From assembly GCF_949628265.1 (NCBI RefSeq), contig NC_088788.1:31916335-31980334 (forward strand): 64,000 nt of DNA. Direction: 5' to 3'. Numbering within the stretch: position 1 is the first letter of the stretch; each line of letters opens with the position of its first letter. The notes below the pieces were generated by a model, which ran no database searches, had not been told where the DNA came from, and saw only the letters and a list, made by a program, of their open reading frames with translations. Source of the stretch: Cloeon dipterum. Taxonomy: Eukaryota > Arthropoda > Insecta > Ephemeroptera > Baetidae. Positions 1 through 64,000 of this stretch are shown one piece after another. The translations under genes and the position numbers were made by a program.

Positions 1-54
1 GGGTATTTTGTTTTTATTCAAACTGAAGATTGTACTCAATGCATCATTCTTTAG

Positions 55-3000
55 GTGATGTCGAATGTGAAGTTGTGAAAGTCAAACGCTTGCCTAACAT
101 CCACAGAGCAATTTCTGTGAGCTGTGACCCTAGGGGCCGAAACTTTACGGTTATTCAAGTAATTGATGTCCATGCTGATTAAGGATCAGAGTACAATTTT
201 AATTTTTGCCAGGCCCATCCGAAAACTGCTCTTTTTGAGGTGCCACAGATGGAATCAAGTGAAATGGGTGAACAAATGAAAATCTTGCTGGATGAAGCAT
301 GTGAAGAGGATTCAATCCATGATGTCGTGTTTATGGTAAAACAACAAAATACCCTGATGGGATTATTTCATTTGAATGAATCAGGTTGGATCCCGAAGAT
401 TCCCCGCACATCAGTGCATAATAGGTGCACGGAGTGAACCACTTTACGCTCTCATTCAGGAGAGAGCACTCGCCGAAAGCGATGAAGTCCCTGAAATTCC
501 AATCCCGAACCTAGCCCCTGAGATATTTGAGCAAATTCTTCAGTTTATTTACACCAACAAATGTAGCCTGCTAACACCAGGCCAGTGCGATATTAAGTAA
601 ATCTTTATGCTTTGCTGCGACATAAATAATCGATGTTAAATTCAAGGATCAATTATGAGAACGCTAGTGCAAAGAAAAAGACTGATGTCAAATCATCACC
701 TGAGTTGGGATATGATCCAAGAAAAGTTTCTGCTTTTGAGGCTTACAAGACTCAACCTGGGGTCAGCAAGAAGAAAAAGAACAAGTCTGCTACAAATAAA
801 AAGGCAGAGGACGATCCTCTCAAGAGCTTGGCAGCCACTGCCAGGGCATTTGGATTGCCAAATCTGAGCAAAGCCCTGGATGGATACCAATTCAAGTAAA
901 AATTCAAATTAAATCTAGATTACAAGAAGTCTAAGAAATAAATTATAGAAATGGTATGGTGCTTCTGAAAAATGGCCATGACCTGTACACACCGCAGCCT
1001 CTGAGCTTTGACAGAGGAAATATGAAACTCTCATGTGATGCAACTGTTTTGAGCATCGAAGGCGATGAGATTAAGGCGCACAGAAGCGTGTTGGCTGCTC
1101 GTCTGGAATACTTCCATAGCATGTTTTCCCATGGATGGGTTGAGGTATGTAATTTTCTCCTCGTTAATACCTCCATCATATTTTTCTAAGTATTATAAAC
1201 CTCTAAATACCTGGATTTTTGTCGTAGTCAAACAGAAGCTCGACCCTCAAGATGGCTCTTCCAACCGCAGTTCTGGATGTTCTTTTGGATTTTCTGTACT
1301 ATGATGAGGCTCCCAAGGTATTCTCCGACGCAGAGCTGGCACGAACTATGCTTGTGGTGGCTGATCAAATGTTTATTGAGCGGCTCAAAGAAGCTTGTGA
1401 GTGTGCTCTGGTCGCATCTCTCACTCTGAAAAATGCCTCTGAGCTACTCCAACTCGCTTTTACCTACAACGCCGCCCAGCTAAAACTCAGCTGCATGCAG
1501 TACATTTCATTCAACTTGCCAGCCCTCATTGAATCAAGGCAAGTTAATTCTGATTTTGTCTTAAGCAACGACTAATAGAATTATAATCAGGGGTCTGGAT
1601 GATGTGGAATGGCAGGTGCTCGAGGAGCTCTCCAAATACCACAGAGAGACCAATCCAGTGATGTGCAGGAGAATCATAACCCCCTACGCAAACGGCCCGA
1701 CTAGCGATGATCTGCAGTTTGTCCTGTCTCATTTTCCCACGCTCTTGGATGACCATTCTAGGATAAATGAAATTGATGGTAATTAATTTTTAGGAATTTG
1801 CCTTGTTAAGAATAATGTAACACGAATTTTCCAGATGGAGATAGTTTTGAAATCAAAAAGCAGAAACCAAAACCCAAAAAGCACCGGCTGCGAAGAATCA
1901 GCTCAGGGGAAGGTCAGCTGCAGAGGATGCGGAAGGACTCGGTCAGTTCCAATGCGTCGGATGGTTCAGCAGATCTGGACAAGGACGTGCAGATATTAGA
2001 GGATGACTTGGCTTTGATCGATGAGATTATAACATTAAACCTAGTGGAGCCAGCAGGGGCAGTGGAGGAGCTGCAGCCAACTCCTGAGGTCAAAAAACCT
2101 GGAGTGAAAAAAGCTTGGAACACCATGTTTCCAATTCTACAGACTTCCTTGAGCAATTTAGATTTGAATGGAAACAAACCCAAGGCCAGGTTGGATAACC
2201 CATGATTACTTTGTAAAGCCTCTAAATTTTATTTGTTGCAGCGAGTTCAAACCTAACATTAAAAAGCTGTCACAAAAACAGCGGAAGAGGCTTTTATCTG
2301 AGTCAAACAAGGAACAGACGTCTCCTAAAGCTGAGGTGACCACGCCAGTTTCTCCTTGGAACAAGCAGTTTGCAAGTCCAGCAAGTCCTGGTCTCGATGA
2401 TATAATGAAACAAGAGAAGCTAGCGGTTTCTAGTAGATCTTCAGTAGAGGAGCATGTCCAAGGCGCTATTTCCATTCCATCCTCAAGTCGCCAGAGAAAT
2501 CCAAGGTGAATTTTGAGTTATGTTAAAATGCAGTAAACTTATTGTTAGGACATGATTATCAGCCCATTGGCTCGCGTTTTTAAGGCATCCTTAATGCAAA
2601 TGAGCATTCTGGGTGGCTAATTTAGAAACTTATAATGTTCAAGTAGCTCAGTAGGCTGGGTGGTGCACTGGCACCAACCTGCTGGTTTTTGCATCTTTCC
2701 AGTGGTTTTAGGGACAAATGTCTGGTGTTTCAATAAAAAACCTCTTTGTGGGGAGGCGAAAAGATGGCCACTATTGGGCCCAAGCTTCTCTGCAGCCTTT
2801 CGGGCCCTGCATTATCAGTTTAGCAGTGTTATTCGGGATGTGTTGAGCAGAGGTTGAAAAAGTTAAATATATCCTCTAGTTTGAAGTGTGTACTATCTGT
2901 CTTTGCAGCTCAAAATGCCATTAAAATTTTTTAACTCTCAATGTTTTTTATGCATTTTAAATTTTACAGAAAAAAATGAAGTTAAGTTAAAAGCAAAAAA

Positions 3001-3290
3001 TATTATTTTTCAGCATTTCCTCGCCACAAAGTCCTCCAGGAGCCTGGTGTCTCTCTGTCAGTCCAGGAGAAGCTAATTTGTCAGCCATTGTGAAGGACCA
3101 AAAGCAGCAGAAGGAAAACCTGCGGAAGGCAATGGCTAAACCTCTGCACCTCACCCAAATAGAAGATCAGGCCATTCAGGAGCTAATGGCTTTCTACTCT
3201 GCTGGAGATAATAAATATGAGAGGATCACAGTCCGCAGAGTGGATTCTGGCGCTGTTGCCACTCCAACCTGGGTGTCATCCACACGTTAA
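55..3290 (+). CDS. IBTK: IBTK homologue, C-terminal part (5' end outside window)
   Basis: Coding exons that keep frame are 55-158, 213-335, 385-596, 647-895, 949-1144, 1228-1538, 1591-1778, 1835-2189, 2242-2505 and 3014-3290, giving about 758 residues. The first exon matches the end of the RCC1-repeat region. Exons 2-3 form BTB domain 1 (FPAHQCII), and exons 5-6 form BTB domain 2 (KAHRSVLAARLEYFHSM) followed by a BACK-like helical stretch. A basic Ser-rich linker holds LSQKQRKR, and the C-terminus has the IBTK signature LHLTQIEDQAIQELMAFY. Known of the family: IBTK was described as an inhibitor of Bruton tyrosine kinase and acts as a Cullin-3 substrate adaptor through its BTB domains. The ankyrin and most RCC1 repeats must lie upstream of the window. 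One intron is only 49 nt (336-384). The intron after 1538 has a GC donor. Family assignment is firm; exact splice sites are inferred. Confidence 0.9.
1539..1590 (+). other. Candidate GC-AG intron in IBTK
   Basis: The exon ends AG and the intron starts GCAAGT, which is the typical strong GC-donor context. The next GT (1543) would put a TGA stop in frame four codons into the following exon. Using GC restores an Arg codon (AG+G) and continues as GLDDVEW, matching the corresponding region of IBTK proteins. Confidence 0.75.
2640..2860 (+). repeat. Dispersed repeat, copy 1 (within IBTK last intron)
   Basis: This block is related in sequence to 4800-5060 (+) and 14670-14840 (-). Shared pieces include a TTTGCA(T/C)CTTTCCAG-like core, GAC(A/G)AATGTCT, and a GTGTTATTCGGGA-like end. 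Its left edge (2643-2654) reads TAGCTCAGTAGG, a perfect match to the tRNA A-box consensus, which suggests a tRNA-derived SINE. It also carries a 65-codon open frame that is probably fortuitous. It accounts for the unusual length of this intron. Confidence 0.6.
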
Positions 3291-3596
3291 ACGTTGAACC
3301 GTTGTCTGTAGCTAGCCCTTGATGTAAGTCCTTAATTTAGCCAAGATTTTTGGCCGCCTTTGATATTATAAGGTCCATGGTGACTTCCTTCAAGCAGAGC
3401 TGATGATTATCCCCATACATTATCACATCCAAATATTTTTTATAATCAAAATTTCACCACTTTGTTTCAAAGAGGACTGTCTTATTACCCACAAATTATT
3501 ATGTTTAAAACTTTAATATTTTTGAATTTTTGTTTTCATTTGTTACGCTGTGTTAAATTGTACATTGGTGGTGTACGTAGTATAATATGGGTGTCT

Positions 3597-3602
3597 AATA
3601 AA
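3597..3602 (+). terminator. Putative poly(A) signal of IBTK
   Basis: AATAAA lies about 307 nt after the IBTK stop codon in an AT-rich stretch. It is the first canonical hexamer downstream of the stop. Confidence 0.5.
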
Positions 3603-4799
3603 TGCGAAACAAAGCACAATGCCTTGAATATTTTATTGCTAATTATTCACATAGGAAGTAATCCTTAATATGCATATTTATGCTGTTTATTAATTTTGAT
3701 CGAGATAAATGGTACCGCTGTGAAATTAATGGAAGAATGTATGGATCACGCTTAGCACCGGTGTCAAGCAGGTTGCCTGCAGCTGCGAGCTGCAGGCGCT
3801 CTGAACTTCGTCTGCGCGGGATTTCCTCCCCTAAAAGCCTGCCCGCCGCTAACAAGATTTTACACACAACGACATGCGAGTTTGCAATTTTCCAAACACG
3901 CACAGTCATGCTCCAAGGATGGCTGCCTGCTATACTTTATTTTTGGATATTCGCTTACGTGCCGTTCAGCATAGCCCAAGTGGGATTTTTGTACACACCG
4001 AGAGATATCTGCGCACCTATCTCGCAAACAGACAATAAAACTTTCTGACAGCCACGGCTCGTCTCCCAAATTTAATGGAGGGGAATGTTATTGGCTAAGC
4101 AGTGAAAACTTTCAAGATTATCAGCGAGGGAGAGAAACTTTTTGTTACATAAATTTCTTCCCTGATTGAAACGGTCCAAGACGTATGCAAAGCTATTATG
4201 TCGAGTGGAAAAGTTTTTACAAACAAAAAGAGCACGCATAAAAGCATAAGTGCAGTTTTAGCTGCGTGTTCGGCACGTTTTTATTTTTAAATTTCCCGAA
4301 AATGTGCGAGCTTGCTGGTCTTAATGGTCCTATTGATCGTACGACTTTCGGCCGACGAGAGCGTTTGGATATATGCAAGTTTTGCAAAAGACTAATAAAG
4401 GAAGTGGAGGGAGAACTTGGGCAGAGCAACCGGCCGGCTCTCAAGAGCGCAAGTTTATATTTCCATACCCCTGTGCTGATGCAATGTTTAGCTTCACGTT
4501 ACACTTGACATTTGCCGAAGTTGGAATATTCATCAAGCCCATTAATATTCATGCATGCAAATTCTGCACTGGTTCGATGATGCTGATGAGAAAGGAAGCG
4601 TCTCAGCCTTGAATCGATTGCTGCCTAAGATAAATGTATGCTATTTTATCAGACGTGTCAATCGTTGACCTGATGAGCAATTTTATTCAAAGGTATTTCC
4701 ACCGAAACCCATTATAATTTTTTTCTCATAAGAAAATGAAACTATAATGAAATTTTCTTCTCGTTGGGTATTTTCAGTTTAATTCCATCTTAAATATTA

Positions 4800-5060
4800 C
4801 GAGGCGCACCGGCGCCGACTCGCTACTTGCTGGTTTGCACCTTTCCAGCATGCGTGATTTGGCTTCACGGGACGAATGTCTAGCGTTTCAATGCAGTCCT
4901 CGGTGCGGAGGCAAGTGGCCCTTGAGTGGGCTGGGTCCCTGTGCGGCCTGGTGCGCCCATGTTATCCGTTCGCGGTGTTATTGGGACCCGGGTTTCAGCA
5001 TTCGTGCTAGTGCAGTGCGCGCCCTTCCCGGTCCTCGGACGGACAAGGATAAAAAAAATA
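4800..5060 (+). repeat. Dispersed repeat, copy 2
   Basis: GC-rich block in AT-rich intergenic DNA. It aligns by eye to copy 1 (from the Tyr-Leu-Leu-like segment to the GTGTTATTGGGA end) and better to copy 3 over the core GACTCGCTACTTGCTG, TTTGCACCTTTCCAG, GACGAATG and CCGTTCGCG. It lacks the A-box-like left end. Small insertions break any frame shared with copy 3. Confidence 0.6.
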
Positions 5061-5565
5061 GTACTGAGAGTAAAATTGGAATTCTTCGTTTAAAAATTTT
5101 TTCTATGAAGAAGTAAAAGAGAGAAAGCTTTTAAATTTTTTAAGGCTAACGCTGTAATAAAATTTCTGCTTCATAAAAATTTCCAGCACAAATGTTCCAT
5201 TTGTAACTCGGCAGCATCTGTGCAGACTATTGATTGCGCGAGCCGATGTTCGCCGGCGGCGTGCACTATTTTCTTGCCGAATTTCGCGACAATAACACAG
5301 GCCGGCGGGTGCGCGCGGGGCGGCTAGAGAAAATTGAGACGCAACCTGCGGAGCAGAGCAAGCATGAGTGAGCATCGCGGAGTCTCGCGCATTTCCAGCA
5401 GGATGGAGCGATTGTGAGCGGGGCAATCAAGAGCGAGCGAGCCGGCTCATTTGCCAAAGAGAATGCAATCAACGAGATGCGAGCGAGATGCAGCCTCTGG
5501 CTGCTCCCAGCAGCTCCTCTCGCTCCAATATTGATCTGTTCGGCGCCGGCCGTGACGTGCAGTGG

Positions 5566-5595
5566 TGACGTCACTCCGCCGCTCCGCTGACGTCA
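5566..5595. promoter_or_regulatory. Tandem palindromic CRE motifs in GC-rich block
   Basis: Two perfect TGACGTCA palindromes occur at 5566-5573 and 5588-5595, 22 nt apart. They sit at the edge of a roughly 400-bp CpG-rich block in AT-rich surroundings. CREB/ATF proteins bind this motif. This could be a distal or alternative promoter of the RING gene 1.9 kb downstream; that is inference. Confidence 0.45.
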
Positions 5596-7471
5596 CCGAC
5601 CCCTGATTTTATCATCCCTTGTTTTGGTCGCGGTGCCACTACTATGCCACCGAGTGGGAGCGACTGCACACCATTGGCTTATTAACCGTTTTGTCCTGCT
5701 TCTGCTCTCCTTTTTATGCTCTCTGCAGCTTGCTGGAGCGGAAGCTTTTAAGCTGCTGCAGATTTTTCGCTCTCAATTTCAATGCCAGTGGGGGTTTCGA
5801 CATTATTATACTTACTCTCGGTATAAAGTATGTTAAAAGATCATTTCACACGTCCACAAACCAAAGACAATTATAAGAAACTAAAAAATACTTTATTAGT
5901 AAAAATGGTCAAAAATTGGGTTGTGGAACTTTTACTCAATGGGAACAGCAAGAATACCAAAAATAACGCTACATGAATTGATTTATCGATGAAGCTTTCG
6001 TCTAAGTACTACCTGCATCATGCGGCAAAGAAATCGAGACGAAGTAGATTTTATCGGGCCAGCCTTACTTTGAATTACAAATGTTTATCGATGGAAACGT
6101 GCCGCAGCTTTTAGGTAATATCATTCCTGCGCGACTCATTCATTGATCCTTTTCATGGGATAATTTCGGAAATAACGCATCCCAGAGAGGTCAACTTTAT
6201 CTTATCACCTATCAACATGCGCGTTTATTCTCTTCGGACAGACGACAACCTTGAAGATTAGTTTAGAAGTATTTGGAGGGAAATTTATCGGACATTGTGA
6301 CGTTGTTATCCATCGCCTTGGAGGTATGTAGTGTTACACTCAGGTTATCGTGACTCGTGCGTACACGGGTCTGTGCATGTGAGTATGTACACATTTCGGC
6401 CGGCAAAACCCCAGTGCTCACGAGCAAAAACGAGATCAATATTAGATATAGCAAAGTGATCGTGACTTTTATCTTGCCAATGGCAGCGAAAGAGTACACA
6501 GCAGTATAGCTATAGCGCAGCAGACAACATGCTTCAACCAATTGTGTTAAATAAGCACTCTATCTACAGACGTGCGCGCCGTGTTAGAACCGAGAAATCC
6601 GATGTAAAATTTTGTAGCACTGTTATTGAACAGGAAAAAAACGTGTCATGAGTTATATAAATCTGCGCATGATTTAGATATTTAGTTTTCTTAAATTAAA
6701 TGAAATAATCGTTGCATCAGATTTTGCTGCTGCAGATGTAATAAGTATGAGAAGTTTGAGTTTCCGAAGGTCTGGGATTTTAACTACAATCAATTAAATG
6801 CGTTTGGAAACAATATCAGCATAATTTTTCTTCGTCACTAAAAAGAATTAACAGTTATAGTTTCTCTCTGCGTGGATTTCTCTCCCTTTCATTAATTTTC
6901 CTATATTGTTTTTCCTACAACTTTTAGAACAATTTTTAAGATATCCGCATTGACTCGTAATAAAGAAGCACAATGATGTTACTTCCCATTCCTCAGTTCC
7001 CTGCATTATACAGCAAATTGGCGTCACATATAATCAGTGCGTGGTCAAGTGGTCAAGAGATTTGACCACCAAAGCTCAAAGCAATCTGCAAATTGGTTAT
7101 TTATGCACGTGTGTGCAGAACTAGATTTGACGCGCGAAGTCAGACGAGAGTCTGCGAGCTAGGCGTGCATGTAAGAGTGAGTGAGAGAGTGTGTGTGAGC
7201 AGCTAGAAAAGGTCGGCTTTTTGCAGAGAAATACGCGAGAGGGAAGCTGACGAGAGGGCACCGGGCGGGCACGCAGCTCGCGCGGAACCACCCCGGCGGC
7301 AGGGGCGTGCGCAGACAGGGCGGGAGGCGGCGATGTCGCGGGCAGTGCGATCAGTAGAGTAGACTGGTGTACGCGACAGGCCTGGCCAGTGGGGTGTAGA
7401 CGGGCATCAGCAGCAGTAAGGCGCCGGGGCCTCTCTCGTCGGCAGTTGCGGCGTGCCTGCGAACCAGCAGG

Positions 7472-10400
7472 ATGCCTCGCAACCTGGCCACCTCGGCCCT
7501 CATCAAGCCCTTCGTGGTGCTTGCCCTGCCTGGCATGTACCTCTTCTACAAGTACAACCAGTACAAACGCCAGCAGCAGGAGCAGACCCGCAGAAAGGTC
7601 ACCGAACGAGAGCTCGCGCACCTCAATCACAAAATCGTGAGTTTATTACTGGTTTTTCATTTTTTCCGTCCGTTCGGTGCCGTGGTTGAAACTCCTTGGT
7701 GTTTGTCGCAGTATTGATAAGATTTCCAGTCATTTTTTTCCGTTTAATCAGACACGTCATTGACGTTGAGGTTTTCCTACGACACTTTGATATTTCAAAC
7801 AAATGATAATGACTTGAACGTCTACCACGTCTGCGCTAAACTTCACTCAAGAAGTCTTAAAACTACTTGAGCTTAAACACTCCGTGCACTAATAAGGCTT
7901 TAATTTAAAATTTCTTTTCCCACTCATCTACAAGTGCTCTCCTTTTAAATTTGCTTTAGTTGCAAGAGTTTATAAGTGCGTACAATTTTTCGAAGGTATT
8001 TTCAAAAAATGTATCGTAGGAAAAGATAATAGCGCTGCATCTTGTAAGTTAAAAGTCCTAAAAATTTGTATAACTGATTGCAGCTTTTTTGCATAAGAAA
8101 CTATAAACAAAACATAAGAAAACTATTTAAACAAAAAATCTGGTATAACAGAACTGCTACATCTGTTACTATTAAATATCATGTTAGAAATAATCAACTG
8201 TTCTTGTAGTTTTATCATCTTATGTGTATCAAATTGCATAAGAAAATAAGTAAAGTGTAATGAATATTTGTGATTAAATGTACTTGCTTGTACTTGTAAT
8301 TATAATCCTCTGATTTCATTTAAATTTTTAAATCTAAGCATAAACAAGAATCGCAAAAATATGCAATGACCATTTTTGTTTCCTTTTTTTTTTGTCATCT
8401 CATAATACTTTACCTCGGGCAAAAGTCGAAATTTTATTATAATTTAGGATGACTGCAAGCTGATAGCAGTGATAATAAACAATTAATTTAGTATGAAATT
8501 TGAGAGGGTCACTCGCAAAACCATTCCTACAATAATATTTAAGACTTATCTCCAACCCCTTTTACAGATGTATGGAATAAATAGAAATTATTATATAAAG
8601 TATTAACCCCTATATGAATTAACTTATTTCAAGTTGATGAACATGACGACGAATAAAGTGGGAATTTTTCAAAGCTGCCTATCAATCCCCCTTCAACCTA
8701 TCGGCACGCGTTCACTCAATTTTCCTATACACAGTGTTTACTTGAAGCGCATTATACCCACTGACGTATGGATCTGGTGTCCTAATAGGAAGGGGTTGCC
8801 TGCAATCAATCTTGCAGGAAGACCGAGACAAACATTTGCTTTGTCGAAAATCGCGAGTAAATAGCAATCTGATCAATTTTGACCACGAAACCCCAATAAA
8901 TATCGGGCCAACCTCGCTACTGATCGAAATTTTCCAATTTTCTCGCGCTGCAAACCATAGCACGACAATAAGTCATATGCTGTCAAAAACACGGAAATCT
9001 CTGCTCGCTTTGTCGCATTTACGTCACAGTCACAGCGAGAGCGGCGTTCCATTTGATCGCGGGTCCTTTGGAGGAATATCTCTGTCACATCGGCGACTAA
9101 ACAACAACAACAGCAGTCTGCCAGCCGCGATTGGATTTTCCATGCGGCGTGTGTGCGGTGCGCGGTGCGGGCGGGCACAAAGGCAACCCTTCCTTGAATC
9201 AGAACTACGCTGCAAGGGTTGGTGTTGACATGCACTTGCTGTGGTGAATTGATTCCACGTCAATAAGGCAGTCTTCTCTTTGGCCGCATCACGTGATGCT
9301 ATTTGGCGGCCAGACTGGATATTATTTATTCTTCTCCGGCAGCTCCATGCGCATTGCTAGGGTTTCCAGCCATGCGGCACGGACGATATGGGCGGCCCGC
9401 CGTGTGCTCCTTTGCATTTCGTACAGAGTAATAAATGTCGTGTGACTCACTCTCCGAGTATATTATACACTCTTTGCGCAGTATGGAGGACACACACACA
9501 CGTCGCCATAGAGCGAATTGATTCCGATGCAGCTGCAGATAAAGAGCAGGCGAATGGGGGGCTCAAATGGCACGAATCGCCAACTCTTACTGATCGAAAC
9601 TAAACTACAGTCATACTGCGAATAATGAACTGATTTTGCAGTTTATTTCTCCGATTAAAACAGTGCTTATGTCGGTTTAGGATCGTACAATAATTGCATT
9701 TTGCCATTATATGGAATCAAAGGTCAAAGGGATTTATTCGCTTTATTGCAGAATTTACGAGAATGTTAATAATTTATTCATTTGATTTTCGGCAATTGAA
9801 ATTTGAAATCGAATATGTGATCACGCATTATTTTGGTCATTTAAAATTTATGCGATGAATGTAAAGTGATTCAAATGGAATCAAAACAGAAAGAATGACA
9901 TATGTTAGGAAAATGGGGATTTGGAAATCTAATGGCTTATTTTCTGGATGACAAAGTCAAGTTTGGATTATACTTTACTATATAGACTAATAATTATCCA
10001 TTCGTTGTTTCATTCATCGTATTATTACTACTACAACACCTTTTTACTACGGAGCTGGAAAATATACCAATTCGGGTTGGTAGATAATCTCCCAGAACCC
10101 TTCAGCTCCTCAGGGGAGGTCAAGACGAGTCCAAAGGTGTGCAGATTTTGTAATTCCGGCTATTATAATTAATTGATGACAAAGTTAGCCAAAATCAAAA
10201 GTTTCATTTTTGCAAATATTGCCGCCGCCAATATTTCAGGTTCTAGCTATCAGAATTGCAAAAAGTGCACATAATTCGACTTGTGTAAACCTTCCCTAGA
10301 TAGCCAAAGGGGTTTGAGGTTGATAAACCCTCATCCCGTTTCCACCCCATGCATTTGCTGCATGTAACGCAAAACATCGTGTGTTGCTTGCACTTCCAGA

Positions 10401-13400
10401 AGCATTTTATCTGCTAGAAACTCTTTAGAATTAAATAAAATCTATCCCAAACTCCCACCTTTCACGTTTCAAACAACATGCTGCCAAGCTCCAACCGTCG
10501 TAATTTTAGACTTTGCTAGGGTTGAAGGGGATTTATTTGGATTGATGTTAAATGTAATTGTCTTGACAGGGTATTTTTCAAACTCTGACAGCAGCAATAT
10601 TCAAGATAAAAAAGAGCTCTAACACGTTCACGTACTGGACAGCAGCAGGATTAAACAAATCGCGAAATGTCATTTCATTAACACGTAATTTTCAAATACA
10701 CCTCAATCCTAGGAATCAAAACAAACGTTAAAACATGGGTTGGTAATATTTGAGGCTTAAATATCACATCGAGGAAAACAGGTTGAAGACTTAGCGTGGC
10801 GTAAACTATGCTCGGATAGTATGTTGTGTGCTTCGTTGCGTCAGCAGCCATTTCACCCCTCTGGTGAAAGATAAATTTGACAAAAGCACACAGCAAGAAT
10901 TCGAGAAATTCCAAACATCTGGACCATACATCACTACAGCAGCACAACTACCATACTTGGAGTAAAAGGAAAGCTAAAATAATGTCATAAAAGCACACCA
11001 TAAATTTAAGCAAAACTACAAATGACTTTTGGTATGTATGAAAATTTGGCCGAGTCGCTTGCGCCATGCTGCTGGCTTTTGTTGATAAACTCCCCAGACT
11101 CGGCTCAAAAGAATATTTTACTTTTATCTCGAGCCCGTCTTGCGTGTGATTTATAAGTGTTGCCGCGCGCGCGTGTGTGTGTGCGAATTGTGGTTCGCGC
11201 GTCTTGGAGCAATTTCTGCTAAGGAGATAAACGACAAGGTGGCCGTGCTGGCTGCGGCCTCTAATTTGGCAAAGGAGCGCGGCTTGCATACCCGAGCGAG
11301 CGCTTTGACGCCTGCTAAACTGCCTCCGCGGTGGCGGCGGCGGCGGCGGCTGTCAAGGAAATTTGTTGTCGACTCACTGAAATCGCCGCGTGCTCAAGAA
11401 CCTGCCAACTTTCCGGCCTGCCGCGTGCGTGCAGGCAGGGGCCGAGAGAAGCTTTTAACGCACACCGTAGCCGCGCTTGCATAATTCTTAAAGAGCTGTT
11501 TATTATCTAATAATGCAAAGGCATCTTCGCCAGGCCGAAAAGCTTGTTTGCTGGGAAAATGAGATGGGTGCCGCCCTCTTTCGTCGGATAATGTGCAAAA
11601 GTTTAGCCGGGGAGCCGAGAACTTTGCGTCCGGGGTCATTACGCTTTTTAGGGACATTTGTTTTCATTAATGGCCGCGAAAGCAGCGAATTTGCGTAGTT
11701 TGGGTGGAATAATCTGCATCTATTTCAACCGCTTTCTAATTTGGGAAATTTCAACGCTGTACATTCGATTGGAATACGCACTGCAGGTTGATGATGAATG
11801 TGGAAGAGTTGTTCAGTCATTCACAGCGTGTCGCAGGCTAATAACCCTTTCAGCGGAGCAGGGACGCAGACTGATCAGCAGTTGCGTCACGTTACTTTGC
11901 AATGGCACCCAGCACATTATTTCGAGACGAGATGCTGAATACTCGTAAGAGCTATTGATACGGTCTAGGTCCCAATGCGTGTGCGCAGTTCAATTAACTC
12001 CACAACATCTGCATCAGGGCCGACTTCCCGCACATCACACGCAGCAGATTTAAACACACCATTAATTAAGTGCGATTGAAACAGACAACAAAAGATTTAG
12101 ATTCTAAATCTAAAAACTACAATTCAGCTCTGCTGCTGTCAGATCCAGTGGTAACCTAAATAAACTAGACCGTTTTTCTCCTCACCGGCAAAAGCAATAC
12201 GCGTCCAATTCATTCTCAGTAAAAAGCAACTAACAAACAATCAGAGCTTTGATTTTCCTGTCACTCCACTTGGATAAATGCTCGCGTTTTTCACGTGGCC
12301 ACGCACAAAACCAACCGGCGGGATTTGATTTACCCCCTAGCGTGGCCCCATTTTTCTCCTCTATTTACTCGGTCATCAGCGGTCTGCTACCTTTCAATTT
12401 TACGCACTCGCCCGGCAACAAATAAAAGGCCTTTGTTGTGCGGCGGGCTTGCATAATGTCGGGGGGTGCGTCAGGTGAGATGCGGGCAATAATCAACGGG
12501 CCTGACACGCCACCGACCAGCCCAGCGAACCCCCCTTTCGCCTCTCGACGTCGGGAATTTAAATAAAGTCGCTCAGGCCGGCACAGACGTGCGCGTGTCT
12601 CACGTATATTGGCCTCAGCTCAAGTCGTACACCCCTGGCCTGCCGGCCCGTCGGCTGGCAGCTGCATTAGCATTTTTGCTTTGATTTGACTTTAACAACG
12701 GACTCGTTATTTCTGGCCGATTTACTGCCAGAGGAACTGCCTTTTATTGCACTCGTGTATGAATGAAGTAAAAAGAGTGGAATGAAGTGAACGCTATTGT
12801 GAAGAGATATAAATCTTAAAAAACTTTAAAAATAGTTTTCATGTATAAAGAGAAAAAAATTGATTTGCCTTATCAGACTGACCCAATAAGTAGCTAACTA
12901 ATTCTAAACAATTTTCGCATCAGGTATTTCAACAAAATATTCCACTAATGTAAAGAAGCAGTATTTAGACTCAAGGAAGACATTTAAAGTGAAATTAAAT
13001 TACTTGCTATCGTTTGTTGATGGGAATACCGGATTTATTCTTTTCGAACAGATTTAGGCCTCCTCTTTTGCTTTTTTCGTGTAAAGTATTACAATATATA
13101 TACACAATTTTAAAAGTTTAATTTACACCGATTTAAAATGGATTGACACAGGGAAAAAATTGCAATTTTTAGAATTTTTTGCTAAAATAAACAGCTGTTT
13201 GAATAATCTTAGAAAATAGATCAATTTTTTGTAGTTAAGAGTTAACAAATATGTTCAATAATCAAAGGAGGCCATTGCTACAATTAAAAATGAAATGTTC
13301 TTAAATTTGACCATATTTTTGGGCAGATTTGACTCCTATCGACATTATCTATCCATCTGAGTCGTAGACTTTTGGGGGAACTCCTTGATAAATATGAAAT

Positions 13401-16400
13401 AAATTAAGATTTCAAGAAGGAATACAGTGCTTACCCTTTGAAAAGCATGCAAACTTTGCAGCAACTTTCCTCACATACGTACAGTTCTGTCTGAGTCAAT
13501 TTTGGCTTTAACTGAATCTATAGGAATAAGTAAAATAATATATGCATTGGAAGCCGTGGTTTTGCAGTAGCAATCCTCTTCGAAAGTTAAATATTTTGAA
13601 TTTAACCTTCAATAATATTTCAACTCACCGTAAAATAACTTTTGATCACTTCCCTAAAAATGAGGACTATTAAAATATCTCCATTGAGTAAAAACTAACC
13701 AACTAACTAACGTCATTCCGTTAATCAGTCATACTTAATGCAGCTAGGTGTTTAATTTGTAAATAATCAAGATATAACATTTTGCTGTCACATAAACAGT
13801 CAATACACACAAAAATATAAAAGCACAGAGTGTAAATGTTCTTCATAAACACCGGCACTGATAAAAAGCTCGTGAATTTCAATTTTGAAAGCAACCCCGG
13901 TGCGCATCCCTCACCACGGCCATCTTAAATGTAGGTCAGGCGTTTAATGTGTACAAAGCCGTGCCTTTTGTCGTGTGTTTACCGCGCGCGCCTTGGTGTG
14001 CTGCGGAAGTAGCCGGGCCGAGCATCCGTCGAGTGTGTATGTACACACGGCGCGGGCGGGTGTAGTGCTCCAACACACCTGTACACCGTGTGCATATGCG
14101 GGTGTCAATGCAGCCGGCGCGAAAAAGGGCTTTAATATTGACACAAGGTGACGCAGGTACTTGTAGCGAGAGATAAGGGTTGGCGGCTGCACGATGAGAG
14201 AACCCACTCACTCACGATCGGCCGCGAAACGAGAGCTGCAATCGCTCGCGCAACTTGATCTGTGTTTGCCTTTTGAAAAAGTGGCATTTGCGTCGCCGCT
14301 CAAGCTTTGGATGACATTGCAGGGGATGAAAAGGATTTTAATATACGCTTTTGTGGCAAAAACATTTATTGGTGTTTACCCTCACAATTTGGCAAAGAAC
14401 AGAATGCAAGTACGTAATAAGTGAGAGCAGACTTTGCCAATTTTATAAATAAGCAACTATATTCTCTACAATAAAAAAACTGCTGGGGAGATGATATTTT
14501 CTGCACTATCAACTCTTTTCCTAATTTTATGATAAAGTATTGGCAAGATGTAATAGAAACTATGACAAAATCTTATGCAGAACACAAAAAATTGTTTTTA
14601 TAAGCAGGCTTCCACCGCGAGATTGTGAAGCTGGACCGGTTTTTCATTTATCGGTGCACCTCTAACGAGATGGATGACCCTCCTGATAGCGAACAACTCG
14701 CGAACGAATGGCATGCAGGCAGACGGGCCTCATTGGAGAAAGTCTAGTCCAGGAAAGGACCAGCTCGTGTTCCTGCCATTCGTCTCGTGAAATATTCTCG
14801 CATTCTGGAAAGGTGCAAAGCAGCAAGTAGCGAGTCCGAACGCTTTCGCAATCCTCCCAAATCCAAATGCAAATAAGGGAGTCAAACGTAGGCGCATGTA
14901 AGCCTTCATTTAATCCCCAAACATCGCTCTGATTCTCATATTGCAAAATCACGCGAAGCATGCAATCAAGCTTGGTTACAATTTTTAAAACAGCTGTGAT
15001 TTTTTTCCAAAAAGTGCGGCTAGCTGTACCAGTAAAATTAATGTTGCACCCTGCCCAGGAGGACAAAGCCCAGACTGTTAAGAAGTAGAAGTGCTGATAG
15101 TTCGGAGGTTTCTTCAAGCGTTATGTTTGCATAACTGGCATAACTTGGCACTGTGTCGTAATAAATCTTCTCAGCCCGCCGTCTCACTCCAATGGTTTCA
15201 CTTTAGTTGATCTTGTTGGAGCTCAATGACCATAAGGGCTTGTAATTATTACGTAAAAATGACACTAATGAATAATATTCTTCTCAAAATCTTTATAAAT
15301 AATTTTTATGGCTGTAAAATTGTACATTCCTTTTATATCATTAGAGTTTAGTTAAATAGCTCTGAAATGAACGGGGATGAAGTGTGTTATTAAATTTCCA
15401 CTACGCAGCAAACATCGAGGAAAAATTTGGTCTCAGCAAGCATCTTTTCCAAGTGGGATTCGTGCATTTTGGGGGCTTTAGTTCCATTAATAGCTATAGC
15501 AAGAGAATGGAAGGCGAACACTACCCTCTGTTGTATTTTTGGGATTTATTACTCGAGGAGATTCCGAGAAGTGATTGCCAGACCGTGATTCTGGTGAAGA
15601 CAAGCTCGGCTTTTTCAGCCGAAAGAAGGGCTGTCAGCGAGCGATCATTGTTGCTGCTACAAGTTATTTCTGCCGGCAGACTCAGACGGGCATGCTAATT
15701 TTACGCCGCGAGTACAGCGAACCGAAACCTGAGTGACGGCTGCTGCATGGCAGAGTGACGCCGGCGTGATTTTCCGCGCGCGCGGCGTATTGATTGATTA
15801 GCGGGCAAAGTGGCCCTGAGCGCGCGAGAGAGACGGAGATGGCAGCCGCGGCTATTTTTAGCCGGCCCTGCCTCTGCTGCTCGATTTTTCCCCGAACCAA
15901 ATGCGAATGAAAAGCGGAAAAGCACACAGACTCACTCACTGCACTCGCAGGGTGCCGAGGGCGGTATTGGGCTGCGCAACTGCGAGCGCCTTTATTATTT
16001 CACGACGAGCCGCGACTTCATTCCTCCTCTTCTCGACCTTTCCACGTGGAGCAGCTTGTAGGGAATTTTGGCAAGCTCGCCGCGACCCAATTTTACCTCT
16101 AACCTTTCACGCCACTCGCTATACATGCTGCATAGTGTGCAAAATGCCCACCCACTCGCATTTTTTGCCCACTGTACAATAATGCTTCTATGTATTGGGT
16201 GCAGACTATGTGGAAAGGAAAAAAGGCATCCTGCGCATCTGCTACGCGAAGCACGTTGCATATCCTTTCAATTTTCACGGTTTCTTCTGCAAAGAATGTT
16301 GGAAATAGAACTCAGATGAAAAGCATATTTTATTCGAAGAAGGTATAATAAAGCCTCTCGTTGCATGAATTTCATCTTTTGAGTACATTTTATATACACA

Positions 16401-19400
16401 TCATTGTACTACCAGGGACCATACATACTACCATTTTCTTCGTGAGTCTTTTTCCTTCAAAACTCAAGTGGTGAAATAATTATTTCGGGTATAAAAAGGA
16501 AATGCCGAAGGAAAGGATCACATGCTAAGAGATCTAAACTCATAAGCTGAAATGGCAGTCCCGTGCCATTTATCAAAACATAGTTTGCATTCGTTCAGCT
16601 CCTTAGGAGCACCCAGAAAGCTCTGAATCACAAACAGTTAAGTTATTATTTGGAGTAATAAGCTAGGTTCACACCTCTCCTTGTCAATCACCCCAAATCA
16701 TTGGTACCTTCTATTGTTAAATGCAGCGTTTTTCACTATTATTGCAGCTTGGTTTATTCAAAAATTTGGTCTCCAAAAGTTAATCAAGTCTTGTGCAGGT
16801 GTATTTTTATTGTTAGAATGTGGTTATCACAAAAACTAAACGTTTTTAAACTTTATATATAAAGAGAAAATATCATATGGTTAGATTTAATTTATAAATA
16901 TGGTTGGTCCTATTCCGCAGGGATAAGTTGCCTTGAAACACGATCTTAAAGCTTCCAAAGTTTATAAGTAAATATTTTTTCTTTATAAGCAAATCCCATC
17001 ACACGCCGCTCTGAGAATGAGCTGTTGTTGTTTATTCTTGCCACAAACAATATTTTTGCAAAGAGCAAAATCATCTGAACCACTGTTTATTTTCGAAGCA
17101 CCGCAATAATTCAATGTTTCCTCAAAATATATTTCATTTTGAGTTAAAAATTGCATGACGTAATAAGTTTTAAATAAAAGAAACTGTCCTGTAAAAATAA
17201 AATAAATTCTGCTACTTTTTTTGCAGAGTTTTTAATGGCAGAAAAAGAGAGAAGGAAGCCAAAAATGTCCCGTCCGCCAATCAGCCAATCAATCTTTTAG
17301 TTGGAAAGTTTATCGCTCTCTGCAACAAATGTTTTCAATAAATCAAACGCCATTGTAACACACGCCCGCACTCTAACAGGAACAAAAAGCCAGTCTGTTC
17401 TGCTACACCGTTTTCTAAAATCAATCAGCAACGTGTGGGCTTTTTGTTCTGCTGACAATACGCATCGAAACTCAATTAGTAGCCGGCCAAAAAGCGACAG
17501 AGAACACAAGCAGACAGCGGGCGAAAGCGGGGACGAAAAGCAAAGATATGACGCGAGCGCGCGGAGGATAATTGCGAGCACTCGGGCGTCCGGAAACGAA
17601 GTGGCCGTCATTGTCATTGTCGAGCGAGAAGAAGAATGCCGCCTCCTCGTCTTATAGTATCGCGCGCGAGAGCATAATGGGCCGCGAGTGGGCGACGAGC
17701 GGTCACTGGCCTTTGATGTGCACATCAAGCACGCGCCCTTGACCCGCACCGTGCTCATCCGCGGGCCCATAGAGTGAGAGAGAAAAGTGCCTCACTGCAG
17801 GATGCTGTGTGAATTGTATTGTGTTGGCTGCTGCAATGCGGGGTACGAATTTGTACGCGACATGCGATGACACGCGCATTGTCGCTCTTGCCGGCTCGCC
17901 GGCCACGTACACACACACACTCACACACACGGCACCGGAGAGGCAGGCACGTTTGCATTTACTTGTATTATTATACATCAGCGTTCGACGCTCGCATAAT
18001 TGGCACCATCGAGCTGCATGATTTATGCATCGCCTCTGATGACGAGAGGGAGCAACGTGTGCTCCCGGCCGCACTCGACCCGTCGGCGGCCATAGCAAGA
18101 CTGTTTTGTGTTGCCCGGGACGTGTGATGCGAGCCTTGATTACGGCGGCACTACAATGGTGATTCAACAGAAAGCGTTGATTAAGCTTGGTAGGGCCGAA
18201 TTCCGGATGAATTAGCCAGTTGCTAATTGAATATTTGAATAGGTGGGCGCGTTTTGCTGGTCACGAGAGGCGATATCAATATCAGACACAAATGCGTATA
18301 AAAACACAGGATTTAAATGTTGGATCTACGTATCGAGTGAACAAATTTATTTATTTTTGAACAACTTTGAAGATTCGTTAATTACGAAAATGGTCAAATC
18401 GGAAAATTTCAATCCAATCAGGACTGATCACTTCTTGTCAAAATGTAGAACCCTTAGAGTATTCTTGGGAGAAAACGTAGAAAATAATTTTTTAAACACA
18501 TAATTGCCGAACACAGTCTTCCCTCGTGTTGGATTGACAGGCAACTTTTCTACAAAAATCAAATTACGAAAATCAGGATGAGTGCGTGTCTCAAAATCCT
18601 GTGTCAAGCAATAAAGAAACCCTTATTCCATTTTAGTTGACCCAAGCAGCAACTCTAAAATTAATTTTAAAATCCCTAAATCACAGCATCAGTTTCCGGG
18701 TATGGAATTCCAGAATTAATATCAATGGAATTAATTACTTTGCATGCAGATTTGTACGATGGCCTCTGGATTATATAAATTAGAATTTAGACAACTATGC
18801 GCGATTAAAAATTATATAAGTGAATATGGAGGGTTAATTTTTGTAGAAGTCACTCATTAGATGAACAAACAATTTGCTAATAGTTAACATCAACTGTTTT
18901 GTTTGAAAGTTACAAGGGAGTGCAGATAGATGATAAAGAAAACAAAAATTTATAATAAGGTGAGAAGGCAAAACTATTAGCACCGACATATTTGAACTAA
19001 AATTAACATAAATTCGTGCAGGCAAACGAATAGAGTGGAAAATCAATACCCCACACTTTCCGCTACTTTAACTCTTCTACTTGGCTTACCAACTCAAGTG
19101 TTAGAACTTTTGATCAATTTTCACTGCTTTGGTTAATGCATTTGAATGGGGCCATTTATCTTATGCAGTCACATGAAAAAGCGTGAAAATCAGCATTTCT
19201 TTCATTCACGACGAATGTGATCTACGACCACCATTAAAAAATTCTCACGGCGCAACGCAAAATCCTTTCGTCGCGTGCGTCGCACAAAGACCAGAATTGA
19301 ATTAGGGGCTTTCCTCCCTGCTCTCCGAATATTATCGCATCGCCTCTCAAATACATTTTCCGTGTTACGCTTTCCTCCGCCTTGCGTCACGGATGGGGAA

Positions 19401-22400
19401 AATTGTATAACTTCATCAGCGAAATTACGTTCTTCGGGCCCGGTATGGAAATGAGCAATTGAGTAGGACGACGGCTCTATGAAAATCAAAAGCGGCCAAT
19501 ACGAAGGCCAATTTCGAGCGGTGCGTGGGTGGAATGGAGGCGTTCGCTCGCTGGATGAACACAATATGCATTTACAAGAAGGAAAAGTGGCTGGCGGCGT
19601 GGGTCGAACGCGCCGCCGGAGGCACAGTTGGGACGTCAAAAATAAAGTCGCAGGCGGAAATCCGCGCTAATCTCCGAGCGGGCAATAAAAGGGGTCGCGC
19701 GGGAGATCGCATGTCGGCAAGCTGTCACGAAATTCCTCTGTCCGCCGTGTCGCCAATTCGCTATCGCATCGCTATTTACCAGACACTTAAGCGAGCAGAC
19801 TGTCAAAGCCAAGCGGCCGGCGAAAAATTGCCACTTCCGTCGAGCTGCTATCCGCGATAGTAGCAGGTAATTTTTATGCTTCCGGCCCTCGCTTTACGAC
19901 GCCTCCAAGGCGGCACAGATATAGAGACGGACCGGCAAACCGGCCAATTGGAGAGGTTCGTAAAATCGCGCTAATAAACCTCTGCTTTCCTACCGTACTG
20001 CGGACTGGCGCCTGCAATCAAGATGTGTTTTTTACTAGCACAACAACAACAAGACACGTTTTAAAGCCTTTCAGCCCGATTACACCGAGTTTTTACCTAC
20101 ACACCTGAGAAATCTACAAATAGGTTTTGATAAAAAAAAGGAATAAATGTGATTGCATCAATTAATCTAGCAGTGATTTTGAGGTTCTCTTTGTATGAAG
20201 AAATTCCTCGATCAGACTTAATCTTATTTTTCTATCTATATAAGATCCTGACTCAAACTGAAATATCTTTCTTTGAAAGTTATTTAAGGTGTCTATATTT
20301 GCTGTCATCCAAATACGATTTGCTAGTTTTCCTTGTAAAGATTTACGGCAAAAGAGTGAAAATCCTTTTTACCTTTACATAGTTTACTCTCTGAAAATTG
20401 GGGAAAAGGATATATTTCCACAGAAGGGACACTTACCTTAAAATTTGCACACCGTTGAATAGATCGCGATGAAAGGGATCAAAATAATTTAAAACTGTCT
20501 TTTTTGCAAGAAATTCAGCAAAATCTAAAATTTAACTACTGTTATTTGGTCCTGATCTCATTATTGCACATTTTAGAGGTTAACTGCTGCTAAATTCTAC
20601 GAACAACAGACTCCATGAACCACTTGCTAAAGACAACAATGCAAAATGTTCTTAATTGTTGACCTGTAAAGCTCATCTACTTAAATTATTCTAAATGTAT
20701 AGATCCGGCTTTACACTGAAGCTTTTAACAGATAAACGAATAAATATGATATTATTTTTAAGCAGTTGAAATTTTAACCTTTGCCTTTTTTGAGAGCAAC
20801 ACGCTCGTTGACCATCACATTTTTATTCCCGGCCAAAGCAATATAAAAATCTCATCTACAATCAGGCTCTGCCACGATTTTCGCCGTTCTATATAGCTGG
20901 ATAGATTTATTGCAGGTCAGCGGGACTCTCCCTTTACAGGTCGATGATAAGGTAGTGCGGTGTTAGTGAATAATTGGCCACCCACGCCTGGGTAAAAAAT
21001 TACAGAGCCTCTCTTTTTCACGGGCCCGTCGCTGCTGAAACTGTTGGCGAGCGCGCAGCATACTCAATTGATAGTTTATTGGGAGGAGTTCCTTTTGTAA
21101 TAATAAAACTGCTACCCTTAAGTGATATCGATTCCAATATTCAAGGGTAATAAATCTACCCGCGACGTCATGCGGAAGCTTGGAAAGAGAGTGATAATAT
21201 TGACTTGCGCAGCGTGATAGAAGGGTGGGTTTGAAAACAAAAGGGAAAGCTCAAAAGTGACTTTATTTCGCGTTGAATAACTCGACTGGGATTGTAATCA
21301 AAGCATGTAACACACATGGGGAAGAGGCGTTTCGCAATAATTAATATTGGCCGGCTTCCTGCGAAGTTGTTGTTATCATTTTTCCAGCACCAAGGCGGAA
21401 TTGCATTTCATATAACAACAAACGCAGATTTGAATTGTGAAGGGCTTCCGCGAACAGTGCGGCGCATGATACACGCGTCATCGCAGCTCCAGGGGAATTT
21501 CCCGGCCGCGTGTGCGACCTTCACGTGCTGCAGCATTCTGTCATGTGACGTTGGCTCTGATATCTGCCCCGCGAAAACGAGCGGTTGTACGCGCTCGCCC
21601 ATGCCATCCGACTTAATTCATTTTCATGCCGTCCAAACGCGAATTACACATGTATGTATGTAATGCGTCACAACTTTTCTCGTCTCTTGATGGCTAAAAC
21701 ATTTATAACTGGGACCTAACGAACGCAGTTTTAAGGTATTTAATTGCCAAATCTACCAAGGTTTTTTCTAAACAGATTGTCCTTCAAAGATTCAGAGGAA
21801 GATTGGCCTTTCAAACCCTCCGTAAATTGAGGGGAGCTTGATTTTTTAGGAAGAAAACTTTTCAAAGCTTCCCTCCCATTCAGCCAAATTGGGCCACGTA
21901 CGTCTTTCACCACGATGCATTTATGAAGGCTGCTTTCAGAGCACATTTCGCGTGCAGAATAAATATAACCAACTGCTCGGACCGATAAGCCGCCAGCATG
22001 AATTATTCAAGGGTGCAAAAATCGCTGGTCAACGCAACGTTCTGGGAAAGATTCTGAAAGGGACGCTGAGCTGGCACAATTTTGCAGCACGCATGCATTA
22101 TCTCGGTATCGAGAGTGAATAATTAACTCTCGTCGAATTCATTAAAACACAACGAAAGCCATTAGCCAGCGCGGCAGCAGCCAGGGTAGCTACAGTGCAG
22201 CAACAGCTAGGCGTAAGTTGGTTAATCAGGCGTGTGCGAATTGCACGCGGCAACAAGGCGGCTTTTAATTAGCCAGTCAGCAGCAAACAAAATTACCCCC
22301 GCGCGCGTCACACAATTTCTGATGAAAGCTACGTTCTCGCAAATTCTGCAGCGTCCAAATTGAATCCGCCTGCTGCTGTTCTCCCGACCAATTTGATTAC

Positions 22401-25400
22401 GCGTGCGACAAGGAGCTCCCGTTCATCCCATCCCAAGTGTGTGTGCCTTTTGCCAGGAGATCGAATATTTTGCGCTAGAGTGCGGATTCAATTATCACCC
22501 TTCATTGGCGCTCTTTCACTTCAGGAACCACTGCTGATTACTGGCGAGGAGCCCCCCGGAATTTTCTCCGTTAGGGTATACTTCTATTTGCCGCCAGGAA
22601 ATGTCACTTTAAATTATGTTAAATATTGTTGAACTGATTGAACTACCACAAACACATTAATTTAAATAAAAATTAAGAGTAGGCTTGAAGCCATCTTTCG
22701 TACACTTGAGAATTTTGAGCATGAAAAGCTTTTACTATCCTTTTAGTGCCTTCCTCCTCCACTCGCATTCGTAATACTTGCACTCAATTTGATGAGCACT
22801 CAAGCCTCCATATCGCACAAAATTTATCTCGAACGACAGGATTCGCATCGCTGTCGCATTTTGAGGTGTTTCGAACTCGCACAGTTGACAAGCCAGAGAG
22901 CTGGGCAAATATCTCAATTTCCACCAAAGTGTTAGCAAACAAATGGCGCGCGAATAATCCAATTTTTCTACTTTTTGGCTTGTCATCTCTGCGGTGCGAT
23001 GGACAGACACACGTCGTCTTCCAGAATGGCGCATAGCGACAAAAACGACAGCCATATTTTTTGCAATATCTCGAGCACGCCGAATTTCGAAATTCTCCTG
23101 CACATCGTCTTGGACGGTTTAGACGCTAATCATGTTGTTTTTTTATTTGTTGTTTCGGAGAATTCACCCTTTTGGCGAATTGGAAAAATGCCAGCATCAT
23201 ACATGCCAGGAATTGTTTTCTTACTTGGAAATGTCTGAATGTGGACCATCTTATTGCATTATTAAGCTGACGTTGGATTTTCCAACTGGAAAAAAAGAAT
23301 GATATATTTTTGTGGTTTTGGTGTAAAAAATTTAGATGTCAAAAAATTCAGCTTACTTTAAAAATCAGAGCGTCGTCGGAATCTTTGGAATCGGCCTCCT
23401 CGTTAGCAGACATGCGCTGCGCAAAGTAAATTTGTGACGTTCCTGCTTAGGGTTCAAAGAAAAGGATGCGTATATAAACCGTGATTGCTGTCCAGCTTTT
23501 ATTGTTTTATTTAATCAAACCGAACAATCGACGTGGTCCAAAAATCATTGCTTCTCCCTACTCCTTCTCAGCTTGAACACTGATGACGTCTCGATGTATC
23601 GGCAAGATTATCCTTGCTCAGCGCTTGTCCGCTTACGCAGTATTCCAATTATTCTGAATTTATTTTGTATTTTTAACACCCACGTCCTTTTATAATTCTG
23701 TGCTATGTTAGGACAAAAAACAGGGAGCTCAACAAACAGACCCGTAAGCGAAAGTCGATTCGTGGCCAGACTGGAGTGAGAGACTTGACAAGACTGGCAT
23801 TTTGAGACACAAATAATTGGGACGCACCAGCAGAGTGGTACTTGTTGGTGTGTGAATGTGTCAAGGGTCCCAGTTAGTGCCGCCAGCGAACACACCGCGA
23901 ATCGATTTTCGCGCAAACCTCTGCCAGCAGCAGTGCGAGAGGAGAAAGAGAGGGCGCACTCGGTCCTATCACAACTACGTTCGCGTTCGCACTGTGTAAA
24001 TGCAAATATTTTCATATCGCGCGCGTACATCATCATTCTTGGCGTACGTGTGACTGACTGCTCGGTCCACCCACGCACATTCCACCTGGCTTGATGTGAT
24101 GGAATGGAGTTGACGCCAGATTTGCATCCTCTCGTCGCCGCGCGAACGCGAAAACACACGGCTTACCCATGTACACGAACGACGTTTTTCATTCCCGAAG
24201 ATACATTGCGCCGTAAAGAAGGATCACGCACGCTCTGAAAAAGTGCCTTCACTATGCTAGTTCAGCGTAAGCCAGTCTGCCCTTTGTTTCAATACGTGCG
24301 CGCTCCGAAAATGCTAACCGACGAACGTCGATATTGCGGTGTACTTTGTTTGCTCCGCTCTAAATGTGTCATACCAAAAATGCAATAGCATGAAAAGGTC
24401 ACCGATATGAAGCTGTGCACCGTAAAAAGCAGACGCATCTTGCCACCGCTATATAAATGTCCCGGGATAAAACATGTCTTACTTTTCTGGGTCAGACCAA
24501 ATCGAAGTGCTGCCGGTCTATAGTCATGCTTGATATTTTTGATTAAAAAGCAATGTGCAGTGAAACTAAAAAATCCTTGTTTTTATTATATAAACCAATC
24601 CATTTAGGATTTAATTTCAACCAAAGTCACTAGCTGCAAATGTTTTATACTAAACCAATCATGAAAACTGTCTCCCAACTTGGTAAATAGGAATATAATC
24701 CTGTAATAAGGTTGAGAGAAAACTGAATCTGCCCCGTAAAAATGGTAAATTACTTAAAATTATCGAGAAAATTGCCAAAATATAACGACTATCTTAGTAA
24801 CATTTGTCTTTCTGACAACTTTTTAAACACATGAGTTAAATGATTTTCAATTTTTGACTGGCATCAATCAAATAATTTAAATTCACAACTAAAAAGTGGG
24901 ATTCAGCAACATTCAAGGAACAATAATTGTTCTTTCTACATGCTGGAATGTTTTTTACAGTCTCTAATAGATTAAAGTTTGTTATTTTTCGAGAAAAAAT
25001 TCGATACAAGATGTCCATTAGCCTCGTCATCCCGGCAAAAATTTAAACGAGTTACAAACTTGCTTTGAGTGGAGTGACTAAAGTTGTTATTATTCCTTAC
25101 ATTCTGCACATTCAAGTGGGGAAGATGCTCTTACTTAGTTGTTAAACACGCGTGCATTTATGCTATAGCATATTTTAGGGACCACTCACGGCCCAAGAGG
25201 GTAATTATTTGCTTCTACATGAAACTGCAAAGCGGCCGACGTCGGTCCACTCAGGTGAGAGAGGCGAAAATAGTTCTCAGCCGGTGGGAATTTGGGCCGT
25301 GAAGTGAGTCTCCATCTCGGCTGCTCGGCCGCCCGTCCGCTCGAACGGTCCCTGAATGACGTCACCGAGGAGCAAATAAAAAGCAGCAGCAGCCTCCTCG

Positions 25401-26320
25401 CCTCCCGCTGGGATTGCAAAAAACCGACTGCCCGAAAGCCTCGTGCGGCGGGCGAGAGGGGGATACGACACAGTGAATTAATTTCGCGATTAATTGCCCC
25501 CGAGCGTTGTCGAATATGGCGCATTCGCACGCTCTAATTCGCCAGCGAAATGCTAATTCTGCTGTCTTTCTCACATCATTTGGAAGGCAAATTTTATTGA
25601 TGTTGCGTGGAGCATTTTTGTCATGTTGCTGCCGCCACGCATCGTGTTACTTTTTATCGTCATCACACACAAGTGGCTGCTGTTGATCAATATTTTGTTT
25701 GTTTGCGGCTTCATAATTATCTTTGGCTTTGATGCACTTCAGTGTGCGGGTGTTGACAGCTGCTCCCAAATGATGCGGGATCATTCAATCGATAAAACAG
25801 ACTTTACAATGAATTAATGCGCTAATATGATCTTTGAAAAAATGTATTATTAACATTTGTGAAGCTTAATAATTTTTCCACCATGTTGCTTTAATAGAAA
25901 ATATTTATCTGGCATAAATCACACTAAAACACGTGGATTAATTTTTAAATGCGAAATAAAATTTATAAAGCGGTCGGTGCTGATTGGAACCGTACACACA
26001 CACATTTAAATTACACACAAACACATTTGTCCGCAACAAAGTGCACAGTAACAGCGCCCAAATGTAATATATGCTGCGCTGAGCAAAGGGAGGAAAGCCC
26101 TCTGTGCCGGCTTCCCGTTCATTAACCCATTTATCAGACTGCATATTATTAAACCGTATGTGTGTTTTCGCCGAGAGCACAATCGATGGCAGGCAGAGCC
26201 GGCAAGGTTTTCGTTATTATTTTCCGCGCTTCCGCACGGCCGCATCCGACCTCGTTATTTTTCGCTCAAATAATTGATGCGGAGAGCGCGGTGAAAAAAA
26301 AACACGAGTAATTAACGGTG

Positions 26321-26370
<50 letters not shown>

Positions 26371-29300
26371 TCTCATACATACTTGAGTGGCTGCTTGGTG
26401 GCGTTTAATTAAAAATCTTGTTTCGCAGTACAGGGCCATTTGAGAGCGCGATTGAGCGCCGGTTGCTCTCGCCCGCCCGCCCGCCCGTTCTCTCTTTAAT
26501 TCGCCGGCGTCTGTCTTTTGTGCTCACCACCTGACTCGGAAAATTACATGCACACGCTGCTGTTCTGTGTGAGTCACGGGACGTTTTGTGTTGCTAAGAA
26601 TGCGCGAGAAGGAAAGCAGTGAATTTACGAGTTCAGAAAGATGCTTTTTCGGGAGGTGATAAATCATTTTGAAAGAGCAGAAGACGACGGGTTTATTGTC
26701 GTTACGTCGCCCCCATTGTTTGCAGACACAAACTCATTTTTTCTGCTCTTTGGTGAACACAAGAGAAAGAATTTCGTTAAGTCTGAGTCAAAATTTGGCT
26801 CCAGTTGATTTATTGCCATTAAACGTGCTATTCATTTCATCAAGGCTTTACTGTATATCATATTTATAGAATTTCGCAGTTCAATTCTTACAAATAAAAT
26901 TAAACTCTTAGCGTCAAATCATCTTTAGACTATCATCAAATAAGCGTAAATCATACTATTTGATTTTACTAGACAAAATATGAAAAAGGTTATTTAAATA
27001 AATAAAGTACAATTACATAATTCATACTTTAAAAATGTTATATTTAAAGCATTAAACTCTTGTGCTGCTACTGATAAATTAAATCAGTTAAAATCCAACA
27101 TTCATCAACATAGGAATGAACTACGTCAAATAAATCAACTGAAAAAAATCGTCTTAAACCGGCTATTTTGCCACAGAAAAATATCTAACAACCATTTTTC
27201 GAAAAAAATCTCGACATTTCACTCTGATGAAAACTTATCTTGGAAAAAACAACAGTTGTTAACACTAGTCATCATAAACATACATTACGGGTAAAACAAA
27301 AATAAATTTGTAAACAAACTTTTCGTTTAGCTCTAAAAACGGCAACGCTGAAGCTAACAAAAACTTTGAAAACTGCTGACACTTTTTTGTGGCATTGTGC
27401 GCGTCAAAATTCATATCTGATTAAATATCGAAGCTTTCCCTTCTAACCGCGTCGAAACAGCTGTCCCAAGGCAATAAGAGACGTTCCCTCAACGTCCAAA
27501 TTGATCCACCATGCGGCCGACGTGATGCCCTTCCTGATTATTCAATTTTTAATTTCCCCTCGGCAGATAGTATCAGATCTGGCGTGCGAGTGGGGCGCTT
27601 TGATTGACGACCTGCGAGTCCAATCGTGGCACGCCCGCCCAGCTTGAGCGAGAAGTGAAGACAAAGGCGCACGAAAATGAAGCAATTTTTAGCTTCCACC
27701 TCATTTCCTACTCAACGCAGTGGAGCTGTCGGTCAGCATGGGAGAGAGAAAGAGCGCCTGCAAGGAAAGCGGCTTATGCAACCCGCCCCGCACGGCTCTC
27801 CGCCCGGTTGCATTCTGTGTCCAGAATAATTGCTTTCGGGCCACATAATTGCTTCTCTTTGAGAGCAAAATGGGCAGAATGAAGTGGCTCAACCGTGAGA
27901 CATCAAAGAGGCATTGTTTTCAGATAGTGAAATGTCCGTGCAGATGAGAACACTTGACATGAGCATTGGCCCCAAATTGAAAAATCTAAAAAGGACAGCC
28001 ACCCCGCGTTCTCTTTGTTATCCAGCTGTTACACACACACACTGCCAGCATGCATTAATGCAGTGTTATTTTCATTTAACTCACGTCGTAAAAAAAATCG
28101 TGCGCTTCATTCACGCATGTACGCCTCTCTCGCTAATTAAAATTTCAGTTTTTTACGCATCCGCTGGGAGTGATCGTTTGCCAGCTCCACATTTGTTCTC
28201 GCAGCATAGCGGCAAAAGTTGCCGTCCGGCGGATATAAAAAGTTGCCGGCTGTTTGTTTCTTTAGCCACTCATTTGTATGAGCAACGCACCACGCCGGCG
28301 GAGTCGTTCTGAAATTCATTTCCCCCGCTGTAAACTTGCTATATTCTTATCTCCAGGGTTTACGAGTGAAAAAACGCATTCTATCTATTTCGTGCACAAA
28401 CTTTCTTGCGATTCCGTCGCTCGGGCTGATTGCGAATCGCGGCTTCTGATTTACGTTCGGCGCGCTTTTCATTTGGGCTATTAGTCCAGCCGAAAAGTTG
28501 GCCAAAGAGCTGGCAACTAGAAGGATTTTCATTATTCAACGAGTCGTAAAAACACTCTGTCACTGAAACCGAAACTGCGCTACTTTATAACGCGCACCAT
28601 GTTTTTACGACTTTTCGCCTGCGATGTCTGCTAGGCTCAGGACGAAACGGGACCTTCTTGACCGGGACTTTGCAACAATGCCCGCTCATTGTCGCGGAAG
28701 CCTTTAATTAACAGAAAGTTCGGCGTTCACTCTCGAAACTATCGCCGAGATCGGCCAGAAACACGTGTCGTGCGGACCACTTGACGCTAACCAGGGGGCG
28801 GCTAAAGACTACAGGGGAAAGAAAGGGCCCCTTGGGTGCAGCTGGCCGAGCGGCTCTCCAGCTAATGCAGACGGCCGTAAAGGGTTGTATTGATCTCCCG
28901 CGTCGACGGTGCTTGCAAGAGGCGGCACTCACCGACCCAAAGCATTGGCTGCGGCCGCGCCCCCGAGGGACGTGCGAAGGACCCCCGAAGGGTTGGATGT
29001 TCGTGTGATTTCTGCACTGGCCAACGACGGGGGCCTGACTATTTATTTGTTTTGATCGCTCATTACAAGTCGAATTGCAAATTTTAAATTTAGCTTGGGA
29101 TTCCAAATGCTAATATTCCCCTTTTAACCATCAATCCTAAGCTGACACATTTTCAGTCACTTTTTAACCTACTAAATTGCGAAATAAGCAAAAACACTTG
29201 CTTACTGACAATAGGTGTGTTCTCAATAATTGTGCTTGGAGGTCAAGGGACTGTTTAGTTAAAAATATTCCCCACGTATCTTTTAAAATGCCAAAATGTG

Positions 29301-32300
29301 CCCCATTTAATGTAGAATAACATATCAAAATAAACCTAAAATTATTTTTCGTCTCTTTTTCAAGGGGTTTTAATTTTTTACCCTGAAGCCAAAGATACCC
29401 TAAAATTGGCCTACTTTGGCCCAGTTTTCGAGCAGATTTTATGGTTAATTAAGATTTTTCAGAGGCCCTGCGATAGGGGAATGGAACTCATCTCCTGCCC
29501 CGGGGGTGGCTTTTTGAGCTTAATTTAACTTACTCATAACTTTGCGTTCTCGGTGTTGATTTATGTTTTTCGACATCAATAATTCGATGCGATTTAGACA
29601 CTCCTTCGTTAGATTATTAAGATTATTTAAGATTGGAAGCTAAAAAATTTTAAACCTCTTAAATATTCAGCCCTTATTAATTTAAGCATATAGAAATTGT
29701 TGAGAAACACATTTATTATAGCAACCTTGTGTGGATTTGTCTGTCATTGTATACAATACGTTTAACTATTGTTGTGCTGGAACAATAAGATCTCTCACAA
29801 ATAATCTTTGCACCAACCGCAAATGTCTAGTGAGCGCGCACAAAAACAATAATTTGGCGAGTACGCGCGCATCGATGATTCCAACCGCGAGTATCTGTAG
29901 CCGTAAATCTCTCGAGCAGCGCAGGGCGTTTTTGCCAACGCATCCGCTATTAACGGCCCATACAGCTTATTATTTATTTTTCCAAACGAACGCTTTTCGA
30001 CCATCATGCGCCCATAAATCTGCCCACGCTTAAAATTTTGCTAAGAAAAAAATGCGCCCGCCAGCAACCGCATTTTTTTGCGTTTTGCAGCGAAAAGGAG
30101 GGAAATGACGAGAATAAATTAGCATAGCATTAAAGCGGCGCTGATAACTCGAGCCCGGCATCAGCGCATTTTACGCTTGGTCAAATCCACCGCGAATCAG
30201 ATTTGCATATCCGCAGAGCCGTGAATCAAAGGCAAAAACTTGTCGCCGACGGCGGTTCTTGCGAGGCAGAAACGAAAGCGGACCCGCTTTTCACGCGCGA
30301 CAAATCCCAAGGAAGATCAAAGCGGCAATTCAAATGAGAATAGCATCCCGATGTAGAACACCATGCATATATGTGATCTCGAAGCACTCTGATCTAAAGT
30401 GGTGCTGGTAATTGTGTTTCAGGACAAGCTGTTGTGCAAGCTGGAGGAGAACGAACCCGAAATAGCGACTTCTCAGGAGGACGAGGTGAGCCCAGTTTTA
30501 ATCTTTTTTTTTTTGCGCCGCCGGCTCTCTGATGAAGGAAAACTTGGCGCGTGTGCAGCCGAACGAAAAAATGTGTATAGAAACGAAATGTCGCACACAG
30601 TGAAATTACAAATGGAGAAATGTGCACAGCCGACGAGAGGACGAACGCGCGACGGGCTGAGAGGCTGGCTGGGCTGGTGCAATGCGGCGTACACGCCACG
30701 TCCTCGCTCGCAGCCACTCTTCGCTCACTTGGAGATATTACTTTGATGCTCTTTTTAGGTTTACTCGCTGCTTTCAATGCTCCTTTACTGCACACAAGAT
30801 TTCGCGTGCGCCTCCAGTAAAAATTGTGCGATTGTGGAGTGTCAGGCTGAGAGGATCCATATCTCTTTGGCACGAGCATTCAAACAAGATGACGAATTTA
30901 AAAAATGGTTTCGAGCGTGAAATTATAACGGAGAGGAAAAGACATCATTTCTTTTGAAAGCAACTCTTTCGGTGTAAACGACATACTTCAAAGACGCGCT
31001 GAAAATTATTCCATGCATATTTTTAAAAGGAAAATGTGTGAAAAAAAAGAAATTTCCAATGCTTCAAAAATAAAAATTTTTGTTATTTAGTCAGACTCAC
31101 TTTTTGCTGTAGAAATATATTTTTATTTGAAAACTGCTGTACGCCTTGTGAGCGAACAAGACAATAAATCAGCAGAAATAAAAATTTGAGTTGTTTTTCG
31201 AGGGGCTCCAAAGGTGATAATTTCAAATGCAGCACAACAGTATAAAAATTGCGTGATTCATGTGAGCTCATTTCGTGTCTAAAAATAAATAGGACGTAGA
31301 GAAACAAATAATTCCGATCGTCTCTCATTGCCAAGCTTGAATAATGATTTTTGTTTCAGTGCGTGATCTGCGTGAACGCGCGCGCCACAATGCAAACATT
31401 CCCGTGTGGCCACCGAGTGGTCTGCCGCAAGTGCTTTGTCAAGACGATTCAGATGGCCGTGTCGCAGCGGCTTCTGCCCCTCCGATGCGTCATCTGCAGG
31501 TCCAAGATCCTGCGGCTCAAGCAGGGGGTCACCGGTGGAGTCACGCTGCCCACGTCTGCCTCACAGTACTGCATGGGGGTGGGTGGTAAGTGGGAAGTGC
31601 CCGCCTCCGCCTCGCTCTACTCCATGTCTTCGGGAACTTCTTCACTCTCAGGTAAATAAAACACTATTACACACTTTTAAAAGATGTCGTCAGATTCTCT
31701 AGGTGTGTTTGTTGCATCATTTAAATATTCCTTTCCTCCAGGAATGTCTTCCGTGAGTTCCGCGACCAACAGCAGCGTCAGCTCGACTCGCTCCAGCAAA
31801 GCCTCCACTTCTTCGAGCAGCAGTGGGCGACAATATGTTTACCGACAGCCAGCGGGCGCCTCCCTAAAACGGTCCCAAACGCACCAAATGAAAGTGAGTT
31901 TGATTTTCTCTCTGTATCTGGCATCCGTCATCTCAATTCTGCTGAGCGCGGCTCTCTGCACTCATCTGCTGGGAAAATATTGACTTATTTCCCGGGCCGA
32001 ATGAAATTGCGTTTTCCTGCCTAATGCTTAATCTCCCCTCTTCATAATTAAAACTGATGGCAAGACTCGGATAGTAAGAATGAGCAATTAACTTTCTCCG
32101 CTAATGAATATCTGCGCTGTTTTGCAGATGCGACTGCAAGAGTACAAAGACCCGTCGGCGGCGAACTCCTCTTCAGGGCCCTCTTCCCTGAACAGTGTGG
32201 CGAGCTCGTCGGCAGGGTCGACCTCAACGGGAGGACGCCTGCCACCCATTCAGGAATTCCAGCGAGAATTCAGAGCCAGCAGAGAAAAGTCGAGCGGAAA

Positions 32301-32885
32301 GGAGAGGCCTTCAACGTCCACGAGAATCAGGTGCGTTCAATTCTCACAACTCTTCGGGATGTTTTTTGCAATTTTATTGGAACCCGGAGGGTCACTCACT
32401 CGTCAGCTCATTCAAATTGACATGGTCCCAAATTTAGTCACGCGAGAGGCTTCATTCATGACAGCAGCCACGAAGATATTTATTTGCGCTTTCGTGCTGC
32501 GCAGGTTGCATACCCAACATAATAATTTGTCTATCGCATCCAATAGCGGAATTTTTGTTCTTGGTTAAAATTGGCTGTTTTTCCCAGGTGCGCACAAAAA
32601 ATTGTCACCCAACTGGAAAACCCCGCGCCTGCGAAGAAATCATCGTCGTACTTCAGGTCAAGATCGCCGGCGAAAGGGGCAAAACCGAAGGACCCAAATA
32701 AGAGAAAGGAGGAAAAAGAGTTGAAGCGGAAGGAGAAGGAGGAAAAGGAGAACAAGAGGAAGGAGGAGAAGGAAAATAAAAGGAAAGAGGAGAAGGAGAA
32801 CAAGAGGAAAGAAAAGGAAGAGAAGGAGCACAACAAGAGCAAAGGCAAAAGCACCAAAGAAGCGGCTGCTGCTAGTACCGACTGA
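7472..32885 (+). CDS. Membrane-anchored RING-HC finger protein (390 aa), split by a 22.8-kb intron
   Basis: Frame-keeping exons are 7472-7636, 30423-30485, 31360-31651, 31742-31893, 32128-32330 and 32588-32885. Residues about 9-26 are hydrophobic and are followed by a basic Gln/Arg-rich stretch, so an N-terminal membrane anchor is likely. Exon 3 begins exactly at the RING: C-x2-C-x11-C-x-H-x3-C-x2-C-x17-C-x2-C, including CGHRVVCRKC. All eight metal ligands are present, so E3 ubiquitin ligase activity is expected of the family. The middle is Ser/Thr-rich (about 120-270). The last 60 residues are a Lys/Glu-rich repeat, likely a long charged helix. The ATG is the first in frame, after a GC-rich leader. 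I do not recognise the orthologue. Joining exon 1 to the distant exons rests on matching phase 0, strand and the absence of another gene between them, and is the least certain step. Confidence 0.72.
11330..11350 (+). repeat. GGC trinucleotide run
   Basis: Near-perfect GGC repeat in a GC-rich island of the intron; it could fold into a stable structure if transcribed. Confidence 0.7.
14670..14840 (-). repeat. Dispersed repeat, copy 3 (in RING-gene intron)
   Basis: Reverse-strand copy of the family at 4800-5060. It shares the core GACTCGCTACTTGCTG, CTTTGCACCTTTCCAG, GACGAATGG and CATTCGTTCGCG in the same order and spacing. It sits inside a 151-codon minus-strand open frame (14662-15117) that I read as repeat-derived or accidental, because the paralogous copies do not keep the frame. 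Confidence 0.6.
17909..17930 (+). repeat. AC dinucleotide microsatellite
   Basis: Alternating AC with a single T interruption, inside a GC-rich block of the intron. Confidence 0.75.
25357..25364. promoter_or_regulatory. CRE palindrome in GC-rich intron island
   Basis: Perfect TGACGTCA inside the CpG-rich island at about 25230-25520. The setting resembles the tandem CRE block upstream of the gene. Confidence 0.35.
26323..26369 (+). repeat. (GA)n microsatellite
   Basis: About 23 uninterrupted GA units. In insects, GA tracts bind GAGA factor (Trl). It lies next to a GC-rich segment with a GCCC run at 26471-26486. Confidence 0.9.
32700..32850 (+). repeat. Purine-rich coding repeat (Lys/Glu tail)
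   Basis: The sense strand is almost entirely A and G and encodes repeats of the type EEKENKRK in the RING protein's last exon. It consists of short imperfect direct repeats of about 18-33 nt. Confidence 0.7.
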
Positions 32886-33257
32886 GCCTTGAAAATGCAA
32901 TCCTCTGCCTCGAAACCCTTTTGCTATAAGTCGAGTAGGTTTTTAGATGTGTATCACCCCCTCCCCCTCCCACACCCGTGTTTATGTCATCCTGCGTCGC
33001 GCGTTCACCCTTTTTTCTCGCCCGGCAGATAATCAGCGCTGGTTTGAGAAACGCGTCCTCTGGAAGAATTTCGGTTTTCATAGTGAGACGCTTGAAAGAG
33101 TCGCCCCTTTGCTCAAACTGCGTTTTCAGATTGGTGCACATACCGCACGACTCCAGCCGGTCGAATTTGACACATTTAATTCTGCGCCCGCGCGCGCGAA
33201 AAACAAGCTAGGGAGACAGAGTGCGTAAATTTAATATTATTTCGCAGCCACAAGAGC

Positions 33258-33263
33258 AATAAA
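33258..33263 (+). terminator. Candidate proximal poly(A) signal of RING gene
   Basis: AATAAA about 370 nt after the RING-gene stop. Later hexamers (for example near 35724) would give a much longer 3' UTR, so the true end is not decided. Confidence 0.35.
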
Positions 33264-35850
33264 ATGCTGAGCAAGGCCCCATTCTGCGTAGCGGTGGGTT
33301 CCATAATTACACACGTAGTGAATAATGAAGGAGGACGGCAGATTATAATTACACACATGAATACTAATGATAATGTGCTTGCGGCAAATTTTATAGTCAA
33401 TTTTTCTACACACACAATCTCAGCAAGAAACATGCGCACACAGCGTCAGCAGATTTGAGCAGATCCCCACGTACACGGTTAAATTATGTGTATGAAAAAG
33501 TGAAAAAAGTCACTAACTGTAAGCAGCGAGCGAAAAGATAAGCAGGATCAACAGATTTAATAAAGCGCGCATACCGGATTCTAGAACGAGGATTAAAAAT
33601 GCTAAACTACGTCATATCCCTAAATGTACACAAATAATCAAAAAGAGAAACTCGTATATGAAAGAAGTATCAGAAAATTTACGGTAGGCTACGTGGTTTT
33701 TACCCTAGTAGCTTAATTTTATACATCGCAGAAAGCTGCTGAGTATTTTAAAATTTAAGAGAAGAAACATTTGAAACTCAAACGAAAGTATTTAAAGTAT
33801 GAGAATATAAAAGTTGCCAATATATTTTGATTTTCTAAAATGAAATAATTAGAGTAATAATAAACTGTAAATTGTTGGAGTCCTTAAACTTTGTAACGCC
33901 GTAGGTGAGCGTCGTGCGTTTAAAGTTTGTTAATAGGATGAAACGAGAACGATTTTGATTTCCAATTTTGCGAAGGAAGCAGAAACATCACAGGCTGTTT
34001 TACTCTGTAGTAGTTATGTCCGAGAAAATCCCTGTATAGTAGAAGAGCAGTTCTGGTGTCTCCCTGGTAGAAAATTACGAAATTAGGGCTTTGTTGTGCG
34101 AACGGAGATTAAAACGCGTACAATTCAATGCAGAAAACGATATGATGATTATTAGAATTTTCATGGGAAATCACTGTTTTAGAGAGAGGTCAATGTCAGA
34201 GTAAAATACGCAATGTGTGTATTATAGTCATCAGTTTAAGAGCTATATTTGATGTCTCTAACTAGGTGCAAACATTCTTATGATTATGTTCTGTTGAAAT
34301 TACACGCCTTTTTAAAAAGTTTTTCATTTACTTAAATTATAATCCAATCGAGTTTCCGTGAGTTTGCTCTCATTTTTTTTAAATTTGAATCGAGCAGTGA
34401 TGTCGCTATGATCGTTTAAATTTAGGAAAGACCGGAAGGGTTATAGAGATCATGAAATGAATTTAAAATGCAGTCTACCAGCATGCGTAAATTTAGAATG
34501 CTCAAGACGCAATAAAAACAAAATTCCACTCAAAGTATGCGTATATAGCGTTAAAAAGTTCTGACGTCCGTTTTTCTCGATTAAAATATCGTCTCTTTCT
34601 CTCTATCCCGTAGGAGAAAAACCTATGATAATTTCCGTAGGACAGCGTAGTGAAATCTGTTTTTCCTCTACGAATCTTTCAGAAAAATAGCTCGAGCAAA
34701 AATGTATAAGAATTATTCAACGTGTAAAGAAAGAAAGTAACTGTCGTTCGGCAATAAAATTACTCATGTTAGAATAAGATAGAGAAAAATTCCACATATA
34801 AATACACCACCAACATATATTTGTAGTTTACAGTTAGCTCGTGCGATATATTATATTGTTAAGTACTCAAGACTATAGGAAAAGAGATAATAATATTATC
34901 CCTCCCAAAGTAATTGATTGATTGTCGTGAACGCGTCCCTCTCGTCCTAATTCAAAATTCCCACGACTATTTGCTGTCGCAGTGGTGTTGTGTGGGCGAT
35001 CGAGCAATTGAAAGCGTGACTGAATTCCTCTCTCAACATATCTCTGCGTAAATTCACGAAATAACGAGACGTGAGAGAGAAAAGGAGGATTTATAGTTTT
35101 ACTCTGATAACCTTTTCATGTTCCTAGTTTCCTTTGATTCGCTTGCAGCATTTTCGTGCTTTTTGTCTTCCACCATTCCAAAAATCTAACAATGCAACCC
35201 CACACGTTGCGCATTTTCAAGAAAAACAAGAGGCGTTTAAGTCTTCCTTATTTTTACACTCTCATGATCTAAAAAGAATAAGGAAATATCGACCCCCCCT
35301 GCCTCCAGATGGCTCACTAGCAAATTGTTCTATTGGGATTTTTCATTTTTAATGAAACACTATAGGTCCCGAGTTTGCTTTTTAGCACCACTCATGCATT
35401 AACAGCCAGTTTGCGGTTATATTTTTTGATAAAATCGATAAATAATAAACTTGGATGCTTCGACCGCTCGGCATCTAGTTAAATGAACTCGTTGAGTTGT
35501 TATATACAAATTGTGTAACATCATGCTACGTTGCCTACGAATTAATTATCATGAGAGTGCATGCAAGGAAAAGAATGCATTAGAGTGAATGCTCCATGCC
35601 AGCGAAAATAGTTTCGAAACAAAAACTGTATCTCATGTAACACTAATGAATCATAATAGTAAAGACGGTGCTATAATGCATAACGTGCCAAATACATGAA
35701 GTTGTAGATGACATGATTGCAGAATAAAGTAAAAAGAAAAATATCAAAACCGCTTTTCATTTTTTTAGGGTCTTTGGTTATCATATATGTATGTTTTAAA
35801 TAAAATTCCAGGAGTTTCATTGGGATCTTAACTTGCAAAAGAAGTAAAAA

Positions 35851-35856
35851 TTTATT
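35851..35856 (-). terminator. Putative poly(A) signal of polybasic-protein gene
   Basis: TTTATT on the plus strand reads AATAAA on the coding strand, about 110 nt past the stop codon. Confidence 0.5.
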
Positions 35857-35965
35857 TATCTCCTCTCTTTCATCAAGTTAGGAATTGTATAAAAATACAG
35901 TTTTCCGTTGATACATTTTCTGTTTCTTCAGAAAAATCGCGGTGGGTGTTGGTGAAAACCGTAGT

Positions 35966-38815
35966 TTATTGCTCCTGGCTGTTTTCACCACTGGACGAAT
36001 CATCGTCATCAGCTTGGCGCCTGAGAGTTAAGGTTCCATTTGGTAAAAAAATGAAATAAAGTAAATCGTACTTACTTGTTGTATTGCGCCTGATGGGGGA
36101 TGGTGCCAAAGGAGGTGCTGGCGATGGAGGAGCCTGCAAACTGCTGGCCATCAGGGCGCTGGCCGTTCACACTGCAACGAAAAGCAATACAATAAGCCAA
36201 AGCCACGGGTAAATTTTGTTGTTTACTTGGTGCCAGTAAAGTAGGTGCTTTGACCGGGAAGCGACTCTGATCCACTGAAGGACTCAACGGTGTAGGGCCT
36301 GAAACTCTCAGTGGTGCCGAAAACATCACGCCTGAAAGCAATAAAGAGAATTGACCACATTGCAAACTTCGCAGAAAACAGTTTGGCGGGAGAACAGGGC
36401 AGTTATGAGAAATTACTGACCTGAATCTGGTGGTGGTGGCTTTGGTGCCCTCAGTAGCCTTATTGGTAGCAGGGGTGGTTCTGCGGAGGGGTCTTTGGAA
36501 CACGGTAGGACGGTTTAACAGCTGGCGGTTGGAGTCATCATCATCATCCTGGCGCTTTACAATGGGCCTCACGCTTGAGCTAGAGTACACATCTGGGAGA
36601 GACTTGGATGTGGTGGAAGATGTATCACGCCTGAGAATGAGAAATATGACAATTTTCATGAAAATATTTTTATATGTGATGAGCTATATCTACAGAGGAA
36701 TTAGAAGAAAATTATGAAACTTAAAGTTAGTTGATCAAACTGCACTTAACGCCTCGATTCTAATTGCTTATTTTTATGAATTCTTTTTGGAATACGCAAA
36801 GGCTTTTGAAGCAATAAATCCGTTTTAAACTAAATAGAAACAAAATATCAGAAAAATTACTTGAATTTGGAGGCTTCGGTGGTGGTGCGGGTAGCCCTAG
36901 TGGTGGTGGAGTCGCTGCTGGGGGTGGTAGTGGTGGTCCTGCGGAAAAGGTTGGGGCGGTTGCTCGGCCTTGGGATGAGGGTGGGCCGTTGCTGGAACAG
37001 TTGGCGGTTGCCGTTGTCGTCATCAGCTTCCTCTCCGGAACCAGAGTCAAGAGAAAGTGGGGCCTGGCGCTTGTTCTTGTGCGAGATGCTCAAGAAAGGC
37101 TTAGCCTCGGTGGTGGACGGTCCGTTGTAGAGAGGCTGAATTGGGGCGACGATGGTGGTGGAGGACTCACGCCTAGTTGCGTTTAATATTACAGTCAGGT
37201 TTGCAAGCGACAATTAAATATTCAGTGTTTACCTTTGGTGGGTGCTTTAGATTTTTATTTAATTATATTTTAATTTAAAAATTTGTTTTCTATTTGATTG
37301 AGATTTATTTTGAATTAATTGCAATTTAACAGTACTCATTTTACATATTTTCAGCATGGTTAAGTGTATTATGATTGCGTGGCGGTGGAATTCTTTATAC
37401 ATGTTTGCTAAATTCAATAAGGCTCTCTAGTATACATAATCATCCACATCGACGACTCCCTCACTCGAATGATGTTGCCTGACATCAAAAGCAACCAATT
37501 ACTTTGCAGGACATGAATCATTTCCTATAAATACGCGTCATTAGGCGCCCCATTTTTAAGGAAACTTATTTTGACGCATGCTCAAGTTAGGTTTTAAATT
37601 TAAATGTTGTGTCCACTTACTTGTTCTTAGGGGCAGCGGTGGAGGGGACCAGGGGCTTAGCTCCAAGACTGGGAGAGCCAGTGGCGATGACCTTGGCGGT
37701 GGTGGCTTCGCGCCTATCAAATAAAAAAAACTATAAATAAATTGAACTTCAACCCCTTCATTGGCAGTACAATTCACGATGAGCAACGGTGCTGGAGACA
37801 ATGGGTAGCTTGGCGGTGGTAGCTTCCTCACGCTTGTTCTTGGGAGCAGACGTGGAGACAGAGGAAGAAGCCAGAGAGCCAGGCAGGACAACAGGCCTCG
37901 GAGAGGTGACATCACGATTATCGCGCCTGAAGCAGCAATCAAATAGAATAGTACTTTTATTAACCGAGTCCAAAACTTATCACTAGAATTAATTTTGTAC
38001 CAAAACCTGTACCTTGGTGGCAGGGTGGAGGCAACCGCAAGAGGCTTCACAGGCGAGTTGGTAACCTCACGGGTATTACGGGTGGAAGAGGGAAGCACGG
38101 TGGTGCCACTCAGGGGAGAGCGAGCAGCGGCCTCTTGGTCATCGCGACTGAAAATAAATTCACCACAAGGGTAAAAGGTGCGCGCGGGAAAATGCAACGG
38201 TTATCCTTACATGAAACGTCCAGCGGTAGTTCCAGTAAGGAAGTTGGGGTTTCCTTGAGGAATGAACACTCCAGCAGAGCTGCTGGAAGGAACAAAAATA
38301 TATTCGAAAGATGTTACGGAGAAATTATTGAGTAAAATCGTGTGAAAAATGTATTAATTTCAAATAATTTTCCTAAGATACCAGATTTTTGTCAAAATTT
38401 TAATGAACATCAGGGCAGATGGCAGATAAATTGCAGAGTAAAATTATATCACGATTGAAGCAAAATCAATTTTTAAAGACGATTAATAATTAAACGCCAA
38501 AACGTGTACAAAAAATCAGCTAGCATATTTTTTCCTATCTTAATTCTACTAAACGTTTACCAAAAATTTAAAGAATAAAGTATAGTTAACACTCACCCTG
38601 GTCCTGACGATCCACCGAGGGGCTTCACAGGCTCAAAAGACGAGGAGCCAGCTCCGAAGGAGGGCCTCGAGGTAGGCACATTATCTGCAGGGAAGGCGTG
38701 GGCACAGATGGCACAGGCCAGCAACAAACCTACCGCAATCTGAAACGCAAACAGTGTCAAGTGAGGTCCATCAAGAGCTCAAGAGACTATTGCTGCGTAC
38801 CTTGGTGTGAGCCAT
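35966..38815 (-). CDS. Secreted, multi-exon, polybasic-site-rich protein (463 aa), family unknown
   Basis: Coding exons in order are 38801-38815, 38597-38739, 38211-38282, 38013-38147, 37771-37926, 37621-37713, 36861-37172, 36421-36630, 36227-36331, 36076-36171 and 35966-36020 (total 1392 nt). MAHTK is followed by a hydrophobic stretch ending CAHA, a clear signal peptide (about 20 residues). The rest is low-complexity, rich in Ser, Thr, Pro and Lys, with no Cys seen after the signal peptide. Basic sites recur: KNKR (three times), KFKR, IVKR, RFRR, YNKR and several RR. Three KR-Q sites precede acidic runs. Two blocks with DDD...NRQL...RPT...RRTT (exons 7 and 8) are internal repeats. It could be a precursor cut by furin-like or prohormone convertases, or a cuticle or egg-shell matrix protein. 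I do not recognise it. A TATA box lies 46 nt upstream of the ATG. The exon 5 donor (GTACTG) is weak and chosen only because it keeps frame. Confidence 0.72.
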
Positions 38816-38860
38816 GTCTAAGTTCGCAGAAAGATGCTGGCTGAGCGGCGGTGCGGCCGC

Positions 38861-38867
38861 TTTTATA
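38861..38867 (-). promoter_or_regulatory. TATA box of polybasic-protein gene
   Basis: The coding strand reads TATAAAA followed by GC-rich sequence. About 20-25 nt downstream is a TCAG initiator-like motif (38841-38844), and the ATG follows shortly. This is classic TATA-Inr spacing and suggests a strong, regulated promoter with a very short 5' UTR. Confidence 0.65.
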
Positions 38868-40543
38868 GGCCGTCCTTGCCTGGCGCACCAATTAGAGCAA
38901 TTAGCGCCAATTCGCGCACCTCTTAGTCACGCTTAGTCGGTGAGGGCGACGCGAAGGCAACTGACCCCGCATGCAGACATGGTCTCTTGTTTGTTTAAGC
39001 GAAATCTGCGTTTTTGGTCGCACTTCAACGTGTCAGAGCAGCAACCGATTCGATGTTGAGCTGAATGAATGGAGGCTCAACATTTAACACATTTAGCTTC
39101 TATCCATGAAAAAGATTTCCATATTTACCAATTTCTGTTATTAATGCATTTCTACCTCAGCAGGACTTAAAAACAAATTCAAACTATGGTTTACAGTCTG
39201 AAATTAAGATTTAACTTTTTTATGTCATGAATTTACAACTATATCTGAGATTAGAACGTGAAATAAAAATTTGAATAATTGGTTCGCCTGTGTTTAATTT
39301 AATATTTCATGCTATATCTATTGCAAAAATAATAACGATTATTCACAACATTTTCAGGCTTCCACAAAACATATTCACCCTGTGTGTGCTATATAGTGGT
39401 TAATTTGATAGAAATTACCCTTCCATCATTCACATCACGGATTTCAGCAAGCACCACACTTGTTAAAATATAATATTTTTCTAATTATTAAATTAATTGC
39501 TGATTTTGAGGAAAATTTTGTGCTGTGTGGATCAATGATCAGTTAAATTGATTAATGTAGATGAGATCAAATTAAAGGTAGAACTGGGGGATTTGTTCAT
39601 GAAAGAAAAATCAGACGTTCAATCAGAAATCTCGTTCTAAAGGTCGTCACTCACCCACCAGCAAAGCGATTTTGAACTATGATATTAGTACTTTACTGTT
39701 CATCATTTTTTTTAAATATTATATTTTGCCTTTAGTTAATTTATAGTATGATCAAAATCAGATTTTATTTTTCCATGAAATAGGGCTGCGGTTGACAGGC
39801 AAATCTAGATGGCATTAATGAAAAATCGACTTTTTCGACAAGGAAATATCCGATCTTTTCTTCCACTAGGATGGAGACGTTTTTAAAGATTCAACGCGCT
39901 ATATAATTAGATTAAAATTTATTTGGATGGATCTTGTACAGTTGCGAAATATAGCCGCGTTTTCCAGCAATTTCTCTATCTGCGCTTCAGTTCTGAGAAT
40001 GTGAATCCCAAAGTCAATTAACACTTGACTTCGGCCACGGCCTGAGACAATTAACACAATGCCGTCACAAAATCTTTCTGCAAAGTAAATATTACTGATT
40101 AGCAAATGATGACAGGCGTGTGCCGAGCGGTAGATCAAGTAAATGGTGTCACTTGCCAAGAATAGCAAAGATGTGAATAAAACACAATCTGAATTTAGTG
40201 TGCGCTCAGAAATTTTTTAATTGTTTATAATTTTTGACATTTTCAATACATTCACTATAGGTATAAGTCACTTTTGGACCTTCGGACGAAGAGAAAGAGA
40301 GGAATGGAGCGGAGAATATGTAATAATTATTTTCGATTTGATAACACCGTAGAGAGATTGCAATGCGACTCAAGCAAAGAGTCAGCATAACAAATAATTC
40401 AAATCAAAACCAGATTAAACTATTTCCTTAATGTCAAAAACTTGCTTCAACCAGCGAATTTCATCACAAGTATTAATTTTAAATAATGTAGCTCTGTAAT
40501 CAGTTGGCCGCTGCAAAACGTGAACATTCAGGGATGCAGCTCA
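38868..40543. other. Region between polybasic-protein gene promoter and ARFGAP1 stop
   Basis: AT-rich. The right part is probably ARFGAP1 3' UTR, with a minus-strand AATAAA at 39918-39923. An 89-codon minus-strand open frame ending at 39899 has no recognised domain and probably lies in that UTR. Confidence 0.5.
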
Positions 40544-42542
40544 CTACCAGCCGGCATCATCCCATTTGTTGCCCCAGTCATCTCCGGGTTTACTCTTGGA
40601 CCCACTTGTCACGCCGTTTGACTTTACCGGGGACTCGCCCCAGTCATCCCAGCCCTGCTCTTCTTCGTATTTTCGAGTGCTGCAAACATGAAGTTGTTCA
40701 GAATTATTGATGACATTATTTGCAAAAAAAACAATCCTGTCTTACCTGCCCCCTTCGGTGAGGGAAGATTTTTCATTGCGTGGCGACGTTGGAGATGATG
40801 TGGAGTTCTGATAAGGGTCAAAATTGCTAGGCGGCTGCTCTGAATTGGGGGAAAGAACTCGGCCAATGTCGGTCCAACCTTTTTTACCTAGCTCGCCCAT
40901 CTGATAATGATAAAAAAATTTTAAATTGCTTGGTACACATGGCTTTGATATAACTTGTAATTTGCATTTAATTTCCATAAAGTGAGCGAAAATGAATTTT
41001 TACTCAAGCAGATGGAAAGAAATAAAAAAAATGTTCAAAATAAAATAACTGCAATCCAACCTTGGAAGCTAAGGTGGTAACTTGCGAGCCTACGTCTTCA
41101 AGCAGTTTACCTTCCTTGACCTACATTTGAAAGCAAAACAAATTAAAAAATGACGAAACAAAATGGAGTGATAAAAACAGCATTGTGCAGGGAATTTAAA
41201 CTCCTTGTTGTTATTACCTTTTCACCAACCGTAGCACCGATTTCAGACACCTTCTGAGTCGCCACTGACCCTATCTTTAAGGCATTTTCTGTAGCTTTAC
41301 TGGCCACTTTGGAAGCAGATGATGAAAATACGGACCACCCCTGAGGCACCAGAACATTCAATCAAAAGACTGAGCAAGGATTTAAGTTCTTACAGAAGCT
41401 AGAGAGCCCATGGCACTGCCAAAAAATTCTTGTGATGAGCTTCTTGGTGGTGGATCCATGGTGTAACCAAACCCTGAGTATTTTCCACCTTGAGATGGTG
41501 GCAAGTGACTGAAAAATAGATAAAACTCTAAAGCATAAGATCGAGACGACTTCGAAACTAAAAACGTCTACAGTTAAACATACACAAAGTTTATGGAATG
41601 CAGCAACACTGCTCAGTTTTAAGAAAAAGATTTTCCACGCGATTTGTAATTATTTACAGTTGAGAGCAAACGTACTCTGGCCTTGAGGCGTTTTCCTCTT
41701 GCCTTCGGTTGAAAAATGCTTGTTTCTGGTCTTGGAATTCCGGCGATTGATAGTTCTGTTCTGCTCCTTGGTACCCACCAGAGAAATCACTCTGGTAGCT
41801 GTTGTAACCACTAGACTCAGAGCTTTGCTTTAGAGATCGCTGCGAGCTTGAATTGACAATGCCGCTACTGTACTTTTGGGCTGGAGAACTGGCCTCATCC
41901 CATGGAAGCCCCTGCGCCAAGGTGGAGATCTGGAAAGGCCAAAGTCGTTATCAGGTCGAGTTTTTAAATGAAATTTTGCACTCATAGCGAGCATGACCCA
42001 GTTCCAACACACGCACCTTGTCACGATAAAGGGCCGCTGCTTTTGTATTATACTTCTGCTGGATGCTCAGGGTTTCGTCCCAATCATCTTGAGTGTCGAA
42101 AAACTCTCTCGCCCTCTGATTTCCTCCCACCTACGAAATGATAAAAGTGCACAAGAACGCTCACAGGTCGGATGTTGATAAGACCTTCATCTTCTCCAGT
42201 TCACTGTCCTTCCACTTGTCCATGCTGATGGAACGCACAAACGAAAGGTGGACGCCAAGTCCTCGGTGCTTGCCAGAGCACTCGAGGCATATCCAAATCC
42301 CATAGGTCACAGACACCCACTGGGGGTTGTACGTCCCGCACTCAAAGCATTTCTGCATAGAAAAAGCCCAACGATAACACCAATATTTTTATCACTTAAA
42401 CGCAAGTCAATAAATAACTGCAAAAGCTTAAATCGTAAAAAATAATTTGATGAATCCAATGAGCTGATTCAAAGGGACCTACCCCATTTGCATCCCTGAT
42501 TTTAAGGTCTTGAAGCACCTTCCGAGTGCGAGGACTTGCCAT
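40544..42542 (-). CDS. ARFGAP1: ARFGAP1, GTPase-activating protein for Arf1 (394 aa)
   Basis: Coding exons in order are 42483-42542, 42185-42352, 42017-42130, 41676-41929, 41394-41508, 41218-41340, 41061-41120, 40746-40900 and 40544-40679. The start [13 protein letters not shown] matches the family's N-terminus. The ArfGAP zinc finger uses C22, C25, C42 and C45, with the arginine finger R50 in CSGKHRGLG. The segment spanning the exon 5/6 junction ([20 protein letters not shown]) is Ser/Thr-rich and amphipathic like the ALPS curvature-sensing motifs. The C-terminus carries WDDWGE and DDWGNKWDD, Trp-based motifs like those that contact coatomer. Length is close to the human protein (406). Known role: stimulates GTP hydrolysis on Arf1 at the Golgi during COPI coat cycling. 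In-frame ATGs upstream (for example 42669) exist, but the conserved start is preferred. Confidence 0.93.
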
Positions 42543-42760
42543 GTCAACCAACACAGCAGCTGGGACGTAATCATCAACCTGCTGCAGCGCTGATGACGTC
42601 AAACTGGCCTCGTTTTGAATGGATTTGGCGCGAAGGAGGTGTGGAATAATGGAATGCGGCGTCGCCATGGGTACGGGTGACACACCATAATAATAATAAT
42701 ATATACTTGGGGCTGATAAAATTCAAATCCAATCGAGGAATAAATTACACTTCTCATGCT
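42543..42760. promoter_or_regulatory. Divergent promoter of ARFGAP1 and IFT74
   Basis: Only 218 bp separate the two start codons on opposite strands. A perfect CRE palindrome, TGACGTCA, is at 42594-42601, about 50 nt upstream of the ARFGAP1 ATG. There is no TATA box at a suitable distance that I can see. A shared bidirectional promoter is inferred. Confidence 0.6.
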
Positions 42761-45700
42761 ATGTCGCAGAGAAATATCAGCAGACCCGTTTCGAGAGTGG
42801 GCGCCGACGAGAGGCCTCGAACGCGTTGGACACGTGAGGAACGACCGCTCACAAGGAGTTTGGCCGAGGATAGACCGAGTATTCCTGACGCCATGCGGAG
42901 GGGATCAGCAGCGATGTCAGCGACTAATAGTGAGGACGTGTTTTCTAGGCCGATTTCTAGAAGAGGAGCAAAAGAGTCAGACAGAGTAAGACATTTGTTT
43001 TATTTTATGTAAGATCAACCACGAATATTGATTTTTCATCACACGAAATAAGTAAGACAAAGCAAATGAGCCAAAGCTAGTCTTAACTGAATAGTGAATC
43101 GATCAAAAATGTTTGAACGTTATTTAGCCGCGTATCATAATTATTTTTTTAACAACTATCCCAATTATCAATCAATCTCCTCTCACTCAGATTAATTTAC
43201 AAATAAAATCGTTCGTAGTTCTAATGTTCAAAATATACACCAATAGCAGATGTCTGCCGTTCCAACAGACCGGCCTATGACAGGAATTGTAAGACCACCC
43301 TCGACAACTGTCATTAAGGGAACAGGGCTTAAGCCCATTGGAACAGGTATTAAACTGAAGCGACTTGAAAAATTACCAATCTTGAGACTTGCGTCGTGTC
43401 ACACTTGAATAGTTTTAAATTTGTAAAATACAAACAGGCGCTGCTGGAGTTTCCCATCGGCAGGTTCAGGATCGGTCATATTTCATGGGTCTTATAAGAT
43501 CTGCTATGGGAGAGCTAACAAGCGAGATTTCAAAGCTGAAAGGCCAGAGCGAAGAAATAAAAGCGGAAAAGGCTGCCTCTCAGGTGTTTGAGAAAAGGGT
43601 CCGAGAATTAGCAGAGGAGTTGACTGGTACGCACCAAGTTCAATTGTTGATTGATGTTTTAAGTTTTTGATAGGTTTGCAAGAGCAACTCTCGGACTATA
43701 ACTTGCTAGTGGACAGACTAAACACGGGAGCTGAAGTGTCGGACGTGAATTTGGAAATCGCAGATGTAGCGCACGAAAGCGAAAAAATTTCTAAAGAGGT
43801 GGAGTCCCTGTTTGCCAAGAAGCAAACCCTTGAGGATGAGTCCAACGAACTGAAGGAAAAACTAAAACAGGTCGGTTGGTGCGAGAAAAATAATTTTTGT
43901 AGCCGTATTTCAATACTCCTTTTTGTATGGAGCACAGGAGCAGCACATAACTGAAAAATTGGTCTTGCAACTGGACATGGCAGGTCAAGAAAAATTCGCT
44001 AGACTGCAGCTAAATACAACTAAACTAGACGCCAAGGCAGACGAGCTGCAGTCACAATTAGACGCCATGAACGCCGAAATGAAAGAATTAGAAGAGAAAA
44101 TAGCGCAATCCGAGGTTTGCAACAAAATCGAAAGAGTCCGGATGTAAAATGCTCAAAAATCGTAGATCCACAAGGAGTCGCTGCGGCTGCAACGACGTCT
44201 GCACGATCTAACTGTCCGCAGGGACGCTTTAGCCGAGGAGGAGCGCAACCGACAATCACCAGGCCAGCAAAGGGACTCTTTGCTGGCAGCTGTTAAGTCA
44301 CACAACGCAGAGCTTGCCGCTTTGGATGCACAGAGCGAGAGAGAAAAACAAGCCATCCTCGTCCTGCAGAACAGCATCTCGCAAGCAACACAGGTAGGTG
44401 TAACAATAATGCATCCCGCTCTGAATGCACGTGTAGCGGCACAGCGTGATCATGAACACGGCAGGCGCGTTGAGAAATAAAATTATTGGACACCTATTTT
44501 GAGACATAAATTAAATTAACGTGCAAAAATTCTTACCTATTTCTTACGCTTATAAAAAGAGATATTGTCTCCCTTGCAAGGCACTGGAACAAAACAACTC
44601 CGACCGGACGTCGCAGTACTCAGAACTGAAGAAGAAAGAGGCAGCCATCGAGGAATTTCTGTCTGGGTTTGAGCTGGCAATGCAACAAGAACAAGCGAGA
44701 CGAAACGAATTGGAGAAAGAGGTCGTCACCGCACTCCAAGCTTATTCAGCCCTGTTGGAAAAAACACAAAATTTGCCAAGGTGCGTTTCAAGGAAATAAT
44801 TCAACGTCCTTAAAAGAAATATGTAGGTAACTTTGTGCTCATATATATTGACAAAATGTTGGAAGATTTTTGCCAAATGGTGATTTACGCCAAAAGTGGT
44901 AAGTAAATACCACTTTCAATTTGATGGTATTTACCATTGGCTAGTAGCTGGGTAAAAAGTCCGGGATTTTGTAAGCAAATTTTATCTAGCCTAACTTGGG
45001 GTGTCTGTATGATTTAATAAATCGTACTATTTCATGAAAATTTAAATATATTCCAAAAATTGCACCGATTTCAATTTTCCACGGGCTGGAAGAAAAAAAT
45101 AATTTTAAGGGAATTTTAGGACGAACAAATTTATTTTTTAATTTGAATTTCAGTCTTGAGGCCTACGGTGAGTTAAAGGAGCAGCTTGGATTGAAGGAGG
45201 GCGAAGTTGAAAAGGCTAAATTCACTACGCAAGGGTTAAACCAACAGGAGGCGCACCTCAAGTCACAAATGACCAGAGTAAGAAGTGCTGAACAAACCAA
45301 TAATTTTAACTCATTGATTCCTCACAAAAGGTGTTGGAGTTGGAGGAAAAGGTGACGAGAGAAACAGATAATTTGCGGTCCAAGATGAAGGAAATGGAGA
45401 CCGAGCAACTGAGGTTGTCTGACCTGCCAGGGTTGAGGGGAAAGGAGGAGGAGCGTAAGAAGCAGTTGGAGATTCAGAAGAATCAGGCCCAAAAAGAGAT
45501 GCAAGAAAAGCAGCTGCTCTTAAAGAGCGCCAGAGAAAAATATATTTCCTTGGAGGTAAATCACAGTTGTCACAAAATTGGAACAAAATAAGGGAGTTTC
45601 GAGACTGACTGTCTAAAGCCAAGGTTTTAAACCGATTTAGTTAGAACAGGCCAATCAAACTTGGAGCCTACTTAATACAGTAAATTTAATAGTGTTGGTC

Positions 45701-45975
45701 TCGTCCAGTTAAGTGATAGCGTTGTGTGTTTATATTCATTTATTATTTGCAAAAATTGATTTCAGAAAGCACTATTAGAGAACGATGTGTGGACCCAGTT
45801 AAATCATCTAGAGCACAAGTGGAGCCAAGCAGCGCAAAACAATCAGGCATTGACCGACTACATCACGGCACACCAAACGCAGTCAGATTATAAATCTATC
45901 AAAGACAGGGCAATGAATATGGTGGAACAGTACAATCAGTTCCTTAAAACGGCGCAAATAAGGCCAAATAATTAA
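42761..45975 (+). CDS. IFT74: IFT74, intraflagellar transport protein (623 aa)
   Basis: Coding exons are 42761-42985, 43250-43346, 43438-43626, 43674-43870, 43938-44114, 44166-44393, 44581-44780, 45154-45277, 45331-45555 and 45766-45975. The first 100 residues are basic and Arg/Pro/Ser-rich. In IFT74 this region binds tubulin together with IFT81. The rest is long coiled coil. Family signatures include DRSYFMGLIRSAMGELT, LQEQLSDYNLLVDRLNT, and a C-terminus with LEHKW, SDYKSIK and YNQFLK. Length is close to the human protein (600). Known role: IFT-B core subunit, partner of IFT81, carrying tubulin in cilia; in insects ciliated cells are mainly sensory neurons and, in many groups, sperm. The gene is arranged head to head with ARFGAP1. 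In-frame codons upstream of the chosen ATG are treated as 5' UTR. Confidence 0.93.
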
Positions 45976-46087
45976 TATATTTACGTGGATATTTTTTAAA
46001 TTTGTGTCTTCTAGAAATTACAATAATTTAAGTCTTATATATCTTTTACCAAAATATTTAGAGTGCTTTTACCTCTGATAGACTGAA

Positions 46088-46101
46088 AATAAATTAATAA
46101 A
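46088..46101 (+). terminator. Poly(A) signals of IFT74
   Basis: Two overlapping-range AATAAA hexamers (46088-46093 and 46096-46101) lie about 115 nt after the stop. Confidence 0.6.
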
Positions 46102-47956
46102 CAATACATTAGCGTATTGTGTTGGAGACACCTCTATGAGGACGAGTTTCAGTCTCTTATCCTGCCCCAGCCATGCGCTCTGCTCTCATTATTCTCATTT
46201 TCGCAGTGTAATATTTTTATCGTTCAGATTGTTAGCATGTTTTATGGCCTAGCTGATTGAATTTTGATGTATTCTTCCTATTTAAAAGACGATGACATAG
46301 TTTCTAACGATAAACATGATATTTCTGAACTGTTAGACATGGAGGACGGATCATTCTTGGCGTTGACGGAAATATAAGCTATTGCAGAAGCCAGAAGTGA
46401 TGATTCGGCGCGATGGTGCGTTTTTAAACCCCTTGAGCGTTTTGAGCCGCTGTATTTATTTACCTCCTTGTGCCATCCCTGGCAGTCGGCAGCCAGTTAA
46501 CATTGCCAATTAGCAGCCCAAAAAGATAATCAAAAGCCAATAATGCCCGGATACGCACACTCATCCGTCGGTCCAGACTGGAGATGTCATTGAACAGTTA
46601 AATAAATTACATCATCAACCTCTAAAAATCCAATAAGTGATGCGGATTGTGAATAGTTTGAAACGAGTTCATTCAAACATTTCATCGCATGGTGACGATA
46701 AATCTTGCTAAATTTATACATAAAACCATGCATGAAATCATATTAAATTAAGTGAGCTACAATTTGTGATGATGCAAAATTTGCAATAAAATGTGCCAAA
46801 ACTGGCATTAAAGAAAATAAAATAATATACTCACAATGTAATAAACCTAGAGCTGGGGCATTCTGATGTTATTGGCGGTTGCTTTTTGCAGTCAGATCGC
46901 CTGGGCAGCCCTACCAGCCCTTATTTCGCTTCGCAGCTTCACAAAAATTGTAGTTCTTTCTTCAGGAACACAAATCCAAATTGATTCGTCAATTCCAGGA
47001 GTTAATTAATGTTAGTTAATTAATCAATGAATCACAGTTCACAGCCATCACATGCCGCTTGTTTGTTTTGCGACGAGGTGTGGGTTTTTACCACGATAAA
47101 TACCGCTGCGTACCCTTTAAGTCTCAAAATTATAAAGTTGAGAAAAACAAAATTTTATGAAGCCCGCCTGCTCCCTTATAAATATATGTATTTTTATACA
47201 ATGGTTAGGCTTTGCTTTCATTTTCATAAGAACAATGGAGCAGGGAGACTGGGGAGGGAGAAAGAATGTGGAAGAGTTCCATGAAAACAGTAAACAGATG
47301 AGGCGACCCCAACAATAATTTGTAAAGACAATGAATTATTATGTACAATACATAGTTTTAGCCGTTTGTAAGGCGTTTTAGCGATTGGCACTGGAACAAT
47401 TTTTTCCCAGTTGGAACGTTGGAAGTGGGAGGTTGGGGCGAGTTGAGTTGGAGCTCATGGTTAAACACCATGACTTGGTAGAGGTGGAGAGATAGCAAGT
47501 AATTGCGTTTTATGTTGAATCATACATTGCGAGACTTGTGAGAACCTGCTAAGATCTGCACGCGCATTCTACAGGAGTTTGGAGGAATAGGTGGGCAAAC
47601 AAGGGAAGGGAGGGAAAAAACGACTGTGATCTAGCGCGGGGATTCCTCATTCCTCCGCACTAGCAACAGTAGCAACTAACTCAAAACAGAATAGTGCACC
47701 GCTACAGCGACAGCGGCAGGGCGGTAGAGGGCCAGAAAGTTTGAAAGGACAACGACGCTTTGGATCCGCCATTTCCAAAATCTTTTTCGCATCCATAATT
47801 GAGTTAAACCATCAGAATTGGTTACAAGTGCTAAGGTAATTATCGGAATTTCCTGCGAGCGATGAAGCTTTCATATTATTATGTCATAATATGAAATTCT
47901 TTTAATAGTTTTTCCAGTTTTTCACTTGTTGCGCAGCGAATCGGAAAACCGCGAAA
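46102..47956. other. Intergenic region upstream of the HMG-like gene
   Basis: No supported gene. A likely 5' UTR intron acceptor (TTGCGCAG, ending at 47937) occurs just before the next gene's ATG, so the promoter is probably upstream, near the GC-richer stretch at 47600-47780. Confidence 0.5.
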
Positions 47957-50848
47957 ATGGTGAAGCCTAAACCGGCGGTGAAGAGGGACAATTTGATGTC
48001 AATTAAGGTTGAAGAAATCATCAAAGAGCTTTTTGAGCTGCAAAAAGCTGATGCACACTCAGAGATTTCAGAGCTGTGCAAACGCTACAGCCCCTTGTTC
48101 ACTGCTCAGGTAAATTTTTGTTCATATGATATCATTCAATAAATTGATACCTGGGAATTAATTCGTTTATCAAAACAGAGGTTCAATTTCGCCAAAATGC
48201 CACCAAACGGGTATAGGTTGTTCCTTCATGCTCGTGGCATCAAACTCGCAGCACTACCCAAAGACAAGCGTCAAGAAGCTGAAATTCCTATTTGGAATCA
48301 TATGGATAAAAGAACACAAGAATACTTCAACAACCGAGCTATCAAACTCGCTTTTCTTCAAAGAGTGATTCATGAAACTCATGCTGGATCGATGACTGTC
48401 CTCAAAAATTTGAAAGAGTCTGAAATCCAGATGTGGACCACTCACGATCCAAAAGCGGCCGAAAAATTTGACAAGATGGAATTCAGGGCTTTTGATAGGA
48501 GAAGCCCATGCAACCCAACCCCAAAGCAGCGGCGCCTGACCGCGACTTCTGATAGAGACGATTGTGACGAGAGTGAGGACTTCTGTCCTAGCCTTAAACT
48601 TAAGATTAAGATTCCAAAACGACCACGCGGACGTCCGAAACAGGTGGCTGCCGAGGGCATTGCTGATTGCCTCAAACTTCGAAACCGCAAGTTTCAGCGC
48701 CCCAAAAGGACAATAAAAAAGAAGAATTTTGATGCCTATGTTGAGGTTAGTATGGGAGAAAGAGAATAATCGATTTAATACGATAAAGAATTTATCCTTG
48801 TTGAGAATCATTTCAATTCAACTTTCAACTTTTTCCGCACTCATCATTTTTGTACGTAGCTTCCATCAGGAATATTTTTGGTCCCTAGTTAAGCTTTTCA
48901 CGAAAAATATTTTCTGGGTTTGGCCTGGTCCCAGGAAAATTTTCTTTTATATTCGTGAAAACAATTTCCCGCGAATCTCTGCTCGCTTGATGTCATTTTA
49001 TTTAAATGCCTGGAAAAGGAGTTAAAGGTGTCAAATTTTAAATTAAAAACAACTATATTTCTCTTGCTATGTGAGGCGCGCAAAGTAAACAGCACGCACG
49101 CAAAATTAAAAAATCTAATTGTTTTGTCTATTCTTCCCTGGCTCCCTTCACTGGCTCCCTTCACTCATATAACCGCTTAAATACTTCTGCTCTGGATCCA
49201 AGTATTCCCGGGTACCTGAATAAATCCCAGCCCGATGGATGCTCTAGTGTGAATAGGCCTTTTTTACCAAGAACAGCTTAAGTCTTTAAATACAAAGAAT
49301 ATTAAATTTTAATTCATATTATTGTTAAATTGATCTTGGAATTTCTATGCTGAAAAACCATAGTTCATAATAACACACTCAATCTGCATTTAATTAAACG
49401 TTATTTAATCACTGAAATATTTCTGCGTACTGTCTACACCTGTACTTAATAAACAATATTATGATACTGCGTGCTTAATACCTGGTTTGCTCCAGCCTTT
49501 TTGCACTAGATCTCAATCATGAATGCCAGGGTGTCTCAAATTACTACAATTTTATTCAACACAGATCAGCGAAAGCGAGGATGAGGACTGTATGACAGAC
49601 GTGCAGCCACTCGACTCGCACTCAGACGTTGAAAGTCCATTGCCAGAAGAAGAGCCTTGCACAGCTCTTTCCCAGCATGCTGTCATGGAAGAATCAAGTA
49701 CTCCTGCTTGCACAACTGTAGCTGTGACTGGAAGAGAATTAGTGCAATATGCAGGATCTTCCAACAGTAACTCATCTGGTAACAGTCTGTTTTTGCTTTT
49801 GGGGCCTAAATATTACATTTAGGTAAATTTCAGGCAACTTTGAGGTTGAACATTTTGTCCCAGAGAAAGGCTGCTCCAGGGGTGCCTTAACTATGTTTGA
49901 ACCACCTTACTCCACCAACTCCTGGTTTTTCGCTCAAGTCAAAAACAAAAACAGTTGGTCTGCTCTGAAAGAAGAGCGCAAAGCCATTGCTGATGTCGAG
50001 TTGTTTCCCCTCTCAGCTGAACGTATGGAATGCAGTACTAAATTTTTACAGGGAACATAAATCAAATCGTTTTGCAGAAACTCCACCAGCCATTGAGGGT
50101 CGCTATGATGTGGCACTTTTGCCAGTAGAGGAATCGGATGTAGTGATGCGTGAAGAAGAAGCCATAGCCGAACGAGCAGTTGTGCTGGCGTTTGAACGTA
50201 AACATTTCACTATCACCTTTTGACTGGTCTAGTAAATCCTTGCCATTTTAACAGAGGACAGAAACCTTTTAACAAATGACCCTAATTGGTTTGCCGGAGC
50301 GTCTTCGCCTGAATACTCCACCCAGCGTCAAGCACACAACAGATGTGGTATGAAGCATGAAAACACTAGCTAATCTGGATGAATATTTTGTTATTTTTGT
50401 CATTTATGTTGCAGAAGTGGAGCAGATTATTCAGGAAGTCACCTTTTCCTTGGAGACTGGAGAAACCACTTCCATCGATTCCACCGTTCGCCACATCTCA
50501 TATGATTTGAACTGCTTGGAAACTGTGCCTAATTCTGATGGTAAGATTTCAGTTCAAACTTTTTTTGTTAAGATACTAAAGTCTATTCTGGTTTCAGAAA
50601 CAGACTACCCTGCTAATGAAGTGGTGCTGTTCAGTGGAATTGACAAGGAAGATGCTGGGCCAAGTGGTAACGCTATTGAGGAACCTTTTGACTCACTTGA
50701 CTTGGCCGACCAAGATGACAATAATTGCTACAGTATCTTGAGCCAGCAATATGGATCGCTGAATCCATTGATTGATGAAATGATCTTCAATTCAAACGCA
50801 GACTTTGACAAGGACCTGGCCTATCCAAATAACTCCGTTGATGCGTAA
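47957..50848 (+). CDS. HMG-box-like / AT-hook nuclear protein (570 aa), unnamed
   Basis: Coding exons are 47957-48109, 48179-48745, 49565-49778, 49834-50022, 50078-50197, 50255-50347, 50415-50540 and 50598-50848 (1713 nt). Residues about 58-120 read PPNGYRLFLHARGIKL, then a helix with PIWNHM and a third helix QEYFNNRAIKLAFLQ; this resembles the Pro-x-x-Gly-Tyr start and Trp of HMG boxes, though it is diverged. A perfect AT-hook core (RPRGRPK) follows near residue 205, next to Lys/Arg-rich nuclear-localisation-like clusters. The C-terminal half (about 240-570) is acidic, rich in Glu, Asp and Ser, with casein-kinase-like ESEDED. This suggests a chromatin protein that binds AT-rich DNA and has an acidic tail. 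I do not recognise an orthologue. Exon joins rest on phase only. Confidence 0.68.
50541..50597 (+). other. 57-nt stop-free intron or retained segment
   Basis: Flanked by G|GTAAGA and TTTCAG|A, it looks like a normal short intron. Its length is a multiple of three and it has no stop in frame, so retention would add 19 residues without a frameshift. Confidence 0.55.
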
Positions 50849-52066
50849 CTGCACTTCTTTCTTGGTTTTCTCTTGTATTTCATGAATGGTAATTTTAAAT
50901 TTTAATATTTGACAATTACAGTTCTCTATTATCTCAACACAATTAAATTAAAGTCCCAGTTTACACTGGTTTGAGAAATTTTCTCAAAGATGTTGTTGCA
51001 CTAAATGACAGCGTGAATTAAACTGCTGTCAAGTAATTAAAAGAAATTGAACTGTACATTTTGTATTGAATGAAGCTAACTGCAATAATAATTCAAACCT
51101 ATGTTCACTCAACAAATTGTTGTATGCATGGAAATAAAACGGAACCTATTAAAAGCATTATTTATAAAATTTTAATTGATGGATGCAATTAGCAGAAACA
51201 ATTTGTTCTTCAATTTATGGCAGTTGATTTAAGGCCTTGCAACAGTATAAAAATTTCTAACATTTTAAGTGCTTGCAGGCGACATATTCTTGGCAGATTT
51301 TGATTCCTCTTGTTGAGAAGTTCTATTCAACTGTGTCATGACACTTATAATCTCTTTGTTTTGAAATAAAATCCCATTTTAAGGGGGAGACAGTCCTTAC
51401 CATTTGAAAAGCATGTTAACCATTCAAAAATTAACAGCTTGCTTACTTAAAAGTGATCAATGTTGGATTCAACTGATTCAATGGGTTGATTTCATGCATT
51501 AGTAAAAAGGATTTTCCTGGCTTTTGCAGAATCAATCTTTTTTAAAGTGGAAGTGTTTCAGATAACATCTTATAATGTATTTTTTTTGCATTAAATTTAG
51601 TAAGAAAATCAAACCCCCAAGGTGAAAATGAACGTTCCAGTTCACGCTGCCTTTTTATCAGCACGACACGTGTCGTTCCCACGCTCTGCGTACCGCGCGG
51701 GTCTGGAGGAATGCCGGCAACGCGCATGTCAGAATGAATGGAGTACGGACCCCTCCCACTTTCGATGTCGCCTTCGCACATCTGATTTGACAGAAAAGCG
51801 ATAATACATAATAGTAATGAAGTGACGGTTCGCTGCTGGTGCTGGTTGTTATTTCTGGTAAACACGACTGAATGGGTATGTAATGATATTTTAGAACTTA
51901 ACCTGACAGTGCGCGGGGCTAGCATTTTAAATTTCAACGGGACGAGCTCAGAGCATCTTGCTGGTCACGCGTGCAGTATTGATTTGATAGCATTTTTTTT
52001 TTGCTAATACCCCTAATACCTAATGGCGTGAATTTTTTCAGGTCAAGACACTGCATAGCCACAAAA
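50849..52066. other. Spacer between HMG-like gene and hyccin
   Basis: Contains the HMG-like gene 3' UTR and, toward the right, the hyccin promoter region. An acceptor-like TTTTTTCAG ending at 52040 suggests a 5' UTR intron before the hyccin ATG. Short open frames on the minus strand have no recognisable domain. A stretch at 51360-51420 resembles 13395-13455. Confidence 0.5.
51133..51138 (+). terminator. Putative poly(A) signal of HMG-like gene
   Basis: AATAAA about 285 nt downstream of the stop. Confidence 0.5.
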
Positions 52067-54997
52067 ATGAAGAGCACAGACACAGAGTCGGTAATTAAAA
52101 GCTGGCTGCATGAATGCCAACACATCAGCCAAGAGGATTACACTAGCTTTGCGAGAAATCTTTCCGAAAGAGAGGACACTGCAACAGCAATTTTCAGAGT
52201 TCTCGAAGACCGGATTAAATATGCTGAGGTATGTACATATTAAAATTTCAATCATAATAGAATTTAGATTAATTTGATTTCCAGTGCATCGAGCCAGTTG
52301 TTGGGCAGCTGTACAGCTTTTACCAGAGCCAAAACCGAAGTTTACAAAGTTACACTTTGCAGTTTCTGCCGTCACTCGTTTTTGTTTGTTTGAATTGCGT
52401 AGCTCATGGTGATAAGCAGGTATTCTTATCGTCCGTCAGTTATATTATTATTTGCTTAAAAATAATTTCATTTTTACAGAGCTGCCCTACCGTCGAAACA
52501 CTCTTACTCGGCATGTACAATCAAGAGCTTCTTGATAAATCAGGAAAACCCAGGGTTTTTAATTTTCGAATGCCATCACTTGCCCAGGCCTCAGTTTATC
52601 ATGAAGTATACTAAATTTATAGATGCAAATATAAATACTTAACATGAATTGTTTAGCCCATGAGTTTGGCACCAGCAAGTTTGACGGAGAGTGCACTGCG
52701 AAGGTTGGAAGAATGCAATACCCACCTGGTGCAAAAGGGACCTTATCAACCTGAAGAGAAACTTATTGCCCAAAACAGGCTGCCTGTGATTTCGGCTCTT
52801 ATGTTTCTGTACAACAGTCAACTGTCCATCATTCCTGATTTTGCCTCCGAGTTTCTTTGCAAAGCGGTTTCCAGGCTAGAATTGATCTCACAATTTAAGA
52901 CTTTTTCCTAATGATTGGAATGATCACATAGGTTGGTCACCCAGGGCTTCAGCAAGCAATCCTCACACCAACGCTCGTCTTACGACTCAACTTTGGTTCC
53001 ACCTACCTTACCTAGAATACCAGTGAACTCTGAATTTTTGTTGGAGCTTCTCACTGCAATTCACCATGCACTGTAAGGAAAACTTTTGATTTTAAAGTTG
53101 CTTGATTTAATAAAATGGATCAATCAGGTACACTCCATACTCAAGTCTGGCAACGCAAAGTCTAGATGATGTGCACTTTCGAGCGTCTCACGAACTCCTT
53201 ACTGACGTCTTGCTAGTCACCACTGCATTAAAGAACCTGCTCCAATCTACAGGTAAGACTATTATTTCTAACTTGCCTCATCATAGAATTATAATCTATA
53301 CATTATTCTCAGTTCCCATGGGGGAAACTGCTGTGTCGGCAAATATAAGTCCGGTACTGAGCGGCAACACGGCTACGGCACACAAGTCTTTGATCACGAA
53401 CGCCTCGTTCCGCACGAAAAAGTTGCCAGGTAAGCTTGGATTGCTTGCTAAACTCTTGCTCACACTGAACTACAACATATTGTTTTGAGTGACTTGAACA
53501 ATTTGGAGCAAGCAGCCAGGTTTTGAAAATTAGACCTAGTCACTGCTTGACGTATTCTTTGGCATTAGCGGGGGTAGCAAGCTAGGGGGTGGCTTCTAAC
53601 AGGGCACTGACTGTTTGGCCAGATGACATTGAGGCGCCGCCCGAGGCCGAGTTTGAATGGACGGTCGAAAGTAATGTTGACGAGAGGCGCCGCAGCGGAG
53701 TTGAGCCCCGAAATCAGTTGTCGCCTGAGGCAGGCATTGGGAGGGGGTCGAGGAGACTGTCTGAGGGGCTGCTAATGATTGGCTCGTTGTGGAAATCGCT
53801 TGCAAAAGGGCCAGTTCAGTGAAAAATGTACGCCGTAAGAATTTTTCTACACCAAAAATATGCACAGATCACTCACATTCAGAGGACTTGAAATTATATT
53901 TTCAATTTAAGTCTATAGCATTTTTGTTGAGAAACTTTACACCAAGAAACCACTCTGCACAATTAAATTAAAAATTTACCCTTATTAATGGCATAATTCC
54001 CGGTTGTTTTGAGATAAATGTATTAGCCCCCATACTTCAGCCTGTGGATTTCTCCAATCTGCAAGGACGAAATTCACGACACTGTTTCATTTAATACACC
54101 TCTTAAGTCCTCGAATGAAATTGATCAAACACTTAGGGTAGTCGCATCAAAGCTAGTAGATGGGATCTAGCACCAGAAACGTAAGCTCTTTCAGTAAAGG
54201 CAGTGAGCATGGCAAGCAGCTTATGCAGTTGACTAGCTCGTGTAAAGCTTTTGGCGATTTTTAGGATTTTTAGACAAATTTGCATCTCGTATACGTTGCG
54301 AACCAACATTGTTAGTCACAGTTCGGCTTACCCCACGAAAAACACTTTCTGTAAATACATTGCAACCCCCTATAGGAGATAGTGCCCCATTGGAAATCCT
54401 CTTGCCAGGCAGTTCCTTGTTCCATTTCGTTCATTAATGAAGATTATTTACATATTTTTCATTCATAATCTGAATTACACAAATCGCTTACTATCAAGGA
54501 TTAGATGCATTTTCATTTTGCGACTAATATCGTTTGGGCATCGTTTAAAGGTTTAATGTCAATAATGTCGCGAAGCTTCTCATTTCTAACTAACACTAAC
54601 TTTTCCCTGACTGGCCTGCCTTGGCAAAGTGAAATAGCTGTGTTAACACTTGGCAACGTTCGAGACAGTTAGTATATAAACGGTGTGTTTTGCAGACGAC
54701 ATTCCAATTCAAGACAAAAAGGATGATGGCGAGGCTAAAAATTTAGAATCTATTTCCGAAGAAAATCCCGAAGGGAAGCCAAAAGCGAAAGAGAGTAGCG
54801 GCATTAAAGTCCCGATGCCAAAGTTACCCAGCCTTGTAAAGAAAAGGACGTCTTCAGATGCCAAAGCGCCCAAGGCGAACAAGAAGAAGGTCGAGATCGA
54901 GGAGCAGAGCGATGAAGTGATGTTTTCGCCTGACTCTGACTCCCAGGATGGAGGAGAGGCGTTCGACATGAAAAATATGAGAGATAGTCTGGTGTAA
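52067..54997 (+). CDS. hyccin: Hyccin (FAM126 family), PI4KA complex subunit
   Basis: Coding exons are 52067-52228, 52285-52419, 52480-52605, 52657-52874, 52932-53072, 53128-53252, 53313-53429 and last exon 54696-54997 (441 aa). Signatures include VGQLYSFY, LQFLPSL, ETLLLGMYNQELLDKSGK, PSLAQASVYHE, TESALRRLEE and RIPVNSEFLLELLTAIHHAL, aligned along the conserved N-terminal helical domain. Known role: FAM126 binds TTC7 and, with EFR3, holds PI4-kinase IIIalpha at the plasma membrane to make PI4P. The tail (from about residue 342) is Lys/Glu/Ser-rich and disordered. The exon 4 donor appears to be GC (52875). A second possible last exon is at 53623-53822, giving a 407-aa form. Confidence 0.9.
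52875..52931 (+). other. Candidate GC-AG intron in hyccin
   Basis: Exon AG is followed by GCTAGA; the acceptor is CATAG and a CCTAATG branch-like motif lies inside. The GC donor gives VSR|LVTQGFSKQ, which matches the spacing in vertebrate hyccin. The only nearby GT (52866) would need a different acceptor and would delete about seven conserved-length residues. Confidence 0.6.
53623..53822 (+). CDS. hyccin: Alternative last exon of hyccin
   Basis: The acceptor TTTGGCCAG is entered in phase 1 from the exon ending at 53429. The exon then reads Asp-Asp-Ile-Glu and continues open to a TGA at the end, 66 residues (DDIEAPPEAEFEW, then an Arg/Glu-rich stretch, SRRLSEG and GSLWKSLAKG). The other last exon also starts Asp-Asp-Ile in the same phase. 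No donor in phase 1 is seen at its end, so it behaves as a terminal exon. The encoded tail is more hydrophobic at its end than the alternative tail. Confidence 0.6.
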
Positions 54998-55193
54998 CTT
55001 AAAAATTCCTTGCTGTTTTAAATGTTACGTAGTTAGATGGCCTAATTCTAAATTTAATACTTCTTGTGAACCTGAAAGATCTCAAGTTATTGCTCCCGTC
55101 TTACAACTGCAATAATAGTTGTTCATGTTTCCTAACCTATGTTCTAATTTCACTGTAGGCGAGATTTAAAAATTGTTAACTCTGTTCAAATCT

Positions 55194-55199
55194 AATAAA
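55194..55199 (+). terminator. Putative poly(A) signal of hyccin
   Basis: AATAAA about 197 nt after the distal stop, with a second hexamer directly following. Confidence 0.6.
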
Positions 55200-55568
55200 A
55201 TAAACATGTTGATCGATTAAAGCCAAACGTTGACTCTAAATGTCTCCATCATGCTCCACTTTTGAATTAGTTCCTCTGGTCTCCCGTGCTGTACAAACTT
55301 TTTATAGTCTGCCATGCAATGAAATGAAATGCTTCAGCAGTTTATTAATTCCTTGCATGCCAGAGCCTCAAAGAGAAAATCAATAGTTTGCAAAGCCCCC
55401 CTAACGAATCCTGCTAACTGGGTTCTATCACATAATGCGTTATTGATTGTGAGACTCTGCTTATTTCCCACTGCTGCAACGTGTGTGCGTTCTGCGGAAA
55501 AGAGGATCCCAACATCCCAAAAGAAAACTGTTTTTCAACGTCGCTGTGGCAACGGCTGGCACTGTGGG

Positions 55569-58185
55569 ATGGCTGCCTCCAGGGCCAGCTTTTACCATTC
55601 GTGCCTAAAAGTGCCAGTGCACCCTGGCACCAAAATGCCTTCGCCCGGCTACGAGCGACCTTCTCTGATGTCTGACTCGCCCTCTCCTGCCAGAGGCCAC
55701 TCCAGGTCGTCTAAAATCATGTCCAGAACGTCCTCCGCAAGCTGCCCCCGTTCTAGAGCATCTTCCGCTCGGATCACCAGACCGCCCAGTGCTGATAAGT
55801 AACGCTTTTATTTGGTGCTAATCAAAAGAGGCTATAATTATAATTGCTTGACTAGGTCCACTGATTTATTGGCAGGGCTCGCGCCCGTATTAAAGTTTTA
55901 TGAATCTATTCCCGACTACAATGATCTCAATCACTTGGACGACAAAGACTTCTACGCGCGGGTCAGAGAACTGCGCTTCTTGCAACGTAATTATATCAGT
56001 TCGATGAGGGATCCAAACTCGAACAAAAGCGTGTCAGCAAATTGGAAAGATGGCCTGCAGGTATTTAAAACATAATAGTGATTTTTCTGTCATTAATTTT
56101 GCAAATGTAAAGGGAAGTAAATGCCCAATCAACACAAGCAGAGCGGCAACTCCGTACAGTGCTTCAAGTTCATCTTTGCGCACAGGCAGCCCGTGGGCGA
56201 AAATCGCTTGGGGCCAGATGGCGAATTGCAAAGCCACTGATGAGGTTTTCAGTTCAACTATTTCGTCACCACTCTCTTCCCCTCAGAGAACTAACAAAAA
56301 GCGCCCCCCAAAAGGAAGGCGAAGGGCCAAAAACCCCTCCAGTAGGCAGAGGTAAATTTAAAAAAAAAGTTGTTTATATTTTTAAGAAACTTTCACCTCA
56401 TTAATTGATATCTTAAAATCTTAATCAGCATCAGCAGGTGCGCCTGGCAAGACTCCTTTGAGCTCCTGTCGGAATCCGAGGATGAAATAATAAAACAAGC
56501 TGCAGAAAGAGCGCGCACAAAGAATGTGGCTTGGCGCGAGCCTCAGTTCACGGTGCCAAAACCGTTTCGAATGACCAAAAGGGAGGAGGAAGAGCACCTG
56601 TACCAGCAACTACGGCGCGACCTACTGCTGTCCCCAGCAAGCCCTCCAACCTCCAGGAGAACTCCGTCCCCTGTCAAAGGCTATGAAGTGCCTCTTACCT
56701 CTCGATTACCAATGTACCACGCGATTTTGCTTGAGCAGGAGAAGCGCCGCGAAAGACAAAAGCGGAAGAGTAAGGCCAGGTTATTGGCCAAAGTGAAACC
56801 CTTCAGCTTTGACCTTTCGCCGAGAAGGAGCGTTAGTCCTCTGCGGAAGAACTGGAAGTCACTGCCTGAATTGAGGGAGCTTGAGCACGAGCGTCCATGC
56901 AGAAGTGTGTTTAAGGCGACGCCAATGCCTTGGCAGATATATGGCATTGAGGCAGAAATCAGGCGACAAGAGGAGGAATACTTGAGGTTGAAATTAATTG
57001 TTTTGCATCCTTAAATGGCGTTAAAGTTCAACACAAGAGTTTTATGAAAATCAATGAAACAACTATTGATTTAAAGAAAATAACCAGCGCGCGTTGAAAT
57101 GAACAAAAAAAATTTTCAGTCCAGCAGATGACTTTAAGATTTTTCTGTATTTTTTAAAATTAATTGTAGTGCTCAAAATGCCTTACTTAAAAAATTTTAT
57201 GATTTTGGGAAAAATGATCGATTTTTCTGTCAATTTAGACAACTGAGGAAGCAAGTCCGAGCAGAAGAACTGTTAGCGCAATCTTGTCTTCCCAGCTCGA
57301 TGCAGAAGTACAACAGATGCAGGTCCTTGAGCCCTGAGACGAGATTATCAAGAGCGGTTGGGTTCCTCGATACTTAATGAGATACTAAACTAGCAGTGCA
57401 TTTGGTTAAAGAGTTCAGCTGTTGAAGAGCACAACCCCAGGAAGTACAGGTCTCCTTACGCCAGCACCTCGAACAGTCGCACTGCCAGCAGAGTGTCTTC
57501 GGCCCGACGAGCATCTCCCATCAGGAACAACCTGGCTGCTGTACTAAGGATAGAGTCTTGCAGGTGAAAAATGCTGTCATCACTGCCAACAACTGTGGTA
57601 ATATGAGGTGTCCACTATATCTTCTAGCAGGCGGCGTGCAGAGCGCGAGGCGGCCCTCCGCCTGGAAGAAGCTCGACAGCTGGAAGAAGTGAAGACCAGA
57701 GCAAAGGTGATGCGTCGGCGGCCGGCGTGGAGGAGAATGGCCAACGTCAGCGCCAGAAGGGATTTGGCTCTGAGGACAGAGGTGCGCAGAGAGGAGGAGA
57801 GAAGCAGAAGGGACGAGCACGCTCGACACATGGGCAGCATGATGAACCGGGTTCTTGAAATTCCAACGCTCTTTGAAAGGCAACAGCAGGTAATTTGAAA
57901 TTTGATAGCTCTGGAATTTAATATTTTGTTTTTTTTTATTCAGGAGGGGCTGCGTTACAAATTATTGGAGGCAAAAGCTAAGGAAGGTCAGCGCCGGAAA
58001 CAACATGAACTGCGAAAGCATAGAATAGTAAGTTATAACTAAAATATAAATACTAGTCCAATACAATATTATCACAGAGCTTTTCCCCTGAGGATGAGAA
58101 AAAAGATGACGAACCAGAATTTGAGGGCAAAGACGAAGAAAATAGAAGGGATTGCGAAGAAATAGAAGAAGAGCTGGAACATTAA
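55569..58185 (+). CDS. FAM161: FAM161 family ciliary/centriolar protein (about 648 aa)
   Basis: Coding exons are 55569-55798, 55856-56060, 56113-56351, 56438-56986, 57239-57361, 57414-57563, 57631-57889, 57944-58027 and 58078-58185. Family landmarks appear in order: DFYARVRELRFLQ, FTVPKPFRMTKREEEE, KVKPFSFDL, a FKATPMPWQIYG box, EEYLRLRKQVRAEELL-like helix (split by an intron), a long Arg/Glu helix, IPTLFERQQQ, and an acidic Glu-rich C-terminus. Known role: FAM161A lies on the inner wall of centrioles and the connecting cilium and binds microtubules. Length is close to human FAM161A. The start is uncertain because the frame stays open upstream to 55329; the ATG in AASRAS is chosen as the first near the Ser/Pro-rich disordered segment. 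The acceptor at 56112 and the intron 57362-57413 (TACTAAC branch) are chosen to keep frame. Confidence 0.87.
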
Positions 58186-58541
58186 AAAATGTAAACTAGC
58201 CAAATCGTAATTTGTTGTCTGTTTTGTATTTGTAAACTTAAAAACTACAATATTATGCTGCATGATGTAAATGGAGTTAAATACAAAAATGTCTTGTGAT
58301 GCTTTCAATGAACCTCTCAATTCAACACACAATAATAAAATAAAATCAAATGAATTAAAAACTAGCAATTCATTTTTATCTCAATAGGGAAGACTGTCTA
58401 ATTTCCGTTGTACTTTGTACACGACGGTCGTGAGCAATTATTAATCGGCCTATGAATAAATTATTGGTGAGATGAATCACAACCCAAACCTCTCTAGCGC
58501 ACTAATCAACAGTATTATAATGTAGTCCTTGCTGGTACTTG
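58186..58541. other. Convergent 3' gap
   Basis: Holds the 3' UTRs of FAM161 (+) and the serine protease homologue (-). No further gene is seen. Confidence 0.6.
58334..58339 (+). terminator. Putative poly(A) signal of FAM161 gene
   Basis: AATAAA about 150 nt beyond the stop, in the 356-bp gap before the convergent serine protease homologue gene. Confidence 0.55.
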
Positions 58542-61500
58542 TTAATCCCGAATGTTATCCAGGATCCACTCAGCAAATGAGGAGACCCTTGTGGCTATGG
58601 CTGGCGGCGCATTCAAACCACACTCGTCTGGGCCGTGCGACACGATTCCCAACTGCATGTAGACGGGTATCTCAGTCAGAGCGCCGTATCCGAGCGTCAG
58701 AAGCATCAGCGGTCCACCGGTGTCACCTTGGCACGCGGTTGAGCTCTGGTAAGTTGAATTCGCGCAGATCTGTGTATCTGCGATTTTACTGTGCAGTGGT
58801 TTCACCTTGAATAATAAAAGTTAATACACGTTAGTGTCTGCACAAAGAGCTCAAAAGTTCGAGGGGTTTGCATGTCTATATACCTGCAAACTACCACAGT
58901 CTCTGTTTGTAACCAAGTTGAGCTCAGCCTCCAGCAAAATGGGCGAATGGGGTTTGCTCACTGCAAAAATAAATGTGACGAATTGTGATACAAATCAATT
59001 ATATGGTTAAGCGCTAACCTGAGTGTGTGAGACCCCATCCAATAGTTCTCAGCTTTATCCTTGAATAGTTATTCACAACATCAACTTCTTGTTTCAAGGG
59101 GATGCAAATAGGGCGGATATATGCTAAGGGAAACGCTTTACTTTTAATGAAAGTAATTTATATGGTTGACTTACAAGAAAAGTGATGAGGCAAAGACCTT
59201 TCCAGCCTGACAAGCCCAATATCGTTTTGTGAATAAGGCTTGTCGTAGCGCTCGTGCCTGATTTTTTCAGAAATCTTGATAATTTGGGTAGGTTCTGCGC
59301 AGTCATCTTGTCCAGCGCAGTCCGGATCGGTGTCAATGTCGTATTCGCCGAGTCTCGCATATGTCCTTAAAAAAATATAGAGAGCCAATTTAGAAGCTGG
59401 AAAAAGCGGAAAAGCATATATGATATGTTTAGTAGCTATACAGCAGCCACTTTGCTCTTCCGTGCACACTGCAGCTTTATATGCATTAACAGCTATTTTC
59501 CTCTCACTCAGCCGCATGGAAAAAACAATGAACAGTTACTTTACAATATATGAGATGAGTCGCACGAGTTTTTCAATCGATCCAGTGAATACACTTTACA
59601 ATCTCCAGCGGATTGCGCGCAATACTTTTTCAAGCATTACATTTTATTTCATAGCACTTTAGAAAAAACAATATCACGTAAGGGCACCAGCTCCGAAATA
59701 AAAATAAAACGTGGTGATAGTATAGCGAATGCAGTGCGAGAATGAGAGGAGTAATCATCTGGCAACCCGATTTCAGTATATAATTATTGCGTTGTTTCGC
59801 AAAACAAGAATGTGTAGCGACGAAGACGTTTTGCACGCGTGATGCAATTGGCAATTATTACTATATATACACGAACGCAGTCATTTACACTTCTAGGAAA
59901 ATTGTATAAAACTGACTTACTTCAAATAATAAGTTAGTGCTGGAAAAAATGCAACTTACAGCTCCTGTCTGATACACTGGCCTGCGGTGAGGATGTATCT
60001 CTTGTTAATCACTGAGCCACCACACATCATTCTGAAATTTTTTCCTGTGGACAAATAAAAACCAAACTTGGAAATATTTCTTAGTAAATGAATAAAGGGC
60101 CCGCTAATTTTCTGGAAATAAAAGCTTAGCCACGCAGGAATGTCAGAATAATAATAAAAAATACCTGGTCTAAGCTCTCCAAGCTGTGCCACCCAGGGGT
60201 ACTCGCCAAGGGAAGCTGTCTCCACGGTGCCGTGGATGCGTTCGGTGCTTTCGTCGGCGTTGCGACCGCATCGGTCCACTGGCAGCAGCTTGATGTTGGG
60301 GTGGCGCATCAAATCTTTGGGCTGCGTGATAATGGGTTGAGTGATGGATTGCACAACGTTTTTCTGGGGGAAATTGATAGGACCGCTGTGTGCAGAGTTC
60401 ACCAGGTTTGACCCAGGGTACAAACTGGACGACGGTGGCAGGTTGCTGGTGCTGCCGAATGAAACCACCGGCTGCTCGCGATCAGAGATGCGCACGTCGG
60501 TAACGTTTTCTCGAAGGTATATCGCCGGTGATTTATTGTTTGGCGCTGGAGACAACAACGCGTGGGCTCCAACGTGCGACCCTGTCCTGTGAAGCGTCAT
60601 CTTTTTTATATTAAATATTTTACTTCCCAGCATTTTTATCGGATTATCTCTTTTGAAATGAGAGTGAACAACCCGCGAAAAATCCGTGTCCCAATAAAAT
60701 TGCGAACGCCGGTTCGAGGAAGCCCAAGCTATTTGAGCACTTCGAGTTACTGAAACTATATTAACTACCTTTTGTCATCTCTGAAATTGGGCAGCCAATT
60801 AGTAGATCCCAGAAATGCTCAAATATCTCCCATTGCAAAAATGCGAGCCAAAGGAGACTTCGAAAAAGATTATAAATAATAAAATTCTCCTTAAAAAAAA
60901 AATATTTTATATTAAGAAGTGAAATAACTCTCGTTAGCCGCAATAATTGCAAAGGGCAGAGGGTGGGATCATGATCCCGTGGTCGCAATAATGTAAATAT
61001 TGCTCTACGTCTGAACCACAAAAAAAGGGTAACTCACACAGGGGCTGGCCTCCTGCTCGTCGTGGTTTGCGAACTAGTGGTCGGCATACGCGTTGTGGTA
61101 GCGCTCTGCGGCCTGGGGTAGGCGGTGGTTGGCCGCGCACTGGTGGCGGACGAGGGAGGCTGGTTGTTGGAGGCGGTCACGTAGGGTCGCTGCGTCGTGG
61201 AAGGCAAAGCGCCGAGCGGCACGTTGGTCTCGGCCGGACAGCAGACCAGCGGCCTGCTGCCAGTGAAGCCGCATTGAGGCAGCGCTGTGAGGTTGACGAA
61301 CTGTCCAGCCGCGTTCATCTGACGCGTGCACACGTTGGCTTGGACGCAAGGCCTTCCGCCTGGGCAACTGCCCTGAGCGGCTGCAATTTCGGAAAGAAAA
61401 CAGAGAGATGAGCCTCATGAGCCTTGACCTTTGCTCGAACCGGTGTTGCGTGACATTTTTGCCAACGTGCGGAGCTTAGGCAACAATTTACATTTTTTCA

Positions 61501-62540
61501 CAAAAGGATGAGATGCTCTCGCTTTTAGAGGAGAGGAATTCGCGCTACAAACTATTTTGAAATACAAGCCCATCTATAAACGGTAAAATCTAAAATGGAG
61601 ATATCATCTGATTTCAAAGATGGAAAAATTGTATAGTGATTTTTGGGGACAATTTTACTTTTATAGTTTGTTGGAATAAATTGTTATAAAAATGTATCGA
61701 AGCCTGGACAGGGAAGAGAGATATTTTTATCATAATATCATCTTCATGCAAGCTGCAATTTTGATTATAATATATTGATTTATACAAATAATAAACATTG
61801 GACACATTGAACCCATATATTTTTTTTTAACGGATGCCACGCCAAACTTTTTACGGAGGTGTGTTTCAATATGCTCTTTAAATAAAATTGCATGATATTG
61901 ATATTTAACTTAATATGAAATTGCAAATTTCGTTACACTGGAAGTTTTCATACGCGTATGAATTTTGTGCTCCTGACAGTATGAAGCTTATAAGAGTTAA
62001 AATGTTAAAGATATTACGTATAAAAAGATTATATAATAATTATACTGAAATTAAAATTTGTTTTGTTATCAAATTTATATGTTTGACTTATTCTTTTGCT
62101 AAAGCAAGTTTTTACGGATTTGCCGGAAGCATTTATGTTGTGACGGCATGATCAACATAATGCCTCGATTTAATATAGTAGCTAAAAATAGAAATGACTG
62201 GTTTAAATCTAATTGACTGATATTATTGCAGCATATTTCAGATAAATTTAAAAGATGATTAAAATATCCATATTTCTAGAACAATTCAAAACAAACTATG
62301 GTGGTAATTCAAATGAATATAAGTAAAAATAACAGCCTTGCCCATTTAATAAGCGACATTTCCCGAATTAGAAACTCGCTTTCCAAGCGCTGCGCATTGC
62401 GATGAAAGGCGGAGTTTGCAATTCGCAACAATAAAAACGTGCTCGTCAAAAGATCGTAATTCGGGCACCAATTTTGAGTCATGACGCTTACCGACGTGGG
62501 CAAATACCGCGAATCCAAGAAACAAGCAGGGTCCCAGCAT
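58542..62540 (-). CDS. CLIP-domain serine protease homologue, catalytically inactive (511 aa)
   Basis: Coding exons in order are 62492-62540, 61038-61380, 60165-60586, 59960-60044, 59175-59365, 59019-59123, 58884-58960 and 58542-58805. A signal peptide (MLGPCLFLGFAVFAHV) is followed by a CLIP-like domain with six Cys, beginning CPGGRPC and ending VCCP. A long Thr/Pro/Ser linker follows, then a chymotrypsin-fold domain starting at RIHGT. The His site reads LTAGQC (Gln294), the Asp site NDIGLV is kept (Asp348), and the Ser site reads GDTGGP (Thr453). With two triad residues changed it should not cleave peptides. Position 189 (chymotrypsin numbering) is not Asp. Known of the family: insect CLIP-SPHs act as cofactors in prophenoloxidase activation, Toll signalling or development. 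The first exon lies 1.1 kb upstream and is joined by phase and by its signal peptide. Specific orthology is not assigned. Confidence 0.87.
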
Positions 62541-64000
62541 TTTGGGGCTCGGTTAGGGCCCGTAGCAGTCCGAGAAACACGGAAGGCAATTTCTAACTGC
62601 GAGTGAGCGACGCTATAGCTGGCTGCTCTGACTGAGACTGTGTGAGAGGAACGCCACGGCCACAGAGAGCCGACAACAGCCGCAGGCGGAGCAGGTTCCC
62701 GGCTGCCAACCACTCTTGCTTTTAATTAATACTTCAATTTTGCGGCGCCTTATCGGACGCACACACATGCCACCGAATTAACTGATCCAATTTCAAGTTC
62801 AAAGTCGATGGAATAGCCCGCAATGGACCACCCTATCTTTCCCTGACAGATACCCAAACTCATTTTCTAAGATTCAAGAGTATTTTTTGGGCGAAGTGAG
62901 TGAAAAATATTAATCAAATTTGTAAAACAGGGTCAAGGATGAGGGGCGGCAAACACGTTTTGGTCACACTGCTCCTTGCTTGACCCAAAAATGCTTACAA
63001 AGAAGTGGGTTGTTAAATGTGCACCTTTTTAATTATTTCATTGCCGCCCAATTTACGTGAGTTGAAAGGCGCGCCAATAATCGAGCATGATTATTGAAAT
63101 TAACTGGAGGATTGAATTGTTATTCATATTATTATAGAATCTTTATAGCTTAAACCTCTAAGTTGATGTTAGTGAATTTAAGCTTCTTGTAAAAATTATA
63201 AGTTAGTTAGGGCCAACATTTACATACTCCCACAAAGGAAATGCATACAATATAATTATGGCCTATTATGGTAATACAAATAAAGAAATTAAATTAAATA
63301 ATGAAATCGAAACATCAAAGCCAACATGCATCTGTTGTAGGTTTACTTGCAAGTTTAGTCTGCAAATTTCATTAGCAGATATTATTGACAAATTAATTTA
63401 ATAAAGCACGCGTAGTGAAGAAATTGTCATTTAATTTGTTGCTGTCCCATTTTTTACACCAAGAGTTACGATTTATTTCAAGAAAGCTCACAAGGGCTAA
63501 CAAAAACAGTACCATAGTCTAAAAATTGCTAATTAGAAATAGACTGTTGTTCTCTACACTCGATTTAAAAAGGATTTGGGCAATTTTTAGAGAAAAATAT
63601 GTTTCCCAATAAGTATAATTTATCAATTTTATATACATACAGCAGCCTATCTTGGTGTTAATAATTAACATTGAAATATTCATTGGATTCCTCAGTGATA
63701 AAACACCCTGTACTATTTGCAATTAATTTTCATAAAATTCAAATGATAGTCCTATAAAAATCAATCGAGAGCAAAACCAAGTATTAATACTTGGCTAACT
63801 TTTCTTTTTAATTTAATTATTCAATGCACCTCACCATGCCCTATATGATCACGGCCTCATTCATCGACAAATTTTTTTCATGTTAAGCCGCAGTGAGTTA
63901 GGTCAAACCAGGCGGAGATCGAAAAGCCAAAAATGTCAAAACCAGCCTACTGCGGTGTCAAAATTCAAAGTGGCCAACTACCAGGGCGATTTGTATTCAA
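62541..64000. other. 5' flank of the serine protease homologue
   Basis: Probably contains the 5' UTR and promoter of the minus-strand gene (GC-richer at 62600-62720), then AT-rich sequence to the window end. No supported gene was found. Confidence 0.5.

Follow-up and report, generated by a model that had tools for sequence, protein, structure and literature searches.

The window analysed, a stretch of 64,000 nt of Cloeon dipterum contig NC_088788.1, carries on its minus strand (38815-35966) a gene of 11 exons, whose GT..AG junctions give one open frame of 463 aa plus stop (Table 1). The joined exons have exactly the length of the model proposed by an earlier reading of the letters (hereafter, the sequence-only reading). 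All eight internal exons, from 3 to 10, have lengths that are multiples of three and are phase 2-2; they are frame-neutral, and any one of them could be skipped without a frame shift. The sole soft spot of the model is the join between exons 5 and 6, which is uncertain due to its poor donor (AATT/gtactg, with the slash marking the exon border). A stronger donor of exon 5 (C/gtgagg) was rejected by eye because its phase does not match that of exon 6, and no other exon 5/6 join checked by eye gave a better open chain.

Table 1. Positions of the gene features within the window, in the direction of transcription.
Feature	Position	Strand	Description	Basis
TATA box TATAAA	38862..38867	(-)	52 nt upstream of ATG	
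Initiator-like TCAGC	starts ~23 nt beyond TATA box	(-)		by eye
Exon 1	38801..38815	(-)	MAHTK, then phase-0 intron within the signal peptide	joined translation
Exon 2	38597..38739	(-)	signal peptide up to its end (cut taken to follow AHA), then the first mature residues	translation, hydropathy
Exon 3	38211..38282	(-)	phase 2-2	joined translation
Exon 4	38013..38147	(-)	phase 2-2; starts RDD; RR at junction 4/5	joined translation
Exon 5	37771..37926	(-)	starts RDN; interior KNKR; weak 3' donor	joined translation
Exon 6	37621..37713	(-)	starts REA; APKNK and EATTAK blocks common with exon 5; KNKR at junction 6/7	translation, alignment
Exon 7	36861..37172	(-)	starts RES; interior KNKR-Q and FRR-T; KFKR at junction 7/8	translation, alignment
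Exon 8	36421..36630	(-)	duplicate of exon 7; starts RDT; interior IVKR-Q and LRR-T; RFRR at junction 8/9	translation, alignment
Exon 9	36227..36331	(-)	starts RDV; phase 2-2	joined translation
Exon 10	36076..36171	(-)	phase 2-2; YNKR at junction 10/11	joined translation
Exon 11	35966..36020	(-)	acidic tail RQADDDDSSSGENSQEQ and stop; AATAAA overlapping the stop	joined translation
Second AATAAA	35851..35856	(-)	possible polyadenylation signal	sequence motif

The searches for relatives returned no Pfam family at E<=10 and no PDB match at E<=1. When the own genome was queried with the whole protein and with exons 8-11, all the 10 matches at E<=1 (8 candidates scored) were the gene's own exons, as were 4/5 matches at E<=10 (4 candidates scored), the fifth one (E=3.3, on contig C4) being treated as noise. 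As far as this search reaches, the gene appears to be single-copy. Exon 7 alone gave no match among bacterial/archaeal and viral contigs, as expected of collections without insects, and no insect precursor with this layout was found among the open-access titles listed. The absence of a relative in Pfam, the PDB, the own genome and the bacterial, archaeal and viral contigs, together with the weak exon 5/6 donor, would fit a wrong gene model or a pseudogene. We consider this explanation very improbable: eleven exons with GT/AG ends stand in one open frame, a TATA box and AATAAA are in place, and the codon choice is unlike that of the neighbouring ORFs. Indeed, the codon adaptation to CPR genes was 0.445, against 0.265 +/- 0.014 for the same protein written in pooled neighbour codons (z=12.9), a rough control in which only 2/8 pooled ORFs reached the Pfam cut-off (RING, FAM161). 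Taken one by one, the neighbouring ORFs scored 0.246-0.291 in seven of eight cases and 0.415 in the eighth. The gene is most probably a real one. The analysis shows an open chain of exons that splicing could join, and a duplication, of exon 7 and exon 8, in which the dibasic pairs were kept.

The N-terminus, MAHTKIAVGLLLACAICAHA-FPADN (with an assumed cut point), is hydrophobic and has the plain look of a signal peptide by hydropathy, in agreement with the signal peptide named by the sequence-only reading, and the protein is predicted to be secreted. The mature part (443 aa) contains no Cys, Met or Trp, and Ser, Thr, Pro and Ala account for 44% of its residues. Neither the amidation signal G-[KR][KR] nor an N-glycosylation sequon occurs in it. 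The AlphaFold2 model of exon 7 alone had a mean pLDDT of 63.6, a pTM of 0.14 and an empty DSSP; this low-confidence fold, from a single-sequence model of a kind that is often poor, is in line with disorder as weak evidence.

The mature protein contains ten dibasic sites: PPRR-DN, KNKR-EE, KNKR-ES, KNKR-QA, LFRR-TT, KFKR-DT, IVKR-QD, PLRR-TT, RFRR-DV, and YNKR-QA. In five of them the K/R pair lies across an exon junction (PPRR at 4/5, KNKR at 6/7, KFKR at 7/8, RFRR at 8/9, and YNKR at 10/11), and the other five are interior (KNKR in exon 5, KNKR and RR-TT in exon 7, IVKR and RR-TT in exon 8). Eight of the ten sites are followed by D, E or Q, and the other two by T. Thus, the KNKR, KFKR, IVKR, RFRR and YNKR sites previously noticed are all present in the translation, and those placed at junctions 6/7, 7/8, 8/9 and 10/11, as well as the RR at 4/5, were found in the joined exons.

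For comparison with these counts, the mature protein was shuffled 20,000 times. Dibasic pairs were not significantly more numerous than expected (10 observed vs 7.0 expected, p=0.14). Conversely, KR pairs (6 vs 1.6, p=0.003) and the [KR]X[KR]R motif (5 vs 0.56, p=0.00035) were in excess, while the strict furin motif RX[KR]R occurred once, against 0.37 expected (p=0.31). These p-values are optimistic, since 3/5 [KR]X[KR]R motifs are copies of KNKR, possibly of shared descent. The pattern of proprotein convertases (basic P1, P2 and P4) is present at 5/10 dibasic sites. The earlier description of the sites as furin-like says too much, since the strict motif fits RFRR only.

Splicing accounts for a part of this pattern. 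Introns 2-10, nine in a row, are all phase 2 (intron 1 is phase 0), and the junction codon encodes Lys or Arg in 5/9 cases. This is what the splice consensus predicts: at a phase-2 junction, AG/G or AA/G gives Arg or Lys, so that half of the coincidence between sites and junctions is expected. In addition, Arg comes first in 7/9 downstream exons, which would have a probability of ~9e-7 if the exons were independent; exon duplication, the evident source of the repeated initial Arg, makes them non-independent, so that the coincidence should rather be taken for a single event or a few. Splicing does not dictate this Arg. As a whole explanation the splice consensus was rejected: it leaves unexplained both the following Arg and the interior KNKR of exons 5 and 7. 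The exon 5 sequence APKNK-R-EEATTAK runs on uninterrupted, lacking the intron found at junction 6/7, and thus KNKR is independent of a splice site.

To what extent the exons share a common origin was evaluated by aligning 13 exon pairs, with 1000 shuffles each and a global run at lower gap cost. For exons 7 and 8, neither the local nor the global score was matched by any of the 1000 shuffles, and 32/70 aligned residues are identical (pS 0.54, pN 0.32; a low pN is favoured here, as the codons were aligned through their amino acids). The two exons are true duplicates. Since their divergence they have kept the initial Arg, KR-Q, RR-TT and the terminal KFK/RFR (two K/R exchanges), and the P4 Lys of KNKR-Q in exon 7 is absent from exon 8 (IVKR-Q). 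Among the alignment columns in which at least one of the two exons has a basic residue, both residues are basic in 7/7 at sites and in 5/10 elsewhere (one-sided P ~0.04, hand-calculated), so that retention favours the sites only modestly. Both exons have the order KR-Q..DDD..NRQL..RPT..RP..RR, that is, an acidic stretch and then a cationic Arg/Pro stretch. None of the other 12 pairs showed strong similarity. Exons 5 and 6 have in common the blocks ST.APKNK and EATTAK (score reached by 20/1000 local and 13/1000 global shuffles), and KRQ.DDDDS is common to exons 8 and 11 (E=0.024). Pair 4/5 was equalled by 14/1000 shuffles and pair 4/8 by 13/1000, which falls short of significance when 13 tests are made, and the nine remaining pairs by more than 70/1000 each; for 4/5, 4/8 and these nine weaker pairs, a common descent is suggested by the phase and the shared first codons only.

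Then, we compared the anatomy of the gene with that of CPR cuticle genes. A TATA box is here followed by a first exon of five codons that splits the signal peptide. Among 20 CPR cuticle domains, sampled from at least 94 matches in the own genome, this pattern was found upstream of 12, against 10/200 shuffles and 3/20 reverse strands; several of the 12 matches, being 1.4-2.4 kb away from the domain, may be spurious, and some probably are. In Anopheles, according to the data given in PMC2259329, the signal peptide is interrupted in 86% of the intron-bearing CPR genes, with first exons of 3-36 nt; TATAAA is found in 82%; 55% of CPR genes have two exons and the most given is five; and Cys and Met are scarce in the mature proteins. 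The gene described here resembles CPR cuticle genes in its short first exon, which interrupts the signal peptide, and its TATA box, which are common there and not defining alone, and it resembles CPR and low-complexity cuticle proteins in a mature part without Cys or Met. It differs from the Anopheles genes, as far as they are presented in that source, in having 11 exons, and from CPR proteins in its repeated convertase-type sites and in the lack of PF00379. Indeed, the PF00379 chitin-binding domain with its R&R consensus is not in the protein (0 Pfam families at E<=10), which rules out membership of the CPR family.

Taken together, these features point, with somewhat better than even confidence, to a secreted, probably disordered, Ser/Thr/Pro/Ala-rich matrix proprotein that reached its length through exon duplication and is probably trimmed by a convertase. 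The gene, presumably expressed, would have been enlarged through duplication of phase-2 exons. Its product would be secreted and become part of an extracellular matrix, the cuticle or a similar coat being the most likely one, and the K/R-R sites would probably be cut during secretion by a proprotein convertase of furin/PC2 type, so that a single long chain would yield several shorter polypeptides of the matrix. A precedent for a cuticle matrix precursor processed by a convertase comes from the furrow collagens of C. elegans, which in the account of PMC13225626 are processed by BLI-4; these are transmembrane proteins in which an RXXR site, required for secretion, follows the membrane segment. 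The protein studied here differs from those collagens, as described there, in that it is no collagen itself and offers many candidate sites. Against a matrix proprotein stand the lack of a chitin-binding or any other Pfam domain, the absence of a CPR match within ~1.3 Mb on contig C3 among the matches listed, a codon adaptation lower than that of 19/20 CPR domains, and the possibly spurious promoter matches mentioned above.

The structural matrix protein that the sequence-only reading had named as its main alternative thus gains somewhat better support, from gene anatomy and composition, and it may also be cleaved. Whether it is cleaved separates the matrix proprotein from the explanation next in likelihood, a structural or mucin-like protein of the matrix that stays uncleaved and in which the dibasic sites would be by-products of composition, phase-2 splice consensus and exon duplication. 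We regard this as a possible, though not a probable, explanation. Coherently with it, the dibasic count is within what composition gives, Lys/Arg junction codons are as frequent as AG/G or AA/G would make them, duplication explains the repeated exon starts, and half of the basic columns outside the sites were kept between exons 7 and 8, which also weighs against the proprotein reading. Against the uncleaved protein stand the excess of [KR]X[KR]R, which a purely structural protein does not need, the interior KNKR without an intron, and the full retention of basic columns at the sites. The excess is a difficulty for the matrix proprotein as well, insofar as it is structural. The view of the sequence-only reading is partly supported, in that the protein could be a secreted precursor with repeated convertase-type sites: dibasic pairs survive the divergence of exons 7 and 8 and KNKR occurs inside exons, but retention is not sharply confined to sites.

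The same sites could release bioactive immune peptides from a multi-peptide precursor, in the manner of Baramicin or apidaecin, the likeliest products being the Arg/Pro stretches of exons 7 and 8. A precedent is offered by Drosophila Baramicin A, a protein with tandem repeats from which, as reported in PMC8423362, cleavage at RXRR sites produces many peptides. The likeness, limited to what that source describes, is one of design only, that is, a secreted precursor with related units between basic sites; unlike the RXRR sites of Baramicin A given there, those found here are mostly KXKR, KR or RR. The enrichment in [KR]X[KR]R, the D/E/Q or T after every site, and a duplicated unit that is acidic and then cationic and Arg/Pro-rich would all suit such a precursor. 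Nevertheless, we judge it unlikely, since the strict RX[KR]R motif is found at one site only, and exons 7 and 8 form the only strong pair among the 13 aligned. Related units in tandem between sites may be present in the form of these two exons, which are duplicates with the dibasic pairs kept. Moreover, the S/T-rich segments between sites reach 103 aa, and segments of this kind are unusual for immune peptides. Assignment as a proline-rich antimicrobial peptide by motif was not accepted: the protein has two PRP motifs, and 28% of shuffled sequences of equal composition contain one or more.

A bolder version of the multi-peptide precursor would be an arthropod "peptide operon", in which phase-2 exons duplicate without affecting the frame, each junction encodes a convertase site, and whole peptides are gained or lost as exons are duplicated or skipped; the units of exons 7 and 8 would each release a host-defence peptide, pyroglutamate-capable, acidic first and then Arg/Pro-rich. 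We hold this to be a speculative idea, with a small chance of being right.

A neuropeptide or hormone precursor would share with the insect FMRFamide-type precursors the signal-peptide-like start and the repeated KR sites. The allatostatin model PF05953 found nothing, and the FMRFamide and Crust_neurohorm models served as neuropeptide controls instead. In the own genome, FMRFamide-type frames lie on the minus strand at C1:8483654 and C1:8481710, with the repeated RFGR/RFGK cores mostly in C1:8481710. The codon adaptation of the 20 CPR domains was 0.35-0.85 (leave-one-out), with 19 of them above this gene; the FMRFamide-type frames scored 0.30 and 0.42 and the Crust_neurohorm (ITP-like) exon 0.52. 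Codon bias thus fails to separate structural from hormone readings. At fourfold sites, this gene has C 0.52, T 0.27 and G 0.08, the CPR genes C 0.61, T 0.14 and G 0.17, and the FMRFamide-type and ITP-like frames G 0.26-0.71 (14 to 47 codons each), a pattern in which the gene is nearer to CPR. The own-genome FMRFamide-type precursor has repeated cores with RFGR/RFGK ends, unlike this protein, which lacks the amidation glycine and, apart from the exon 7/8 pair, repeats no core. The absence of G[KR][KR] rules out an amidated neuropeptide precursor and leaves non-amidated hormones untouched; overall, we find a neuropeptide or hormone origin highly unlikely. With its TATA box and short first exon, its lack of Cys, Met and Trp, and no amidation signal, the gene looks structural rather than hormonal. 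Of the multi-peptide precursor first proposed, cleavage fits the [KR]X[KR]R excess, and the release of active peptides is the less likely reading, given the missing amidation signal, the absence of a repeated mature peptide beyond exons 7 and 8, and the cuticle-like anatomy and composition.

If the sites of the putative matrix proprotein are cut, the gene would have cleavage sites at phase-2 exon junctions, and exon duplication or skipping would change its products without breaking the frame. This would represent a simple evolutionary route for secreted polyproteins of structural or defensive function. If the sites stay uncut, the gene would be an ordinary orphan matrix protein gene, and a caution that phase-2 splice junctions favouring Lys/Arg can mimic processing sites.

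Elsewhere in the window, a RING-finger exon (zf-C3HC4_3, E=4.1e-8) lies at 31348-31659 and an exon of the FAM161A/B family (E=2.8e-18) at 56409-57014, both on the plus strand. On the minus strand, 59158-59535 holds a serine-protease-like frame (Trypsin E=0.0067, below the Pfam cut-off) and 61034-61414 a Cys-rich stretch, CLIP-like by eye and without a Pfam match. A tRNA scan and a bacterial promoter scan returned none, and a hemocyanin search, with 14 matches, and a composition table contributed nothing to the readings above. In the own genome, a short COX1-like fragment with standard-code stops, below the Pfam cut-off, was found on the minus strand at C2:8963136-8963273, and it is perhaps a nuclear copy of mitochondrial DNA.
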